From Nodosilinea sp. LEGE 06152 (lineage in GTDB: Bacteria > Cyanobacteriota > Cyanobacteriia > Phormidesmidales > Phormidesmidaceae), in contig NZ_JADEWR010000001.1 in assembly GCF_015207525.1 (NCBI RefSeq), positions 384,597 through 448,596 of the forward strand: a stretch of DNA of 64,000 nt, given 5' to 3'. Numbering within the stretch: the stretch's first letter is position 1; each line of letters starts with the position of its first letter. The notes under the pieces are model-generated. The model had not been told where the DNA came from, did not search any database, and saw nothing but the letters and a program-made list of their open reading frames with translations. A program made the translations under genes and the position numbers. Below are positions 1 to 64,000 of this stretch, in pieces.

Positions 1-215
1 CTTTCGAGGTGAAGCGCGATCGCGGTCGAGTCGGGAATTACCAACTCACCGTCTTTTAGCACGGGCACCTGGCGCTGGCCCGACATCTGAAACACTTCAA
101 CCTGCCCTACACCAGGGGTTACTTCGACTTTGCGGTAGGGCACCTGCTTGTAGTCGAGAATCAGCCGAATCTTTTCGGAGAAAGAGGAGGCTTCAAACTG
201 GTACAGCTCTAGCAT
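1..215 (-). CDS. Glutathione S-transferase family protein (N-terminal part, cut by window edge)
   Basis: Only the first 71 codons are inside the window; the gene continues past position 1. The visible part is the thioredoxin-like N-terminal domain of a GST: it opens MLELYQFEASSFSEKIRL, contains the cis-proline segment QVPVL near residue 52, and then the glutathione gamma-glutamyl-binding motif PDSTAIALHLE. The family conjugates glutathione or uses it in peroxidase or isomerase reactions in the cytosol; the substrate cannot be told from this fragment. It lies 8 bp downstream of the DUF4230 gene on the same strand, so the two are probably co-transcribed. Confidence 0.85.
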   Translation of the reverse strand, partial: MLELYQFEASSFSEKIRLILDYKQVPYRKVEVTPGVGQVEVFQMSGQRQVPVLKDGELVIPDSTAIALHLE

Positions 216-223
216 GACAATCC

Positions 224-1087
224 TTATTGGCCGGGTTCTGGGGGCGGAGTGGGTACTGCTAAACCCGGTAACACTGTATCGCTATTTGCAGGCGCTGCAC
301 AGGCGGAATTAGTCGGTGGCTGGGTGGTGACGGTGACGGTTTCAAACCCAGCGGTGGCAAGCAACTGCCCCACAGTGACCTCGGCACGGCGGTTGGCCTC
401 GGCCAGCAGGCCCTCACTACAGGCAGCTTCTTCTATTTTAATTAGGGCTTCCTGCTGGGCACGCTCTTGCAGCTCGGGGGCCACATCTGGCCCCAGGCCC
501 AAAAAGCCCCGGCTGTAGTCAAACACGTTTGATTTGCTGAGATCAATTTTGCTGTCGAGAATTTTGGGTGGCGGCAGGGTGATCTGAATCGCATCGTCGC
601 CGGTCACCTGCACGTTAGCGGCGGTGAGTTCGGCCAGGTCAACTCCGGCCCGCACCTCGCCGTAGGCAATGTAGAGCAAATTGGTAGAACCAATCACGTA
701 GCCCGCCAGGGTGCGATCGCTCTTGGTTGGCACCACTGCCTCCATGGCAAAAATCGCCGTGGTTAGCTCGCTGGCCCCGCGCAGCTGCTGAACGACGACG
801 GACCGCACATCCACCTGCGGCTCCGCCGGAGCCGGGGTAAGCATAATGCGCACGCCTTCGAGAAAGCGATCGCCCGAGCGCCAAAACCCAACCCCCGCCA
901 CAACGCCCACCAGCACCGCGCCACCGAGCAGCGCGTTAAAAACCGTGCGAATGGGCCGAAAGGGCGATCGACGAGGCGGCGGCGGCACGGGCGTGGGGAT
1001 AGGCCAAGGCTCAGCCGGAACGCTGGGGTCTACAAAGCGCGGCGGCAGCGGGTCGGGCAGTTTGCGATCGGGAGGTGCAGGGCGCAT
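224..1087 (-). CDS. DUF4230 domain membrane-anchored protein
   Basis: The product is 287 residues. A proline-rich cytoplasmic N-terminus (residues 1-45) leads to one membrane segment at about 47-69, followed by an outward-facing DUF4230 domain at about 95-250. The domain is recognisable from its pattern of a short beta segment with 'IAYGEVRAGVDL' and the later 'ITLPPPKILDSKID' and 'EEAACSEGLLAEANRRAE' segments. The biochemical role of DUF4230 is not known to me. The C-terminus is again Pro-rich. The gene is 8 bp upstream of the GST gene and probably shares its transcript. The start is the ATG at 1085-1087, just upstream of the Pro-rich leader; a later start would still keep the membrane segment. 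Confidence 0.8.
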   Translation of the reverse strand: MRPAPPDRKLPDPLPPRFVDPSVPAEPWPIPTPVPPPPRRSPFRPIRTVFNALLGGAVLVGVVAGVGFWRSGDRFLEGVRIMLTPAPAEPQVDVRSVVVQQLRGASELTTAIFAMEAVVPTKSDRTLAGYVIGSTNLLYIAYGEVRAGVDLAELTAANVQVTGDDAIQITLPPPKILDSKIDLSKSNVFDYSRGFLGLGPDVAPELQERAQQEALIKIEEAACSEGLLAEANRRAEVTVGQLLATAGFETVTVTTQPPTNSACAAPANSDTVLPGLAVPTPPPEPGQ

Positions 1088-1205
1088 GGGCGGAGAGTAG
1101 GTATTAAACGGACAAATGGATGATGTTAAGGAAGGCGAGAAATATAGTTCAAGTGTACTTTCTTTTGCGAGTTATTCTTAGACTTGAGTTTTGGGTAGAC
1201 AAGAT

Positions 1206-1604
1206 TTAAGGCTGAAAGCGAAGGTTGCGGAGCGGTCTAGCTTGAGCAATGGTTTCAAAATCGCGATCGTTGTGAACTAAAAGTAAATCGTTTTCGATTG
1301 CAGATTGAGCAATGCAACAGTCAACTGGGCTGCGAACGGTCAACCCCTGACGGCGTAAATCATAGTAAATACGAGCAGCGGCTTGCCAAGAGGAAGCCGT
1401 TAGCTCAACGTAGTCCTGTTCATCGAGATAAGTCGAGAGAATTGTCCACTCTTGCTCATTTAAGCTGCCCTGAAGCAGTTCCAGCTGAGTGAATCGGTTG
1501 AGTAAGACCTGGCGAGCGGCAATTAAAGTTTCAAGCTGCTGGCGCACTTGACCGCTGCGATCGCGAAAGACACTAATCCAAACTGATGTATCAATCAGCA
1601 GCAT
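1206..1604 (-). CDS. VapC-like PIN-domain ribonuclease toxin
   Basis: A 132-residue PIN-domain protein, the usual size for VapC. The N-terminus MLLIDTSVWISVFRD carries the first metal-binding Asp, and the C-terminal part has 'DCCIAQSAIEND' and 'HNDRDF' with the other acidic residues of the active site. Such toxins cleave tRNA or rRNA when released from the antitoxin. I chose the ATG at 1602-1604, not an upstream in-frame codon, because the protein should begin directly with the first beta strand and because this start overlaps the antitoxin stop by 14 bp, the usual translational coupling in such pairs. Confidence 0.85.
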   Translation of the reverse strand: MLLIDTSVWISVFRDRSGQVRQQLETLIAARQVLLNRFTQLELLQGSLNEQEWTILSTYLDEQDYVELTASSWQAAARIYYDLRRQGLTVRSPVDCCIAQSAIENDLLLVHNDRDFETIAQARPLRNLRFQP

Positions 1605-1803
1605 GGCGAGTTTCGCGCAGGGCTTTATGGTCAAAATCGGGAGAAAAACGAATTTTCCCTGCTAGGTCGAGCAAGTTCTTCTTACGCCGTGATTTGACAA
1701 GTTCCTGCAGGGCAAGACTCAATAACTCTTCCTGGCTGGTGAGCTTTGTGAGCTGCAGCGCTTCCTCAAGCAGTTTTTCGTCGATATTGAGCGTAATTTC
1801 CAT
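1591..1803 (-). CDS. VapB-like antitoxin
   Basis: A 70-residue protein beginning MEITLNIDEKLLEEALQL, the ribbon-helix-helix pattern of VapB-type (DUF2191-like) antitoxins. Residues 1-40 would bind DNA and dimerise; the rest (LLDLAGKIRFSPDFDHKALR) would wrap and block the toxin's PIN active site. The gene is directly upstream of the PIN toxin and overlaps it by 14 bp. A longer reading frame runs on upstream, but it is antisense to the end of the GH116 gene's transcript and has no family resemblance, so the ATG at 1801-1803 is taken. Autoregulation by binding its own promoter is typical of the family. Confidence 0.85.
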   Translation of the reverse strand: MEITLNIDEKLLEEALQLTKLTSQEELLSLALQELVKSRRKKNLLDLAGKIRFSPDFDHKALRETRHAAD

Positions 1804-1871
1804 AGGGAACAGACCTACATGAAAACGATCCAACAGGAAAGCTGCTGCGTCGCCTTCCATCCTAGCCCGAC

Positions 1872-4373
1872 CTAGAAATTCCGACCTGCGGTTAACACAG
1901 CGTACAAACCCCAGATCGCCATGGGGCGCATGTAGTGGCAGGCACGGTAGGTCCCCAGGGCGGTAATCGCCTCGGGGGTGCGAAATTGCAGACCGTAAGC
2001 GTAGATCTGCTGCACGACGGATTCGGCGATCGCCATGGCCTCTTCCCGCTTGCCCATCTGGGCAAGGAAGGCGGCCAGGCCAAAGTTGATGCCGATCCAC
2101 ACCTCCTGCTGGTGGGTGCTGTCGGGGTCTTCGGGGCTGCCATCGGGCAACACACCATTTGCCGCGCCGATCGCCATTTTCAGCGTCGCGGCGCTAAAGT
2201 TGCCCAGCTGTGCTCCCTCAAACTTTTGCTGAGGCGGCCGTTCCTGGCTTTGAACGACCTGGTTAAACTTCACAAAGCAGGCGTCGTAAATAGCATCGAG
2301 GGCCGACAGGGTAAATTCGTCCTCAACTAAATCGGCCAGGCCCAGGTGACGCACCATAAACTGGCCGCAGAGCTGGTCGGCCATCACCACATCCGAGCCG
2401 CTGCCCGTATCAAGGCGGTAGTAGCGGCCATTCCACAGCTTGGGGTGGTAGGCCTTGAGGCCGTTGTCGAGCCAGCGGCGGTACTGGCTGAGCAAAATTG
2501 GGGTGTTGCCGGGGGCCAGACCAGCGGCGGTGAGGATTTCTGCGATCGCGATCGCAGCCTCCATTGCCCCCAGCCACAGCCCGCCGCAGTAGGCGCTAAT
2601 GCCCTTCAGCTGCCAGTCGTCGAAGGTCTGGTCGGGAGCCCCCTCGTTTTCGGGAATGCCGTCGCCGTCCTTGTCAAACTGCTTGAGGTATTGCAGGGTA
2701 TCGACCACCGCTGGCCAGCAGTCTTTGAGAAAGGCTACATCTGTCGCCCCAGTGAACTGGTAGGCGCGGTAAACCTGGAGCACAAAGTCGCTGCCCAGGT
2801 CTTTCCACAGGTTGCAGTCTTGGTAGCTGGTGTAGTTGGTCTGCGCCCAGGGGTGCTCGTTGGGGGCACCTAGGTCGTGGGGCGTCGCACCTTTCAGCTT
2901 GCGCTTCGCCGGAGGCTGCTCTAGCCCCATGGTGACGTAGTAGCCGATGATGCGGGTGCGATCGTCCTGGGCGGGGATGGCGCGAGCAAAGGCGCGCAGC
3001 ACGGCTTTCTCTAGCTCGGGCCACAGCAGCAGGGTGGCAAAACCGCCGTAGAGGCGCACATCCAGGCTTTCGTACCAGCGGTAGTCGATGCACTCCAGCA
3101 CCGCAAACTGGCCCACGGGGTCGGCCTCGGTAGCGGCGCTCCACAGGGTGCCGCCGCTGGCCAGGTCGTACAGTTCGTTAAACAGCGCCATTTTGAACCA
3201 GTCGGGCAGGTCGAGCCGATCGAGAATCGGCTGCTGCCAGGCGGCGATCGCCTGCTGCCAGGTTTTGTATTCGGTCAGGGCATCGAAGGCGATCGCCCGC
3301 GCATTGCGGCCATCGGTGCCAAAGAAATCGGTGTAGCGGCGGTAGTTGTTCACCCCAGTGGCAAATTCTGTCACGGGCAAATCCCATGCCAGGGCAACGG
3401 GGATCTGGCGGGTTTCGCCGGGTTGCAGGGTAAAGCGGAGGGCGATCGCACAGCCGATCTGCTCGCCTTCCTCGGCCGGGGACGTATCCAGCAAATTCAT
3501 CAGCCGACCCAGTTTGGCGAACGAATCCCACAGGTCGCGCCCGTCGCCCGTCGGGTTCCAGCGCAAATCGTAGGAGACCTCTACACCGGGGTCATCCAGC
3601 GCGGCGATGCACCACTGGCCATTGCCCTCTTTGGGGTCGCCCTGCCAAGCCCCATTCATTACCAGCGCCTTAAGGCCGTCGGCGTTGATGAATTCGTTGA
3701 AGTTGCCTGCACTCTTTCCCAGGGCGGGCACGTAGTCGTAGTAGGGGCTGCCGTCGTCGCGCAGCAGCACCTCCGGAGATTTTTGCGTGTTGGTGAACCA
3801 GCCCACCATGTTTTGCCAGCTCACCATCAGGCTCAGGGTGATGGGGGTGGTGGTGGGATTATGGGCCGTCCACTCAAACGCGACGACGGGATAGCTAGCT
3901 TCTTTGTAGTTATCGGGCCAGATCGGCGAAATCTGCTCGCAGGTAATTTGGGCGCGAAACACATTCTCGTAGCGGTACCAGCTGCGCGGATACAGCGCGT
4001 GGTAGCTGCCCGTAGTGCGAGCCTTGGTCGATGCCGGGTACCACGACCACGACGACAGACTGCCATCCTCGGGTGGCTGGGTGCTGAGAGCGTAGGTCTG
4101 GGTTCTGCCGCCCCCCTGCTCCCACAAGCTAAACTGGCATCCCGGAAAGCTGCCGAACACGTGCTCGCCGCCATCTATATGCCAGAGGTTGAAGTCGCCA
4201 CTGGGCGATCGCCCTACACAGCCAGCCCCCAGCCCGCCCAGGGGTGCTCCGTGGTTGGGGCCATCGTCGAGGTTGCTGGCGTAGCGCACGATGTAGTGGT
4301 GCTCCCACGGCTGGCCGAGGGGTCGCTGCCACGCCTGGGACGGAATTTGGGGAAGAGGTAGGGTTTCAGTCAT
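1872..4373 (-). CDS. GH116 family glycosidase (non-lysosomal glucosylceramidase-like)
   Basis: An 833-residue protein resembling GBA2-type beta-glucosidases of family GH116. An N-terminal beta-sandwich (about 1-330, with GGLGAGCVGRSPSGDFNLWH near residue 46) is followed by an (alpha/alpha)6 catalytic domain. The segment 'QFAVLECIDYRWYESLDVR' around residue 427 matches the region of the family's nucleophile Glu, and 'DQTFDDW' near 581-587 carries the acid/base Asp. I did not assign the exact nucleophile because neighbouring acidic residues differ from the human enzyme. There is no signal peptide, so it probably acts in the cytosol or at the inner face of a membrane on a beta-glucoside or glucolipid; the real substrate is unknown. 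The ATG at 4371-4373 fits the family N-terminus. Confidence 0.88.
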   Translation of the reverse strand: MTETLPLPQIPSQAWQRPLGQPWEHHYIVRYASNLDDGPNHGAPLGGLGAGCVGRSPSGDFNLWHIDGGEHVFGSFPGCQFSLWEQGGGRTQTYALSTQPPEDGSLSSWSWYPASTKARTTGSYHALYPRSWYRYENVFRAQITCEQISPIWPDNYKEASYPVVAFEWTAHNPTTTPITLSLMVSWQNMVGWFTNTQKSPEVLLRDDGSPYYDYVPALGKSAGNFNEFINADGLKALVMNGAWQGDPKEGNGQWCIAALDDPGVEVSYDLRWNPTGDGRDLWDSFAKLGRLMNLLDTSPAEEGEQIGCAIALRFTLQPGETRQIPVALAWDLPVTEFATGVNNYRRYTDFFGTDGRNARAIAFDALTEYKTWQQAIAAWQQPILDRLDLPDWFKMALFNELYDLASGGTLWSAATEADPVGQFAVLECIDYRWYESLDVRLYGGFATLLLWPELEKAVLRAFARAIPAQDDRTRIIGYYVTMGLEQPPAKRKLKGATPHDLGAPNEHPWAQTNYTSYQDCNLWKDLGSDFVLQVYRAYQFTGATDVAFLKDCWPAVVDTLQYLKQFDKDGDGIPENEGAPDQTFDDWQLKGISAYCGGLWLGAMEAAIAIAEILTAAGLAPGNTPILLSQYRRWLDNGLKAYHPKLWNGRYYRLDTGSGSDVVMADQLCGQFMVRHLGLADLVEDEFTLSALDAIYDACFVKFNQVVQSQERPPQQKFEGAQLGNFSAATLKMAIGAANGVLPDGSPEDPDSTHQQEVWIGINFGLAAFLAQMGKREEAMAIAESVVQQIYAYGLQFRTPEAITALGTYRACHYMRPMAIWGLYAVLTAGRNF

Positions 4374-4473
4374 CCCAGAATTTTACCGGAGCGGGTTAAT
4401 TTATAGAATCTCCCCAAAATTGAACCCGATCACGAATGAGGCCAGCGATCGCAGCTTCATCACCCAACACTTA

Positions 4474-4962
4474 TTAAATTTCGTCGGCAAACCTCAAAAT
4501 CCTTTGGTACAGCCGATGGCTGATGCGAAAGCCTGCCTGCTCCACCAGCGTATCCATCAACCGCCGCACGCTGGGAATTAGCGCCTTTTTTTTAGCCAGG
4601 ACAATGATGCCAAAAATACCGATCACCGATAGCTCCAGATCATGGGCAACCTGGCGACCCCGGCGCTCGTTCATCAATAGATCGTCGGCCTTGAGCTGTA
4701 AGGCCAGGGCGATCGCGTGGGTTTCGCCCAAATCGAGCTGTTTACCCGGCTGCATAGCCTCAGCGATCGCCAGTTCCGAGGGGGCCTGCACGTGAACCCA
4801 GCCAGACGAAAGCACTGCCTGAACACGAGCATTTTTGGCGGTTGCTAAATCGTTAGCCGCGACCTCTGAAATAATGACGGTGCCGTAGATAGATTCCAAC
4901 AGCCAAAGATAATCAATCAAGGCCAAACTGCCCAAAGACGAGGCGTCGCTTACTAGGATCAT
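4474..4962 (-). CDS. DUF3368 PIN-like toxin
   Basis: A 162-residue protein with a PIN-like fold: the start MILVSDASSLGSLALIDY carries the first acidic residue, 'LDLGETHAIALAL' the central Glu, and 'LLMNERRGRQVA' the next part of the active site, as in the DUF3368 family. These proteins are paired with UPF0175 antitoxins and are thought to be nucleases. The start ATG at 4960-4962 overlaps the upstream gene's stop codon in an ATGA arrangement, which decides the start against an in-frame codon 18 bp upstream. The partner gene and the overlap support a type II toxin-antitoxin pair. Confidence 0.85.
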   Translation of the reverse strand: MILVSDASSLGSLALIDYLWLLESIYGTVIISEVAANDLATAKNARVQAVLSSGWVHVQAPSELAIAEAMQPGKQLDLGETHAIALALQLKADDLLMNERRGRQVAHDLELSVIGIFGIIVLAKKKALIPSVRRLMDTLVEQAGFRISHRLYQRILRFADEI

Positions 4963-5210
4963 AGCCAACCTCGGCTCCACAGGTTTTTCATGTCTTCGTC
5001 AAATTCTTGCACGTCGTAGTGAATGCAACCACCGCAATTGCCGACATATTTTTGAAACTCCATCAGGTGCATGTCAGCAATTTGGCTGGCACCCCCCAGC
5101 GTGACCTGCTCCTGCTCAAACAGGGCGATCGCAATTTCTCTTAGCCAGTTGGCTCTAGAAAAGGTAGGGTCTTGAGCAATCTCATCTGGAATATTAAGGG
5201 CGATTTTCAT
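4959..5210 (-). CDS. UPF0175 family antitoxin-like protein
   Basis: An 83-residue protein: MKIALNIPDEIAQDP, then 'REIAIALFEQEQVTLGGASQIADM', the pattern of the UPF0175 family, a helix-turn-helix-like fold found upstream of DUF3368 genes. It is expected to bind the toxin and the operon's own promoter. It differs from plain UPF0175 proteins in having a Cys/Gly segment (VGNCGGCIHYDVQ) near residues 55-67; whether the two cysteines bind metal cannot be told. The stop overlaps the toxin start by 4 bp. The ATG at 5208-5210 is taken because the family begins exactly here. Confidence 0.85.
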   Translation of the reverse strand: MKIALNIPDEIAQDPTFSRANWLREIAIALFEQEQVTLGGASQIADMHLMEFQKYVGNCGGCIHYDVQEFDEDMKNLWSRGWL

Positions 5211-5670
5211 AGTGGAGAGTTGGCGCAATACTGGTGCTATTTGAAACCGGACTTTTATGGCGTGAATGCAGGTGTTTATCTCTGAAACCTAAGTTTCTTT
5301 GGGCTTTTTGTTGGCAAAGCGTTAATGGTCAAATAAATTTGGAATTCATTCAAAAAAACCTGCAACCTTTGATGGTGTGAGCTAAAAAGTGTGGTCACCA
5401 TACAAGTTCTCGCCGAGGCGAGTTCTGATGACTCCTCTGTCATAGGCCAATAGTGCAGGCTATGTGCTTGTTTTATATGTGTTTTCTCGCCAGATCTATG
5501 AAAGCCAACAAATACTTTTATACCCATGCTGCTGCTACAGATATCCTATGACATCACATAAAGATATCCCTCGATGTTTTCCGTGCTCACTTTGGGCAAT
5601 TGTTTAGGCGCTGTTTCTGGCCTGTCTGCGACGGGAATGCTAGAGAGACTATTCCTTCGAGGTTACCGGT
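5211..5670. other. 460-bp AT-richer spacer, no convincing gene
   Basis: This gap separates the UPF0175 gene (leftward) from the C1 peptidase gene (rightward) and must hold both promoters. It is clearly richer in A and T than the flanking genes. A short palindrome (CTCGCC-GA-GGCGAG) is visible at 5409-5422. An 83-codon open frame on the minus strand (5276-5527) has no family resemblance and no ribosome-binding site, and is not called. Confidence 0.5.
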
Positions 5671-6966
5671 ATGTTTACGCAGAACCGCAAGTTTCGTATT
5701 GGCGGTTATAAACCGGGTGAAAAGCCAGACAACGTCAAACATCACCAAATCGGTCGGTTTAGGAAGGTGAATCTGCCCCCTCGAGTAGATCTGCGTAAGC
5801 ATATGACTGAGGTAGAAGCGCAGGTTGGCAACAGCTGCGTAGCCAACGCCTTTGTAGGGGCCTACGAGTATCTGGCCAAGCGCGACCTGGGGGATGCCGC
5901 CGACGTTAGTCGCCTGTTTGTGTACTACAACGCGCGATCGCAGACCGGCAGCCACAATGAAGACGGCGGCACTCAGATGTACTGCGCGATCGAAACCCTG
6001 ATGCAGCACGGTGCCTGTTCCGAAGATCTCTGGCCCAACGACGAAGACCTGATCTTTACTGAACCCGATGCCGATGCCTATGACCACGCCGCCAACTTCA
6101 AAATCATTGAGGCCGAGACCATTGACACCGATCTAGACCTCTGGCGGCACACCCTGGCTGAGGGCTACCCCATCGCCTTTGCCCTCAATACCTTTGAGTC
6201 GTTTGACGAGGCCACCCGTAATAAAGGCCGGGTGCCTCAGCCCAAGCGCTCCGACAACGTGCGTGAAACTCACGGCTGGCACGCCATGCTGTGCGTGGGC
6301 TACTCCGATAAAGACCGCATGTTCATTGTGCGCAATTCCTGGGGGCCGGAGTGGGGCGATCGCGGCTACTGCTACGTTCCCTACGATTACGTCATCCACG
6401 ACGACTACAACGGTCACGATTCTTGGATCATCAAATCGCTCAGCGACCTAGACTTTAGCACCGAAGTTTGGGAGGACGACGAGTCATTCTTTGCCGACGA
6501 TAGCTCCCTTTTACTCTACGAGTTCTACATCCACACCGAAGACCCAGAGGGCTTTACAGAGGCACTCGAAGCCCTCTGCCTAAACTACGTTGAAAGCGAG
6601 GACGACTACTACTTCGACTACGGGTATGAAGAATCCGAAGGCAGCCCCTACCGGCTAGACATTCTTAACTTTGATCTACCCATCGATGACGCCACCGAAT
6701 TCATCGAAACCCTTGATGCTCTATGCCAGGACTACGCTGTAGATGATGCCTACAGCTTTAGCTACGGCAATGATTCTGAGGCGGAAGAAACCGAAGAAGA
6801 CTACTCCGAAGAAGAATCTGAAGCGGAGGAAGACTACTCCGAAGAAGAATTTGAAGCGGAAGAATCTGAGGAAGAAGAACCCGAAGAAGAGGATTATTCT
6901 GAGGAAGAGCTTGAGGAAGAAAACGAGGAATCTGAAGCGGAGGAAGATTACTCCGAAGAAGAATAA
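5671..6966 (+). CDS. Papain-like (C1) cysteine peptidase with acidic EDYSEEE-repeat tail
   Basis: A 431-residue protein with no signal peptide. Residues about 35-260 form a papain-like domain: oxyanion-hole Gln51 and nucleophile Cys56 in EAQVGNSCVANAF, His204 in HGWHAMLCVGY, Asn222 in RNSWGPEWGDRGY. All catalytic residues are present, so the domain looks active, but there is no obvious inhibitory propeptide. Residues about 281-366 hold two related modules, each with an E-x-L-x-ALC-x-x-Y core followed by Tyr/Phe-rich strands ending in YG. Residues 368-431 are an acidic tail: 43 of 64 are Asp or Glu, none is Lys or Arg, and EDYSEEE occurs four times, the last being the C-terminus. The role of the tail is unknown. 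A GAGG about 10 bases upstream supports the ATG at 5671. The next gene is convergent. Confidence 0.85.
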   Translation: MFTQNRKFRIGGYKPGEKPDNVKHHQIGRFRKVNLPPRVDLRKHMTEVEAQVGNSCVANAFVGAYEYLAKRDLGDAADVSRLFVYYNARSQTGSHNEDGGTQMYCAIETLMQHGACSEDLWPNDEDLIFTEPDADAYDHAANFKIIEAETIDTDLDLWRHTLAEGYPIAFALNTFESFDEATRNKGRVPQPKRSDNVRETHGWHAMLCVGYSDKDRMFIVRNSWGPEWGDRGYCYVPYDYVIHDDYNGHDSWIIKSLSDLDFSTEVWEDDESFFADDSSLLLYEFYIHTEDPEGFTEALEALCLNYVESEDDYYFDYGYEESEGSPYRLDILNFDLPIDDATEFIETLDALCQDYAVDDAYSFSYGNDSEAEETEEDYSEEESEAEEDYSEEEFEAEESEEEEPEEEDYSEEELEEENEESEAEEDYSEEE

Positions 6967-6981
6967 ATAGGGTGAGCTGCG

Positions 6982-7007
6982 GTGCGTCATTGCCTCACGT
7001 GACGCAC
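6982..7007. terminator. Stem-loop between convergent genes (GTGCGTCA hairpin)
   Basis: An 8-bp perfect stem, GTGCGTCA at 6982-6989 and TGACGCAC at 7000-7007, lies 15 bp past the C1 peptidase stop and just before the stop of the convergent Uma2 gene. It has no strong T-run. The same arms recur at 12879-12906 between another convergent pair, so it may be a dispersed palindromic repeat used as a transcription end. Confidence 0.45.
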
Positions 7008-7022
7008 TCTACAAAAATAGAA

Positions 7023-7604
7023 CTATTCCTGAGCACCCGCGACAAAAAGTTGAGCTGCCGTAAGGTTTAAGTTTGCGAACTGGAGCGATTCTAGCTGCTG
7101 ATTGCCCGCAAAGGTACCCACAGCTGTGAATCCCTGGCCCTGCTGTGCCAGTACCAGCACCGTCTGGTCTTGAGGGTTAATAATCCAATATTCTGGAATG
7201 CCTAAATCTTCATACTGGGCGCGTTTAGCGATGTAGTCGCGCTCCCACTGCAGTTCCCCAGGGCTAACCACCTCGACTACTAGGGTCGGCGGCGGCATCG
7301 TCAGGCGAATGGTGTTGCGCTTGGCCAGGAGCTGAATGTGTTCGGGCTGAATTACCGTCAGGTCGGGGTAGCGATTCTTCGGCTCGCCCCTGACCTCAAG
7401 CTCTAGGCCGTGACCCCGCACTCGGTCTATTCCTAACAGCAGTGCAAAGATCAGCAGCAAGCGATTGGCAATCTGCACGTTTTGCCCTGACTCTGGCGGC
7501 ACCTCAATTAACTCTCCATTAAATAGCTCGTAAACGTTCTCTGTGCCGTCGTCATAGGCCAGATAGTCGTCAAAGCTATAGAATCTTGGCCGAGTCTGCA
7601 CCAT
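7023..7604 (-). CDS. Uma2 family putative restriction-endonuclease-like protein (DUF820)
   Basis: A 193-residue protein with the Uma2/DUF820 pattern: 'YDDGTENVYELFNGELIEVPPESG' near the N-terminus, then 'RYPDLTVIQPEH', 'PPTLVVEVVSPGE' and 'YEDLGIPEYWIINPQDQTVLVL'. These make up a PD-(D/E)XK-like nuclease fold with Asp, Glu and following polar residues of the active site. The family is greatly expanded in cyanobacteria and its job is unclear. A second, distant member lies at 62386-62982. The gene faces the C1 peptidase gene tail to tail. Confidence 0.85.
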   Translation of the reverse strand: MVQTRPRFYSFDDYLAYDDGTENVYELFNGELIEVPPESGQNVQIANRLLLIFALLLGIDRVRGHGLELEVRGEPKNRYPDLTVIQPEHIQLLAKRNTIRLTMPPPTLVVEVVSPGELQWERDYIAKRAQYEDLGIPEYWIINPQDQTVLVLAQQGQGFTAVGTFAGNQQLESLQFANLNLTAAQLFVAGAQE

Positions 7605-7755
7605 AGGACAAACAAATGGAGAACTAACTAGCGCTCAGTATTTGAACGTCTTCTTCAGTCTATCTATAAGCACTAAGCAAATGTCGCTCAACATCTCAAA
7701 AATCAAGATTAGCTATCCCTTGTCTTCCTCATCCTCTGCTCCTCAGACCATGCGA

Positions 7756-7880
7756 TAGAATCTAGGCCAGCCTGTGACAAACTATGATTAAGCAAGTCGA
7801 GGCAGAAGTGATGCCCTCCCGGTGCTGACCTTCATTGAGCATGCAGTCCGACAGATAAGGAGACGCCAGAGTGAATGGGA
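7756..7880 (+). repeat. dnaK leader repeat, copy 1
   Basis: About 125 bp that recur at 8139-8275, directly before the true dnaK. Shared landmarks in order are TAGAATCTAGGCCAGCC, GACA-ACTAT-ATTAAG, CGGTGCT-ACCT, CATTGAGCA-GCAG, ACAGATAAGGAGACGCCAGAG-GA and ATGGGA. Copy 2 has a short extra stretch in its middle. Both copies keep AAGGAG 12 bases before the ATG, so the Shine-Dalgarno signal and probably the promoter were duplicated together. Confidence 0.8.
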
Positions 7881-8141
7881 CAGGCCGAGAAGCGCAACCA
7901 GGCCGAAGCACTCACCTTCCAGGCTGAGCGGCTGTTGCGGGAGGTAGCGCTTGATTTTGGTATGCAGTTTGCCCGCGATCGCCGTCGCCGCATCGAAGGG
8001 CTGTTACAGGAGCTGCGCGGCTACCTAGAGCAGAACGACCTAGAGCAGAACGACGAACGCGGCATTGACATAGCCCAGGCCAAGCTGCAGGACGAACTCT
8101 ATGACCTCAACCGTGAGGCCTACCTAGAAGGCGGGATGTAG
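7875..8141 (+). CDS. DnaK lid-only mini-protein (partial dnaK duplication)
   Basis: An 88-codon frame that starts like dnaK (ATGGGA) and jumps at once to the alpha-helical lid: residues 4-84 match DnaK about 527-602 (AEKRN..., [56 protein letters not shown]). It lacks the whole ATPase and peptide-binding beta domains and the Tyr/Gly-rich tail. It has one extra five-residue repeat (NDLEQ), ends with EGGM, and its stop lies where the second leader copy begins. By hand I count roughly 25 synonymous against about 5 amino-acid-changing codon differences from the dnaK match, which suggests selection on the protein, not a decaying pseudogene. It has its own AAGGAG. If made, it would be a small helical bundle; any function is unknown. 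Confidence 0.65.
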   Translation: MGQAEKRNQAEALTFQAERLLREVALDFGMQFARDRRRRIEGLLQELRGYLEQNDLEQNDERGIDIAQAKLQDELYDLNREAYLEGGM

Positions 8142-8275
8142 AATCTAGGCCAGCCCGAGACAGACTATCATTAAGAAAGTTGATGTAAGTAGGTTGGCAG
8201 AAGCAACGCCCCCTCGGTGCTAACCTGCATTGAGCACGCAGACAGACAGATAAGGAGACGCCAGAGCGAATGGGA
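8139..8275 (+). repeat. dnaK leader repeat, copy 2
   Basis: Second copy of the leader repeated at 7756-7880, ending in the dnaK start ATGGGA. It contains AAGGAG at 8252-8257, 12 bases before the ATG. No CIRCE operator (TTAGCACTC-N9-GAGTGCTAA) is visible in either copy, so HrcA control of the classical kind is not supported. Confidence 0.8.
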
Positions 8276-11056
8276 AAAGTAGTTGGCATCGACCTGGGCA
8301 CGACCAACTCAGTGGTCTCTGTAATGGAGGGTGGCAAGCCGGTGGTGATTGCCAACGCCGAAGGGATGCGGACTACGCCCTCGGTAGTGGCTTTTAGCAA
8401 AGAGGGCGAGCGGCTGGTGGGGCAAATGGCCCGACGGCAAGCGGTGCTGAACCCCCAGAACACCTTCTATAGCGTCAAGCGCTATATGGGTCGCCGCTAC
8501 GCTGAGCTAGACCCATCGTCTAAGCGAGTGCCCTACACCATTCGCCGCGATGATCTAGGCAACGTCAAAGTTCGCTGCCCCCGGCTCGAAAAAGACTTTG
8601 CCCCCGAAGAAATTTCGGCCATTGTGCTGCGCAAGCTGGCCGATGAGGCCAGCCGCTACCTGGGTCAGCCGGTGACCGGGGCGGTAATTACTGTACCTGC
8701 TTACTTTAATGACGCCCAGCGCCAGGCTACCCGCAATGCCGGGCGCATCGCGGGACTAGAGGTCAAGCGCATTCTCAACGAGCCCACGGCGGCAGCGCTG
8801 GCCTACGGTCTCGATCAGGCCCAGAACGAAACTATTTTGGTGTTTGACCTGGGGGGCGGCACCTTCGACGTATCGATTCTGGACGTGGGCGATGGGGTGT
8901 TTGAGGTGCGATCGACCTCAGGCGATACCCAGCTGGGGGGCACCAACTTTGACACCAAAATTGTCGACTGGCTGGCCGATGAATTTCTTGAGAAGGAAGG
9001 CATTGACCTGCGTAAAGATCGTCAGGCACTCCAGCGTCTGACCGAAGCGGCGGAAAAAGCGAAGATTGAGCTGTCTGGCGTGGCCAGCACCGAGATTAGC
9101 CTGCCCTTCATCACCGCTAGCCCCGAGGGCCCCAAGCATATTGAGACACGCTTAAGCCGATCGCAGTTCGAAGGCCTCTGCGGCGATCTGGTCAGCGCCC
9201 TGCGCGCGCCCCTCAAGCAGGCCCTCAGCGATGCGGGCCTCACCCCCGATGACATTGACGAGGTGGTGTTGGTGGGCGGCGGCAGCCGGATGCCTATGGT
9301 GCAAGATTTGGTACGCGGCCTGATTGGTCTCGAACCCAGCCAGGCGGTCAACCCAGACGAAGCTGTAGCCGTGGGTGCTGCCGTGCAGGCGGGCATCATC
9401 ACCCAGGAAGTGCAGGATATCATGCTGCTCGATGTCACGTCGCTGTCCCTGGGCCTCGAGACCATCGGCGGCGTGATGAAGAAGGTGATTCCGCGCAACA
9501 CCACCATTCCGGTGCGGCGATCGGATATTTTCTCCACTTCTGAAAATAACCAGACCTCGGTAGAGGTGCATGTGCTCCAGGGCGAGCGCGAGATGGGGGC
9601 CGACAACAAATCCCTAGGTCGTTTCAAGCTGATGGGCATTCCCCCTGCCCCGCGCGGTGTGCCTCAAGTGCTGGTGTCTTTTGATATCGACGCCAACGGC
9701 ATTCTACAAGTCTCGGCGATGGATAAGACGACCGGGCGCGAGCAGAGTCTGACGGTGCAGGGTGCCTCCAACCTAGAAGAAGGCGAAGTGCAGCGCATGA
9801 TCCGCGAGGCGGAGGAATTTGCCGAAACCGATCGCCTCCAACGCGAGCGGGTCGAAAAGCGCAACCGAGCCGAAGCGCTGACCTTCCAAGCTGAGCGACT
9901 GCTGCGGGAGGTGGCCCTCGACTTTGGTATGCAGTTTGCCCGCGATCGCCGTCGCCGCATTGAGGGGCTAGTGCAAGAGCTGCGCGACTACCTGGAGCAA
10001 AGCGACGAGCGCGGCATCGACATTGCCCAGGCTGAACTGCAAGACGAACTCTACGACCTCAACCGCGAGGCCTATCTGTACGAGGCGGACGAGGCTCCCG
10101 AAGGCGGAATTTTGGGCCAAATTGGCAGCACTCTAAAGAAAACCTTCTCCTTTGACGACGACTTAGACGCACGGCCCAACTACGGGTACCAGGGCAATGC
10201 CTCCTGGGGCAGCTGGGACGACGACTGGGACTACGACAACCGGGGTGGAGCGGGTGGGCCGCGCTACGGCAGTCCAGCCTACGATAACCGCGCCTACGGC
10301 ACGACCGGGTACAGCGGTCAGGGCTACGGGAGCCAGGGCTATAGTGACCCAGGCTATGGCAGTCAGGGCTATGGCGACAGTCGCGATATTGACCGCGGCT
10401 ACGACAGCTCTGGCTACGACCGCGCAGCGCCTTCATCGGGCAACCGCCCACCAGAACCCAACCAGCCTCCCGCTTCTGACTATGGTCGTCAGGACTACGG
10501 GCAATCGAGCTACGGTCAGCAGGGCTATAGCCAACAGGATTATGGCCGCTCAGACTATGGGCGCTCAGACTATGACCGTCAGGACTATGACCAAAACTAT
10601 GGTCGCTCAGACTACGGCCAATTCTCCAATGGGGACGCAGCGCGATCGCCCAATTCTGAGCCCTCCCGCCCCAGTTATGACGAATCGGGCTATGGTAGCT
10701 CAGGCTACAGCGATCGCTACGATCGTCCCAGTTCACCCAATTCAGGCTACGGCTCAGACTACGGTGCGGCTGATTACCGCAATGATAGTGCTGCTGACGG
10801 TCAGAGCTACGACCCGTATGGTCGCCCCAGCCAGTCTCCGGCTACCCCGCCAAACAACTGGGACGACGATCCTTGGGGTCAGTCAGCACCGCCCAGCCGC
10901 CCCCCAGAGTCACGGGCTCCGGAAAGCCGCCCCCGACCGCCAGCCGCCCCCGAGCGGGGTGTGCCCAGCGATTTTGAAGCCGAACGCGCTGCAAATCGCC
11001 GACCGGCTCCCCGCTATGATGACGACAACTGGAGCGATCGCGACGAATGGCTCTAG
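8270..11056 (+). CDS. dnaK: Hsp70 chaperone DnaK with long Tyr/Gly-rich low-complexity tail
   Basis: A 928-residue Hsp70, against about 640 for a standard DnaK. Residues 1-385 are the ATPase ([14 protein letters not shown] at the start, [14 protein letters not shown] near 192, [14 protein letters not shown] near 335). About 390-505 is the peptide-binding beta domain and about 510-605 the helical lid. From about 630 to the end the chain is disordered-looking: dozens of short SYGQ, GYGSQ, DYGRS and GYSD units with about 30 tyrosines, then a Pro-rich stretch and an acidic/Trp end ([13 protein letters not shown]). This resembles prion-like domains of FUS-type proteins. Cyanobacteria carry several DnaKs; C-terminal extension and a following dnaJ recall the DnaK1/DnaK3 types, but I cannot decide between them. 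dnaJ follows after 90 bp. Confidence 0.95.
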
Positions 11057-11146
11057 TCATCCAACGTTGTCCAGGGGCAACGGGCTAGGGCAGTCAGCCA
11101 CCCGTTCCCGCAACCATTCCCCTATCCGCCCACCCATCCCCTCCCC

Positions 11147-12094
11147 ATGGAGAACTTTCGGAACTACTACGACATTCTGGGGGTTTCTAGAGAAGCGACC
11201 TTTAGCGACATTAAACAGGCCTACCGCAAGCTAGCGCGGCAGTACCACCCCGACCTCAACCCCGGCGACCAGGCCGCAGAGGATCACTTCAAGCTGCTGA
11301 GCGAAGCCTACACCGTCCTCTCTGACGACGAAAAGCGGGCCCAGTATGAGAAGTTTAGCGAGTACTGGCAGCAGGAGGGCTTTAAGAAGGGCCAGGGCAA
11401 GTCGGTCGTTGGCGATATCTTCGGCGGGCGCATCTCCCTCGAAGACTTTGGCTTTGGTGAATTTCCCGACTTCAATGTTTTTGTCGACCAGCTCCTCAAC
11501 CGTCGCCCGGCCCGCCGTAGTGCTAGCGACGATGGCTATGCCGCCAACACGGCTACCTACGCACCAACTACCCCCACCGGCCGCCGCGATGCTGAGGCCG
11601 ACCTCACCGTTCCCCTAGAAAAAGCCTTCCGGGGCGGGCGCGAGCGCATTCGCCTGGAGGACGGGCGATCGCTAGAGGTCAACATGCCCGCTGGTATGGT
11701 TACCGGCCAGCGCATTCGCCTGCGGGGCCAGGGCATTGGCGGCGGCAACCTCTACTTGCGCATTCAGGTTGACCCGCACCCCTTCTACACCCTGCGGGGC
11801 AACGACGTGTACTGTCGGGTACCCATCACGCCTAGCGAGGCCGCCCTGGGCAGCACCATCGATATTCCCACCCTCGATGGCCCTGTGCGCAGCACTCTGC
11901 CTCAGGGGGCGCAAACCGGGCAAATTATTCAGCTGCCGGGGCGAGGCTATTTAGCGGGGCAAGAACGACGCGGCGATCAAATTGTGGAGCTAGAGATTGT
12001 GGTGCCGAGGGAATTGAGCGATCGCGAAAAAGCTCTCTACGAGGAACTGCGCCAGACTGAGCGGTTTCGCCCCCGCGCCGACCTGTTCAGCTAG
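11147..12094 (+). CDS. dnaJ: DnaJ-class (Hsp40) co-chaperone, type II
   Basis: A 315-residue J protein. The J domain occupies residues 1-70 with HPD at 34-36, followed by a linker (about 75-140) that is Gly/Phe-bearing at first, and then the two-lobed C-terminal peptide-binding domain (from DLTVPLEKAFRGGRERI to the end). The zinc-finger repeats CxxCxGxG are absent, so it is a CbpA/type II J protein, which stimulates the ATPase of DnaK and delivers unfolded clients. It lies 90 bp downstream of dnaK on the same strand and is probably its dedicated partner. No clear Shine-Dalgarno is seen before the ATG. Confidence 0.93.
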   Translation: MENFRNYYDILGVSREATFSDIKQAYRKLARQYHPDLNPGDQAAEDHFKLLSEAYTVLSDDEKRAQYEKFSEYWQQEGFKKGQGKSVVGDIFGGRISLEDFGFGEFPDFNVFVDQLLNRRPARRSASDDGYAANTATYAPTTPTGRRDAEADLTVPLEKAFRGGRERIRLEDGRSLEVNMPAGMVTGQRIRLRGQGIGGGNLYLRIQVDPHPFYTLRGNDVYCRVPITPSEAALGSTIDIPTLDGPVRSTLPQGAQTGQIIQLPGRGYLAGQERRGDQIVELEIVVPRELSDREKALYEELRQTERFRPRADLFS

Positions 12095-12262
12095 CGCAAT
12101 TGTTGCGAAGCGTTACAGAGTTTCCTGGGTCGCTCAGGGAAAGAATAGTGAGCAAAAGCGACAAAACTCAGACAAAATAGATGGTTTTGCCTGGTTCCTG
12201 ACCCCGGCGATCGCCCTAGCCATGCTCAGGCATGGCCAACTAAATGAGAATTTAACTTTCCC

Positions 12263-12282
12263 TAGCGACCCCCGAGTCGCTA
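12263..12282. promoter_or_regulatory. Stem-loop in the apcD leader
   Basis: TAGCGAC and GTCGCTA form a 7-bp perfect stem around a 6-base loop (CCCCGA), ending 39 bases before the apcD start. The position fits a 5' UTR structure of the apcD message, or less likely the end of the dnaJ transcript. No T-run follows. Confidence 0.35.
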
Positions 12283-12321
12283 AACTAGCAATGAAAAAGG
12301 TCATCCCCGTCATTTTTAACT

Positions 12322-12807
12322 ATGTCTGTTGTTAGCCAAGTTATTTTGAATGCCGACGACGAGCTGCGCTACCCAACCACCGGCGAGCTCAAGGCGATTG
12401 AAGACTTTTTGAAAACCGGCGAGCAGCGCACCCGCATTGCCGCAATGCTCTCTGAGAACGAAAAAAAGATTGTTGACCAGGCCAGCAGAGAGCTATGGCG
12501 GCGGCGGCCCGACTTTATTGCCCCCGGCGGCAATGCCTACGGCCAGAAGCAGCGCGCCCTCTGTATTCGCGACTACGGCTGGTACCTGCGCTTAGTTACC
12601 TACGGTGTGCTGGCTGGCGACCAAACTCCCATTGAAGCCATTGGTATCGTGGGCGTCCGCGAAATGTACAACGCCCTCGATGTCCCTGTGCCCGGTATGG
12701 CTGAAGCCATCCGCTGCCTCAAAGACGCCTCGCTAAACCTGCTGTCTGACGAAGACGCCGCCGAAGCGGCCCCCTACTTCGACTACATCATCCAGGCCAT
12801 GTCGTAG
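12322..12807 (+). CDS. apcD: Allophycocyanin-B alpha subunit (ApcD)
   Basis: A 161-residue phycobiliprotein. Cys81 in [12 protein letters not shown] is the phycocyanobilin attachment site, with the conserved PGGNAYG just before it. The start [19 protein letters not shown] and the segment VPVPGM follow the ApcD subtype, not ApcA. ApcD is one of the two red-shifted terminal emitters of the phycobilisome core and passes energy mainly to photosystem I, including in state transitions. The gene stands alone, away from apcABC, as is usual for apcD, and ends in a strong terminator. It is the best single marker here that the organism is a cyanobacterium. Confidence 0.96.
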
Positions 12808-12822
12808 GTATAGAAAATCTAA

Positions 12823-12853
12823 AAACCCCGGATTCCTCAAGAATCCGGGGTTT
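12823..12853 (+). terminator. Rho-independent terminator of apcD
   Basis: AAACCCCGGATTC, loop CTCAA, then GAATCCGGGGTTT: a 13-bp perfect stem starting 15 bases after the apcD stop and followed by TCGTTTTA. It could also stop the convergent hemL transcript. Confidence 0.9.
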
Positions 12854-12878
12854 CGTTTTAGGTAGGTTAATTTCCTCG

Positions 12879-12906
12879 GGTGCGTCATTCCAATCGATGA
12901 CGCACC
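12879..12906. repeat. GTGCGTCA palindromic repeat, second copy
   Basis: GGTGCGTCAT at 12879-12888 pairs perfectly with ATGACGCACC at 12897-12906 around an 8-base loop. The arms match those at 6982-7007. It lies 13 bases past the hemL stop, between the convergent genes apcD and hemL. Confidence 0.55.
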
Positions 12907-12919
12907 GACCGAAAGAGAT

Positions 12920-14221
12920 TTACAGAGTTGCTAGTACATCGCGGGCGGCTGCGATCGTGGCGTCAATATCCTCATCGGTGTGGGCCAGGGAGGTAAAGCC
13001 CGCCTCGTACTGTGACGGAGCCAGGTACACACCGCGCTCCAGCATGCCCCGGTGAAAGCGGCTAAACTTCTCCAGGTCAGACCCCTTGGCATCTTCAAAC
13101 TTAGTAATGGGGCCGGGGTGGAAGAACATGCCAAACATGGCGCTGATGTGGCCACCGCAGACCTCATGACCCGTATCCCTAGCGACCTGAAGGAGCCCTT
13201 CAATGAGCTTTTTAGTCAGTCGGTCTAGCTCGTCGTAGGTACCCGGTCGCTGCAGCAGCTCCAGGGTTTTGATGCCCGCCGTCATGGCCAAGGGGTTACC
13301 CGACAGGGTACCTGCCTGGTACACCGGGCCAGCGGGAGCCACCATTTCCATAATGTCGCGGCGACCACCGTAGGCTCCAACCGGCAGCCCGCCGCCGATT
13401 ACTTTGCCCAGCGTAGTGAGGTCGGGGGTGATGTTGAACTTAGCCTGGGCACCGCCGTAGGCAATCCGGAAGCCGGTCATGACTTCGTCAAACACCAGCA
13501 GGGCATCGTTTTCGCGGGTAATTTCTCGCAGCCCCTCTAAAAAGCCGCCATCGGGGGTAATAAACCCAGCGTTACCTACCACAGGCTCTAGAATCACCCC
13601 GGCGATTTCGTCGGGGTTTTGGGCAAAGAGGGCCTTGACCGCTTCAAGGTCGTTGTAGGGGGCGGTGAGGGTGTCGCTGGTGGCCGACTTGGGCACCCCT
13701 GGGGAATCGGGCAGGCCCAGGGTAGCGACGCCGGAGCCGGCCTGCACGAGGAACATGTCGGCGTGGCCGTGGTAGCAGCCCGAGAACTTGATGATTTTGT
13801 TGCGTCCGGTATAGGCGCGCATCAGCCGCAGCACAGCCATACAGGCCTCGGTGCCGGAGTTGACGAAGCGCACCATTTCAATGCTGGGCACGGCCTGGAT
13901 CACCATTTCGGCCAGCACGTTTTCGAGATAGCAGGGGGCACCGAAGCTGGTGCCTTTTTCAAGCGCTGCCGACAGGGCTGCCAGTACTTCAGGGTGGGCA
14001 TGGCCACAGATGGCGGGCCCCCAGGTGCCTACGTAATCGATGTATTGGTTGCCGTCTACATCCCAAATGTAGGCACCCTTGACGCGATCGAACACGATGG
14101 GCTGCCCGCCCACCGACTTAAATGCTCGTACCGGAGAGCTAACGCCACCGGGCATGAGGTTTTGGGCGGCGGTAAAAATTTCTTGTGATTTTGCTGTCTT
14201 AAACGGGGCTGTACTGACCAA
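12920..14221 (-). CDS. hemL: Glutamate-1-semialdehyde 2,1-aminomutase
   Basis: A 433-residue class III aminotransferase-fold enzyme that converts glutamate-1-semialdehyde to 5-aminolevulinate, the first committed precursor of chlorophyll, heme and bilins. The PLP-binding Lys is K273 in [34 protein letters not shown] precedes it, as in cyanobacterial and plant enzymes. Length and N-terminus are those expected. The ATG at 14219-14221 is the only good start. It runs towards apcD, so two parts of pigment supply lie tail to tail, though on separate transcripts. Confidence 0.96.
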
Positions 14222-14347
14222 GGCACGTTCCTCTCAGAGTCCAAAATCATCCGACGCCTCAAACTTGTTGGGCCGTCTGAATGTTAGCTCTGATCATTAT
14301 CCTATTGATTGGATAAGGCGTACCGCTAGATGTTAAGGAATGTAGCG

Positions 14348-15184
14348 TTAGCGGCGCAGGTGGTGCAGGCGGCCGTTCTTGATCTGCACAACGGGATGGT
14401 TGGAGATTCGCACCAGATGTTCGTCGTGGGTGGTGACGATGACGGTAATGCCAATGGAGTTAAGCTTCTTGAGAATCTTGATTACCTGAAGGGAGTTGTC
14501 GGCGTCCAGGTTGCCGGTAGGCTCGTCTGCCAGCAGCAGGGGTGGGGTGTTGACCACAGCCCGGGCAATGCTGACCCGCTGCTGCTCGCCCCCAGACAGC
14601 TCGTCAGGGAAGCACTGGGCCTTGCCCTGTAGCCCCACCATTTTGAGGGTAGGCCAGAGGCGACGATGAATTTCTTTGCGGGTGAAGCCCTGGGCCCACA
14701 GCACAAAGGCCACATTCTCGGCCACGGTGCGCTTGGGAATGAGTTTGTAGTCTTGGAATACCACGCCGATACGGCGACGCATCATGGCCAGGCGATTGCC
14801 GCGTAGGTTAGAAATTGGCTCGTCGCTGACCAAAATGTTGCCGTTGGTAGGGCGCTCGTAGCCGTAGAGCAGCTTGAGTAGGGTTGATTTGCCAGAGCCC
14901 GACGGGCCGGTAACAAAGAGAAAATCGCCGGGGTTAACCGTTAAATTGACGCCAGTGAGGGCTTTGCTGCCGTTGGTGTAGATTTTTTCTACATTGGTCA
15001 GCGAGACAATAGGCTGGACATCGGGATTGTTCGGGGCCTCTTCAATCACGGGAGAGGGGGATGGGTCGGCAGCGGAGCGAGCGGGTACTACAAGCTTGAA
15101 GCGGTCTTGCAGTCTGGCTCTGACTTCCTCGGGAAGGCTGGAGAGTTTGGTGTCGTCGGTGGGGCGGTGGAGCACAGAGGTCAT
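14348..15184 (-). CDS. ftsE: FtsE-like ABC transporter ATP-binding protein
   Basis: A 278-residue ATPase: about 50 extra N-terminal residues, then Walker [11 protein letters not shown]-loop VFQDYKLI, signature [14 protein letters not shown], Walker [13 protein letters not shown] and H-loop TTHDEH. The family member that best fits is FtsE, which with the membrane protein FtsX controls cell-wall hydrolases at division. FtsX is not adjacent. I chose the ATG at 15182-15184, which has AGGA about 7 bases upstream; the open frame runs 53 codons further but over sequence without the family pattern. Confidence 0.85.
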
Positions 15185-15414
15185 GGAACGTCCTAACTGA
15201 GGTGGGTTGGGCTGGCTCGGGACTAAGCCTAGCTGAAACGTATGAACTGCGCAGCCAGCGCCGGGGATAGGGCTGACATGGCTTTTGGGTGGCCATTGTA
15301 CCGGAAAGACTGTGCCCGGCAAAAGGCATATTTGTTTTTTCAATAATCGTTATGTTTTGTTACTCAGGAGACAGCGCTTTGGGGGACTGTTTGAAGACGG
15401 GAGGCGATCGCAAA

Positions 15415-16242
15415 CTAGGACTCTAGAAGAGTACCGCAGCGTTTGCAAAACAGGGCATCGTTGTCGTGGGGATTAAGGCCACAGCCGGGGCAGGGCAGGT
15501 GCTGGGGCTGCCCCACTTTGCCCAGCTGCCGAATCAGGCTGCTGACCTGGGTGGGAATGAGCGCAATGCCGGTCAGAATCATCATGACTGTTAGCCCTCG
15601 CCCGGCTTCGGAGATGGGGGTGACATCGCCATAGCCAACCGTGGTCATGGTGACGACAGCAAAATAGAGCGCATCTAAAAACGTGCCAAAGTCTTCTGGA
15701 TTACTGGGGTTTTCGACCTGAAAAATGAGGCCAGAGTAAATAAAAATAATCGTGCCCAGGGTCAACAAAATGCGAATTAGGATCAGGCTGTCGGCACTGG
15801 TCACTCGGCCAAACCACAGCCGATTATTGAAAATGTGCACCAGGCGTAAAATTCGCAGCGATCTAAAAAAGCGCAAAAAGCGAATGTCAAAGACGCCAAT
15901 CCAGGAGGGCAGGATGGCAATTAGATCGATTAAACCGTAGAGGCTGAGGGCGTAGTACCAGGGGCGCTTGGCCACCCAAAGTCGCAGCCCATATTCGAGG
16001 GTAAAGGCCAGCACAATCACCCAATCGAGGCGATTTAACCAGTTGTCGAGGGTGGGCGGAATTGGGTAGGTTTTGAGGACAAAAATGACGGCAGATAGAA
16101 AAATTAGCAGCACGATCGCGCCGTTGATTAGCCGACCCGCCAGGGTGTCGGTAGTGTTCAATTCGCTGCGCAGGCGATCGCGTAGCGCGGGTTTTTGACC
16201 ATTGCGCCAGGTGTCTTGTTGCTCGTCTAAGATCTCTTCCAT
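15415..16242 (-). CDS. Voltage-gated-type potassium channel with C-terminal zinc ribbon
   Basis: A 275-residue six-segment channel. Membrane segments begin at about 40 and run to about 235, with an S4-like helix FLRFFRSLRILRLVHIF rich in spaced arginines near 123-140 and a pore loop TMTTVGYGDVTPI near 205, the K+ selectivity filter. After the last helix, two Cys pairs CPGC and CKRC about 14 residues apart form a putative zinc ribbon ending the protein (LPCPGCGLNPHDNDALFCKRCG). The tail would face the cytoplasm and might sense metal or redox state; that is an inference. The nearest genes are unrelated. Confidence 0.88.
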   Translation of the reverse strand: MEEILDEQQDTWRNGQKPALRDRLRSELNTTDTLAGRLINGAIVLLIFLSAVIFVLKTYPIPPTLDNWLNRLDWVIVLAFTLEYGLRLWVAKRPWYYALSLYGLIDLIAILPSWIGVFDIRFLRFFRSLRILRLVHIFNNRLWFGRVTSADSLILIRILLTLGTIIFIYSGLIFQVENPSNPEDFGTFLDALYFAVVTMTTVGYGDVTPISEAGRGLTVMMILTGIALIPTQVSSLIRQLGKVGQPQHLPCPGCGLNPHDNDALFCKRCGTLLES

Positions 16243-16518
16243 GGTGTCAATGCGGTGTTAATGCCCACCCCCAGGATGGTTCTACGCCCTGCCCTGGGCT
16301 AAGATAACCAGGCAGACTGATTTTTATCTGGCTGCGTTTTTATGGCAACCATGGTTTTATCTCAGGCTAGTCCGGTGGTGGATTTGGCCTTTAGGTCTGT
16401 GCAGGTTTAGGTTAGCGTTGCCCCCTGCCAGGTTGGCTACTGTCCAAATTGTCATTGCCGGTACCTTTTGACTGAGCTGAAGGTTAGATTTATTATCACT
16501 GCGGCACGTTAAGTACCT

Positions 16519-17601
16519 ATGGCGATCGCCCCCACTATTACCACTCTGCACGATTTTTCTCCCAGTGCGCCCGATCGCTGGTCGCCCCTGCCCACCCAGC
16601 GACCGCTGCTGCTGGTGGGCCACGGCAGCAGGGATACGGAGGGGCGCGATCGCGTGCTTGAATTTGCTTCCGCCTACCAAGCGCTCGACACCTCTCGCCC
16701 GGTGATTCCCTGCTTTCTGGAGCTGAGCGAACCCACCATTCAAGATGGCGTCGATCTGTGTGTGGAGAAGGGCTACACCGATATCTCGGTGCTGCCAATT
16801 CTGCTGTTTGCGGCCCGCCACAACAAGTTTGACGTCACCAATGAGCTCGATCGCGCTCGTCAGCGCCACCCCCAGGTGACCTTTCACTACGGTCGCCACT
16901 TTGGCATTACCCCTGCAATCATTCAGCTCTGGCAAGAGCGCTTGGCAGAGCTAGATACGCCCCGCTTTAACCCCGATGGCATTGGCCGCGAGGATACGGT
17001 GCTGCTGTTTGTGGGTCGGGGGGCTAGCGACCCCGACGCCAATGGCGATGTATATAAGCTGGCCCGAATTGTGTGGGAGGGCAGCCGCTACAAAACCGTC
17101 GAGATTTGCTTTATTGGCATTACCCACCCCCGTTTAGAAGAAGGCTTTCGCCGCGCCCGACTGTACGACCCCAAGCGCATCATTGTGCTGCCCTATTTTC
17201 TCTTTACCGGGGTGCTGGTGAAGAAGATTGTAGATATCACTCAGCAGGAGCAGGCGGCGCATCGCGATCAGCAGGTGGTCTATTTGCCGGAGATGGGCAG
17301 CCACCCGCAGCTGATGCAGATTTTGCGCGATCGCGAGCTAGAAACCCATTTGGGTCAGGTAGCGATGAACTGCGAAATGTGCAAGTTTCGTCTGGCTGCT
17401 AGGGACGGGCAGCACGGTCATGGGCACGCCCACGGGCACGATCATGGACACGCTCACGATCAGGGACATACCCATGATCACGGGCATGATCATGGGCACG
17501 GGCACGGGCATGATCATGGGCACGGGCATCACCACGGTGAACCTGTTGATCTATTTCCAGAACCCGACGACTATCACCAACGGGCCTGGCAAGTTCCCTA
17601 G
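16519..17601 (+). CDS. sirB: Sirohydrochlorin chelatase (CbiX/SirB family) with His-rich tail
   Basis: A 360-residue chelatase with two CbiX half-domains: [21 protein letters not shown] begins the first, [20 protein letters not shown] the second (near 160), and [15 protein letters not shown] / [14 protein letters not shown] carry the conserved metal-site regions. It inserts iron (siroheme) or cobalt (cobalamin) into sirohydrochlorin. Unlike the minimal enzyme, residues about 297-342 hold some 21 histidines in GHGHDHGH-type repeats after a Cys pair (NCEMC). Such tails bind Ni2+, Co2+ or Zn2+ in other chelatases and are thought to store or deliver metal. Iron or cobalt cannot be decided from sequence. 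Confidence 0.9.
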
Positions 17602-17679
17602 GCTCAGCGACCTGGGAATGTTAAAAACAATGCCCAGCCAGCGCCTGGGTGAGTTTTTAGCACAACCCAGGGGGCAGCC

Positions 17680-18567
17680 ATGTTCAAATCCGTCGGTCGG
17701 CAGGTGTGTGCTTTTGATTTGGAGTGGGTGCCCGACCCCGCCTCGGGGCGGCGGGTGTACGGCCTGCCTCAAACGATGCCCGATGCTGACGTTCTCGACG
17801 TGATGTGGGCTAAGGCTGGGGCTACGGCAGACAAGCCTCGCCCGCACCTCAAAACGGCGCTGTGTCGCGTGGTCGCTGTCACTGCCGTAATCCGAGAGCA
17901 GCAGCCCGATGGCGGCATTCGCCTGCGCTTGACCACCCTGCCGAGGCAGATTGATCAGCTGATGGATAAGGGAGAGCTGATTTCTACCTTTCTGAGCTAC
18001 CTGGGGCAGCACCATCCTCAGCTGGTGGGCTTTAATTCGCAAACCGCTGACCTGCCGATTTTGCTGCAGCGCGGGCTGGTTTCAGGCATTTCAGCCGCAG
18101 AATTTTGCCGCCGGGCCGACAAGGGCTGGGGCAGCGACTACTTTAGCCGCCACGGCGATGCCCACATCGATTTGAAAAGCGTCCTCAGCGGCTGGGGCAT
18201 TGCGACGCCTACCCTGCACGAACTGGCGGCGGCGATGGGCATTCCCGGCCCGGTGGGGGCAGAGCCACACGATGTGGTGGATTGGTGGGTCGACGGGGAT
18301 CTGCAATCCATTGTGGTGCAGAGTCAGTACGACGCGTTGAGCACTTACCTGGTATGGCTGCGGGCCGGGCGATTTGCCGGGTTCTTTAGCCCAGAGCAGT
18401 ATGGCGACGAAGAGGAGCGGGTGCGGGCGGTGGTGCGCGATCGCATCACTGAGGGCGATCGCCACCTCGCGCCATACCTCAACCGGTGGGACAGCTTCAC
18501 CACCCAGTCCGCCCCTGCCCCAGTCATTCCCCTAGCCCCAACCGCCGAAGCAGAACAGGCGGCCTAG
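17680..18567 (+). CDS. Predicted 3'-5' exonuclease, PolB-exonuclease-like (DNA_pol_B_exo2)
   Basis: A 295-residue DEDDy exonuclease-like protein. Exo I is CAFDLEWVPD near residue 10, Exo II is VGFNSQTADLPILLQR near 112, and Exo III is YDALSTYLVWLR near 222 with its Tyr and Asp. The match is to the stand-alone proteins related to the proofreading domain of family B DNA polymerases; there is no polymerase domain. It may trim DNA 3' ends in repair. It lies 78 bp after sirB on the same strand, possibly co-transcribed, without an evident functional link. Confidence 0.82.
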   Translation: MFKSVGRQVCAFDLEWVPDPASGRRVYGLPQTMPDADVLDVMWAKAGATADKPRPHLKTALCRVVAVTAVIREQQPDGGIRLRLTTLPRQIDQLMDKGELISTFLSYLGQHHPQLVGFNSQTADLPILLQRGLVSGISAAEFCRRADKGWGSDYFSRHGDAHIDLKSVLSGWGIATPTLHELAAAMGIPGPVGAEPHDVVDWWVDGDLQSIVVQSQYDALSTYLVWLRAGRFAGFFSPEQYGDEEERVRAVVRDRITEGDRHLAPYLNRWDSFTTQSAPAPVIPLAPTAEAEQAA

Positions 18568-18663
18568 GTTGCCTCCAATACATCTAAAGCCCAACCGCCA
18601 AGAGAACCCTCCATCGCCAATGTGCTCGTCGAGCCGGGAAATTGGAGGGCGATGGCTATAAAA

Positions 18664-19077
18664 TTAGCCTTTCTTCGCGGCCAGCCCAATCTCCTGCCCA
18701 TAGGAGGGTTCCAATGTGTGGCCATCGGGGTCGCGCAAAAAGGCCCAGTAGCCCACCGGGTAGCCAGAATCTTGCGGGTCTTGTAGTAGGCAACCCTCCT
18801 GCCGGGCCAGGTTGCACAGGGTATCTACTGCCTCGCGACTTTTGCAGCCGACTCCCAAATGGGCCAAGTGAGTCAGCAGGGGCTGTACCGCCGCTTGCTC
18901 GATGAGCACGATCGCAAAGGGGCGCGTGTGGTCAGACAGCCACACAACCTTAACCCCCGTCGCCTGATCGACCCGGTGGTGGATCACCTCCATCGCTGCA
19001 TAGGTCCTATAGAACGCAATGCTGCGTTCTATGTCAGCAACGGGCAGGGCAATGTGGGTTAACCCCAGATCTACCAT
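18664..19077 (-). CDS. VOC family (glyoxalase-like) protein
   Basis: A 137-residue single vicinal-oxygen-chelate domain: GLTHIALPVADIERSIAFYRTY at the start with a metal-ligand His8, FAIVLIEQ mid-way, and FLRDPDGHTLEPSYGQE at the end with the ligand Glu. Relatives include glyoxalase I, fosfomycin resistance proteins and dioxygenases; the substrate cannot be told. It is 32 bp downstream of gyrA's stop region on the same strand and starts at the ATG at 19075-19077. Confidence 0.85.
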   Translation of the reverse strand: MVDLGLTHIALPVADIERSIAFYRTYAAMEVIHHRVDQATGVKVVWLSDHTRPFAIVLIEQAAVQPLLTHLAHLGVGCKSREAVDTLCNLARQEGCLLQDPQDSGYPVGYWAFLRDPDGHTLEPSYGQEIGLAAKKG

Positions 19078-19109
19078 GGCGATTTTCTTTCCCAGGGGTG
19101 GGGCAATAG

Positions 19110-21737
19110 TTAGATTGGTTCATCAGGAGTGACTTCGGTGGGTGCCTCGGCAGCCTCCTCGATCGCTTCCACAATCGCTTCTACCGTGTCGTCGAAGGGC
19201 TCTTCCTGCAGCGCAGGGGGCACCACGGCCACGGCGGCGATCGCATCTTCGGCATCAAGCCGCTGCAAGCGCACCCCGGTCGCCGGGCGCGACTGAATCG
19301 AGATATCGTTCACCCGCTGGCGAATGATGATGCCCCGGTTGGTTACCAGCATGAGTTCGTCGCCCTCGCCCACCACCAGCAGCGAGGCCAGGGTGTCGTC
19401 GCGCTTGCGGAACTTGATCGCCATCAGGCCCATACCGGCCCGGTTTTGCAGGCGAAACTTGGCCACCGGCACCCGCTTGCCCAGGCCCGAGGCGGTGATC
19501 ACCAGCACCCAGGGTCCGCTTTCGCTGCCGTTGGTGATGGTGTCGTCGTCGTCGTCGTCGCCGCCCGCCTCCGTGGCCTGCACCACCGCTTCCACCACCT
19601 GGCTGGGCAAAATATCCATGCTGATCAGCTCGTCGCCGTCGCGCAGGGCCATGGCCCGCACGCCGCGAGTGGGCCGGCCCAGGGGCCGCAGCTGGTCGTC
19701 GGTGGCCTTAAAGTGAATGGTCATGCCCCGCCGCGAGCCGATCAAAATGCTGTCGGTGTTGCGGGCCAGGCGCACCCACTTGAGGTGGTCTCCCTCTTCG
19801 AGGGAAATGGCAATCAGGCCGTTGGTGCGAATGTTGCTGAAGGCCGACAGGGCGGTTTTCTTCACAAAGCCGCCCTGGGTCAGCATTACCAGATAGTCTT
19901 CGTCGGTGAACTCGCGCACCGCCAGCACCGAGGTAATCGCCTCTTCTTTAGGGATGGGCAGCATTTGCACGATGGGCATACCGCGAGCGGCGCGGGAGCC
20001 CTCGGCGATCTGGTAGGCGCGCAGGGCGTAGGTAACGCCGCGATCGCTAAAGAACAGCAGGTAGTCGTGGGTGTAGCAGGTGATGAAGTGCTGCACGCCG
20101 TCGTCTTCCTTCATCTTGGCCCCGGCCTTGCCTCGGGTGGCGCGGCTCTGGGCCTCAAAGGTGGCCACGGGCATGCGCTTGATATAACCCTGGTCGGTGA
20201 CGAGAATAACCACCTGCTCGTTGGCGATCAGCGAAATGTCGGTGAGTTCCCCGTCGTCCATCTCGATCACGGTGCGGCGGGGGCTGTCGTGCTTGGCCTT
20301 GAGTTCGCCCAGCTCGGTGGTGATGATCTCCAGAATGCGCTCGCGGCGGGCCAGAATGTCTTGCAGGTCGGTGATCTTAGCGACCAACTCCTCGTGCTCC
20401 TGCTGGATTTTGTCGGCCTCCAGGGCGGTGAGGCGGCGCAGCTGCATTTGCAGAATAGCGTCGGCCTGTAGCTCCGAGAGGCTGTAGGTATCCATCAGCT
20501 CCTGCTTGGCGGTCGGGGTGTCTGCCGCGCCGCGAATCAGGGCAATAATGGCATCCAAATTGTCTAGGGCGATCAGGTACCCCTGGAGCAGGTGGTCGCG
20601 CTCCTCGGCTTTGCGCAGCTCGTAGCGGGTGCGGCGAACAATGGTTTCTTCACGAAACTCCAGGAACACCTCCAGCATGCGCTTGAGGCCGAGCAGCTGG
20701 GGTTCGCCGTTGACCAGGGCCAGCATGTTGACGCCGAAGTTGTTTTGTAAGGGCGTCTGCTTGTAGAGGTTGTTGAGCACCACGCGGGGGTAGGCGTCGC
20801 GCTTCAGCTCGATGACGATGCGCATACCGTCGCGATCGCTTTCATCGCGAATATCCGAAATCCCCTCCAGGCGGCGCTCGTTCACCATTTCGGCGATCCG
20901 CTCGATCATGCCCGCCTTGTTGGTCTGGTAGGGCAGCTCGGTGATGACAATGGCTTCGCGATCGGGGCGGCCCCGGTGCTCGATGGTTTCCATGCTGGCC
21001 ACGCCGCGCATGGTGACCGAGCCGCGCCCGGTCATGTAGGCGTCGCGAATGCCGCTGCGACCCAAGATTTGCCCGCCCGTGGGGAAATCGGGGCCGGGGA
21101 TGATCTCCATCAGCTCGGCGGTAGAGATCTCGGGGTTATTGATCAGCGCGATCACGCCGTCGATCAGCTCGCCGGGGTTGTGGGGCGGAATGTTGGTGGC
21201 CATGCCCACGGCAATGCCGGAGGAGCCGTTGAGCAACAGCTGGGGCAGCCGCGAGGGCATCACCACTGGCTCTTGTTGGGAACCGTCAAAGTTATCGGCA
21301 AAATCGACGGTGTCTGACTCGATGTCTTGCAGCAGCGAGTCACTGGTCAGCGACTGCAGGCGACACTCGGTGTATCGCATCGCCGCCGGGGGGTCGTTGT
21401 CAATGGAGCCAAAGTTGCCGTGGCCGTTGATCAGCGGCATTCGCATGGAGAAGTCTTGGGCCATGCGCACCAGGGCGTCGTACACCGCCGTGTCGCCGTG
21501 GGGGTGGTACTTACCCAGCACTTCGCCCACCACACGGGCGCACTTACGAAAGGGGCGATCGGCGGCTAAACCCAGCTCGTGCATGGCATAGAGAATGCGG
21601 CGGTGCACCGGCTTGAGCCCATCCCTGGCATCTGGCAGCGCCCGACCCACGATCACGCTCATGGCGTATTCCAGGTAAGAGCTTTGCATTTCAACGCGCA
21701 GATCGGTAGGGACGATGCGCTCTTCTGGGGTTGCCAT
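19110..21737 (-). CDS. gyrA: DNA gyrase subunit A
   Basis: An 875-residue type IIA topoisomerase subunit that cuts and rejoins DNA to introduce negative supercoils with GyrB. The catalytic tyrosine is Y122 in [10 protein letters not shown], the same number as in E. coli. The quinolone-determining region reads [10 protein letters not shown], so residue 83 is Thr where E. coli has Ser. The C-terminal beta-pinwheel carries [10 protein letters not shown] at the place of the GyrA box, a relaxed form of the usual QRRGGRG. A six-Asp run (codons GAC repeated, 19542-19559) sits in a loop of the pinwheel, and the last 40 residues are acidic, as in many GyrA proteins. Confidence 0.95.
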
Positions 21738-21995
21738 AGGCGGAAAAACTCCGAATTTGCGAACAACAAAGCGCTAGTCAGACCCTCGCACCGAGCGGTG
21801 CTGAATAGCGCTTAATCAGTTATGTTTTTGGGGTTGCATACAGGCTATATTTTAGCACGAAATCCCTGGGTCAAATCAGAGGTTGCTATGGTAGAAGGAC
21901 GGGACATGGAGCCCTGATTCCGCAGTGCTTTGCGGCTTCGTTTAACCCCTCCCACGGGGCCTTCATTCTGATAGTTTGTCCCCTGAGAGTTTGCT

Positions 21996-22940
21996 GTGCA
22001 CCACGCCTTCACCATGGCCGATTTTGCTATTATCTATTCGCCAGAATTTTTAAGCCACGACACCGGCCATTTTCATCCTGAAAACGCGGGTCGATTGAAA
22101 GCGGTTGTGGCCGCTTTAGAGCAGGCGACCTGGGCCGGACAGCTAGACTGGCGATCGCCCACTCCGGTGCACCAGCGCGATGTCGATACGCGCATTGCCC
22201 AAATTCATAACCCTCGCTACGTTGCGGCCCTGCGCGAAATTGCCCATACCGGCGGTGGCCACGTCGATGGCGATACCGTAGTCTCTGAGGAGAGCTATGC
22301 CGTGGCGCGGCTGGCGGTGAGCGCCTGGCTAGATGGCGTCGACTACCTGTGCTCAACAGGGCATTCGGCCTTTGTGCTGGCCCGCCCGCCGGGGCACCAT
22401 GCGGTGCGCGATCGCGGCATGGGCTTTTGTCTGTTCGCCAATGCGGCGATCGCCGCCCACTACGCCCTAGAGCAGCCCGGCATTGCCCGTGTCGCCATTC
22501 TCGACTGGGATGTGCACCACGGCAACGGCACCCAGGCGCTGGTGGAGCAGAATGCCGCGATCGCCTACTGCTCGCTGCACCAGCTGCCCGCCTACCCCGG
22601 CACCGGCCACAGCAGCGAAACCGGCTTTCACGGCAACGTGCTCAACCTGCCCATGGCCCCCGGCAGCGCCAGCGCCGATTACACCGAGGCATTTGAGCAA
22701 AAGGTAGTTCCTTTTCTGACAGACTTCGCTCCCGATCTGCTGATCGTCAGCGCCGGGTACGACGCCAATGCCGCTGACCCCCTAGCCGACATCAACCTAC
22801 AGCCCCAAGATTACGGTGCATTCACCCAGCATTGCCTGAGCGTCACCGACAGGATTCTGTTTGGCCTTGAGGGCGGCTATGACTACGACGCGCTCAGCCG
22901 GTCGGTGCTGGCTACGATCGCAGCGCGGTTAGGAGTGTAA
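21996..22940 (+). CDS. Histone deacetylase / acetoin-utilisation family protein
   Basis: A 314-residue arginase-deacetylase-fold enzyme. Active-site features are RPPGHHA near 130, zinc ligands in DWDVHHGNG near 172-174 and in SAGYDANAADPLA near 252, and the GLEGGYD end motif. Bacterial members remove acetyl or other acyl groups from small molecules (polyamines) or proteins. Two starts are possible: GTG at 21996, with GAGAG seven bases before it, or ATG at 22014, which lacks a Shine-Dalgarno but lies closer to the conserved beginning (MADFAIIYSPEF). I give the longer form. The gene is divergent from gyrA. Confidence 0.9.
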   Translation: MHHAFTMADFAIIYSPEFLSHDTGHFHPENAGRLKAVVAALEQATWAGQLDWRSPTPVHQRDVDTRIAQIHNPRYVAALREIAHTGGGHVDGDTVVSEESYAVARLAVSAWLDGVDYLCSTGHSAFVLARPPGHHAVRDRGMGFCLFANAAIAAHYALEQPGIARVAILDWDVHHGNGTQALVEQNAAIAYCSLHQLPAYPGTGHSSETGFHGNVLNLPMAPGSASADYTEAFEQKVVPFLTDFAPDLLIVSAGYDANAADPLADINLQPQDYGAFTQHCLSVTDRILFGLEGGYDYDALSRSVLATIAARLGV

Positions 22941-22993
22941 AAGCCGTTTTGGCCAGGTGCGGAAGGCCGACGACTAGGACGGTTGCAATTGGT

Positions 22994-23124
22994 TATATCG
23001 CCCTGGCCAGCTGATTTAGGACAGAATCGAGGATCTCAGCCCAGACCGGGACAGTAGCTGGTTCGCAACCGCCACTCCAACATCTCGCTGGTGTCATGCC
23101 TTAACCTAAGTGGCGATTGCTATG
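22994..23124 (-). repeat. MITE-like dispersed repeat, copy A
   Basis: About 130 bp in the spacer after the HDAC gene. Read on the minus strand it shares ordered blocks with the element at 58735-58858: ATAGCAA-CGCCACT, GGTTA, CATGACA, AGCG, CCAGCT, GGCTGAGAT-CTC-AT-CTGT and AGCTGG. The two ends are roughly inverted copies of each other with TTAGG/GGTTA cores. No open frame is present. Confidence 0.55.
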
Positions 23125-23164
23125 TCAGGCCAGGAGAGTTCAGCGCGGTGCACCGAAATACCAG

Positions 23165-24031
23165 TTACCGAAAGACCAGCACTGGCAAATCGGTGCTGCG
23201 CAGCACCTGGGCTGTGGTGCTGCCTATGACCAAGTGGCGCATGCGGCTATAGCCGTAGGCCCCCAGCAGCAGCAGCGTTACGGCGTTAGTTTGGCAATAT
23301 TGCGCGATCGCCGCCTCAGGGTCCCCCTCTGCCAGGGTGCAAACGGGTGCCCAACCGGTGGCCTGGAGCTGATGCTTGGCCCGCTCCAGGGAGGCTACAG
23401 CCGCAGCGTCATCAGCGCCTTTAGCCACGGTAATCACATGTATCTCCAGCCCTTTGACCAAGGGCGATTGAGCGACAAATGTCAGCATTGCTTGACTGCT
23501 GAGGCTGCCGTCGTAAGCGATCAGCACCCGCTCAATAGGCTGATAGTGACGCGGGGTGATCAGGCAGGGCCGCTGGCTGGCCCGCACAATGCGCTCCAGA
23601 TTAGCCCCCAGATGCCCCGCCGCAAACTGGGCCGACTCGCCCCGCTTGCCCATCACAATCAGGTCGGCATCGACCTCCAGCTTCTCCAGGTAGTCCACTA
23701 AAAAACCAGTCCTATGAATCAGCTTGACCGATTCGACCCCAGCCGTGGTTAGGATTTGCTCAGCAGCGGCCAAAATCAGCTTGGCCTGCTGGTGGTGGAG
23801 TTTTGCCCGCTCGTGTTCTACCTCCACCAGCTTTTTGAGCAGGCTTTCTGAAGCACCTAGGCCAATGCTGCCGCTGAGGTTAGAAGCTTCTGCCGTGATT
23901 CGCCCTCGGTCATCGCTAACGTAGAGCACGTCTACACTGGCCCCGAGCCGCTTGGCCAACCACGCCCCGTAGGGGTAGCTGCTTTGGGCAAACGGTGAAC
24001 CGTCTGTACACAGTAAGATGCGTTGCGCCAT
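23165..24031 (-). CDS. Universal stress protein, tandem UspA domains
   Basis: A 288-residue protein with two UspA domains, about 1-148 (MAQRILLCTDGSPFAQSS to LIVMGKRGES and LERIVRASQRPCLIT) and about 155-288 (VLIAYDGSLSSQAM to LLLLGAYGYSRMRHLVIGSTTAQVLRSTDLPVLVFR). The second keeps the ATP-binding G-2x-G-9x-G(S/T) type motif. It follows the SulP transporter gene after 7 bp, so the two are one operon; SulP-UspA pairs and fusions are known, and the stress protein may modulate the transporter. I take the ATG at 24029-24031 as the start because the domain begins there. Confidence 0.9.
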   Translation of the reverse strand: MAQRILLCTDGSPFAQSSYPYGAWLAKRLGASVDVLYVSDDRGRITAEASNLSGSIGLGASESLLKKLVEVEHERAKLHHQQAKLILAAAEQILTTAGVESVKLIHRTGFLVDYLEKLEVDADLIVMGKRGESAQFAAGHLGANLERIVRASQRPCLITPRHYQPIERVLIAYDGSLSSQAMLTFVAQSPLVKGLEIHVITVAKGADDAAAVASLERAKHQLQATGWAPVCTLAEGDPEAAIAQYCQTNAVTLLLLGAYGYSRMRHLVIGSTTAQVLRSTDLPVLVFR

Positions 24032-24038
24032 ATTTTCT

Positions 24039-25562
24039 CTAGTCAGCGGTGTGTGAACTAACGGGAGGTCGGCTATGGATCGCCAGCTTGTCGACCAAGG
24101 TGGCACTCGCGTCATTGAGACCAATGACCTCCACCTCTGCCCCAGCCCGGCGAAACTTATTCACGACTTTATCTAAAGCGGCTACCGCCCCCTGATCCCA
24201 CAGGTGGGCATGGGTCAGATCGACGGTGATGCGATCGACAAATTCACTGAAATCGAAAGCTTCTAAAAACTCGTCGATCGACACAAAGAAAATTTGCCCC
24301 GACACACTGTAAACCCGGTGGCTGCCGTTATCTTTTAGCACACTGTCGACAAACACCAGCCGGGCAATTTTGCGCGAGAAAAACACCGTGCTCATGACAA
24401 TACCGGTGGCCACCCCTAGCGCAAAGTTACGGGTAAAAATGGTCACCAGCATGGTGGTTAGCATCACCGCCGTTTCGCTGCGGGGAATGCGAGCCATGTC
24501 GCGAAAGGAGGCCCACCGAAACGTGCCAATCGAAACCATGATCATGACGGCTACCAGAGCCGCCATGGGCATTTGACGCACCCAGCCGCTGAGGGCGAGG
24601 ATGGCGAACAACAGAAACACCCCGGCGCACAGAGTAGACAATCGGCCTCGGCCACCCGACTGCACATTAATCACCGATTGGCCAATCATGCCGCAGCCCG
24701 CCATACCGCCAAAAAAGCTGGTGATGATGTTGGCAATGCCCTGTCCTTTGGCCTCTCGGTTTTTATCGCTGGGAGTGTCGGTTAGCTCATCTACTAAAGA
24801 TGCGGTCAGAAACGAAGCCAGTAGCCCCACCACCGCCATGGTTAGGGATGTGGGCAGCACAATACGCAGGGTCTCGAGGGTTAAGGGCACCTGGGGCAGA
24901 GCAAAAACAGGCAGGGTTGTGGGCAGTTCTCCCATGTCGCCCACCGTGGGCACGTCAATGCCCAAAGAAATTGCTGCCGTTGTCATCACAAACAGCGCCA
25001 CCAGGGGCGACGGTACTGCCTTAGTCACCCGAGGCAGGCCGTAGATGATCACCAGGGAAAGGGCGGCCATGACGTATACCGCCGGCGGTACGTTGATAAG
25101 CTGGGGCAGCTGCGCTAGAAAAATCAGCACCGCTAGGGCGTTGATATAGCCCACCATTACGGCTCGCGGCACGTAGCGCATTTGGCGGCCTAGCTTAAGC
25201 ACCCCAAAAATTACCTGAAAAACGCCGGTCAACAGGGTGGCTACCAGCAAATACTCCAGCCCGTAGTCGCGCACTAGGTCAATCATCAGCAGGGCCATGG
25301 CCCCGGTGGCGGCGGAGATAGAACCGGGCCTGCCGCCCAGAAACGCGGTGGTAACTGCGATGACAAAAGAGGCATACAGCCCCACCTTGGGGTCGACCCC
25401 GGCGATGATCGAAAAGGCGATCGCCTCGGGGATCAGCGCCAGCCCTACCACGGCCCCAGCTAAAATATCGGCCTTGGGGTTAGCCAACCACTCTCGCCTC
25501 AGGTGGCTAGGTTTGAGCCGCCGGAGCCTCATCTTATAGGTGTTTAATTTGTAAGTATTCAA
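24039..25562 (-). CDS. SulP-family anion transporter with STAS domain
   Basis: A SulP permease (about 500 residues): a membrane domain with [27 protein letters not shown] at the start and the [21 protein letters not shown] signature mid-way, then a STAS domain (about 405-500, [20 protein letters not shown]). Substrates in this family include sulfate and bicarbonate; this protein is not close to BicA in the parts I can compare. Start: a perfect AGGAGG (25567-25572) lies 4 bases before a TTG at 25560-25562 in frame, giving [17 protein letters not shown] take TTG as start. An ATG ten codons later is possible but has no ribosome-binding site. UspA follows 7 bp downstream. Confidence 0.88.
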
Positions 25563-26120
25563 TGTGCCTCCTAAACGCTCAAATAATCGTTTAACCCTAG
25601 AGAACAGCGTCTGATCTTGGCCCCGCACCCCGTTGATTTCCTACCTGTGGGTACCCGAGGACTGGGGGCTAGCCGAGGCAGCTTACTCTGCCCTCAGGTC
25701 AACCCAAGAGTTCAGCTAACCAACAGTTCCAGTCAATGTTTGCGGGGCAGTTAGAAGACCCAAGGGTAAGGTTTGACCTGCCTCCAGCGCCCGCGCTGCG
25801 TTTGCGTGCCTATACCTAAACCCATCCCCCCACTGTGCCCTTGCTGCTGACTACGATGGTCAGGCTACCTGCCAGTGGTGAAGGCAAAATAAAGCGCGGT
25901 GGGCAGCGCGTAAATCTAGGAATAGACCCCTAGCCCATGCCCATGTAAGAGCAAATTAAAGCCAATGTCTAGGCGCTAAACCAAATAAACACACTTTAAG
26001 GTTTACAGGAAAGGGCAAAGGCTCTATTGTTTTTATATCGATCGTCCAACATAAATTTTCTAGTGCTTGGGGTATCGTTTCAAAGCTGCTCAGAGGTTAG
26101 GCCGCAGCGCCTGAACATGT
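25563..26120. other. 558-bp divergent spacer between SulP and TetR genes
   Basis: No gene is evident. It must hold the promoters of the leftward SulP-UspA operon and the rightward tetR-efflux genes. The half near tetR (25,900-26,080) is AT-rich, with TTGTTT and CATAAA boxes about 17 bases apart around 26,030-26,060 as a possible promoter. I could not find a clear long inverted repeat for a TetR operator. Confidence 0.4.
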
Positions 26121-26711
26121 ATGCCCAAGATTGTCGACCACGACCAGTACCGCAAGGAGTTGTTAAACCAATGCTTTGACTTATTTGCTGAAAAGGGCTA
26201 CGCGGCGCTGACCATGCGCCAAATTGCCCAGGGGCTGGGGGTGTCTACGGGCACGCTTTACCATTACTTTCCTAGTAAAGAAGGTTTGTTTGAGCAACTG
26301 GTGCGCGAAACTACGCTGCAAGATATTCAAAATGCGATCGCGGCTGGCCAACATGAGTGTGTGCTGGGGCGCATAGAGGCTGCCCTAGAGTTTGTGGCTC
26401 AGAACGAGGACTTTTTGAGAAAGAAAATGCTGATTTGGATTGAGTTCTACCAGCATCAGCACCGGGAAAGTGGCGCACCAGTGGAGGTGTTTCATGACGT
26501 TTGGCAGGAGAGCAAGCAGCAGATAGCCGCCCTGCTAGGGTTAGATGACCCGCAGCTCATGGGATTCCTCTGCTGTGCGGTAGACGGCATTTTGCTGCAC
26601 CGTATCTACGAGCCGCAGAGTTGCTCGTTTCGCGATCGCGCCCGCCTGCTGGTCGATATGGTAAAGCTCTACCTGCTTGATCGCGGTTCATTACCCTCTC
26701 TTAATAGTTAA
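26121..26711 (+). CDS. TetR family transcriptional regulator
   Basis: A 196-residue repressor-type protein. The helix-turn-helix lies at residues about 27-48 (LTMRQIAQGLGVSTGTLYHYFPSKEGLFEQL), the canonical TetR pattern. The C-terminal half is a ligand-binding helical domain with no recognisable ligand specificity. It stands 84 bp upstream of a membrane-fusion-protein gene and an RND pump gene on the same strand; by analogy with AcrR it probably represses them until a pump substrate binds. Confidence 0.92.
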   Translation: MPKIVDHDQYRKELLNQCFDLFAEKGYAALTMRQIAQGLGVSTGTLYHYFPSKEGLFEQLVRETTLQDIQNAIAAGQHECVLGRIEAALEFVAQNEDFLRKKMLIWIEFYQHQHRESGAPVEVFHDVWQESKQQIAALLGLDDPQLMGFLCCAVDGILLHRIYEPQSCSFRDRARLLVDMVKLYLLDRGSLPSLNS

Positions 26712-26795
26712 CGGCTACGATCTAGGGCTTGGCATAGCGGGCTTTGGCGAGACCTTGGGGCATACCTCTAAAATTCTCTGCATTACCATTAGGCA

Positions 26796-28097
26796 ATGGC
26801 ATTCATGTCTAACACGCACTCAAAGTCTGGTGATCCTATGCTGCCAGTAACCATTCGTCGATCGGGTCAGGCTTTGGGGGCTGCCCTCGCCCTGTCGCTA
26901 GCTGTAGCGGCCTGTAGCCAACCTCAGCCACCAGGGGCGATGGGGCCTCAGGCGGTGCAGGTGCGGGTGCAAGAACTTCAGCCCGGCACCTTTGAGGAAG
27001 GCTCTGACTTCGTTGGCTCCCTTGAGGCCGAGCAGCGCATTGAGCTCAAGCCCGAGGTAGAGGGCCGGGTGACTCAGGTGCTGGTTAGCTCTGGTAGCAC
27101 CGTGGCCCAAGGTCAGCCCGTGGTGCAGCTCAGCCCCGACCAGGTGCAGTCTGAAGTGGCCGCCAATCAAGCGGCCGCCCAGGCCGCTGGCTTTGGGCGC
27201 GAGGCCGCCCAGGCCCAGGTCGATGCCGCCCAAGCTCAGCTCACCCGCACCCAGGCCGACGTCGAGCTGGCCTCCGTAGAATTTCGCCGCACCGAGCGGC
27301 TCGTGGGGGCAGGGGCACTGAGCCGCCAAGACCTAGACAACGCCCAAAACCAGCTCAATGTCGCCCAGTCCGCCCAGCGCCAGGCCCAAGACAACGTGCG
27401 AGCGGCCCAGGCCCAGCTGCAGCAGGCGCTCTCAACCTTTGAGCAGGCCCAGGCCCAGGTCGATGTCAGTCAGGCAGACGTGGGCTTTAAGCAGGTGGTG
27501 GCCCCGGTTGCCGGTCGCCTCGGCGATGTGTCGCTCAAGGTGGGCGATTACGTACAGGCGGGGCAAACCCTGGCCACCATCACCCAAAATAGCGAGCTAT
27601 TTTTACGCATTCAGGTGCCGACTACGCGGGCCAGCCAGCTGCGGACAGGTATTCCGGTAGAGCTGCTGAGCCCTGATACGGGCGAACCTCTGGCCACGGG
27701 CAGCGTTAACTTCATTTCGCCGGAGGTCGATGGAGCCGGACAATCGATCTTAGTGAAGGCTCGTTTTCCAAATGAGGCGGGCAACCTGCGGGATGGACAG
27801 TTTGTGCGAGCCAGGCTGATCTGGAGCACCACCGCAACGCTGCTGGTGCCCACCGTGGCGGTGACTCGCATCGCCGGACAAAGCTTTGTGTTTGTGGCCA
27901 CCGACCAGCCCCAGGAAGACGGGCAAACCCTGCGGGTGGCTTCCCAGCGGCCAGTGCAGCTGGGGCAAATGCAGGGGAACAACTATCAGGTGATTGACGG
28001 GCTGCAACCCGGAGATGAAGTGATTGTGACCAATATTTTGCAGCTGCAGGACGGCCGTCCGATTGCCCCCGAAGCCCAGGCTTCAGCAACACCTTAG
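26796..28097 (+). CDS. RND efflux periplasmic adaptor (membrane fusion lipoprotein)
   Basis: A 433-residue HlyD/AcrA-type adaptor. The N-terminus has an export signal ending in a lipobox LAVAAC near residue 40, so it is a lipoprotein. A lipoyl-like half (IELKPEVEGRVTQVLVSSGSTV) and its partner (VAPVAGRLGDVSLKVGDYVQAGQTL) flank a long Ala/Gln-rich coiled-coil hairpin (about 115-225), followed by the beta-barrel domain. It links the inner-membrane pump encoded next to an outer-membrane channel. A start at the ATG at 26838, closer to the signal core, is also possible. No TolC-type gene lies nearby. Confidence 0.92.
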   Translation: MAFMSNTHSKSGDPMLPVTIRRSGQALGAALALSLAVAACSQPQPPGAMGPQAVQVRVQELQPGTFEEGSDFVGSLEAEQRIELKPEVEGRVTQVLVSSGSTVAQGQPVVQLSPDQVQSEVAANQAAAQAAGFGREAAQAQVDAAQAQLTRTQADVELASVEFRRTERLVGAGALSRQDLDNAQNQLNVAQSAQRQAQDNVRAAQAQLQQALSTFEQAQAQVDVSQADVGFKQVVAPVAGRLGDVSLKVGDYVQAGQTLATITQNSELFLRIQVPTTRASQLRTGIPVELLSPDTGEPLATGSVNFISPEVDGAGQSILVKARFPNEAGNLRDGQFVRARLIWSTTATLLVPTVAVTRIAGQSFVFVATDQPQEDGQTLRVASQRPVQLGQMQGNNYQVIDGLQPGDEVIVTNILQLQDGRPIAPEAQASATP

Positions 28098-28222
28098 GCC
28101 GTGATGCTAGGGCGTGAGTTCCTGCTGCTTTGACGGTTGTGTAGCGTCTGTGTGGCGCGATTCGCAAGGCGATTTCTTTGGAAATCGCGGCCCTCTATCC
28201 CTTAAGCCCCGGTATTCTACCT

Positions 28223-31200
28223 ATGGCGCTGTTCTCCATTGCCGATAACTTTATTCGTCGCCCGGTACTGACTACCGTGTGCACGCTGCTGATTGTGCTG
28301 GCGGGGGCGGTGGCCATTCCGCTGCTGCCGATTGAGCAACTGCCCGAGATTGCCCCACTGCAGATTCTGGTGGCCTCTAACTATACCGGAGCCGACGCCG
28401 AAACCGTTGAGAACAACGTCACTACGGTGCTGGAGCGCGAGATCAACGGCGTGGAGGGGATGGAGTTTATCACCTCTAGCAGCACAAACACTGGCCAGAG
28501 CAGCATTAACGTGGTGTTTCAGCCCGGTCGTGGCAAAGACATTGCCCAGGTGGATGTGCAAAATCGGGTGGCCCGAGCCGAGCCGCAGCTGCCGCCGGAG
28601 GTAACTCAGCTGGGGGTAACGGTCAACGCTCAGTCGCCCAGCATTTTGCTGGTGTATCGCTTCTTTACCGATGACGATCGCTACGATGCGCTGTTCCTGA
28701 GCAACTACGCCGACCTGTTCATTCTCGACGAAATGAAGCAGCTCAACGGCGTGGGCAATGCCGAGGTGTTTGGGGCTGGCCGCTATGCGATGCGCCTGTG
28801 GCTCGATCCGGCGGCGCTGGCCAGCCAGGCGCTGACCCCTAACGATGTGGTGGCGGCCCTGCAGGAGCAAAACGTACAGGTGGGGGGTGGCTCGATTGGG
28901 GCTCCGCCAGTGGACAGTGGCCAAGCCTACCAGTACACGGTGCGGCTACCCGGTCGCCTACAGGAAGTCGAAGAATTTGAGAACCTGGTAGTTAAAGTAG
29001 GCGAAAACGGTGACCTGGTGCGTCTGCAAGACGTGGGTCGAGCCGAACTGGGGGCTCAGGACTACAGCTTTGATGCCAAAACCGAGGGCAAGCTGGCGGC
29101 GGGCCTGTTGGTATACCAGCTGCCGGGCAGCAACGCTTTAGAAGTCGCCCGCTCGGTGCGATCGCGAATGGCAGAGTTAGAAGCGTCCTTTCCGCCGGGC
29201 TATCGGGCTGAGCTGGTGTTTGACACCACCGATTTTGTGCGGGTGTCGCTAAAGGAGGTGCTGATCACCCTGATCACGGCGATCGTCCTGGTGCTGCTGA
29301 TTTTGTTCATCTTTCTGCAGGACTGGCGAGCGACCATCGTGCCTGCGGTCGCGATTCCGGTATCGCTGATTGGCACCATGGCGTTTCTGCTGGTGTTTGG
29401 GTTTTCCATCAACACGCTGACGCTGTTTGGCTGCATTCTGGCCTCGGGCGTGGTGGTGGATGATGCCATTGTGATTGTGGAGGCCATTGCCGCCAAGATT
29501 GACCAGGGCATGCGCCCTCGTCTGGCCGCCCTCGACGCGATGCAGGAACTCTCGGGGGCGGTCATCGCAACGTCGCTGGTGCTGATGGCGGTGTTTATTC
29601 CGGTAGCGTTTTTTCCGGGCAGCACCGGCAAAATTTATCAGCAGTTTGCCCTGACCATTGCCTTTGCGATCGTGGTATCGACCTTTAACGCCCTGAGCTT
29701 TTCGCCCGCCATGTCGGCCCTGCTGCTGCGCCCGACAACAGCGGTGCGCGGCGGACCCCTGGCCGGGTTCTTTACCTGGTTTAACCGCCAGCTGGTGCGC
29801 ATCATTGAGCGCTACCGGCAGCTGGTGCGAATGCTGATTCGGCTGCGCTACGGCGTAGTGGCCCTGTTTGTGGTGGGGATACTGCTGATGGTCGGCATGC
29901 TGCGAATTGTGCCCACCGGCTTTGTGCCCGAAGAAGACCAGGGCTATTTTCTAGGAATTGTGCAAGCTCCCGACGGCGTGTCGCTGGAGTATACCAAAGG
30001 CGTGATGGCCCAGGCCGACGCAATTATCTCGGAGTTTCCGGAGGTGACCAGCACCTTTATGCTGTCGGGCTTTGGCTTTGACGGCCCTTCGCCTAACAAG
30101 GGCGTGTTTTTCGCCACCCTGGCCCCCTGGGAAGATCGCCGCGCCCCTGAGTCAACGGTGGCAGGGCTGCTGCCCCAGGTTAATGGTGCTCTCTCGGGCA
30201 TTCAAGAGGCGCTAGTGATTGCCTTCAACGCGCCGCCCGTGCCGGGCTTTAGCCCCACGGGAGCGCTGGAAATGCAGCTGCAGGACCGCAGCGGTAACCA
30301 AATGAGCATCGATCAGTTTTTGGGCAACGCCTACGAAATTATTGGCCTGGCTAACCAGTCGCCCGCTTCGATGGGGGTGTTTACTCAGTTCACTGCCAGC
30401 TCGCCCCAGGTGCAGGTTGACGTCAACCGCGATCGCCTCAAGGCCCTCGATATTGACATCAATGAGGCCCTCAGCACCGTGGGCACGTACCTGGGCTCGC
30501 GCTACGTCAACGACTTCACTAGCGGCGGACGCAACTACCGCGTCTATGTGCAGGCCGAGGAGGGGTTCCGCAACGAGCCGTCAGACATCAACAGCATTTA
30601 TGTGCGATCGCGCCAGGGCACGATGGTGCCCCTGGGCGAGGTGGTGAGCCTGAGCGAGGTGGTGGGGCCATCCACCATTAACCACTTCAACCTGCTGCGA
30701 TCGATCAAGCTGGAGGGCATGCCCGCACCGGGGGCTAGCTCGGGTCAGCTAATTGCGGCCATGAGCGATGCCCACGCCCAGGCGTCGCTGCCGGTGGTGG
30801 GGCAGGCCTGGCAGGGCACCGCCCGAGAAGAAATTGCCTCCGGCGGCCTGGCTACTATTATCTTTGGGCTGGGGGTGCTGGTGGTGTTTTTGGTGCTGGC
30901 GGCCCAGTACGAAAACTACGTCGACCCAATTATCATTTTGCTGACGGTACCGTTGGCGGTGCTGGGTGCTCTGGTGTTTCTGTTTCTGCGGGGGCTTGAC
31001 CTCAACATCTACGCCCAGGTGGGTCTGGTAATGCTGATCGGCCTGGCCAGCAAAAACGCCATTCTAATTGTGGAATTTGCCAACCAGGCCCGCGACCAAG
31101 GGCTGGGCCTGGTACCCGCCGCGATCGCCGCCGCCGAGCAGCGATTTCGACCGATTATTATGACCGCCATTTCATCGCTGGTGGGGTTCTCGCCGCTGCT

Positions 31201-31459
31201 GGTGGCGACCGGGGCCGGTAGCGCTAGCCGCTGGGCCGTAGGCTATACGGTGTTTGGCGGGCTGCTGGTGGCCACGGTGCTGAGCTTGCTGGTGGTGCCC
31301 GTGCTCTACGTCATTCTCAAAGGCCTGGCCGAGCGGATGTTTGGTGGCCCTGGGGCACCGCCGTCTATCTCAAACAGTTCGCGCAATGGCGATCGCTCCC
31401 AGGTTGAAGCAGACGAGGCTCTGGCCCCGTTACGGTCGCAGGGAGAAAACCCCGCCTAG
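28223..31459 (+). CDS. RND multidrug efflux pump (AcrB/HAE1 family)
   Basis: A 1,078-residue inner-membrane pump with the standard two-fold RND layout: MALFSIADNFIRRPVLTTV and the first membrane helix, a large periplasmic porter loop, six helices, a second periplasmic loop and six more helices. The proton-relay residues are in place: paired Asp in GVVVDDAIVIVEAI (TM4) and Lys in IGLASKNAILIVEF (TM10). It exports hydrophobic compounds by proton antiport together with the adaptor encoded 125 bp upstream. I choose the ATG at 28223; a TTG 15 codons upstream opens the frame but adds residues not found in the family. Confidence 0.94.
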   Translation: MALFSIADNFIRRPVLTTVCTLLIVLAGAVAIPLLPIEQLPEIAPLQILVASNYTGADAETVENNVTTVLEREINGVEGMEFITSSSTNTGQSSINVVFQPGRGKDIAQVDVQNRVARAEPQLPPEVTQLGVTVNAQSPSILLVYRFFTDDDRYDALFLSNYADLFILDEMKQLNGVGNAEVFGAGRYAMRLWLDPAALASQALTPNDVVAALQEQNVQVGGGSIGAPPVDSGQAYQYTVRLPGRLQEVEEFENLVVKVGENGDLVRLQDVGRAELGAQDYSFDAKTEGKLAAGLLVYQLPGSNALEVARSVRSRMAELEASFPPGYRAELVFDTTDFVRVSLKEVLITLITAIVLVLLILFIFLQDWRATIVPAVAIPVSLIGTMAFLLVFGFSINTLTLFGCILASGVVVDDAIVIVEAIAAKIDQGMRPRLAALDAMQELSGAVIATSLVLMAVFIPVAFFPGSTGKIYQQFALTIAFAIVVSTFNALSFSPAMSALLLRPTTAVRGGPLAGFFTWFNRQLVRIIERYRQLVRMLIRLRYGVVALFVVGILLMVGMLRIVPTGFVPEEDQGYFLGIVQAPDGVSLEYTKGVMAQADAIISEFPEVTSTFMLSGFGFDGPSPNKGVFFATLAPWEDRRAPESTVAGLLPQVNGALSGIQEALVIAFNAPPVPGFSPTGALEMQLQDRSGNQMSIDQFLGNAYEIIGLANQSPASMGVFTQFTASSPQVQVDVNRDRLKALDIDINEALSTVGTYLGSRYVNDFTSGGRNYRVYVQAEEGFRNEPSDINSIYVRSRQGTMVPLGEVVSLSEVVGPSTINHFNLLRSIKLEGMPAPGASSGQLIAAMSDAHAQASLPVVGQAWQGTAREEIASGGLATIIFGLGVLVVFLVLAAQYENYVDPIIILLTVPLAVLGALVFLFLRGLDLNIYAQVGLVMLIGLASKNAILIVEFANQARDQGLGLVPAAIAAAEQRFRPIIMTAISSLVGFSPLLVATGAGSASRWAVGYTVFGGLLVATVLSLLVVPVLYVILKGLAERMFGGPGAPPSISNSSRNGDRSQVEADEALAPLRSQGENPA

Positions 31460-31596
31460 GCAGCGCTAGCTGACACTTGAGCTGGGCCAAGACTAGAATT
31501 TATAGCGTTGGCTAAATGGCTCTACGCAGACCGATTGGCCCGATACCGCTGGCCCAAGTCACCGTTTTGGCCCACATTACCTAATAAGGAGTCGAT

Positions 31597-32190
31597 ATGG
31601 ATGGGGAAGGGTCGCAGACCGAACTGGCCGCCCGCTTAGAAGCGCTGGAATCTAGGTTGGAAGGATTTATTCAGCAGGGGTTGACCGAGCGCATTGCCCG
31701 CCTTGAGGATGCGCTTACCCTGGTGACCGATGTCGAGCGCTACCAGCCGCTCCAGCGGCTGCTTAAAACGGGCAAGCTGCTGGAGGCCGACGAAGAAACT
31801 GTGCGGGTCATCTTGCAGGAGGCGGGCACGCCCGATCGCGAAGATCTCACCCCCGACGCCATTCGCCTGTTTCCCTGTAGCGTTCTGCGGGTGGTCGATC
31901 GCTTGTGGACGACCTACACGGGCGGGCGCTTCGGCTTTAGCGTGCAGCTGCAGATTTATCAATCGGTGGGCGGCACCCTGGAGAGCGCGATCGCCCAAGA
32001 TAGCGCTACCCTCAACCGCCTGGGCGAGCGGGTAGGCTGGCGACAAAACGACCAGTGGAAAACCATCGATCAGGCTCGCCACGACCTAGATGACCCCATC
32101 GGCTGCTATCCCGTAGTCTGGTGGGATTCGCCCTACGGGGCCAAAATGGTCAACTACTTTCTCACCCGGCTATTTACCTGCGAACTATAG
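31597..32190 (+). CDS. GUN4-domain protein
   Basis: A 197-residue protein. Residues 8-45 form a predicted coiled coil (LAARLEALESRLEGFIQQ). The rest is a GUN4-like domain: YQPLQRLLKTGKLLEADEETVRVILQ, LFPCSVLRVVDRLWTTYTGGRFGFSVQLQIYQ, and a C-terminal helix. True GUN4 binds protoporphyrin and activates magnesium chelatase; cyanobacteria have several extra GUN4-domain proteins whose ligands are unknown, and this is probably one of them. TAAGGAG about 10 bases upstream supports the start. Confidence 0.85.
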   Translation: MDGEGSQTELAARLEALESRLEGFIQQGLTERIARLEDALTLVTDVERYQPLQRLLKTGKLLEADEETVRVILQEAGTPDREDLTPDAIRLFPCSVLRVVDRLWTTYTGGRFGFSVQLQIYQSVGGTLESAIAQDSATLNRLGERVGWRQNDQWKTIDQARHDLDDPIGCYPVVWWDSPYGAKMVNYFLTRLFTCEL

Positions 32191-32261
32191 GGCCTGGCGG
32201 CGGCTAGCGGTATGCGGGCTGGCAGCGCGTTATTGCCCCACAACTATAAAAATACGAATAC

Positions 32262-32297
32262 AGAAAGTCCACCTTGAGGAGTCAGGGTGGGCCTTCT
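32262..32297. terminator. Bidirectional terminator hairpin
   Basis: A 16-bp stem with a few G-U pairs, arms AGAAAGTCCACCTTGA and TCAGGGTGGGCCTTCT around GGAG. It sits between the stop of the GUN4 gene (32190) and the stop of the convergent small exported-protein gene (32350), so it can end both transcripts. Confidence 0.65.
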
Positions 32298-32349
32298 GTT
32301 AGTTCTTAGATAATACACGTCGAAACGGCCAACCGTCGGACGCGTAACC

Positions 32350-32724
32350 CTATTCTGCCCCGGTCTCCGGAGCAGCCTCAGGAGCCTCTAAGCCGGGCTG
32401 CTGTTGACGCACGGCATTCTGCTGTAGAATCCGAAAATTTTCTGCTGCGGTGTTAATGCGGCCCCGGTGCTGGCGGCTAAAGTCGCTGGAGCTGCGATCG
32501 TTCATCAGCACGGCTCGGTGAATCAGATCGAAGGGGCTGGCATTCTCCCCAAATAAACCGGTGTTGGCATCTGTGTTGCCAAACCCCTCGTTAGGATCAA
32601 CCCGAGGGGCACGGGTAGGATCGGTGCTGGTTGACTGGGCCAGGGCAGCGGGAGCTAAAGACAGTAGACCCAGGGCTGCGATCGCGGCAGCTACCGAACG
32701 GGAGACAAAAGTTGGGTAAGCCAT
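32350..32724 (-). CDS. Small exported hypothetical protein
   Basis: A 124-residue protein with a clear signal peptide: MAYPTFVSRSVAAAIAALGLL, cleavage after ALA near residue 30 before QSTSTDPT. The mature part is polar and has no family I recognise; it contains an NxFDLIHRAVLMNDRSS segment and a Gln/Glu/Ala/Pro-rich end. It should be periplasmic. GGAG six bases before the ATG at 32722-32724 supports this start over one six codons upstream. It does not seem linked to neighbouring genes. Confidence 0.75.
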   Translation of the reverse strand: MAYPTFVSRSVAAAIAALGLLSLAPAALAQSTSTDPTRAPRVDPNEGFGNTDANTGLFGENASPFDLIHRAVLMNDRSSSDFSRQHRGRINTAAENFRILQQNAVRQQQPGLEAPEAAPETGAE

Positions 32725-32894
32725 AGGAGCACTCCTTGACACCGTAACGACTCAAACTTTATGAACAGGCTTTGGGCACAGGTAAATTGTGCTTCTAAGC
32801 CTGTATTGTAGCGGCTAACTCGCTTGCCGCCGACCCTTTTAGCCCAGCTCCACAACTGGCCAGGGCATTCATTTTGCTCACGTCAAACCTAGGC

Positions 32895-33812
32895 TCAGGC
32901 AATGCGGCGGCGCAGCAGCGGCTGAATCAGCCCCAGCGATAGCCCGCAAAAGGCCACTAAAACCGCTAGACAAGCGCCCAATGACACGGCCGCAAAGGGC
33001 GTTTGCAGCACCGTGCTGCCCAGACTCCAGCTGGGGTGCAGGTACACGTAGCGAATCGGTTCGATCGCATAGGTCAGAGGGTTGAGGCTGGCCACCACCT
33101 GCAGCCAGCCGGGCATAAACTCCAGTGGTACCAGCGCCGTGCTCGAAAATAGCAGCGGTAGGTTGGTGACAAAAATTACCCCAATTAGCTCAATGTGGCC
33201 GGGGAGAGCAAAGGTCAGCCCCAGACTGAGCGCCGTTACGCCCAGCACCAGCACCATCACGATAAACAACACCAGCAGCAGCCCTGGCAGACTGGGCAGC
33301 CCCGCCCCCAGCACCGCGCTCAACCCCAAAATTGCTGCCGTTTGCACCAGGCTGAGGGCTGCAATAAACAGCGCCGACGCCATCACAATGGAGTAACGGG
33401 AGGCCAGAGGCGCGACTAAAAACCGGTTCAAAAAGCCAAACTCGCGGTCAAACATGACCGGCAGCCCGGCGTTGAGAGCACCGCCAAAGGCCGTAAACAC
33501 AATAATGCCTGCCCCCAAGAACTGCCCGTAGTTGCGGCTTTCGCCAAACAGCCCGGCGGGCACATTTTGAAACAACGCCCCAAACAGCACCAGCCAGATC
33601 AGTGGCTGAACTACCCCCGCCACCAGGGTGGTGGGGCGACGCTGTAGCTGAATAAACAGCCGCCGAGTCATGGCCAGGGTCTCCTGCAAAAAGGCTCCAG
33701 AAACAACCCCCTGGGCTTTAACGACATCGGCCTTCCAGGCGTTGAGTTCTGAATTTTCGAGGCTAGGGGCAGCCTCGCGGGTGGGGGATGGGGTGGAAAT
33801 GGTGGTGCTCAT
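32895..33812 (-). CDS. ABC-2 type transporter permease (DrrB-like)
   Basis: A 305-residue membrane protein with a cytoplasmic N-terminus (about 1-60) and six membrane helices, typical of the ABC-2 family: TLVAGVVQPLIWLVLFGALF begins the domain, and ALVPLEFMPGWLQVVASLNPLTYAIEPIRYVYLHP is the conserved loop before the last helix. It forms the channel of an exporter with the ATPase encoded 9 bp upstream. Substrate unknown; DrrAB relatives export drugs, lipids or polysaccharides. Confidence 0.9.
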   Translation of the reverse strand: MSTTISTPSPTREAAPSLENSELNAWKADVVKAQGVVSGAFLQETLAMTRRLFIQLQRRPTTLVAGVVQPLIWLVLFGALFQNVPAGLFGESRNYGQFLGAGIIVFTAFGGALNAGLPVMFDREFGFLNRFLVAPLASRYSIVMASALFIAALSLVQTAAILGLSAVLGAGLPSLPGLLLVLFIVMVLVLGVTALSLGLTFALPGHIELIGVIFVTNLPLLFSSTALVPLEFMPGWLQVVASLNPLTYAIEPIRYVYLHPSWSLGSTVLQTPFAAVSLGACLAVLVAFCGLSLGLIQPLLRRRIA

Positions 33813-33821
33813 GGTCTTATC

Positions 33822-34847
33822 CTAGCGTCCCTTCATAGCCTGTTTCTTTTCTTTCTTGAGGTCGCGCTGGCCCACGGCGGCCAGTTCGGCATCCATTAGC
33901 GTGCGGCCTGTCGCCGCCAGGTACACGTCGTCGAGGCTGGGGCGCGACTGGGCAATGCCAAATATGGGCAGACCAGCCGCTTTAAGCGCCTGCTGCACGG
34001 TCAGCAGCACGTCAGGCTGGCGATCGACCACCAGGTTTAAGGAGTTGCCCTGGGCGGCATTGACAATCACTTCGCGCACAAAGGGCAAATCGGCCAGCAT
34101 CGTGCGCGCGCTTTCGGCCTCGTCGTCGGAGGTAAATTCGCGAATGCGCAGAGTGATGCGATCGCCGCCAATTTTGTCCTTCAAATCGCTGGGGGTACCA
34201 GAGGCAATCACCTTGCCCTGGTCGATAATCGCCACGCGATCGGCAAGGGCATCGACTTCTTCTAAATAGTGACTGGTAATCAAAATGGTGGTGCCTGCCG
34301 CCCGCAGCTGGCGCAGAAAGCTCCACACCGACGATCGCGTTTCAATATCAAGCCCCACGGTGGGTTCGTCGAGCACCAGCAGGTCGGGCTGGTGCAGCAG
34401 ACCCAGAGCCAAGTCGAGCCGCTTTCTGAGGCCGCCGGAGTAGGTGCCAGTCTTCTGGTCGGCCCAGTCGCCCAGCTCCAGCAGGTCAATCATCTGGTCG
34501 ATGCGACGGCCAGAAACCCCCTTGGGCATGTGGTAAATATCCGCCTGGAGCTGCAACAGCTCACGCCCGGTCAGCACCTTGTCGAGGGCGACCTCTTGGG
34601 CAATGTAGCCCAGATACTGGCGCACCAGCCGGGGCTGGTCTACTACCGAAACCCCCATCACCTCAAGCGTGCCGCTGTCGGGAGTGGTCAACGTGCAGAG
34701 GCAGCGAATGGTGGTGGTTTTGCCCGCCCCGTTTGGCCCCAGCAGACCAAAAATTTCGCCTGGCTCAATGGTGAGCGATACATTGCGCACCGCCGCCACC
34801 GCCCCGTAAGACTTCTTCAGGTTTTGAATCGATACCGCCGCGACCAT
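33822..34847 (-). CDS. ABC transporter ATP-binding protein (DrrA/CcmA-like)
   Basis: A 341-residue ATPase: Walker A GPNGAGKTTT, signature YSGGLRKRLDLALGLLH, Walker B LLVLDEPTVGLD, H-loop ITSHYLEE, followed by the about 100-residue C-terminal domain typical of daunorubicin-resistance-type exporters (RITLRIREFTSDDEAESAR). The start is the ATG at 34845-34847, where the domain begins (MVAAVSIQNLKKSYG). Its stop lies 9 bp before the permease gene. Confidence 0.92.
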   Translation of the reverse strand: MVAAVSIQNLKKSYGAVAAVRNVSLTIEPGEIFGLLGPNGAGKTTTIRCLCTLTTPDSGTLEVMGVSVVDQPRLVRQYLGYIAQEVALDKVLTGRELLQLQADIYHMPKGVSGRRIDQMIDLLELGDWADQKTGTYSGGLRKRLDLALGLLHQPDLLVLDEPTVGLDIETRSSVWSFLRQLRAAGTTILITSHYLEEVDALADRVAIIDQGKVIASGTPSDLKDKIGGDRITLRIREFTSDDEAESARTMLADLPFVREVIVNAAQGNSLNLVVDRQPDVLLTVQQALKAAGLPIFGIAQSRPSLDDVYLAATGRTLMDAELAAVGQRDLKKEKKQAMKGR

Positions 34848-34996
34848 CTGTAGAGCTAACCCCAAACGTATTGGTCCTACACTGGTTATTCTACAGAACT
34901 CCACTGAGCGGGGGGAGAACGCCAGATATTGGGTTTGGGTTGGGGATTCCGAACTGGACAGGATCTAGAAAGCCCCTCGCCACCTTGAACGCCCTG

Positions 34997-35021
34997 GCCG
35001 GCACTTGAATCGAGTGCTGGC
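34997..35021. terminator. Weak hairpin downstream of ctaB
   Basis: GCCGGCACT and AGTGCTGGC form a 9-bp stem with one G-U pair around a 7-base loop, about 65 bp after the ctaB stop. No T-run follows on either strand, so termination here is only possible. Confidence 0.35.
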
Positions 35022-35085
35022 TAGGACGGGTTGCAGTCAAACTCTAAACTCAAGATTATTTCATCCACCCACTCGTCACCCATGC

Positions 35086-36066
35086 CTAAAATGGCAGCAC
35101 GCTAGCCAAAGGCTCCAGGTGACTTGAAAGAGTCGCCACCGCTGCCCGAGTGATTGGCCAGCTATCCACCACCATGCCCGCCGACAGCAGCATCATGTAG
35201 AGAATGGAGTATTTGAACAGGTCTTTGGCCAGATCGCGATCGCTCGGTTCTTTGAGCAAGGCCCAGGCTTTTTGAATAAACATGCTGCCCAAACCCAGGG
35301 CGATCGCCGCATAGACCACCCCAGTCGCCTTGAGTGGGTAGGTCATCATCAGGGTCAGCGGCACCAGCACCAGGGTGTAGTACCAGATCTGCTGGGCCGT
35401 CGCTTTGTCGCCCACCACCACAGGCATCATCGGCACGTTGACCTTGGCGTAGTCGTCCTGAATTAGCATGGCCAGACCCCAGAAGTGGGGCGGTGTCCAA
35501 ATAAACACAATGGCAAAAAACAGCCAGGCCGCTAGGGGCAGATCGCCTGTAACAGCAGCCCAGCCCACCAGCGGGGGGATCGCTCCCGCTGCCCCGCCAA
35601 TGACAATATTTTGCGGCGAAGAGCGCTTCAGCCAGTGGGTGTAGACGCCGACGTAGATAGCGATGCCCACCATCGCCAGAACGGCACTCAGCAGGTTTGC
35701 AACCAGGGCCTGTAGGCTGAAAGCCAGTACCGCCAACACCCCGGCAAACACCAGCGCATCGCGAATTTGAATGCGCCCCGACGGCAGGGGGCGGTGGCGG
35801 GTGCGCTCCATGTCGTAGTCAATGTCGCGATCGTAGACGCAGTTGATGGTTTGGGCCGAAGCTGCCGCCAGGGTTCCGCTCAGCAGCGTCACCATCAGCA
35901 GCACCGGGTCTACCTGGCCTTGACCAGCCACCCACATCGCCGCCGCCGTTTCAATCAGCAGGAGGGGAATGATGCGGGGTTTAGTGAGCTGCACGTAGCT
36001 GCGCACGACGGCCCCAAACGAGTCGTGATGGCGGGTGGGGGCATTCCAGGTGGTGGTCTGATTCAT
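35086..36066 (-). CDS. ctaB: Protoheme IX farnesyltransferase (heme O synthase)
   Basis: A 326-residue UbiA-family prenyltransferase with nine or so membrane helices. The Mg-diphosphate motif is NCVYDRDIDYDMERTRHRPLPSGR, as in CtaB. It adds farnesyl to heme b, giving heme O for the terminal oxidase. Start: the ATG at 36064-36066 (MNQTTTWNAP); an in-frame start 11 codons upstream is less likely. It is downstream of ctaA, separated by 121 bp, the usual cyanobacterial order for oxidase cofactor genes; the oxidase genes themselves are not in the window. Confidence 0.94.
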   Translation of the reverse strand: MNQTTTWNAPTRHHDSFGAVVRSYVQLTKPRIIPLLLIETAAAMWVAGQGQVDPVLLMVTLLSGTLAAASAQTINCVYDRDIDYDMERTRHRPLPSGRIQIRDALVFAGVLAVLAFSLQALVANLLSAVLAMVGIAIYVGVYTHWLKRSSPQNIVIGGAAGAIPPLVGWAAVTGDLPLAAWLFFAIVFIWTPPHFWGLAMLIQDDYAKVNVPMMPVVVGDKATAQQIWYYTLVLVPLTLMMTYPLKATGVVYAAIALGLGSMFIQKAWALLKEPSDRDLAKDLFKYSILYMMLLSAGMVVDSWPITRAAVATLSSHLEPLASVLPF

Positions 36067-36187
36067 GCAAAAAATCCTAAATGGTTCTAAAAACCGCAAC
36101 TGTCAGCAAAAAATGGTGAAAACGACTGCATAACCTCCAAAACAGCTCTGTTGTTCGCTCTAGAGCAGCTGCTCCAGGCCCGTACAA

Positions 36188-37207
36188 CTACTCGGCAGCG
36201 CTGGCCAACTCCTGGGCAGACGCCACTTCGTTACTGCGATAGTCGGTTGGGGCAGGCCCGAGGCGATTTTGGGATAAGTCGCTGCGCGAATCGCGCCAGG
36301 CCAGCACGGTAAAGCACACCAGCGTACCCACCAGCGCCGCCCCCAGGGTATGGTGAGCCACCGTCAGCGGCTCGACCTGAAGCCTGAGTCGGAAGGTTGC
36401 AATGCCCATCACTAGCTGAAACACCAGCAGCATGCTAGCCAGGCCGCCCAGTCGCCGCAGCGGATAGGTGAGCGCCGGGGTGCGCCACACTGTCCAGGTG
36501 AGGGCCAGCACCGCAGCGGTCGCGGGCACTATGCCCAACAGGTGACTATTCATGACCTGGCACAGTTCTTTGAGCCCCAGGCACTGGTGAGCCGCCCAGC
36601 GCGACCCTACTAGCCCGCCTAGCAAACACTGAACGTAGACGATTGCCGTAGCCCCTAGCCCCAGCCAGGGCAGGCGACCGACAGTGCCGGTGGAGCGGTA
36701 GGGCAGCAGGCAACTGGCGATTACGAGCATGGCGCTAAAGAACAGCAGCGCCGTGCCCAGGTGGGCCGTCACAATATCGAAGCGCAGCAGCTGGGTTACG
36801 GTTAGCCCGCCCAGCGCTCCCTGAACGCCAATTAGGGCGAGGGCACCCACCGCCGCCCAGGGCAGCCAACCCGGCACCTGTCGCCGGTACCAGGTGCACA
36901 GCACTACCAGCCAGAGGGTGCTAAGGCCAATTAACGCGGCATCGAGCCGATGAAACCACTCTAAAAACACCTGTAGGTTCATCTGCTGCTGGGGTACTAG
37001 CTGGCCGTAGCATAGGGGCCAGTCGGGGCAGGCCAGGCCTGCGTTCATGACTCGGGTAGCGCTGCCTACCGCCATCAAGGCCAGCGTCGCGAAGGCAATC
37101 TTCCAGACCAGGCGGCGAATGCGATCGACGGGGGTAGACGTTGCGGCGGGCCACAGCGATTTACGAGCGATTGTTGGGGGCGAAAGGAAGGGGAAATTTG
37201 CGGCCAT
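36188..37207 (-). CDS. ctaA: Heme A synthase (COX15/CtaA family)
   Basis: A 339-residue membrane protein with eight helices. Features of CtaA: SATRVMNAGLACPDWPLCYG after the first helix with its cysteines, WFHRLDAALIG and DIVTAHLGTALLF carrying heme-ligand histidines, a second Cys pair near HQCLGLKELC, and LTVAHHTLGAALVG. It oxidises the C8 methyl group of heme O, using CtaB's product, to make heme A for cytochrome c oxidase. It starts at the ATG at 37205-37207 and faces a long regulatory spacer. Confidence 0.92.
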   Translation of the reverse strand: MAANFPFLSPPTIARKSLWPAATSTPVDRIRRLVWKIAFATLALMAVGSATRVMNAGLACPDWPLCYGQLVPQQQMNLQVFLEWFHRLDAALIGLSTLWLVVLCTWYRRQVPGWLPWAAVGALALIGVQGALGGLTVTQLLRFDIVTAHLGTALLFFSAMLVIASCLLPYRSTGTVGRLPWLGLGATAIVYVQCLLGGLVGSRWAAHQCLGLKELCQVMNSHLLGIVPATAAVLALTWTVWRTPALTYPLRRLGGLASMLLVFQLVMGIATFRLRLQVEPLTVAHHTLGAALVGTLVCFTVLAWRDSRSDLSQNRLGPAPTDYRSNEVASAQELASAAE

Positions 37208-37708
37208 GCCATCTCCAGCATTCAGCAGTGCAGTTTTAGGGGGGTGGAAGGAGCAGACGTGATGGTGTGAGGGTTAGGCTCGGCTGCCACAGCCGGTGTT
37301 AAGACTTTGGCAGGCACACAGGAGTAATTGCTCCACCCACTGATAACAAGCTAATCAGGAATATCAGCGCCGACAATTGTGGTAACTGATTACTACTGTA
37401 GGGAGTGAAAACCTTGAATTGGCAAAGCTTTAGGGTTTTCTTTGGGATTCAAACCCGGGGATATGGGCTATACGAAAATTCAAGTCGTGCCGTAGCTAGA
37501 CACACAACGTAACGTATCGTTACCTTTGGCGATCGCTCCCAGTAGCGGCTGTGACCACAACCGCGCGCAGGGTTGCTGCGATCGCCCCTAACCGGTTTAC
37601 AGCTCTGGTTCACAACTCTGGTTCACAGAGACCCCAATGCCGTAGGCTGGCTAGCAGGTGCCAGATTTTAAGCCCAGAAAGCTAGCTGACTACCGTCCAC
37701 CGATCGCG
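37208..37708. other. About 500-bp divergent spacer upstream of ctaA
   Basis: No gene is seen. It holds the ctaA promoter and the start region of the next rightward gene. Visible structures are the 15-bp palindrome at 37509-37523 and two tandem copies of CTCTGGTTCACA around 37,603-37,630. An NtcA-type GTA-N8-TAC site was looked for and not found. Confidence 0.45.
37509..37523. promoter_or_regulatory. Perfect palindrome, possible operator
   Basis: GTAACG-TAT-CGTTAC, a 6-3-6 perfect inverted repeat in the spacer between ctaA and the 37.7-kb gene, about 300 bp upstream of ctaA and 185 bp upstream of the other start. The form is that of a binding site for a dimeric regulator. No regulator can be named. 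Confidence 0.35.
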
Positions 37709-38062
37709 ATGAGCACGTTTTTTATGAGCGCCCCCCTTACCCTCAACCTGCCCCAGGGCTCCCTGCAGTTCACCTTTTCTAGTGAGGCAGCCCAGGGCTT
37801 AAAAGTTGCCCTAGGCGAGCTGATGACCGCGCTCAAAGCGGCGGCGGCGCAGGGTGGAGAACCGACTCGCCGCACCCCTCAACCGCCGATGGAGTACCGC
37901 CATACCGGAGACGTTTTTCTAGAAGTCTTTTGCAACCCCAACATTTGGCCTAGCCCCTTTGCTGCTAAGGCCCTGATAACGCTGCGCGACGATCGCATTC
38001 GTGTTACCACCGAAGCTGAGCTGTCGCAGATCTATGAAGACGTGAACGCGTACCTGTCCTAG
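37709..38062 (+). CDS. Hypothetical small protein
   Basis: A 117-residue protein without a family I recognise. It begins MSTFFMSAPLTLNLPQGSLQFTFSS, carries an Ala-rich helix (about 30-50), and then YRHTGDVFLEVFCNPNIWPSPFAAKALITLRDDRIRVTTEAEL, which looks like a beta-rich domain. It has no signal peptide or membrane segment. The frame extends upstream to a GTG at 37658; the ATG at 37709 is my choice and one at 37724 is also possible. Codon use resembles the neighbours. Confidence 0.6.
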   Translation: MSTFFMSAPLTLNLPQGSLQFTFSSEAAQGLKVALGELMTALKAAAAQGGEPTRRTPQPPMEYRHTGDVFLEVFCNPNIWPSPFAAKALITLRDDRIRVTTEAELSQIYEDVNAYLS

Positions 38063-38374
38063 GCGAACTTGTCGGGGCTGGTAGGCCCAAGTTTGAGTTT
38101 ACAGGGGGCGAGTGGGGGCTGGCGTTGTAGCCTTAAACCTTGGCAACGCCGGCTATTTTGGCCTGATATCAAACCAGTTTTTTCCCTCTACCCAGAGAAG
38201 GATAGTAGCCTGAGATGCTACCTTCCCCAAGGGGAAGACGATAGAATATGAGCGCAAAACGCGGCCGGCGCAGAGCGAAAAGTGCTCGAGGAAGCGATTT
38301 GACATGCTTCTGACGGCGGCTGGCGACTGTCTGGCTTTTGAAGGTTCTAATAACGCATTTTTAAGGGATTAAAT
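38063..38374. other. 312-bp spacer with short palindromes
   Basis: No convincing gene; a 60-codon frame at 38069-38251 lacks family resemblance and a ribosome-binding site. At 38222-38237 CTTCCCC-AA-GGGGAAG forms a 7-bp stem. The rest looks like the promoter region of the next gene. Confidence 0.4.
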
Positions 38375-38758
38375 ATGTATTCTGACGATATCTCTCAGAC
38401 TTTGCAGAAAGGGTTTCGCGTTACCCTCGGGGCCACCGCATCTCTGATTGAGGCTATTCAAGACCCCGAAACCTCTAACCAAAAATTTTCTACCCTGGGC
38501 GGTGATGTCAACCGGCTCACCGAAGAACTGGAAGTTAAAGGCGCGACCACCGAGCGTGAAGCCCGGCTGTTTGTAGACTCGTTGCTCAGCCAGGTGCCGA
38601 ACCCCTTCACCAACTCCGGTGCAGCGACCGACGGGCCAACCATTACCACTGTGGCTAGTCCTGTGGTGGATGCTGCTGTGCAGAGCGATTTAGAATCTCT
38701 GACCCAAGAGCTGGCCGCCATTCGCAAAGAGATTGAAGCGCTCAAGGGCCAGCGCTAA
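38375..38758 (+). CDS. Phasin-like hypothetical protein
   Basis: A 127-residue, largely helical protein. It starts MYSDDISQTLQKGFRVTLGATASLIEAIQD, has 'GATTEREARLFVDSLLSQ' in the middle, a Thr/Val/Ala linker, and a C-terminal coiled coil (LESLTQELAAIRKEIEALK). The pattern of a helical hairpin with a closing coiled coil resembles phasins and related polyhydroxyalkanoate-granule proteins, but the match is by pattern only. No pha genes are nearby. TAAGGGATT before the ATG is a weak ribosome-binding site. Confidence 0.6.
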   Translation: MYSDDISQTLQKGFRVTLGATASLIEAIQDPETSNQKFSTLGGDVNRLTEELEVKGATTEREARLFVDSLLSQVPNPFTNSGAATDGPTITTVASPVVDAAVQSDLESLTQELAAIRKEIEALKGQR

Positions 38759-38843
38759 GGGCTACCTCTGGGTTTAGGGGCTGTGCCGTAGACCCCAACC
38801 CAGACGCCGTAGCTCGCGACCGAGCAGATACATAGAGGCAGGA

Positions 38844-39635
38844 ATGACAGATACGGCAGAGCTACAAATTGAGTCGTTAGGGCCTGAGCTGCAAACCCCA
38901 AAGCTGCAGTCGGATGGGGCGATCGCTAAGGGGCTCGACCCATTTGCGGGCGTAGATAAGGCCGATGAGGCCAGCCGCGAGATCTACTTTATCAGCGGGC
39001 TTGGGGCCGATTGGCGTGTCTTTCATCGCCTGCAGCTAAAGGGGTACCGCCCGGTTTACATTTGCTGGGAGCGTCCTTGCCGGGGCGAATCGATCGAGCA
39101 CTACGCCCAGCGCCTGTTAGCCCAGGTCACTACGGAACATCCCATTTTGGTTGGGCTTTCCTTTGGTGGGTTGATGGCTGTGGAAATGGCAAAACTGTGC
39201 GACCCAGCCCAGGTCATTGTGATCTCAAGCGCCGTGACTGGGGCACAGGTGCCCAACTACTACAAGCTGTTTCGCTGGCTGCCGCTACAGTTGGTAGTGC
39301 CGTTTAAGCGGCTGCTGTGGGCGGTCTATGGGCTCATGACCTGGCTGTTTGGGTTGGATGATCCGGAAGATCGGTCGCTGTTTAGGCAGGTTTTGGTGGA
39401 TACCGACCCCTTTTTCCTCAAGTGGGCTATCAACCGAGTGGTGGGCTGGCGCAATCAGGTGGTGCCCAAAAACCTGGTGCAAATTCACGGTGGGCGCGAT
39501 CGCGTCTTCCCCCTGGGCGATCGCAACGTCGATATTGTCCTTCCCGATGGCGGCCACCTGATGGTGCTCAACCGAGCAGAAGAACTGTCTCAGCTGCTGA
39601 TGGCGACCCTGGCTACTGATCCGGCTCAAGCCTAG
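38844..39635 (+). CDS. Alpha/beta hydrolase
   Basis: A 263-residue hydrolase: FISGLGADWRVF oxyanion region near residue 50, nucleophile elbow GLSFGG near residue 107, and a late Asp (GGRDRVFP) and His (DGGHLMVL) as the rest of the triad. There is a 40-residue extension at the N-terminus and no export signal. The substrate is unknown. Its stop codon overlaps that of the convergent next gene by 4 bp. Confidence 0.85.
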   Translation: MTDTAELQIESLGPELQTPKLQSDGAIAKGLDPFAGVDKADEASREIYFISGLGADWRVFHRLQLKGYRPVYICWERPCRGESIEHYAQRLLAQVTTEHPILVGLSFGGLMAVEMAKLCDPAQVIVISSAVTGAQVPNYYKLFRWLPLQLVVPFKRLLWAVYGLMTWLFGLDDPEDRSLFRQVLVDTDPFFLKWAINRVVGWRNQVVPKNLVQIHGGRDRVFPLGDRNVDIVLPDGGHLMVLNRAEELSQLLMATLATDPAQA

Positions 39636-40495
39636 AGGGCGGCGGGCCGGGGTCGATTGACCGCAGGAATGGGCAGCGGGCGCGGTGGATCTGCGGCCAT
39701 CATCAGCTCTAGAGCCTTGGCGCAGGCGGCTTCGTCGACGCCAAGTAGCGAGTCAGCCGAAGCAAGCTGCTGATGCTGAGGATTGGGGAGCAGGCGCAGC
39801 CAGGCCTGGGTGAGCTGGTGCGTAACGGGGTCGGCAGCACTAGGCTCTAGCACCAGCGTCGGCAGCCAAAGTTTGCCGAGTCCCTGGTGTAGCAGTTCGC
39901 CGTTGATGGCGGCGGTGCGGCGCTGAAAGAGCATCTGGCAGGCGGCGGGGGCCTGGCGCAGACCGCGATGGCGATCGCGCAGTGCCTTTACCCAAGGGGC
40001 TTTGCCCAGCCAGGGCAGCACCAGGGGCAGCGGCGACCAGGGGGCAACCAACCAGCGATCGCGCCGCCAGCGACCCCTCAGCTCGCGATCGCGCACCCCC
40101 TCGGGGGCGATAACGGCCAAACTCTGCACCTGATCGGGGTAGGTGAGGGCATACTGACCCGCCACCCAGGCTCCTAGCGAATGGGCCACCAGTCGACAGC
40201 GACGAATGCGCAGGGCGCTCAACAAACTGTGCAGCGCCTCCACCTGCAGGACCACTGAGTAAGGAGTTTTCTCCTCTCGCCACGATTCGCCAAAGCCCAG
40301 CAGGTCAGGGGCGAGGCAGTGGTAGCGGGGAGCCAAATGCTGCATCAGGGGCAGCCACTGGGTACTGTCATGCCACGAGCCGTGGAGAAACACCACCGTT
40401 TCGTCCTGGGGTTTGCCGCCCTCATGCCAAAACAAACTCCCCAGCGGAAGCTTGATGCGGCCAGTGCGAATGGGGCTGTCGGTTGGTAACGGCAT
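39632..40495 (-). CDS. Alpha/beta hydrolase
   Basis: A 287-residue alpha/beta-hydrolase: VVFLHGSWHDSTQW oxyanion region, DLLGFGES, nucleophile elbow VAHSLGAWVAG. The lid region (RDRELRGRWRRDRWLVAPWS) is basic and probably helical. The C-terminus lacks the usual plain His motif, so the catalytic His is uncertain. I take the ATG at 40493-40495; the frame extends 18 codons upstream. It is convergent with the previous hydrolase (overlapping stops) and downstream of a Nudix gene. Confidence 0.82.
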   Translation of the reverse strand: MPLPTDSPIRTGRIKLPLGSLFWHEGGKPQDETVVFLHGSWHDSTQWLPLMQHLAPRYHCLAPDLLGFGESWREEKTPYSVVLQVEALHSLLSALRIRRCRLVAHSLGAWVAGQYALTYPDQVQSLAVIAPEGVRDRELRGRWRRDRWLVAPWSPLPLVLPWLGKAPWVKALRDRHRGLRQAPAACQMLFQRRTAAINGELLHQGLGKLWLPTLVLEPSAADPVTHQLTQAWLRLLPNPQHQQLASADSLLGVDEAACAKALELMMAADPPRPLPIPAVNRPRPAAL

Positions 40496-40575
40496 GGCAC
40501 TCGGTAAGGTAGATGGCACCAGAGTAACCGGGAAGCCGTGCTCCAGCATCCCAATTCAGCGGTTTACCCAAAAGC

Positions 40576-41031
40576 TTAGGCTAAAACCGTTTCTCCCTTA
40601 AAGAAATCTCGCAAATGCTGGCGGTGGTCGTGGGAAAGGTGATCCCACGGTAGGGTGTCGGCGGTGAAGTGGCGCACGTCTAAAATTTCGCGTGGGTCGG
40701 CGGGGTAGGGTTGGCCCGTCACCCGTACCGCCACCGTTATGCACACCGAGTGAAAGCGCGGGTCACGCCCAGGCTGCGAGTAGACCCCCACCAGTCGCTC
40801 TAGCCCAACGGTTTCCAGCCCTGCTTCCTCCTTCAGCTCGCGGGCCGCGGCGGTGATCACGTCTTCGCCCCAGTCGACAATGCCGCCGGGCAGACTCCAG
40901 AGGCCGTTGTCGCGGCGGCGCACCAGCACAATCGTGCCGTCGGCCATCAGGGGAATAACGCAGGTACCCAAAATGGGGCGGCGCAGCAGCAGCCCCAGCA
41001 GAGTGCGCACAATGTGGGCGAAGTAAGCCAT
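40576..41031 (-). CDS. NUDIX hydrolase
   Basis: A 151-residue protein with the Nudix box GGIVDWGEDVITAAARELKEEAGLE, all key Glu residues present. Such enzymes hydrolyse nucleoside diphosphates linked to another moiety. Two nonpolar stretches at the N-terminus (MAYFAHIVRTLLGLLLRR) may associate with membrane. It lies 3 bp downstream of prxQ and is probably co-transcribed with it. Confidence 0.9.
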   Translation of the reverse strand: MAYFAHIVRTLLGLLLRRPILGTCVIPLMADGTIVLVRRRDNGLWSLPGGIVDWGEDVITAAARELKEEAGLETVGLERLVGVYSQPGRDPRFHSVCITVAVRVTGQPYPADPREILDVRHFTADTLPWDHLSHDHRQHLRDFFKGETVLA

Positions 41032-41034
41032 AGG

Positions 41035-41499
41035 CTACAGGGTTTCCAGGTCGGCTAGCACCTGGTCGGCATGGGTCTCGGCTTTGACCTTGAGGTAGAC
41101 TTTCTCCAGGTTGCCGTCGGGGCCAATGATAAAGGTGCTGCGGGTAATACCCATATATTCCTTGCCCATGAACTTTTTCAGGCCATAAACGCCGTAGCGG
41201 CTGGCCACTTCGCCGCCCTCATCCACCAAAAGCGGAAAAGGCAAACTAAACTTGTCGATGAATTTGGTGTGGGACTTGGCGTCGTCGGTGCTCACCCCCA
41301 GCACCACTGCGTCTTTGCCCTGGTAGTCGGCGTAGCGATCGCGGAACCCACAGGCCTCTTTGGTGCAGCCAGGGGTGTTGTCGCGAGGGTAAAAATACAG
41401 CACCACGCGCTGACCTTTAAGATCCGCCAGGCTGTAGGTTTTGCCGGTGGCATCGGGGAGGCTGAAGTCGGGGGCGGGGTCGCCAACGGAAAGGGTCAT
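41035..41499 (-). CDS. bcp: Peroxiredoxin Q (BCP-type)
   Basis: A 154-residue thiol peroxidase. The peroxidatic Cys45 and resolving Cys50 are in [11 protein letters not shown], the spacing of the PrxQ/BCP subgroup. It reduces hydrogen peroxide and organic hydroperoxides with thioredoxin; in cyanobacteria PrxQ is a major peroxidase. The start [16 protein letters not shown] is exactly that of the family. The next gene follows after 3 bp. Confidence 0.94.
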
Positions 41500-41601
41500 A
41501 GTCAGTATTCAATAAACGTTACACGCCATCGCCTATTGTATAGCGCTGGCCTTCTATAACGCTGGATTGGGCAGGGTGGGGCTTTTACGCCGTTGGAGTG
41601 C

Positions 41602-42378
41602 TTACTCGGCCCGATGCACATGAAATACCGAGGACTGGTCGGTGGGCAGCAGCAGCACATCGCTAACGTTGACGTGGGCCGGGCGGGTGACGGCAAAGAC
41701 AATCACGTCGGCTACGTCATCGCCGGTCAGCGGGGTCAGGCCCTGGTAGACTCCCTTGGCGCGATCGGCGTCGCCCCCAAAACGCACTAGGCTAAATTCG
41801 GTTTCGACCAGGCCGGGGTCAATGTTCGTCACCCGCACCGGGGTGCCCAGCAGGTCGAGCTTAAGCCCCTCAGAGAGCGACCTGACTGCCGCTTTGCTGG
41901 CACAGTAAACGCTGCCGCCGGGGTAGGTCTGCCGCCCCGCGATTGAGCCCACATTCACCACATGGCCCCGACCCTGCGCCACCATGCCCGGCACCACCGC
42001 CCGCGTGACGTAGAGCAGGCCTTTGACGTTGGTGTCAATCATAGTTTCCCAGTCGTCCAGGGGGGCTTCGTACTGTTTGTCTAGCCCTCGACTCAGCCCG
42101 GCGTTGTTGATCAAAATATCGATCGCCTGCCAGTTATCCGGCAAACCACTAATCGCCTCGCTGACGGCCTCCGGCTGGCGCACGTCCAGCCCTATCGTCA
42201 GCACCTCAGAGCTATGCTGCTGCTGAAGATCGTTGGCTAACGCCTGCAAGGGTTCTAACCGGCGGGCAGCCAAAATCAACCTTGCCCCGAGAGCAGCTAG
42301 CTGACGGGCGCAGGCGGCCCCGATGCCACTGCTGGCCCCCGTAATCAGGACGGTCTGGTTGGCAAGGGATAGGGTCAT
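41602..42378 (-). CDS. Short-chain dehydrogenase/reductase (YdfG-like)
   Basis: A 258-residue SDR: cofactor motif GASSGIGAACARQLA near residue 13, NNAGLSRG, and catalytic Tyr-Lys in SVYCASKAA. The end resembles serine/3-hydroxy acid dehydrogenases of the YdfG type, NADP-dependent in known members. Start is the ATG at 42376-42378; no clear Shine-Dalgarno. An in-frame TTG nine codons earlier is less likely. Confidence 0.9.
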   Translation of the reverse strand: MTLSLANQTVLITGASSGIGAACARQLAALGARLILAARRLEPLQALANDLQQQHSSEVLTIGLDVRQPEAVSEAISGLPDNWQAIDILINNAGLSRGLDKQYEAPLDDWETMIDTNVKGLLYVTRAVVPGMVAQGRGHVVNVGSIAGRQTYPGGSVYCASKAAVRSLSEGLKLDLLGTPVRVTNIDPGLVETEFSLVRFGGDADRAKGVYQGLTPLTGDDVADVIVFAVTRPAHVNVSDVLLLPTDQSSVFHVHRAE

Positions 42379-42641
42379 AGGGGGGTAAAACTGTGAATAG
42401 ATCAACGGAGTCTAGCGAGAAAGCAAGGATAGGAGGCCGGATTGCTGGGCGATCGCCGGGCCTCTCAGTCACTGCCAAGTTGAAGCCCGACTCCCTACCG
42501 CCCCTTAACCCTGCCCTAGGGGCGGTCATCAATTAGCTGCTCAACACTCAAAATCAAGGTTTACAGCCCCTAGCCTGTTCCTGGGGTTGGGCGTGGCAGG
42601 GCTTGATGTATCGGACTTTTGGCCACAATTGCTGACGCGCC

Positions 42642-43058
42642 CTAAGGCGTTTTCTCCGGCTCAGGATTCTTCACGCTGGACTCGATTTCGTCCAGGGTTT
42701 GCAGCACCAGTCGCTTGGCCTGCAGCTCCCAGCCCCACTTCTGTACCTGAAAAGCCACGTAAAAGCCAATTCCCGTCGCAATTAAATCTAGCGGCTGCCG
42801 TCCAGAAATACCCAGCAGCAGCCCCAGCCCGCCAATGCCCCAAAAGGGCAGAGCTACTGTCTGTCGGTTTTCTTCCACCAGCTTGGCCAGAAAGTTGTTG
42901 GGAATGCTGGCTGCCACCTCGTCGCGCACCGCCTGCTGCTGAGGATAGGGCACCGCAAAGCTAAACTTGCGGCGCAGTTTCTCAACTTTGCGGGCGTCGG
43001 TGCTGTACTCCGTCAGCTCGTCTTCTGCCATGCGAATGAGCTGCTCAGCTTGGGTCAT
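42642..43058 (-). CDS. Two-helix membrane protein, hypothetical
   Basis: A 138-residue protein. A polar N-terminal half (about 1-65, EQLIRMAEDELTEYSTDARKVEKLRRKF) leads to two hydrophobic segments at about 68-85 and 90-105 (ALPFWGIGGLGLLLGI, LIATGIGFYVAFQVQ), then a charged end. It looks like an inner- or thylakoid-membrane protein with cytoplasmic ends. I recognise no family. Confidence 0.65.
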   Translation of the reverse strand: MTQAEQLIRMAEDELTEYSTDARKVEKLRRKFSFAVPYPQQQAVRDEVAASIPNNFLAKLVEENRQTVALPFWGIGGLGLLLGISGRQPLDLIATGIGFYVAFQVQKWGWELQAKRLVLQTLDEIESSVKNPEPEKTP

Positions 43059-43236
43059 AGGGGCTTGTCCGAAATGAGGTCAAAAGTGTTTGGCGGGATG
43101 CCTAGAGCCAGTGGCTTTGGCCTTTGGCACCGCGCTAATTATCTCACTGTATTGGCTTAGCCCGTCATGAGAAGCGCTAGACTGCTTGTACTACCGCTGC
43201 TCTTACCGGCATTTGCCATGCAGGTCGCCAAATTTT

Positions 43237-44184
43237 CTAACTATCCTTGCCCAAGGCCCCCGGTGCGCCTGCCAGGGTTCTCTTAGGCGAACAGGTGATG
43301 ATCATAATCACCAGCGTGAGAATATACGGGGCGGCATTGAACAGGTAGTAGTACGAGTCGATGCCCACCGACTGAAACGCTGGCCCCAGCGCCTGGGCAC
43401 CGCCAAACAGCAGCGAGGCCCACAGGCACTGCCAGGGCTGCCAGCGGGCAAAAATGACCAGCGCCACCGCCATTAGGCCCTGGCCGCTAGAAATGCGCTC
43501 AGTCCACACGCCAGGGTAAAACAGCGACAGGCTGGCTCCGCCAATGCCCGCCAAAAAACTGCCCCCCACGATCGCCGCCATCCGCACCCAAAAAATCGAA
43601 ATACCCATCGCCCGCGCCGCATCGGGGCTGTCGCCTACGGCTCGCACGTAGAGCCCCCACCGGGTTGACTTAAAAAACCAGCTCATCAGGGGCACGATCG
43701 CCACCCCCAGCAAAAATAGCGGGCTAACTTGCAGCGCCGACTGCACCTGGGGTAGGCTACTCCAGCCGCCCGCTGGCAGCGTCGGCAGCTGAGGAGCCTG
43801 GGGCTGAATGAAGGGCTTGCCAAAGAAGTTGGCCAGGCCGCCGCCAAAGATAATCATGGCAATGCCCACCGCCACATCGTTGACGCGGGGCTGCTGCGAC
43901 AGCCAGCCGTGGATGGCCCCCAGCCCCATGCCCGCCAGCCCTGCCGCCAGCACCCCTAACCAGGGAGCTAGCGTAGGCCCGACAATTCCTGAACTCAGGT
44001 AGGAAATGGCGTAGGCGCTCATGGCCCCAATCAGCAGGGTGCCCTCCAGACCGAGGTTGATTTTGCCGCTTTTTTCGGTCAGGCATTCGCCCAGGCTGAC
44101 CAGCAGAAAGGGCACACTCCCCCGCAGAGTACCGGCTAAAATTCCCAGGGGTACACCCCACCAGCCCAGTGCTTCCGTTGCCAT
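43237..44184 (-). CDS. BMP-type ABC transporter permease (YufQ-like)
   Basis: A 315-residue inner-membrane protein with eight to ten helices, the BPD_transp_2 pattern: LTEKSGKINLGLEGTLLIGAM near the start, then GLAGMGLGAIHGWLSQ and GISIFWVRMAAIVGGSFLAGIGGASLSL. It pairs with the other permease to import nucleosides or related compounds. It is the third gene of a binding protein-permease-permease series with a 31-bp gap. No ATPase gene follows it. Confidence 0.88.
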   Translation of the reverse strand: MATEALGWWGVPLGILAGTLRGSVPFLLVSLGECLTEKSGKINLGLEGTLLIGAMSAYAISYLSSGIVGPTLAPWLGVLAAGLAGMGLGAIHGWLSQQPRVNDVAVGIAMIIFGGGLANFFGKPFIQPQAPQLPTLPAGGWSSLPQVQSALQVSPLFLLGVAIVPLMSWFFKSTRWGLYVRAVGDSPDAARAMGISIFWVRMAAIVGGSFLAGIGGASLSLFYPGVWTERISSGQGLMAVALVIFARWQPWQCLWASLLFGGAQALGPAFQSVGIDSYYYLFNAAPYILTLVIMIITCSPKRTLAGAPGALGKDS

Positions 44185-44215
44185 TATTCATCCACTCCCC
44201 TACTCATCCACCCAT

Positions 44216-45325
44216 CTACCCAGCCACAGCCGCACCTTCAGTCTGAACCTCGCGCTCCTGGAAGATGGGGAAGCGCCCGTAGAGCGACTCGCTGTAAAGC
44301 ACGCAGAGAAAGACAATGCCCTGGAATACCAGCACTGTGGCATCGGGCAGGTTGTGCGATCGCTGCAAAATGCCGCCGCTGGCCAAAATGCCGCCCAGCA
44401 GCACCGACACCAGCACCGTGGCCAGGGGGTTGTGGCGGGCCACAAAGGCCACCAAAATACCCGCGTAGCCGTAGTTTGACACGATCGATTCGTTGAGGCG
44501 CTTTTGCACAGCGGCAACCTCGACCATGCCGGCCAGCCCGGCGCAGGAGCCCGCCAAAAAACACACCGCCAGCGTCAGCTTGCCCACCGGCAGTCCGGCG
44601 ATGCGGGCGGCCCGCACGTTGCCCCCGGCGGTGCGGGCGGCAAAGCCAAAGGTGGTGCGCTGAATTAACACGTAGGCCAGCACCGAAGCCACCAGGCCGT
44701 AGATGAGCCCCCAGTGAACTCGGGTGGCGGGCAGGGTGCCCAGCCAGGCCGAGGGGTCAATCTCAAAGCTGGAGGGCTTGCTGACAAAGGCTGGGTCGCG
44801 CATAGGCCCCTGCACCAGGTGGTTGAGCAGGGCGATCGCAATATAGTTCAGCAGCAGGCTGCTAATGGTCTCGTTTACCCCCCGGTAGTGGCGCAATGCC
44901 CCCGCCACCATAATCCACAGGCCCCCGGCCACCAGGCTGCCCAGCGCCATCGCCAGCAGCACTAGGCCACCGGGCAGAGATCCTCCCAACCCCAACCCGA
45001 CGCTCACCGCCGCCAGGCCACCCACCACCAGCGCCCCTTCGTTGCCGATGATCACCAGGCCCAGGCGGGCGGGCAGCGCCGTACACAGGGCCGTCAGCAT
45101 CAGCGGCGAGGCTCGAATCAGGGTGTTTTGCCAGGCGCTCCAGCTGCCAAAGGCGGCCCGATAGATCGAGCCGTACACCGCCAGGGGGTTGGCCCCGGCC
45201 AGGGCGCAAAACACCCCAAAGATCATCAGGGCGGCCAGCACTGCCCCGGCGGGCAGTGCGATCGATTCCAGCGATGCCCGCAGAGATTGCCGCGTGAATC
45301 GCCGCCAGATCGCCGTCAACTGCAT
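44216..45325 (-). CDS. BMP-type ABC transporter permease (YufP-like)
   Basis: A 369-residue permease of the same family: ALCTALPARLGLVIIGNEGALVVGG is the conserved cytoplasmic loop, and GGNVRAARIAGLPVGKLTLAVCFLAGSCAGLAGMVEV follows. With its partner it forms the membrane channel for the BMP-family binding protein encoded 9 bp upstream. The family is best known for purine nucleoside uptake (PnrA, YufNOPQ). Confidence 0.9.
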   Translation of the reverse strand: MQLTAIWRRFTRQSLRASLESIALPAGAVLAALMIFGVFCALAGANPLAVYGSIYRAAFGSWSAWQNTLIRASPLMLTALCTALPARLGLVIIGNEGALVVGGLAAVSVGLGLGGSLPGGLVLLAMALGSLVAGGLWIMVAGALRHYRGVNETISSLLLNYIAIALLNHLVQGPMRDPAFVSKPSSFEIDPSAWLGTLPATRVHWGLIYGLVASVLAYVLIQRTTFGFAARTAGGNVRAARIAGLPVGKLTLAVCFLAGSCAGLAGMVEVAAVQKRLNESIVSNYGYAGILVAFVARHNPLATVLVSVLLGGILASGGILQRSHNLPDATVLVFQGIVFLCVLYSESLYGRFPIFQEREVQTEGAAVAG

Positions 45326-45334
45326 GGCTGTTTC

Positions 45335-46528
45335 CTAGCTAATGGACCCAATCACGCCCTCAACAAAATAGTCCATTTTCTCCAGCTCGACGTTGTCGGT
45401 TTTGAGTTCTTTTCCGGCTGGCAGAATCTCGCTGCCGGTGTTGGTCTGAAGCGGCCCTGCATAGATCACCAGCTCACCCGACTCAATGGCGGCCAGGGCG
45501 GCATCTCCGGCAGCCTTAGCCTCATCGCTGACCGCCGGGCCGTAGGGCGACAGCTTACAGAAGTTGTCGGCCAACCCACCCCGCAGAATGTGGGGAATAC
45601 CCCCTGTCATCAGGGTTTTGCCGTCCACAAAATCCTGGCCCAGGGCGGTGTAAATGCTCGACCAATCCCACTCGGCTCCGGTCAGGTAGCCCTGGGGAGC
45701 CAGAGAGCTTTGGTTGGCGTGGTAGCCCGAGGTCATTACTCCGCGCCGCTCGGCGGTTTCCATCACCACTTTGGGGCTGTCCACGTGGCAGGTAATCACC
45801 TCAATGCCCTGATCGGCCATGCTGTTGGTGGCCTCGGCCTCTTTTACGGGTTCTGCCCATTCGCCGGTAAAGATCACCTGGGTGGTGGCGGCGGGGTTGA
45901 CCGACCTGGCCCCCAGCGTAAAGCTGTTGACGTTGCGCAGCAGCTGGGGGATGGGTTTGGCTGCCACAAAGCCCAGCTTGCCCGACTGGCTCATGGTAGC
46001 GGCTACCACCCCGGCCACGTACTGGGCCTCGTCAATGTAGCCAAAGTAGCTGCCGACGTTTTTGGGGTGCACCCCGTCCTGGTAGAGGCCTCCGGCGTGG
46101 AAAAACTGTACCTCGGGAAATTCTTCGGCCAGGGCCAAAATGTGGGGGTCAAAGTAGCCAAACGAAGTGGGAAACAGGACTTTAGCCCCGTCGATTTCGA
46201 TCATGCTGCGCATGGTTTCGGCTACAGCGGTGGTTTCGGGCACGCTGGCCTCTTCGACTAAGCGAATGCCGGGCACGCTGGCGGCCATGGCTGCGGCCCC
46301 TTCGGCGTGGGCCTGGTTATAGCCAAAGTCGTCCTTGGGGCCGACGTAGATAAAGCCTACGACCAGTTCTTCTGCCGCCCCGCCGTCAGCTGCCGCCCCG
46401 CCTCCAGAACCGGGCGACTGAGCACAGCCGGTGCCAAGCTTAGCGGTGAGCCCAAAGGCGGAGGTGGCCAGCAGCCCACGCATCACCTGCCGTCGCGACA
46501 GGTGAAAAGAACGGTTGCGATCGCTCAT
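45335..46528 (-). CDS. BMP-family substrate-binding lipoprotein with Tat-type signal
   Basis: A 397-residue binding protein. The N-terminus MSDRNRSFHLSRRQVMRGLLATSAFGLTAKLGTGC has twin arginines and a lipobox, so it should be exported, probably by Tat, and lipid-anchored. The mature part is a BMP domain (VGFIYVGPKDDFGYNQAHAEGA..., TLMTGGIPHILRGG), the nucleoside-binding PnrA fold. A Gly/Ala-rich spacer follows the anchor. The ATG at 46526-46528 directly begins the signal. It heads the permease genes, but the ATPase is missing from the cluster. Confidence 0.9.
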   Translation of the reverse strand: MSDRNRSFHLSRRQVMRGLLATSAFGLTAKLGTGCAQSPGSGGGAAADGGAAEELVVGFIYVGPKDDFGYNQAHAEGAAAMAASVPGIRLVEEASVPETTAVAETMRSMIEIDGAKVLFPTSFGYFDPHILALAEEFPEVQFFHAGGLYQDGVHPKNVGSYFGYIDEAQYVAGVVAATMSQSGKLGFVAAKPIPQLLRNVNSFTLGARSVNPAATTQVIFTGEWAEPVKEAEATNSMADQGIEVITCHVDSPKVVMETAERRGVMTSGYHANQSSLAPQGYLTGAEWDWSSIYTALGQDFVDGKTLMTGGIPHILRGGLADNFCKLSPYGPAVSDEAKAAGDAALAAIESGELVIYAGPLQTNTGSEILPAGKELKTDNVELEKMDYFVEGVIGSIS

Positions 46529-46971
46529 TGTGTAAACTCTCTTAATTCTCTGAATACAGTGGCAGAACAGCTTCAAAATGGCAGCCTAGCGACAAACTGA
46601 GTGGGTCTTCAAGTCGGCTCGGTCTGCCAGGGCCGCCTAAGCGTTTAGGTTACCCTCTAAGAATTGGTAAAAGACCCTGAAGTAGTTGTATCAGAAACAA
46701 CCGTCTACCGTGTTCTTCGCCACTATCGGTAGATAGAGATTCTCTAAAGCAAAGCCCCAGAGCAATTCAACTCCGGGGCCATAATTTTTTTGTTAAAGAA
46801 TTAATTCGTTAGCGCGTCAACCGGCAGATGGGGTTGCTGAATGCCGGCAGGCATTAAAGGCATTGTCTCTCGCAGGGGCGCAGGGGCAGCTCAGCCAGAG
46901 GCTTGGTGCCGTTCACCCTTAAGTGCAGGCTTCAGTTCAGCAGCGCTGACAGATTCCTTTAACGGATTCTT
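46529..46971. other. 443-bp spacer between BMP and NDP-sugar genes
   Basis: No gene is seen. It contains the terminator hairpin at 46754-46779 and, between that and 46528, the promoter region of the BMP operon, which is AT-richer. Nothing else stands out. Confidence 0.4.
46754..46779. terminator. Terminator hairpin downstream of the NDP-sugar gene
   Basis: GCCCCAGAG pairs with CTCCGGGGC (one mismatch) around an 8-base loop. It has a T-run on the plus strand and an AAAGCAAA stretch (T-rich on the minus strand) on the other side, so it can end the leftward transcript of the 47-48-kb gene. Confidence 0.6.
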
Positions 46972-48138
46972 TTAGATGTGCTGCTCTAGCAGTTCGGCGA
47001 TCGCGCGGTGCTCTACCGGCGGCACCAGGGGAAACTCCTGGCGAGTATCGGTAATCAACCAGTCGAGGGCTGCCGCCTTCATGTCAATGGAGGCTCCGGT
47101 CTTGTCGACGCAGTAGCGGCCAAATACCAGCTTATCGACCAGGCGCACGCCGGGGCCAATGCGCGAATACTCAAAGATTACGCTCTTGTCGACGATCGCG
47201 CCGCTGCAGATCGAGCAGTTGTTGCCAATGGCGCTGGGGCCAATAATAGTGGCTCCGTCTTCAATGTGGGTCATGCCGCCAATGTAAACCGGGCCTTCGA
47301 TATTGACCTTGTCCCAGTTGGCCTTGACGTTGAGGCCTACATAAACGCCGGGGCGAATCTCTTCGCCGGGGATATCAACCAGATTGACTACGCCAGTCAG
47401 GACGTCCTGGATGGCGCGCCAGTAGTCGGGCACCTTGCCGATGTCGACCCATTCAAACTCCATGGGAATGCCGTAGAAGGGGGCGTTGTTAGCCACCAGC
47501 TTGGGCAGCAGATCGCCGCCAATGTCAAACGATACTCCTGAGGGAATGTAGTCGAATACCTCGGGCTCAAAGATGTAGATGCCAGTGTTGATCTCGGTGC
47601 TGAGCGCCTCTTCCACCGCCGGTTTTTCCTGGAACGATTTCACCCGTCCTTCGCTGTCGGTGACCACTACCCCGTAGCTGGGCACCTGCTTGAGGGGTAC
47701 GGTTTTGGTAATGATGGTTGCGATCGAGCCTTTTTCGCGGTGGCGGCGCACGGCCTCGGTGAGGTCGAGGTCAATCAGGGCGTCGCCGCAGAGCACCACA
47801 AAGGTGTCGTCAAAGAAGGGCGAAAAGTCTTGGATTTTGCGCATGCCCCCGGCAGACCCAATAGCGTCGCCCACCAGTTCGCCGTTTTCTTCGATGCGGC
47901 CCTCAAAGGAGTAGGCCAGCTCAACCCCAAAACGCTGCCCGTCGCGAAAGTAGCCCTCAATTTCGTTGGCCAGGTGGCTCACGTTCACCATGATCTGATC
48001 GAAGCCGTGCTGACGCAGCAGTTCAAGCAAGAACTCCATCACCGGCTTCTGCATGATCGGAATCATGGGCTTGGGAATGGTGTAAGTGATGGGCCGAACG
48101 CGGGTGCCTTTGCCGGCAGCCAGGATCATGGCTTTCAT
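46972..48138 (-). CDS. NDP-sugar pyrophosphorylase (mannose-1-P guanylyltransferase-like)
   Basis: A 388-residue nucleotidyltransferase: MKAMILAAGKGTRVRPITYTIPKPMIPIM is the nucleotide-binding start, GDALIDLDL the Mg-binding Asp region, SFQEKP the sugar-phosphate loop. The C-terminus (about 260-345) is a left-handed beta helix of hexapeptides (IEGPVYIGGMTHIEDGATIIGPSAIG). It should make a UDP-, GDP- or ADP-sugar; the sugar is not certain. I take the ATG at 48136-48138, the family start, instead of one 47 codons upstream. Confidence 0.9.
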   Translation of the reverse strand: MKAMILAAGKGTRVRPITYTIPKPMIPIMQKPVMEFLLELLRQHGFDQIMVNVSHLANEIEGYFRDGQRFGVELAYSFEGRIEENGELVGDAIGSAGGMRKIQDFSPFFDDTFVVLCGDALIDLDLTEAVRRHREKGSIATIITKTVPLKQVPSYGVVVTDSEGRVKSFQEKPAVEEALSTEINTGIYIFEPEVFDYIPSGVSFDIGGDLLPKLVANNAPFYGIPMEFEWVDIGKVPDYWRAIQDVLTGVVNLVDIPGEEIRPGVYVGLNVKANWDKVNIEGPVYIGGMTHIEDGATIIGPSAIGNNCSICSGAIVDKSVIFEYSRIGPGVRLVDKLVFGRYCVDKTGASIDMKAAALDWLITDTRQEFPLVPPVEHRAIAELLEQHI

Positions 48139-48427
48139 ACAAATAGAATCCTTAATATGTATTGGAGTATAGATCTGCCGCAGAGCAGTTTTTTGAGCGA
48201 GGGCCGACCGGCTGTCGAAACCAGCTGGGAATGAATTTGGAGCGGGCGTTGGCCTCGCGCCAGTCCCCGGCCATCGCACTCGGTCATGCTAACAGCGCCC
48301 TTAGCCAGAGCATTGGTAAGCCGACTGGCCTTCAAGGAGTTCTTACACTTTCTTTAAAATAGCCCCCCTAACTCTGAAACGGTAGCGATCGCCTGCAACT
48401 CCCAAAGCGCATACACGCTAGTTTGGC

Positions 48428-49294
48428 CTAATCCGGCAGAATAAAGGCCGGTAGTTCGGCGTCTTCAGCCGTCAGAGGGGCGCGATTGAGGTTTCTGACC
48501 CGTAAATCGGCGTAGAAGGTGTCTTGGCTCAGTTCTACCTTCGACTGAGCCGAGAGAAACAGCAGTCCCCAAAACACCCCTACCTTCTCGTGCACCTCAG
48601 CGGCGTGGGGGGTGTCAAAGTCGTGGGCGTCTTCGAGGTCGGCGGGCTTGAAGCTGGGCCAGTGCTGGAGCAGTAGCTCAAAGTCGATCCACAGGGTGTC
48701 TTCGCCCAGTTCGTCCCAGTACTGATCGAGGAAGGCTTCGAGGGCGGCGGCAATTTCAGAGAGGTTTTCCTGGTGAGCGAGCTGGGCGATCGCGCGCACG
48801 GCCTGGCGCTGGGGCTGGGGCCTGGCCCGTCTGGCCCGCAGGCGAGGGGTGTGGTCGGCCATCACCGTGGCCATGGTTTCGAGCTGCTGAATTAGCTCGT
48901 GCAGAGTGACCTGCCGCCGCTGGGGGGTGGGGGCCACAGCCCGGCGGTGCAGGTGGCGCTCCAGGTTGCGGGGCAGCGGCACTAGGTCGGGAATGTCTTC
49001 CTCCCACACCTCTTCGGGGTTGGCTTCGGCCTCGGCTTCGGCTTCGGCCCGCACCATAGTATCGGCCTTGAGCAGCACCAGCATCGAGGCGTAGAGAAAC
49101 CCCTGGCCCGACTCGGAGAGGTTGGCCTCGTAGGGGGTGCGGCCCTGGCTGGCCAGCGCTTCGGCCTGGGTCTTGAGCAGCGACAAAAAGCGATCGATCA
49201 CGTCGATCACCTTGACATCCCACGGGTCGATTTCGCCCTGATCGGCCAGGTCGATAAGAAATGCGATCGCGGTTTGAGCCAGAGATGACGACAT
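48428..49294 (-). CDS. scpA: Segregation and condensation protein A
   Basis: A 288-residue kleisin. The N-terminal part (LAQTAIAFLIDLADQGEIDPWDVKVIDVIDRFLSLL, then FLYASMLVLLKADTMV) and the C-terminal winged helix (about 225-270) match ScpA, which bridges the SMC heads in the bacterial condensin. The linker is rich in Glu/Ala and Arg/Gln. ScpB and SMC genes are not in the window. No clear Shine-Dalgarno. Confidence 0.9.
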   Translation of the reverse strand: MSSSLAQTAIAFLIDLADQGEIDPWDVKVIDVIDRFLSLLKTQAEALASQGRTPYEANLSESGQGFLYASMLVLLKADTMVRAEAEAEAEANPEEVWEEDIPDLVPLPRNLERHLHRRAVAPTPQRRQVTLHELIQQLETMATVMADHTPRLRARRARPQPQRQAVRAIAQLAHQENLSEIAAALEAFLDQYWDELGEDTLWIDFELLLQHWPSFKPADLEDAHDFDTPHAAEVHEKVGVFWGLLFLSAQSKVELSQDTFYADLRVRNLNRAPLTAEDAELPAFILPD

Positions 49295-49393
49295 AAGGTC
49301 AGGCAGTGCAGAAAAGCTCGGAGATCGCTAGACAGCCCCCACTGTCTGAGTCGCCACTGGGCCACCACGGCGCGGCAATCGGCCCATGATAGC

Positions 49394-49648
49394 TCAAAGG
49401 CCCGTTTTGGCCAGCGCCTCCATCACCGCATCGATCAGCGCTTGTCCCCAGAGCACGGCCATTGTTCCGCATCCAAAAATCACGAAGCTGACTCTGGCGA
49501 TTTGCATTGAATCGAGGCTCCATGGAGAGCCGTAGGTGAGCGGCAGCGCTACTAGCAGAATGCCCAGGGCAGCACCTCCAGCAAACCGCAAGCCCCACCT
49601 GAGCAGTGGGCGCTGAGTCACCTCAGTAGAGTCACCATCGTCAGGCAT
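49394..49648 (-). CDS. Small two-helix membrane protein, hypothetical
   Basis: An 84-residue protein with an acidic N-terminus and two membrane segments (about 21-42 FAGGAALGILLVALPLTYG and 51-68 VSFVIFGCGTMAVLWG). No family is recognised. It lies 99 bp upstream of scpA on the same strand and may be co-transcribed. It is short, so the confidence is moderate. Confidence 0.55.
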   Translation of the reverse strand: MPDDGDSTEVTQRPLLRWGLRFAGGAALGILLVALPLTYGSPWSLDSMQIARVSFVIFGCGTMAVLWGQALIDAVMEALAKTGL

Positions 49649-49743
49649 GATGAGGCCTTCGCTAGCTCAACGGGTGCATTGGTCAGATTATAACAACTGA
49701 GATCGATGGCGATCGGGCTCGCTCCTCAGCCCCACGGGACGCC

Positions 49744-50091
49744 CTAAGCAACCGCTTCCCCATCTTCGACATTGGCGGCGGGCAGCAGCAGGCTTTGTTC
49801 TTCGAGCTTGACCTGGTAGCGCTGCACGTCTTGCTCTAGCTCCTGAATGCGAATTTCGCGCTGCTGCACCTGCTTGCCAAAGGACATATAACCCTGCACC
49901 TGAGCCCAGACGCTAAACACCCAGGCAAAAACCGCCCCGATGCCCATGGCCATAATCAGCTCCACGCACAGCGGCGCTTCTACATCCATTCCCGGTGCAA
50001 GGTGAATAATAACTGGCTCGGTGTTTTCAATGCCAAATAGCACCAGGGCTAGGGCAATTACAAAAATAACGACGAAATTGATCTGCCGCAT
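49744..50091 (-). CDS. LapA (DUF1049) domain protein
   Basis: A 115-residue protein: first helix about 4-22, FGIENTEPVIIHL between helices, second helix about 43-65, then a cytoplasmic coiled coil (about 70-100, REIRIQELEQDVQRYQVKLEEQ). This is the DUF1049 / lipopolysaccharide-assembly A layout. In E. coli LapA works with LapB to control LPS synthesis; the cyanobacterial role is not established. Confidence 0.82.
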   Translation of the reverse strand: MRQINFVVIFVIALALVLFGIENTEPVIIHLAPGMDVEAPLCVELIMAMGIGAVFAWVFSVWAQVQGYMSFGKQVQQREIRIQELEQDVQRYQVKLEEQSLLLPAANVEDGEAVA

Positions 50092-50240
50092 GACTCTGGC
50101 CTCAAAACGCTTGGTCTAAGTTGCTAGGTTAGCCCTAAGTCCAGCCCAGAATCTATGGTTTCCCCAAAGGGTTTCCCACGGGTCGAAATCAGTAGGGCTT
50201 TACAGATGGACTTAGATAACGTTATTTAACCAGGCAGACT

Positions 50241-51125
50241 TTAACTTTGGCCAAAGGTTTTTGCGGGTTTAAACACTCGATAGCGCAGCCCGTAACCGCC
50301 CAGGACCAGCGCGACGATGCCCAGAGTGCCGAGGGCAATCGCGTTGGGCAGCCAAAACACGGCATCAATGCGGGTCATTTGACCGGGCTGCAGTTGCCAA
50401 ATTGCCCCGGCGGCACCCTGGCTCAGCGGCGGGGTAGCGGTGGGAGAGACCTGGGCCAGCCCCCAGGGCACCTGCAGGCGAAAGCGCAGATCGGCCCAGG
50501 CGGGAGTAGCCGCGTCCTCTTCATTGGCAGGAAGATCGCGTAGATCGAGGCTGTAGACGAGGTGGGTGCGGCTGACGAAAACCCAGTTGGTTTGGTCTAG
50601 GCTCAGCTCAAAGGGCACCGCCCCCCAGCCGGGCAGCTGGAGATAGGTGGGGTGGGTTCCCTGGTCGAATGCCTCAGCCGGGCCGGGCTCTGTAGACAGC
50701 TCTGAGGTCGATTCTGGCGTTGAAAACAACTGCTGAAAGCGATCGCCTAGATCGCGGGCGGTGCTAAAGGGCACAGTGAGCGTGACGGTCTGCGGGCTTT
50801 GGCTAAGCTGGCCGCCAAGGGGGCGCGATCGCCCCTTCAGCTCCTCAAGCCAGGGCTCTAGGGTGGGCTGGGCCAGGGCGGCACCGCGATCGCTTAGGTC
50901 AATGGTCTGCACAATTTGGCCGTGGGTGTGGTGGTCAAAGCGCAGGGTGAGGTCGTAGCGCAGACAGCCACTCAGCAGTAGCGGCAACCACAGCAGCACC
51001 GCCAGCCGCCAGATGAGGCGTCTAGCACGGCCAGGTCCAATCCGCCCCAGAGCCGTCAACCTTTGTACCGCAACGGTCTGCTGTGCCAAAATCTCACCCC
51101 TGCCTGTTACCGTAGCTTCGACCAA
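50241..51125 (-). CDS. DUF3153 family lipoprotein
   Basis: A 294-residue protein. A hydrophobic stretch ends in a lipobox LLLSGC near residue 54, so it is exported and lipid-anchored. The mature part holds a DUF3153 domain (LTLRFDHHTHGQIVQTIDLSDRG and later VPFSTARDLGDRFQQL), and the C-terminus has a membrane helix (about 262-280). DUF3153 proteins are mostly cyanobacterial and of unknown role. The about 30 residues before the signal core suggest the start could be a little downstream. Confidence 0.8.
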   Translation of the reverse strand: MVEATVTGRGEILAQQTVAVQRLTALGRIGPGRARRLIWRLAVLLWLPLLLSGCLRYDLTLRFDHHTHGQIVQTIDLSDRGAALAQPTLEPWLEELKGRSRPLGGQLSQSPQTVTLTVPFSTARDLGDRFQQLFSTPESTSELSTEPGPAEAFDQGTHPTYLQLPGWGAVPFELSLDQTNWVFVSRTHLVYSLDLRDLPANEEDAATPAWADLRFRLQVPWGLAQVSPTATPPLSQGAAGAIWQLQPGQMTRIDAVFWLPNAIALGTLGIVALVLGGYGLRYRVFKPAKTFGQS

Positions 51126-51172
51126 GGCTATACCATTAGAGCGTGAGATCCAACGGTAGCTAGTAGCGTTGT

Positions 51173-53974
51173 ATGACTGACCTTTCCTCTGCTTCCACGA
51201 CCGCCTGGCATACGGTTGGCATCGACGCAGCGCTGAGCCAGCTCGACAGCGATGCCAGTACTGGCCTCAGCGCCCAGGCGGTGGTTGATCGTCGCAGCCG
51301 GTACGGCCCCAACGAGCTAGAAGAAACCGGGGGCCGCCCCGCCTGGCGTATTCTGCTCGATCAGTTCACCAACATTATGCTGCTGATGCTGATCGCGGTG
51401 GCGGTGGTGTCGGGGGTGCTGTCGTTTAGAAACCAGGAATTTCCCAAGGATGCGATCGCGATTTTTGCGATCGTCATTCTCAACGGTGTGCTGGGCTATT
51501 TGCAGGAGAGCCGGGCCGAAAAAGCTCTCGCCGCCCTCAAGCAAATGGCGTCCCCCAACGTGCTGGTGCAGCGCGACGACCGTCTACAGGAGGTGCCCTC
51601 CCAGGACCTGGTGCCCGGCGACATCATGCTGTTGGAGGCAGGCGATCAGGTGGCCGCCGACGGTCGCCTGCTGGAGGCCAGCAATCTGCAGCTGCGCGAG
51701 TCGGCCCTGACCGGCGAAGCCCAGGGCGTTAACAAACAGGCGGCCCCCACCCTGGCGAGCGAGACTGCTCTAGCCGAGCGCAAGAACCTGGTGTTTCAGG
51801 GCACTGAGGTGGTGCAGGGCCGAGGCCGCGTGCTGGTCACCGGCACCGGCATGAAGACCGAGCTGGGCCGCATCGCCGCCATGCTGCAGGGGGTCGAAAC
51901 CGAGCCCACCCCGCTGCAGCAACGCATGACCCAGCTGGGCAACGTGCTGGTCACCGGGTCGCTGACGCTGGTGGCGATTGTCGTCGTTGGGGGCGTGATC
52001 TTTGGCGGCTGGGAGGCCTTTGAGCGCCTGTTGGAGGTAGCCCTGAGTATGGCGGTGGCGGTGGTTCCCGAGGGCTTGCCTGCGGTAATTACTGTGACGC
52101 TGGCGATTGGTACCCAGCGCATGGTGCGTCGCCACGCCCTGATTCGCCGCCTGCCTGCGGTGGAAACCCTGGGATCAGTCACCACTATTTGCTCTGATAA
52201 AACCGGCACCCTGACTCAAAACAAAATGGTGGTGCAGCAGGTGCGCACTCTGGGCGAGACGCTGCACATTACCGGCGAGGGCTACGCCCCCGAAGGCGAT
52301 TTTTTGAGCGAGAGCCAGTCGATAGACCCCCGACGGAGCACCGACACCGGGCTGCTGCTGGTGGATGGCCTGCTGTGCAACGATTCTGTGCTGCAAAAGG
52401 AGATGGGTGACTGGGCAATTATGGGCGACCCCACCGAGGGAGCGCTGGTGGTAATGGCGGCTAAAAGCGGCCTCGATCGTCATCATCTGGGCCATGAGTT
52501 GCAGCGGGTGGTGGAGTTTCCGTTTTCCTCAGAGCGCAAGCGCATGAGCGTGGTGCTCAGCGGCGTCGAGGCGCTAGCGGCCGACCTCACCCTGCCTGGG
52601 GAAGTGGTGCGGTCTCCTTACCTGATGTTGGCCAAGGGTTCGCCGGAGATGCTGCTGGATTGCTGCACTAGCTGCCTGAAGGGGGCAGACCGGGTGGCAA
52701 TGGGGGAGGAGACGCGATCGCACATTCTGGCTGATAACGCCGATATGGCCGCTAAGGGAATGCGGGTGCTGGGCTTTGCCTACCGTCCCCTGAGCGAAGT
52801 GCCCACCGAGGGCGACCCGGATGGGGCGGAGCAAGACCTGGTGTGGCTGGGCTTGGTGGGCATGATCGATGCCCTGCGCCCGGAGGTGCGCGTGGCGGTA
52901 GAACGCTGCCGGGGGGCAGGCATTCGCCCAATGATGATTACCGGCGACCACCAGCTCACCGCCATGGCGATCGCCCAAGACCTGGGCATTGCTGACGCCC
53001 AAGCCAAATCGCTCAGCGGCGCTGATCTGGAGAAAATGTCGCAGGCCGAGCTAGAGGCGGCGGTGAAGGAGGTCAATATCTACGCGCGGGTGTCGCCCGA
53101 GCACAAGCTGCGCATTGTCAAAGCCCTGCAAAAAGACCACCAGATTGTGGCGATGACCGGCGACGGCGTCAACGATGCCCCGGCCCTCAAACAGGCTGAA
53201 ATTGGCATCGCCATGGGCATTACCGGCACCGACGTCAGCAAGGAAGCCAGCGATATGGTGCTGCTAGACGACAACTTTGCCACTATCGTCGCTGCCACCG
53301 AAGAAGGCCGGGTGGTCTACACCAACATTCGCCGCTTTGTGAAGTACATCCTCGGCTCTAACATTGGTGAACTGCTCACCATTGCCCTGTCGCCGCTGAT
53401 TTTGCCAATTCTGGATGTGCCTCTGACGCCTTTACAAATTTTGTGGATGAACCTGGTTACCGACGGCTTCCCGGCCCTGGCCCTGGCGGTAGAACCGGCT
53501 GAACCCGACGTGATGGAGCGATCGCCCCACGACCCCCAGGAAGGGATTTTTGCCCGTGGCTTGGGAGCCTACATGCTGCGCATCGGCGTGGTGTTTGCCA
53601 TTATTTCGGTGTCGATGATGGTGTGGGCCTACAACTGGTCACAGCAGGGCGGCGACCCCGATCGCTGGAAGACAATGGTGTTTACCACTCTCTGCCTGGC
53701 CCAGATGGGCCACGCGATCGCCGTGCGCTCCAACACTCGCCTCACCGTAGAAATGTCGCCCTGGTCAAACCCGTTTGTGCTGGGGGCGGTGACGTTAACC
53801 TGCGTGCTCCAGCTCATGCTGATCTACGTTGAGCCACTGCGAAATTTCTTTGGCACCCACCTGCTCAGCCCCTATGAACTGCTAATCTGTTTTGGTTTTA
53901 GTACCCTACTATTTGTCTGGGTCGAAGCCGAAAAAATCTACCGCCGCATCCGAGGCAAAGTCGTGAGGGATTAG
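51173..53974 (+). CDS. P2A-type cation (calcium) ATPase
   Basis: A 933-residue P-type ATPase. The phosphorylated Asp is near 341 in [15 protein letters not shown]; the hinge is [18 protein letters not shown]; the dephosphorylation loop reads LTGEAQ, keeping the Glu. PEGLP in helix M4 and [16 protein letters not shown] in M6 carry the Asn, Thr and Asp that make up the calcium site in SERCA. So it probably exports Ca2+ (or Mn2+) from the cytosol using ATP. It stands alone and is divergent from the DUF3153 gene across 47 bp. Confidence 0.93.
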
Positions 53975-54007
53975 CGCGGCTTTGCTCACTAGCGAGGCAG
54001 TTGCAAA

Positions 54008-54373
54008 ATGTACGGGGTGCCACCTGATTTACCAGTGAATCTTTTTATTGGACGAGAGTTCAATCAAATCTGCTTAGGCCGCTTTCAAATTCAGTTTCAC
54101 GCATCTGGTGTAGGTAGCATTTTTGTTGAAGGTCGTTGGAAACTTTTTGACGATAAGGGAATTGTGATTGACGAAGAGCAGGATCACACTGAACGAGAAG
54201 CTTTCCGCCTTCACCAGATTATTGATGTGCCCATTCTTCGTACAAGCGTTGAGCCGCCACAAGCATTCTCCCTATTCTTCGAAAACGGCTGTTGTCTAAC
54301 GATTTTTGATGACACGCCACATTACGAAAGCTTCTCTATTCACATAGATGGTCAACCAAGCTTATTCATTTAA
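54008..54373 (+). CDS. Hypothetical 121-residue protein
   Basis: A 121-residue protein with no family that I recognise. It looks like a single compact beta-rich domain: LPVNLFIGREFNQICLGRFQIQFHASG, then SIFVEGRWKLFD, then QAFSLFFENGCCLTIFDDTPHYESFSIHIDG. This type of all-beta, small, acidic protein is common among immunity-like and DUF6188-like families, but that is only a resemblance. It is noticeably more AT-rich than its neighbours and lies 33 bp after the Ca-ATPase gene and upstream of a toxin-antitoxin pair, suggesting acquisition by transfer. Confidence 0.6.
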   Translation: MYGVPPDLPVNLFIGREFNQICLGRFQIQFHASGVGSIFVEGRWKLFDDKGIVIDEEQDHTEREAFRLHQIIDVPILRTSVEPPQAFSLFFENGCCLTIFDDTPHYESFSIHIDGQPSLFI

Positions 54374-54491
54374 TTGAGGTTAGCAGCGCTTGTAAAAAGA
54401 GGAAACGGTGTTCCGAAGCTTGATTGTTAATTCGATTGGCTTTGCTAAAGCTCTACTAAAATAGCAGTAAGCCTCCCTTTATCTTTTTCCT

Positions 54492-54737
54492 ATGCTCAGA
54501 ACCACCGTCACCGATACCGGGCAAATTACCCTGCCAGACGAGATCCGGCAGCACCTTAAGCTTGTCAGTGGTAGTCGGGTCGAGTTTGTCATTGATGAAA
54601 ACGGCCAGGTCAAAATCTTTCCCCTCACCATTGCCGTAGAAACCTTGTCAGGTATGTTGCATCGGCCCAACCTCTCCCCCGCTACCCAAGATGACATAGA
54701 TGATGCCATCTCTGAGGGCGCGAATGATTGGGCTTGA
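54492..54737 (+). CDS. AbrB/MazE-type antitoxin
   Basis: An 81-residue protein with a swapped-hairpin AbrB DNA-binding domain at residues 1-45 (MLRTTVTDTGQITLPDEIRQHLKLVSGSRVEFVIDENGQV). The C-terminal half would bind and silence the PIN toxin encoded next, with which it overlaps by 14 bp. Autorepression is typical of the family. Confidence 0.88.
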   Translation: MLRTTVTDTGQITLPDEIRQHLKLVSGSRVEFVIDENGQVKIFPLTIAVETLSGMLHRPNLSPATQDDIDDAISEGANDWA

Positions 54738-55101
54738 TACCAATATTCTGGTTCGCTACCTCACCCGCGACGACGAGCAGCAATGGCGGCAAGCCTCTGA
54801 GGTGATCCAGCGAAACCAACCCTGCTTTGTTGCCAATATCGTTTTGTGCGAACTGGTTTGGGTGCTCAGAGGTGCCAGCTATCGCTTTCAAAGAGCTGAA
54901 GTGATCCACACTTTAAACGCGATGCTCCACAGCGCTGCCTTTGAATTTGAAAGCCGCTCAACGGTTGATCAAGCGCTTCAGCGATACAAACAGGGCAAGG
55001 CAGATTTCTCTGACTACCTGATTGGGGCTGTATCTCGGCAAGCAGGTTGCACAGAAACTGTCAGCTTCGATAGCAAGTTGAAGGGGGAGAGAGGATTTTA
55101 G
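54724..55101 (+). CDS. VapC-like PIN-domain toxin
   Basis: A 125-residue PIN protein: MIGLDTNILVRYLTRDD carries the first acidic residue, CELVWVLRG the central Glu, and DFSDYLIGAVSRQAGCTETVSFDSKLKG the last acidic group. The start ATG at 54724-54726 is inside the antitoxin's last codons (14-bp overlap), giving translational coupling. The pair is unrelated in sequence to the two other toxin-antitoxin pairs of the window. Confidence 0.9.
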   Translation: MIGLDTNILVRYLTRDDEQQWRQASEVIQRNQPCFVANIVLCELVWVLRGASYRFQRAEVIHTLNAMLHSAAFEFESRSTVDQALQRYKQGKADFSDYLIGAVSRQAGCTETVSFDSKLKGERGF

Positions 55102-55192
55102 TGCCTGGAGTAGTGTCCCTAGCTAGCACCGCGAGTAACGGACGCACAGTCCTGATGTGTTTCCAAGGCTGTCTACTGCCGATAATCTCAGT

Positions 55193-55319
55193 TATAGCCA
55201 TCGCCAGGACGGTTAGGACATTCCCTAAACCCCTAAAGCGGTGGCTATACGCCGTTGCGCTGTCCCAGTTCTAGCCAGTGGCAAGGGTCAGTGTCCTAAG
55301 CGCAATGGCCATCGCTATA
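55193..55319. repeat. MITE-like element with 28-bp inverted ends, copy B
   Basis: A 127-bp element in the spacer after the third TA pair. Its left end (55193-55220, TATAGCCATCGCCAGGACGG...) and the reverse complement of its right end (55292-55319, TATAGCGATGGCCATTGCGC...) agree at 22 of 28 positions and both finish with TTAGGACA. There is no open frame. It is related in its ends to the repeats at 22994-23124 and 58735-58858. Confidence 0.6.
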
Positions 55320-55330
55320 TTAATCATCCC

Positions 55331-56719
55331 TTAAATCGCCAGCACCTTACCCCGTAGCCCCGAAGGTGCGTCAATGTTGTAGCGGTGAAGCAGGGTCGGC
55401 ACCAGGTCGTAAAGCTGCGCGCCCTCCAGCACCTGCCCATTCTTTGGCGCTTTGGGGTCATGGAAAATCATCAGGCCCAGGGGGGCGTGGTTGGCGTCGT
55501 CGGGGCCGGTGTCGTTTTCGACGGTGTAGAGGCTGTTGATGCCCACGCTGCCCACCGATCGCCAGGCTAAATCGTCAAAATACACAATTAAATCTGGTGC
55601 CCGCCCCCGCACTTTTTGGTAGATTTCTTGAGGTTTAAACGCCTTGATCGGTAGCGGGTTGCCATCGGGATCGGTAAGTTGCGAGAGCTTCGTCGCCAGC
55701 TCGTCGCGCAGGGCTTCGTAGTCGGCCATCGCCACGGTGCCCTGGGGTTCGCGCCCCTTGACGTTGAGAAAAATGCGGGCGTAGTAGCCCCCGGCCCCCC
55801 ACACCTGGGTGTTCTTCCAGTCCACCTCGACTTTGTCCAGGGGAAGCACCTCGGCGGGGGCTTCCTTCAGCGTCAGGTAGCCGTTGGCGATCAGCCATTC
55901 GTTGATGCAGATGCCGCCCATCAGCGGCTGTGCCCCGTGGTCAGACACCACCAGCACGGCGGTATCGGGGTCGCAGACCGCCAGCAGATCCCCCACCCGC
56001 TGATCCACATGCACGTAGTAGTCGTGGATGGCAGTGGCAAACGGGGAACCCGCCTCGTACTGAGGATGGCGCGGGTCCATGGGTTTCCAAAAGGCGTGGT
56101 GAATGCGATCGACGCCCATATCCACCAGCATGCAGAAGTCGGGGCGATCGCGCGTGATCAACTTTTCGGCCAGGGTAAAGCGCTGGTCGCACAGACTGTA
56201 GAGATTGGCCAGAATGCGCTCCTTTTCGTCAGAGCGAAAGTTGGGCACATCCAGCATGAAATCGGGCATCCAGGCGGTGATCTGCTCACCTAGATCGGGG
56301 GGATGGGTGAAGGGCACCTCGGTGCTGGGGGTGAGAAAGCAGGAGACTAGCGAGCCGTTGACCGGGTAGGGTGGCGATGTACCCGGCACGCTGAGGGCCG
56401 CCACGCTCCACCCGGCCTCGCCCAAAATATCCCACAGGCGCGGAAATTTGACCGCTCGTCCGTCGGAGATGCCCATCGAGTGGTAGTCGCGATCGCGCCG
56501 ATTGCGAAACCCATAGATGCCCAGCTCGCCGGGGTCGCGCCCGGTCATCATGCAGCTCCAGGCGGGCACGGTGATGGCGGGAATGCTGCTCTCCAGCCTG
56601 CCGTAGCTGCCCAACCCCATCAGCCGCGATAGGTTGGGCAAATCGTGCCGCCACTGGTCAAACACCAGGTCGGGGGCCATGCAGTCGAGGCCGATGATCA
56701 GCAGGCGAGGGGTGGGCAT
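55331..56719 (-). CDS. Alkaline-phosphatase-superfamily phosphodiesterase/nucleotide pyrophosphatase
   Basis: A 462-residue protein of the AP superfamily: LLIIGLDCMAPDLVFD with the first metal Asp, nucleophile region PAITVPAWSCMMTGRDPGELGIYGFRN, VDMGVDRIHHAFW with Asp/His ligands, VLVVSDHGAQPLMGG with the last Asp-His pair, and a final HAPLGLMIFHDP. It has no signal peptide, so it is likely cytosolic, cleaving a phosphodiester or phosphoryl group. It follows ureB by 149 bp on the same strand, where ureC might have been expected. Confidence 0.85.
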   Translation of the reverse strand: MPTPRLLIIGLDCMAPDLVFDQWRHDLPNLSRLMGLGSYGRLESSIPAITVPAWSCMMTGRDPGELGIYGFRNRRDRDYHSMGISDGRAVKFPRLWDILGEAGWSVAALSVPGTSPPYPVNGSLVSCFLTPSTEVPFTHPPDLGEQITAWMPDFMLDVPNFRSDEKERILANLYSLCDQRFTLAEKLITRDRPDFCMLVDMGVDRIHHAFWKPMDPRHPQYEAGSPFATAIHDYYVHVDQRVGDLLAVCDPDTAVLVVSDHGAQPLMGGICINEWLIANGYLTLKEAPAEVLPLDKVEVDWKNTQVWGAGGYYARIFLNVKGREPQGTVAMADYEALRDELATKLSQLTDPDGNPLPIKAFKPQEIYQKVRGRAPDLIVYFDDLAWRSVGSVGINSLYTVENDTGPDDANHAPLGLMIFHDPKAPKNGQVLEGAQLYDLVPTLLHRYNIDAPSGLRGKVLAI

Positions 56720-56868
56720 GGGAAGGCTCAGTAATCAGATCGTTCGTTTCGTAGAGAATCCCCCAGATACTCGCCATCACAAATGCAATTATGTATCCCC
56801 TTAAATAAAAGGGGGCAGGGGGGAGCACCCGCGTATCTTCATCATAAGGAATGCCTACAATTAGAAAG

Positions 56869-57174
56869 CTAAAGCGCCCCTTCGACCTGGGCGTTAAAGC
56901 CATACACGCGCCGCTCTCCGGCCAGGGGCACCAGAGTCACGTCGCGCTCGTCGCCCGGCTCAAACCGCACCGCAGTCCCGGCGGGAATGTCGAGCCGCAT
57001 GCCCCGCGCCGAGTCGCGCTCAAAGCTCAGGGCCGCATTCACCTCAAAAAAATGAAAGTGAGAGCCGACCTGAATGGGGCGATCGCCGGTATTGGCCACC
57101 GCTAACGTCACCGTCTCTTTGCCTGCGTTTAGCTCAATCTCGCCCTCAGCGGGCAGCAGTTCTCCAGGGATCAT
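56869..57174 (-). CDS. ureB: Urease subunit beta
   Basis: A 101-residue urease beta subunit: [66 protein letters not shown] and [12 protein letters not shown], all as in UreB. With UreA and UreC it makes nickel-dependent urease, hydrolysing urea to ammonia and carbamate. Its ATG overlaps the stop of the S41 peptidase gene by 4 bp (ATGA). ureC, normally next, is absent; the following gene is an AP-superfamily enzyme. Confidence 0.94.
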
Positions 57175-58229
57175 GAGGGGCCTCCTAGGTTGGCGATTAG
57201 ATCTTGGCGCTTTTGCTGGAGCGATCGCTCGACTCTGGGCAGAGTTTCCTCCAGCTCGCGGCGGGCCACCCCCTCCGGCCCAGCCTCCAGCAGGTGATTG
57301 AGGGCCATCAGATGGGCGGTGTCGAGGGCGGTTTCTGCCGGTACCTTCACGGTGGGGATCACACCCGTACCATCCCAGTTTTTGCCGGTGACGGGGTTGA
57401 TCGCTTGGCCCGTGGGCATAAACACCCAAAAGTGGTTGTGCAGCCGAAAGCCCCGCCCTGGGTTAGCCCCACCCCGCGTAGTTTCGCCGACCACGGCTCC
57501 GCGCTTTAGCACTTGCAGGTTGTAGGCAAACTCTTCCGCCGCCGAAAAGGTCTCGGGGCTGGTGAGGGCAAAGACCGGCTTGTCGAGGTAGCGCTGCCCT
57601 GGCACGTAAGGCACCGTCCACCACTGGTGGGTTTCGTCGGTCTCGCTCCAGTACAGGTCGTTGAGGTGAATGGGTGGGTGAGGGGGGAGCAGGTAGCTGC
57701 ACAGCAGCGCCACCATGGCCGGAGAACCCCCCTGGTTGTGGCGCAGGTCAAAGATCAGGGCGTCGGTGTGGGCTACCAGGGTCATGGCAGCCGCCAGGGC
57801 ATCGCCCGCAAACTCCGGCGGCTCAAAGCTAAACAGCTGAATGTAGCCCACATTGCCCGGCAGACGCTCAACTTTGTTGAAGTCGAAATTGCGGCGGCGG
57901 CTGGCCTGGTATTGGCGCTCTATTTCTTCAGCGCTGGGCGTGACATTGGGTTCGATGTGGGGCAGAGGGGCGGGGCTAAAGTGCAGTCGCAGGTTGCGAT
58001 CGCCGCTCATCTGCTGAAGCTGGGCCGTCAGCGTATCGGCTAGCTGCTGCCCGCCGGTAATGTCGCTGTAGCCCCCCGACTCCAGGCGCTGCTCAATGTC
58101 GTCCTGAATTTTTTCCGCCACCTCTGGAAAGACGTAAGCGTCGAGCTGGGTCAGCAGCGCTCCCAGCACGGCCTCGATCGCATCAGCATCCAGCACAATA
58201 TCCCCTGGGTTAGAGCCTGAGACAGCCAT
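57171..58229 (-). CDS. S41-family peptidase (tail-specific/IRBP-like) inserted in the urease operon
   Basis: A 352-residue serine peptidase-like protein. The N-terminal helical part (about 1-85) resembles the IRBP/tricorn type. The core is [40 protein letters not shown] and the catalytic region [20 protein letters not shown] with its Ser, followed by [13 protein letters not shown]. No signal peptide or PDZ domain is evident, so it would act in the cytosol. It lies between ureA (8 bp away) and ureB (4-bp ATGA overlap), so all three should be translated from one message. I know of no established urease-linked role. Confidence 0.88.
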
Positions 58230-58237
58230 GAATTGCC

Positions 58238-58540
58238 CTACCGAATGGGTTCGTGAACGGTGACTAGCTTTGTGCCGTCGGGAAAGGTGGCCTCCACCTG
58301 CACGTCGTGAATCATCTCGGCGACCCCATCCATAACGTCGGCCCGGCTGAGCAAGGTGGTGCCGTAGCTCATCAGCTCAGCTACGGTGCGCCCATCGCGC
58401 GCGCCCTCTAGAATGGCCGCAGAAATGTAGGCGACGGCCTCAGGATGGTTGAGCTTCAGCCCTCGGTCTTTGCGGCGCTCGGCCACCAAAGCAGCGGTAA
58501 AAATTAGCAGCTTGTCTTTTTCCTGAGGAGTCAGTTGCAT
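58238..58540 (-). CDS. ureA: Urease subunit gamma
   Basis: A 100-residue urease gamma subunit: [52 protein letters not shown] and [20 protein letters not shown], the complete family. The ATG at 58538-58540 has TCAGGAAAA upstream and is the normal family start. It is the first gene of ureA-S41-ureB. Confidence 0.94.
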
Positions 58541-58893
58541 GGGGCGAAGGTAGGAATGACGGGGCACCAGCGGAAGAACTAGGGCTAACCGTAAGCTTTC
58601 AAGGTTTTGAGCGGCTTGTCAACCAACGATTGAACCATAAGGCTCTCTGCTTTGAAAGTAAAGCTTAAGCCGCTGTGATTGGCGGCAGAACTGAGCTAGT
58701 CTGCTCTATGAAAAGCCCTGCGAAAACTCCTTGGTATAGCAACCGCCACTCGGGTTAGAACATGACAACAGCGGGAAAGCGGCGATCGCGCGCCAGCTCG
58801 TGCCTAGCCTAGGCTGAGATGCTCAATCCTGTTCTAACCTAGCTGGTCAGCCCTGTACAAGGCATTCTGGGGTCGTTACCGGTGATTCTACCC
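58541..58893. other. 353-bp divergent spacer between ureA and pgl
   Basis: It holds the promoters of the leftward ure genes and rightward pgl, and the dispersed repeat at 58735-58858. The half near ureA is AT-rich. No gene is seen. Confidence 0.4.
58735..58858 (+). repeat. MITE-like dispersed repeat, copy C
   Basis: About 124 bp matching the minus strand of 22994-23124 in ordered blocks (ATAGCAACCGCCACT, GGTTAG, CATGACA, AGCG, CCAGCT, GGCTGAGAT, CTGTTCTAA, AGCTGG). Its own ends are inverted: GGTTAGAACA near the left and TGTTCTAACC near the right. It reaches to 35 bp before the pgl start. Confidence 0.6.
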
Positions 58894-59649
58894 ATGACTG
58901 CCCCCCTGCTTGAAATTTTGCCTGACAAGCCTGCCCTGGTGCAGCGGGCCTTAACCCTGGTGATCGACACTATTCGTAGCGCCGTGGCCGACCACGACTA
59001 CTGCACCCTGGCCCTGGCTGGGGGCAGCACCCCCAAGCCCCTCTATGCCAGCCTGGCCGAGCAAGACCTGCCCTGGGAAAAGCTCTACATTTTTTGGGGT
59101 GACGAGCGCTACGTACCCATCGACCACCCCGACAGCAATGCCGGTATGGCCAAGGCGGCCTGGCTCGATCGCGTACCTATTCCCCCCGACCACATTCTGG
59201 TAACGCCTACCCTGGAGGGTGACCCGGCCGCCTCGGCTAGCCTGTACGAGGCGATGGTGAAATCGGTGTTTGGCGGTCTCCAGGGCACTTCCCACGACCA
59301 GATCCCTGAGTTTGACCTCATCTTGCTGGGCATGGGCGATGACGGTCACACCGCCTCGCTGTTTCCCCACACGGCAGCGCTAGCGGTGAACGATCATTTG
59401 GTGACCGTGGGCAACAAAGGCGACGATCCCCGCATTACCTTTACCGCCCCGCTGATTAACCACAGCCACCAGGTTTTATTTTTGGTGGCCGGGGCCGATA
59501 AGCAAGCCGCCCTAGCCCAGGTGTTTGCCCCCGAGGGCGACGACCAAGCCTACCCCTCACGGCTGGTGCGGCCCCAGGGTGAACTGCGCTGGCTGCTCGA
59601 TCGCCAGGCCGTTGGTGATCTAGATTTAGGATCCGCACCGCGCTCGTGA
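58894..59649 (+). CDS. pgl: 6-phosphogluconolactonase
   Basis: A 251-residue enzyme of the oxidative pentose phosphate pathway, hydrolysing 6-phosphogluconolactone. Motifs: LALAGGSTPKPLYASL near residue 47, LYIFWGDERYVP near 68, DLILLGMGDDGHTASLFPHT near 148 and FLVAGADKQAAL near 200, as in Pgl. The frame opens at a GTG four codons earlier; I take the ATG at 58894, where the family begins. Confidence 0.92.
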   Translation: MTAPLLEILPDKPALVQRALTLVIDTIRSAVADHDYCTLALAGGSTPKPLYASLAEQDLPWEKLYIFWGDERYVPIDHPDSNAGMAKAAWLDRVPIPPDHILVTPTLEGDPAASASLYEAMVKSVFGGLQGTSHDQIPEFDLILLGMGDDGHTASLFPHTAALAVNDHLVTVGNKGDDPRITFTAPLINHSHQVLFLVAGADKQAALAQVFAPEGDDQAYPSRLVRPQGELRWLLDRQAVGDLDLGSAPRS

Positions 59650-59823
59650 GTACAGCCGGGAAGAACTAAATAGGGGCTGCACTCCCCCTCTGAATTGCTC
59701 TCAACCTAGACTATTATCTAGGCAGTAGATTCCCCTATCTGGCGGCGGTGGCGGCTGGGTCTAAAAGTAGGTCGGGGTCTGCCAGACTCTTCTATGATTG
59801 AAACCTACAGGGATCGTTTTTGA

Positions 59824-60294
59824 TTGAGTAATGTGATTACCCTTTCGCTGTTGCACCCTCTCCACAAAACTCCGGTTCAAAGCTGGTCTTTTGATCAAGA
59901 GCCTGTGATTTGCATTGGTCGCTCGACCGATAACAATGTGGTTCTCTACAGCGCCGTTGTCTCGCGCCACCACGTCGAAATTCACCGTACCGATAACGGC
60001 TGGGCCGTCAAGAGCATTGGCACCAATGGCACATACCTAGACGGTCGCCGCATCACCGAAGTGCCAGTGGAGGACGGCATTGTCATTCGTCTGGCGCGAT
60101 CGGGGCCAAATATTCAAATACATGTCTCCGAAGAAAAGCGCGACCCTCTCAAAGAGCTGTTAATGAACCGCCGCCGGACCGAAGAAGCTAAGGAGGCCGG
60201 GCACGGCACCCACAGCGAATCCCACGATAGCTCAGAGGTTTTGTCTCACCAGACCACGGTTATCAACCCCGAAGACGAGCCCGAGGACGAATGA
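59824..60294 (+). CDS. FHA-domain protein
   Basis: A 156-residue protein with one forkhead-associated domain (about 5-100): ICIGRSTDNNVVL, SRHHVEIHRTDNGW and GTNGTYLDGRRI, the phosphothreonine-binding loops. The C-terminal 50 residues are acidic and polar, with several Ser/Thr. It would bind phosphorylated partners of Ser/Thr kinases. The start appears to be the TTG at 59824 with AGGGAT about 10 bases upstream; a GTG three codons later is possible. Confidence 0.82.
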   Translation: MSNVITLSLLHPLHKTPVQSWSFDQEPVICIGRSTDNNVVLYSAVVSRHHVEIHRTDNGWAVKSIGTNGTYLDGRRITEVPVEDGIVIRLARSGPNIQIHVSEEKRDPLKELLMNRRRTEEAKEAGHGTHSESHDSSEVLSHQTTVINPEDEPEDE

Positions 60295-60341
60295 TTGCTC
60301 AGGTGCATGCAAAAGGTGCCTACAACCAGTTGCGCACAACG

Positions 60342-60371
60342 AGCAAAGCCCTGCGATCGCAGGGCTTTGCT
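60342..60371. terminator. 30-bp perfect palindrome terminator centred on HIP1
   Basis: A perfect 30-bp palindrome with arms AGCAAAGCCCT...AGGGCTTTGCT around GCGATCGC, the HIP1 octamer. It lies 48 bp after the stop of the FHA gene and 12 bp before the stop of the convergent metK, so it can end both transcripts. Confidence 0.75.
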
Positions 60372-60382
60372 GTAAAACTAGG

Positions 60383-61537
60383 CTAGAGGGCCACCTTGAG
60401 CGAGTCGGCCTTGTCGGTTTTCTCCCAGGTAAAGTCGGGCAGCTCGCGGCCAAAGTGGCCATAGGCCGCCGTTTGCTGGTAAATGGGGCGACGCAGATCG
60501 AGCATGTCGATTAGCCCCTGGGGCCTGAGGTCGAAGTGCTGGCTCACCAGGTCGGCGATCGCGCTGTCGGCAATCTTGCCCGTGCCAAAGGTGTTGATGG
60601 AGATAGAGGTCGGGCGAGCCACCCCAATCGCATAGGACACCTGAATTTCGCAGCGATCGGCCAGGCCCGCTGCCACGATATTTTTGGCCACGTAGCGGCC
60701 AGCGTAGGCCGCCGAGCGGTCTACTTTGGTGGGGTCTTTGCCCGAGAACGCACCGCCGCCGTGGCGGGCCATACCGCCATAGGTATCGACAATAATCTTG
60801 CGTCCGGTCAGGCCGCAGTCGCCCACGGGGCCACCAATAATAAACTGCCCCGTGGGGTTGATGTGGTACTGGGTATCGGCGTGGAGCCACTCGTTGGGCA
60901 GCACCGGCTTAATGATTTCCTCCATCACCGCTTCGCGAATATCGGCCTGGGAAATGTCGGGGTCGTGCTGAGTGGAGAGCACTACCGCTTCAACTGCCAC
61001 AGGCTTCAGGTTTTCGTAGCGCAGGGTTACTTGGCTCTTGGCATCGGGGCGTAGCCAGGGCAGCACGCCGTGTTTGCGCAGGTGGGCCTGCCGCTCCACC
61101 AGCCGGTGCGAGTAGTAGATGGGGGCGGGCATGAGGGTATCGGTTTCGTTGGTGGCGTAGCCAAACATGAGCCCCTGGTCGCCTGCCCCCAGGTCTTTGT
61201 CAGTCGCGACATCGACCCCAATGGCAATGTCTGACGACTGCTTGCCAATCGCATTGAGCACCGCGCAGGAGGCTCCGTCAAAGCCCACATCGGAGCTGTC
61301 GTAGCCAATACCCAAAATGACGTTGCGAACGATATCTTCTAAATCAACATAGGTGTTGGTGCGCACCTCCCCGGCGATCACGGCCATGCCGGTTTTGACC
61401 AGGGTTTCTACCGCCACCCGGGCGTTGAGATCTTCTTTGAGAATGGCGTCTAAGACGGCATCGGAGATCTGATCGGCCATTTTGTCGGGATGGCCCTCAG
61501 ATACCGACTCGGAAGTAAAAATGCTGTACTCGCTCAT
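60383..61537 (-). CDS. metK: S-adenosylmethionine synthetase
   Basis: A 384-residue MAT enzyme making SAM from methionine and ATP. Characteristic segments: [24 protein letters not shown] at the start, [16 protein letters not shown] near 110, and [25 protein letters not shown] with GGGAFSGKD near 270. I take the ATG at 61535-61537, the family start, not the open frame upstream. A stem-loop lies just upstream of it (61569-61601). Confidence 0.96.
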
Positions 61538-61568
61538 GGAATAGGCCCAACCAGTAGCAATAGGAACA

Positions 61569-61601
61569 GGAGCGGAGTCAGCCGGGGCTGATTCGCATTC
61601 C
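61569..61601 (-). promoter_or_regulatory. Stem-loop in the metK leader
   Basis: On the minus strand, GGAATGCGAATCAGCC and GGCTGACTCCGCTCC form a long stem with small mismatches around CC, 31 bases before the metK ATG. It does not match the known SAM riboswitch folds as far as I can judge; a simple attenuator or protein site is possible. Confidence 0.3.
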
Positions 61602-61704
61602 AAAGTTTATCAAAGTTTAGCTAGAGCGCTGGGCTGAGTCGGGCGGTAAGGCGATCGCGCAGCGTCTCCCCTGGCGATTCGCCGCAGTGCCCCCCTCAGG
61701 TCGA

Positions 61705-62151
61705 TTAGCTGATCACAGCTCCCGGCGCGGCTCCATCGACTAGGGCCTGAGCTTTTTGCTGCATGGTCTTAAAAATGTTGTAGAACCCGTTGGCCCGCGA
61801 TGGGGTAAGGCTGACATCGAGCTGGGTGTCTTTAATAAAATCGGGGCTGAGCGCGACAATTTCGGCGGGGCTGAGGCCGTTGAGGGCTTTGATCAACAGC
61901 GCCACCAGCCCCTTGGTGATTTGGGCATCGGAGTCGGCCTGGTAGATTACCTGGCCATCGACCAAATCGGCGACTACAAACACCTGCGAAACACAGCCCG
62001 GCACCTTGTTCTCGGGAGTTTTGTAGTCCTCAGGCAGCGGATCCAGCTTTTTGGCAAACCACAGCAGCTGCTCGTAGCGACGCTTAGGGTCAGCGGCCTT
62101 TTGAAAGCGGGCCACAATTTTTTCAATAGACTCAGGGCGATCGGCGAACAT
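61705..62151 (-). CDS. sufE: Cysteine desulfuration protein SufE
   Basis: A 148-residue SufE-family protein: RYEQLLWFAKKLDPLPEDYKTPENKVPGCVSQVF contains the active Cys53, and ADSDAQITKGLVALLIKALNG follows. It accepts sulfur from the desulfurase SufS for iron-sulfur cluster assembly. The start is the ATG at 62149-62151 (MFADRPESI); a longer frame upstream is not needed. Confidence 0.93.
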   Translation of the reverse strand: MFADRPESIEKIVARFQKAADPKRRYEQLLWFAKKLDPLPEDYKTPENKVPGCVSQVFVVADLVDGQVIYQADSDAQITKGLVALLIKALNGLSPAEIVALSPDFIKDTQLDVSLTPSRANGFYNIFKTMQQKAQALVDGAAPGAVIS

Positions 62152-62339
62152 GCGGTGGCTGGGGTAATGACCTGCTAGTAGTCTACCAAGCAAAAGAAGG
62201 CGATAGGGTGAGGCCAGGGACAGCAGGGCACGCTGTCGGCTTACAGGATAATGGCGAACGCTCCTGCTCCCTCAGCCGCAACGACCATATCACCCATATC
62301 AATTCGTTGCTGCCGTAAGCACGGCATCACGCGGCGCGA

Positions 62340-62368
62340 TGACACACCCTAACCGTCCTAATCCATAG
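62340..62368. repeat. Possible solo end of the MITE-like family
   Basis: On the minus strand the sequence reads CTATGGATTAGGACGGTTAG..., sharing AGGACGGTTAGG with the left end of the element at 55193. No partner end was found, so this may be a remnant. Confidence 0.3.
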
Positions 62369-62385
62369 CAGCCCTAACCAAATAC

Positions 62386-62982
62386 CTAGTCTACGGTCAG
62401 CAACAATCCCGGAAATGTGGGGGAAACGATGGATTGGCTACCTCGAAACTGCTGTAGCTCAAACTCCCCGTCTACTAAGTGGCAAAGGGTAAAGGTAGGT
62501 TGCTTCGGCGAGCCATTATAGCGCCGTCCGCCCAGCCCCAGGTAATCTACAATCCAGTATTCCTGAATGCCAAAGGCTTCGTAATCGGCTAGCTTGAGCA
62601 GATAGTCGTCCCGCCAGTTGGTAGACACGACTTCCACCACCAGCTTGATCGACTGGCCCCGAGTAATTACCGATTCTCGCTCCCAGCGGGGCTCGTCGGC
62701 GATCGCCGTTTCATCTAAAACGACAATATCTGGTTCATAGCCGATGTCGTTCGAGAGTTTAATCACACATTCTTTGGGAATGAAACTGGAGCGGTTAGCG
62801 CTGCGGATGGCCGCACCCAGTTCAAAAGCCAAATCGCCCGCTAGCTTAGAGTACTTTCCCCTTGGTTTGGGCGTCTCGATCACCACCCCCCGCCGCAGTT
62901 CGTAGCGATACTCCGAATTTTCTGGATACCACTCCACAAATTCGTCAAAGGTGATGGGGGCTTTGTCCAGTACAGCAATCAT
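62386..62982 (-). CDS. Uma2 family putative restriction-endonuclease-like protein
   Basis: A 198-residue Uma2/DUF820 protein: ITFDEFVEWYPENSEYRYELRRGVVIETP, EPDIVVLDETA, IKLVVEVVSTNWRDDYLLKLADYEAFGIQEYWIVDYLG. The PD-(D/E)XK-like core is complete. It is only distantly similar to the Uma2 protein at 7023-7604. Function is not established. Confidence 0.85.
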   Translation of the reverse strand: MIAVLDKAPITFDEFVEWYPENSEYRYELRRGVVIETPKPRGKYSKLAGDLAFELGAAIRSANRSSFIPKECVIKLSNDIGYEPDIVVLDETAIADEPRWERESVITRGQSIKLVVEVVSTNWRDDYLLKLADYEAFGIQEYWIVDYLGLGGRRYNGSPKQPTFTLCHLVDGEFELQQFRGSQSIVSPTFPGLLLTVD

Positions 62983-63050
62983 GGGCGTTTGTTGAACTGA
63001 TTGAGGCTACTACCCACCTAGAGCCTATCTAAATACATGGATTCTAGGCT

Positions 63051-63067
63051 GGTGGGCAATGCCCGCC
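63051..63067. repeat. Short palindrome of a widespread cyanobacterial type
   Basis: GGTGGGCAATGCCCGCC followed by CTACGGTAC. Very similar GGTGGGCA-TGCCCACC-CTACGG sequences are scattered in many cyanobacterial spacers; here it is in the spacer upstream of the Uma2 gene, where no gene lies. Confidence 0.45.
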
Positions 63068-63148
63068 CTACGGTACATCAAGTCTTTTGACGAGCTACCA
63101 GATCGCTTGTTCACGGTTTTTGGATCAACATTTATCCACCCACTCTAC

Positions 63149-63412
63149 CTACGCCTTACCGTCGCTATCCTTGCCGCTGACGAAACGGTGGGCCACGGTT
63201 TCGGGTTGAATGGCCGACAAAATGGTGTGGCCTGAGTCGGTGATAATGACGGCGCGCGTGCGGCGACCATAGGTGGCATCGACTAGCTGCCCTCGTTCAC
63301 GGGCGTCGGAGATGATGCGTTTGATGGGGGCAGACTCGGGGCTAACGATGGCAATCACCCGATTGGCCGATACGATGTTGCCAAAGCCAATATTGATCAG
63401 CTTGATGTCCAT
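63149..63412 (-). CDS. DUF370 / RemA-like regulatory protein
   Basis: An 87-residue protein: [72 protein letters not shown], the whole DUF370 pattern. In Bacillus the family member RemA forms rings and binds DNA upstream of biofilm genes. In cyanobacteria it is conserved but less well understood. The start is the ATG at 63410-63412, which begins the family, not the longer frame upstream. It is divergent from the rqcH-like gene. Confidence 0.88.
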
Positions 63413-63638
63413 AATATAAAAGGAGCGATAACGGGAGATTCTGGTACTGACGCCAGGACTAGCCCCGACCGGCCAGAAAACCCAAGGCTTTTTTGGCACA
63501 AGGCGCTGCATTTGAGCCGAGATCAGGCCCAAATCACCTTATCTGCCATACTAACGAATCCCTTTAGTGCTGAGGGTTAATTTCAGGCGAAACTTCAGTT
63601 TTTTGGCGTTTTCGTACCTTGGGCTACATCTCTCGGCC

Positions 63639-63666
63639 CCAAGAACCCTCGCTCGGAAGTTCTTGG
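63639..63666. promoter_or_regulatory. Inverted repeat in the remA/rqcH spacer
   Basis: CCAAGAAC and GTTCTTGG, an 8-bp perfect stem with a 12-base loop. It might be a hairpin in a transcript or a spaced operator. Confidence 0.35.
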
Positions 63667-63687
63667 CGCTTTAAACCGCTTATCCTC

Positions 63688-63705
63688 CTATGTCTATAGA
63701 CATAG
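63688..63705. promoter_or_regulatory. 18-bp perfect palindrome, possible operator
   Basis: CTATGTCTATAGACATAG is a perfect palindrome without a spacer, 66 bp upstream of the rqcH-like start and 275 bp upstream of the RemA-like start. That form suits a dimeric repressor or activator site. Confidence 0.45.
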
Positions 63706-63771
63706 ATTCAGACGTAGTTTAGCCAGAGATCGCCCTACCTTCCCTATTTGTCTCGCCTGGAGAGTGCTACT

Positions 63772-64000
63772 GTGCAGCCCGTTGACTTTACGACTTTGAT
63801 GGCTCTGTGCCACAGCCTGCGGGCCGACTGGGTACCCGCTCGCTGCGAGACGGTGGTGCAGCTCGATACCACCACCCTGGCCCTGGCCTTGCGCACCCTC
63901 GATCGCCGGGGTTGGCTGACGATTTCGTGGCACCCGCAGGCGGCGAGGCTGCACCTGGGCGATGCTCCCCCCAAGGGGCAAGACACCTTTACCTTTAGTC
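63772..64000 (+). CDS. RqcH / NFACT family protein (5' part, cut by window edge)
   Basis: The first 76 codons of a gene that continues past the window. The product starts VQPVDFTTLMALCHSLRADWVPARCETVVQLDTTTLALALRT, then GWLTISWHPQAARLHLGDAPPK, the N-terminal NFACT-N domain of RqcH/FbpA-type proteins. RqcH adds alanine tails to nascent chains on stalled 50S subunits in ribosome-associated quality control. The start is the GTG at 63772, with GGAGAG about 8 bases upstream. The family identification rests on the N-terminal domain only. Confidence 0.75.
   Translation, partial: MQPVDFTTLMALCHSLRADWVPARCETVVQLDTTTLALALRTLDRRGWLTISWHPQAARLHLGDAPPKGQDTFTFS

Follow-up and report, generated by a model that had tools for sequence, protein, structure and literature searches.

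Papain-type (C1A) thiol peptidases have a common fold and a Gln/Cys/His/Asn catalytic set, and the classical papains and cathepsins are secreted or lysosomal enzymes with a helical inhibitory propeptide. Such a propeptide, together with confinement in compartments, normally restrains papain enzymes. Neither is present in an obvious form in the papain-type enzymes of the bacterial cytosol, very few of which have been characterised (PMC10380794). Already known are bacterial xylellain-type C1A peptidases, viral copies of these, and fusions termed C1-TerB peptidases, the latter being named only in passing (PMC10380794). Xylellain of Xylella fastidiosa (PDB 3ois) stops at the end of its C1 domain, and short xylellain-type C1A peptidases end soon after it.

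The window (the whole stretch of DNA analysed, 64,000 nucleotides) encodes a protein that resembles xylellain in fold and catalytic residues, with 31% identity over about 270 columns, but extends for about 170 residues beyond the C1 domain (Table 1). Neither the ferredoxin-like domain nor the acidic tail that make up this extension is found in xylellain. The C1-TerB peptidases (L018, L181, L241-L246, L248) possess a sister core and the same order of core, domain and acidic tail. The cores of L181 and L018 are about 47-50% identical to that of the window protein, and L018, which belongs to the window's genus, terminates in ...EEEYSEEEE. These enzymes carry a TerB-like helical domain where the window protein has the ferredoxin-like one, and neither Pfam nor a TerB model detects TerB in the window protein, which is therefore not a C1-TerB peptidase. 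A further set of relatives from cyanobacteria and Cytophagales (L019, L187, L190, part of L195-L213, L247, L249-L258) attaches a long repetitive acidic tail of up to about 250 residues to the core through other, poorly conserved linkers, the ferredoxin-like or TerB-like domain being missing. The open-licence papers searched contain no account of the ferredoxin-like form, nor do they treat the acidic tail as characteristic of a clade.

Table 1. Features of the C1A peptidase gene and of its product, in window coordinates.
Feature	Position	Strand	Details
C1A peptidase gene	5671..6966	+	ATG start, 431 aa; core, ferredoxin-like domain and acidic tail
GAGG, ribosome-binding-like motif	5659..5662	+	Read off the DNA; 8 nt 5' of the ATG
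Conserved basic N-terminal segment, aa 1-33 (RIGGY..G..P..K)	5671..5769	+	Alignment, charge, dN/dS
Papain-type (C1A, PF00112) catalytic core, aa 34-262	5770..6456	+	Pfam; sequence and fold match to 3ois
Gln51, oxyanion-hole residue	5821..5823	+	Invariant in alignment
Cys56, catalytic nucleophile	5836..5838	+	Invariant in alignment
His204, catalytic	6280..6282	+	Invariant in alignment
Asn222, catalytic (RNSWG)	6334..6336	+	Invariant in alignment
Acidic linker, aa 263-277	6457..6501	+	Low-confidence stretch 264-275 in structure model
Uncatalogued domain, aa 278-366, two beta-alpha-beta half-repeats	6502..6768	+	AF2 model, half-repeat similarity, dN/dS
Disordered acidic tail (predicted), aa 368-431	6772..6963	+	67% D/E; pLDDT 26-41
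EDYSEEE unit 1	6796..6816	+	Residue 376
EDYSEEE unit 2	6829..6849	+	Residue 387
EDYSEEE unit 3	6889..6909	+	Residue 407
EDYSEEE unit 4, C-terminus	6943..6963	+	Residue 425

The assignment of the core to the C1A family is straightforward. Peptidase_C1 (PF00112) scores 39.4 bits against a curated cut-off of 20.7 and is the only Pfam model to pass in a scan of the window protein, all others falling below, while an NCBIfam scan yields zero matches. Xylellain is the best PDB match both by sequence (E 3e-32) and by fold (Foldseek E 8e-20, TM 0.82 of target). Gln51, Cys56, His204 and Asn222, together with Trp224, are unchanged in 36 of 36 aligned relatives, in full agreement with the original prediction of an intact catalytic set; these invariant residues and the fold suggest that the core performs normal papain-type catalysis. 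Strong purifying selection acts on the core and on the ferredoxin-like domain, whose dN/dS values within the host genus are 0.06 and 0.10, respectively. The same genome harbours a second, distantly related C1 peptidase (G000:C23:478222-478953, minus strand) inside a 1044-codon open frame, and multidomain C1 forms of about 900-1300 codons recur across the host's family and class. Directly 3' of the stop codon, an inverted repeat (GTGCGTCA...TGACGCAC, window 6979-7009) devoid of a T-run possibly marks the transcript end.

The N-terminal segment corresponds to the part of xylellain that precedes its catalytic domain. It bears a net charge of +4 and evolves with a dN/dS of 0.13; G12 and Y13 are invariant among aligned relatives, and G16 and P19 are conserved in at least 90% of them. 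The Kyte-Doolittle maxima are low (19-residue mean 0.56; 9-residue mean starting within the first 40 residues 0.14), hence a Sec/Tat signal or a transmembrane helix is absent. This lack of hydrophobic stretches agrees with the prediction of a cytosolic enzyme without a signal peptide, and neither a signal peptide nor a known inhibitory domain, either of which had been named as evidence against that prediction, turned up. The accompanying claim that there is no evident propeptide holds only in part: the Pfam scan of the window protein returns zero match to the I29 propeptide, so that it is not a classical propeptide-bearing cathepsin, but the conserved basic segment may be a propeptide-like element.

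The domain following the core had been described as two Cys/Tyr modules. An AlphaFold2 model computed with 34 relatives (pLDDT 88.5) instead predicts tandem halves of one folded domain, with elements E8-18, H21-33, E43-51, E54-66, H71-84 and E85-96. This E-H-E-E-H-E order is that of a ferredoxin-like fold. The similarity between the two half-repeats is reached in 0 of 500 shuffles. How this domain docks onto the core is modelled with low confidence (pTM 0.57). Its invariant positions are chiefly hydrophobic, with the addition of Y306, and E308, E310, D316 and Y317 are almost invariant. Conversely, Cys303 is replaced by Ile or Leu in Lacihabitans, Arcicella and others, and a metal or disulfide role based on cysteine is rejected on this ground. 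Pfam, NCBIfam and PDB-sequence profile searches with the domain gave nothing relevant, and Foldseek returned nothing significant among solved structures (PDB, best E 0.018) or viral ones (BFVD, best E 0.015), with TM mostly 0.4-0.6, including for named ferredoxin-like families such as ACT, PII/CutA and EF-1beta. The domain is thus best described as a generic fold to which no family can be assigned. A domain profile finds no proteins made of this module alone; all matches are fused to the core, save broken or cut genes. In a Cytophagales peptidase (L240, 1414-2925), the domain occurs twice in tandem after the core.

The acidic tail fits its first description: 43 of the final 64 residues are D or E, and four EDYSEEE units are present, the last one being terminal. 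None of 20,000 shuffles of the tail contains this unit more than once, and a degenerate DNA pattern for it has four matches in the 6.3 Mb genome, all of them within the tail. At the DNA level the tail is a repeat of about 33 bp; as this repeat is divergent and as many independent assemblies carry such tails, an assembly error, previously envisaged together with absence from homologs as grounds for dismissing the tail, is not the explanation. The tail, which is predicted to be disordered, can be regarded as a real element of the protein, since most close relatives by far have one too.

Comparison between genomes, as the original prediction had proposed, reveals that acidity is kept while length and motif drift. 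Among the relatives in the genome collection, tails span 0-85 residues and nearly all are acidic. A [DE]Y[ST]EEE terminus is common to most relatives within the genus. EDYSEEE/EYTEEE is the motif of the Nodosilinea-type genus, EDS or EDY repeats are found elsewhere and pure poly-Glu, 85 residues long, in Oculatella. Five Cytophagales members (L053, L055, L056, L065, L068) place a basic cap after the poly-acidic stretch, in the form of KKRR, KKKKR, KKRK or SRRKR. In Calothrix, Runella and Lacihabitans the tail is reduced to 5-7 mostly acidic residues behind intact cores. These nearly tail-less members, as well as three cyanobacterial proteins with a tail-less helical domain (see below), indicate that the tail is not essential for catalysis. 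Since EDYSEEE is local to one genus, it is disfavoured as a specific binding motif; the suggestion that the tail is a sequence-specific partner mimic becomes unlikely, and conserved charge describes it better.

The tail might also be a near-neutral product of slippage, its GAA/GAG-rich repeats expanding and contracting with little function beyond solubility. The length range inside a single subfamily, the pure poly-Glu of some strains and the tandem DNA repeats are in line with such an origin, which is nevertheless unlikely for two reasons: the tails remain acidic in two phyla and in three domain architectures although D, S, Y and T are scattered through them, and homologs without a tail all lie beyond a supported branch of the core tree. 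Alternatively, the charge may serve a low-affinity, high-capacity binder of divalent cations, calsequestrin-like in principle, making the peptidase responsive to Ca2+/Mg2+/Mn2+. D/E richness is clade-wide whatever the motif, and TerB, to which the sister domain is similar, belongs to a metal/chemical-stress context. Acidic low-complexity regions are able to coordinate Ca/Mg/Zn (PMC6821194). This cation-binding role is rendered improbable by the lack of a defined metal motif in the tail and of metal-related conserved neighbours at 38 loci.

The architecture of core plus ferredoxin-like domain, which the prediction suggested looking for in other cyanobacteria, occurs both there and in Cytophagales, in about 40 genome records with 54-89% identity. 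A core-only query (224 amino acids, without domain and tail) was used to search 380 cyanobacterial genomes. Matches of at least 46% identity (intact genes in about 60 of the 380) all lie in frames of about 356-544 codons stop-to-stop, whereas those of at most 40% belong either to short enzymes, of about 275-415 codons, or to multidomain proteins of large size, with an identity gap between the two groups. Behind this one core, three main C-terminal layouts are observed: ferredoxin-like domain plus tail, TerB-like domain plus tail, and poorly conserved linker plus long tail. Across the clade the tails measure 40-250 residues and are acidic in nearly all members, their sequence being unconserved. 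The TerB-like form is present on a Deinococcus plasmid, in one genome of the window's genus and in seven Cytophagales; Pfam TerB matches these domains under its cut-off (E 8e-5 to 3e-3). A fourth layout, in cyanobacterial L219, L220 and L221, consists of a different, all-helical-looking C-terminal domain and lacks a terminal acidic tail. By eye this domain is weakly TerB-like, and its carriers belong to the same peptidase clade. The claim that the window protein is unlike known C1 architectures therefore needs qualification: its C-terminal half is unusual, but it is not unique, being part of a broad uncurated clade that includes the C1-TerB enzymes mentioned in PMC10380794.

In a quick core tree of 119 rows, a branch with support 99 separates tailed from tail-less xylellain-type enzymes, the tail-less side comprising two cyanobacterial sequences and mostly viral-contig ones, picked for their similarity to the acidic-tailed family. 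About five architecture changes suffice on this tree, and the ferredoxin-like form is a single clade (support 100), L240 excepted. The layout, in which the acidic tail persists and the preceding domain is exchanged, marks a whole clade of bacterial peptidases, nearly all of them with C-terminal extensions. The Cytophagales members cluster together, either within or next to the cyanobacterial sequences, which implies that the gene crossed phyla; the direction of this transfer has only moderate support. A viral origin of the tailed architecture was considered and rejected: 404 IMG/VR viral contigs encode the core, those sampled stop right after it, and the sole tailed one (L101, UViG_3300044900_000004), flanked by ComM/YifB-like and phage-structural-looking genes, is probably host DNA at a provirus edge.

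No neighbouring gene is conserved across the 38 loci, which argues against an obligate operon partner. Of 28 genomes from the host genus, about 12 carry the gene, which, given its unconserved neighbours, patchy presence and variable position within the genus, is considered accessory and standalone. Its neighbour is a dnaK-type gene in the window as well as in L039 and L040, whereas L033-L037 have it close to a gene for a lepB-like signal peptidase. The window DnaK (8270-11056) carries a long low-complexity C-terminal tail rich in Tyr/Gly/Ser/Asp and is followed by a DnaJ-type gene (11147-12094); such a pair also adjoins the peptidase gene of L039, while in L040 this holds at least for the DnaK-type gene. 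In L017 (about 2190-3210; G050, Gloeomargarita-like), the peptidase gene is broken at about codon 240 by an IS630/Tc1-mariner-like element of roughly 1 kb, which has the inverted ends TAGAACCTGTTTGCAAT/ATTGCAAACAGGTTCTA and has duplicated a TA site, while the gene is intact in the related L067. Patchy presence, cross-phylum spread, changing location, the plasmid-borne Deinococcus copy and the IS-interrupted one, as well as the link of TerB to conflict systems (PMC7824862), would suit an accessory protease that uses its middle domain as a sensor and cleaves proteins of foreign origin, from phages or competitors. Such a conflict or defence role is quite unlikely, as PADLOC holds no match or model for the peptidase among known anti-phage defence proteins and defence genes are not conserved as neighbours.

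Cytosolic peptidases need restraint, and it is conceivable that the tail provides it as an intramolecular inhibitor, a C-terminal pro-region folding onto the basic N-terminal segment or the cleft and being removed or displaced for activation. The conserved +4 segment is favourable to such autoinhibition, as is a weak tendency, once phylogeny is corrected for, of tails to be more acidic where cores are less so (r -0.36; p 0.056 in a sign test), a covariation that offers no more than borderline support for tail-core contact. However, the core is itself acidic (net charge about -17), which means that tail and core do not generally attract each other, and the charges of N-terminal segment and tail display no clear covariation; a simple electrostatic clamp between these two is therefore not supported. 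With intact active sites also retained behind tails of 5-7 residues, autoinhibition has a low probability.

As charge is conserved while sequence is free, the most fitting role is the capture of cations or cationic proteins, or else a gating that depends on cations. Building on the intact active site, the conserved architecture, the purifying selection on core and domain and the clade-wide tail, we infer the sensing, the charge-based capture or gating and the class of substrate as follows. The core would cleave by the papain-type mechanism through its Gln/Cys/His/Asn set. The middle domain, ferredoxin-like here and TerB-like or missing in the sisters, would most likely sense a ligand or partner, as its position and swapping suggest; TerB is viewed as a putative ligand-sensing domain (PMC7824862). 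The disordered polyanionic tail, selected for charge with length and motif drifting, would most likely capture cations or cationic proteins or peptides next to the active site, and its occupancy may alter access to the cleft, perhaps via the basic N-terminal segment. The weak inverse relation of core and tail charge speaks for this charge-capture reading. Counting against it are the failure to identify a ligand, a substrate or a metal site, the low-confidence docking of the domain, the acidity of the core, the lack of clear charge covariation between N-terminal segment and tail, and the members that have intact cores but hardly any tail. The window protein is thus tentatively seen, at somewhat less than an even chance for the whole, as an intact, standalone, accessory and cytosolic xylellain-type (C1A) thiol endopeptidase of putative activity, with an exchangeable sensor/adaptor domain and a charge-selected polyanionic tail for capture and/or gating.

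A more general and rather doubtful proposal is that an entire cytosolic papain-type clade is regulated by a disordered polyanionic tail serving as a charge switch for cations or cationic proteins, with interchangeable sensor domains (ferredoxin-like, TerB-like) inserted between enzyme and tail. If true, this would represent a modular, propeptide-free control of papain enzymes within the cell. With this family, the repertoire of protein parts also gains a ferredoxin-like domain that had not been catalogued. The clade constitutes a natural experiment, in which one core is combined with tails of 0 to about 250 residues and with swapped middle domains; control of a protease by a charged tail is therefore testable via natural variants.
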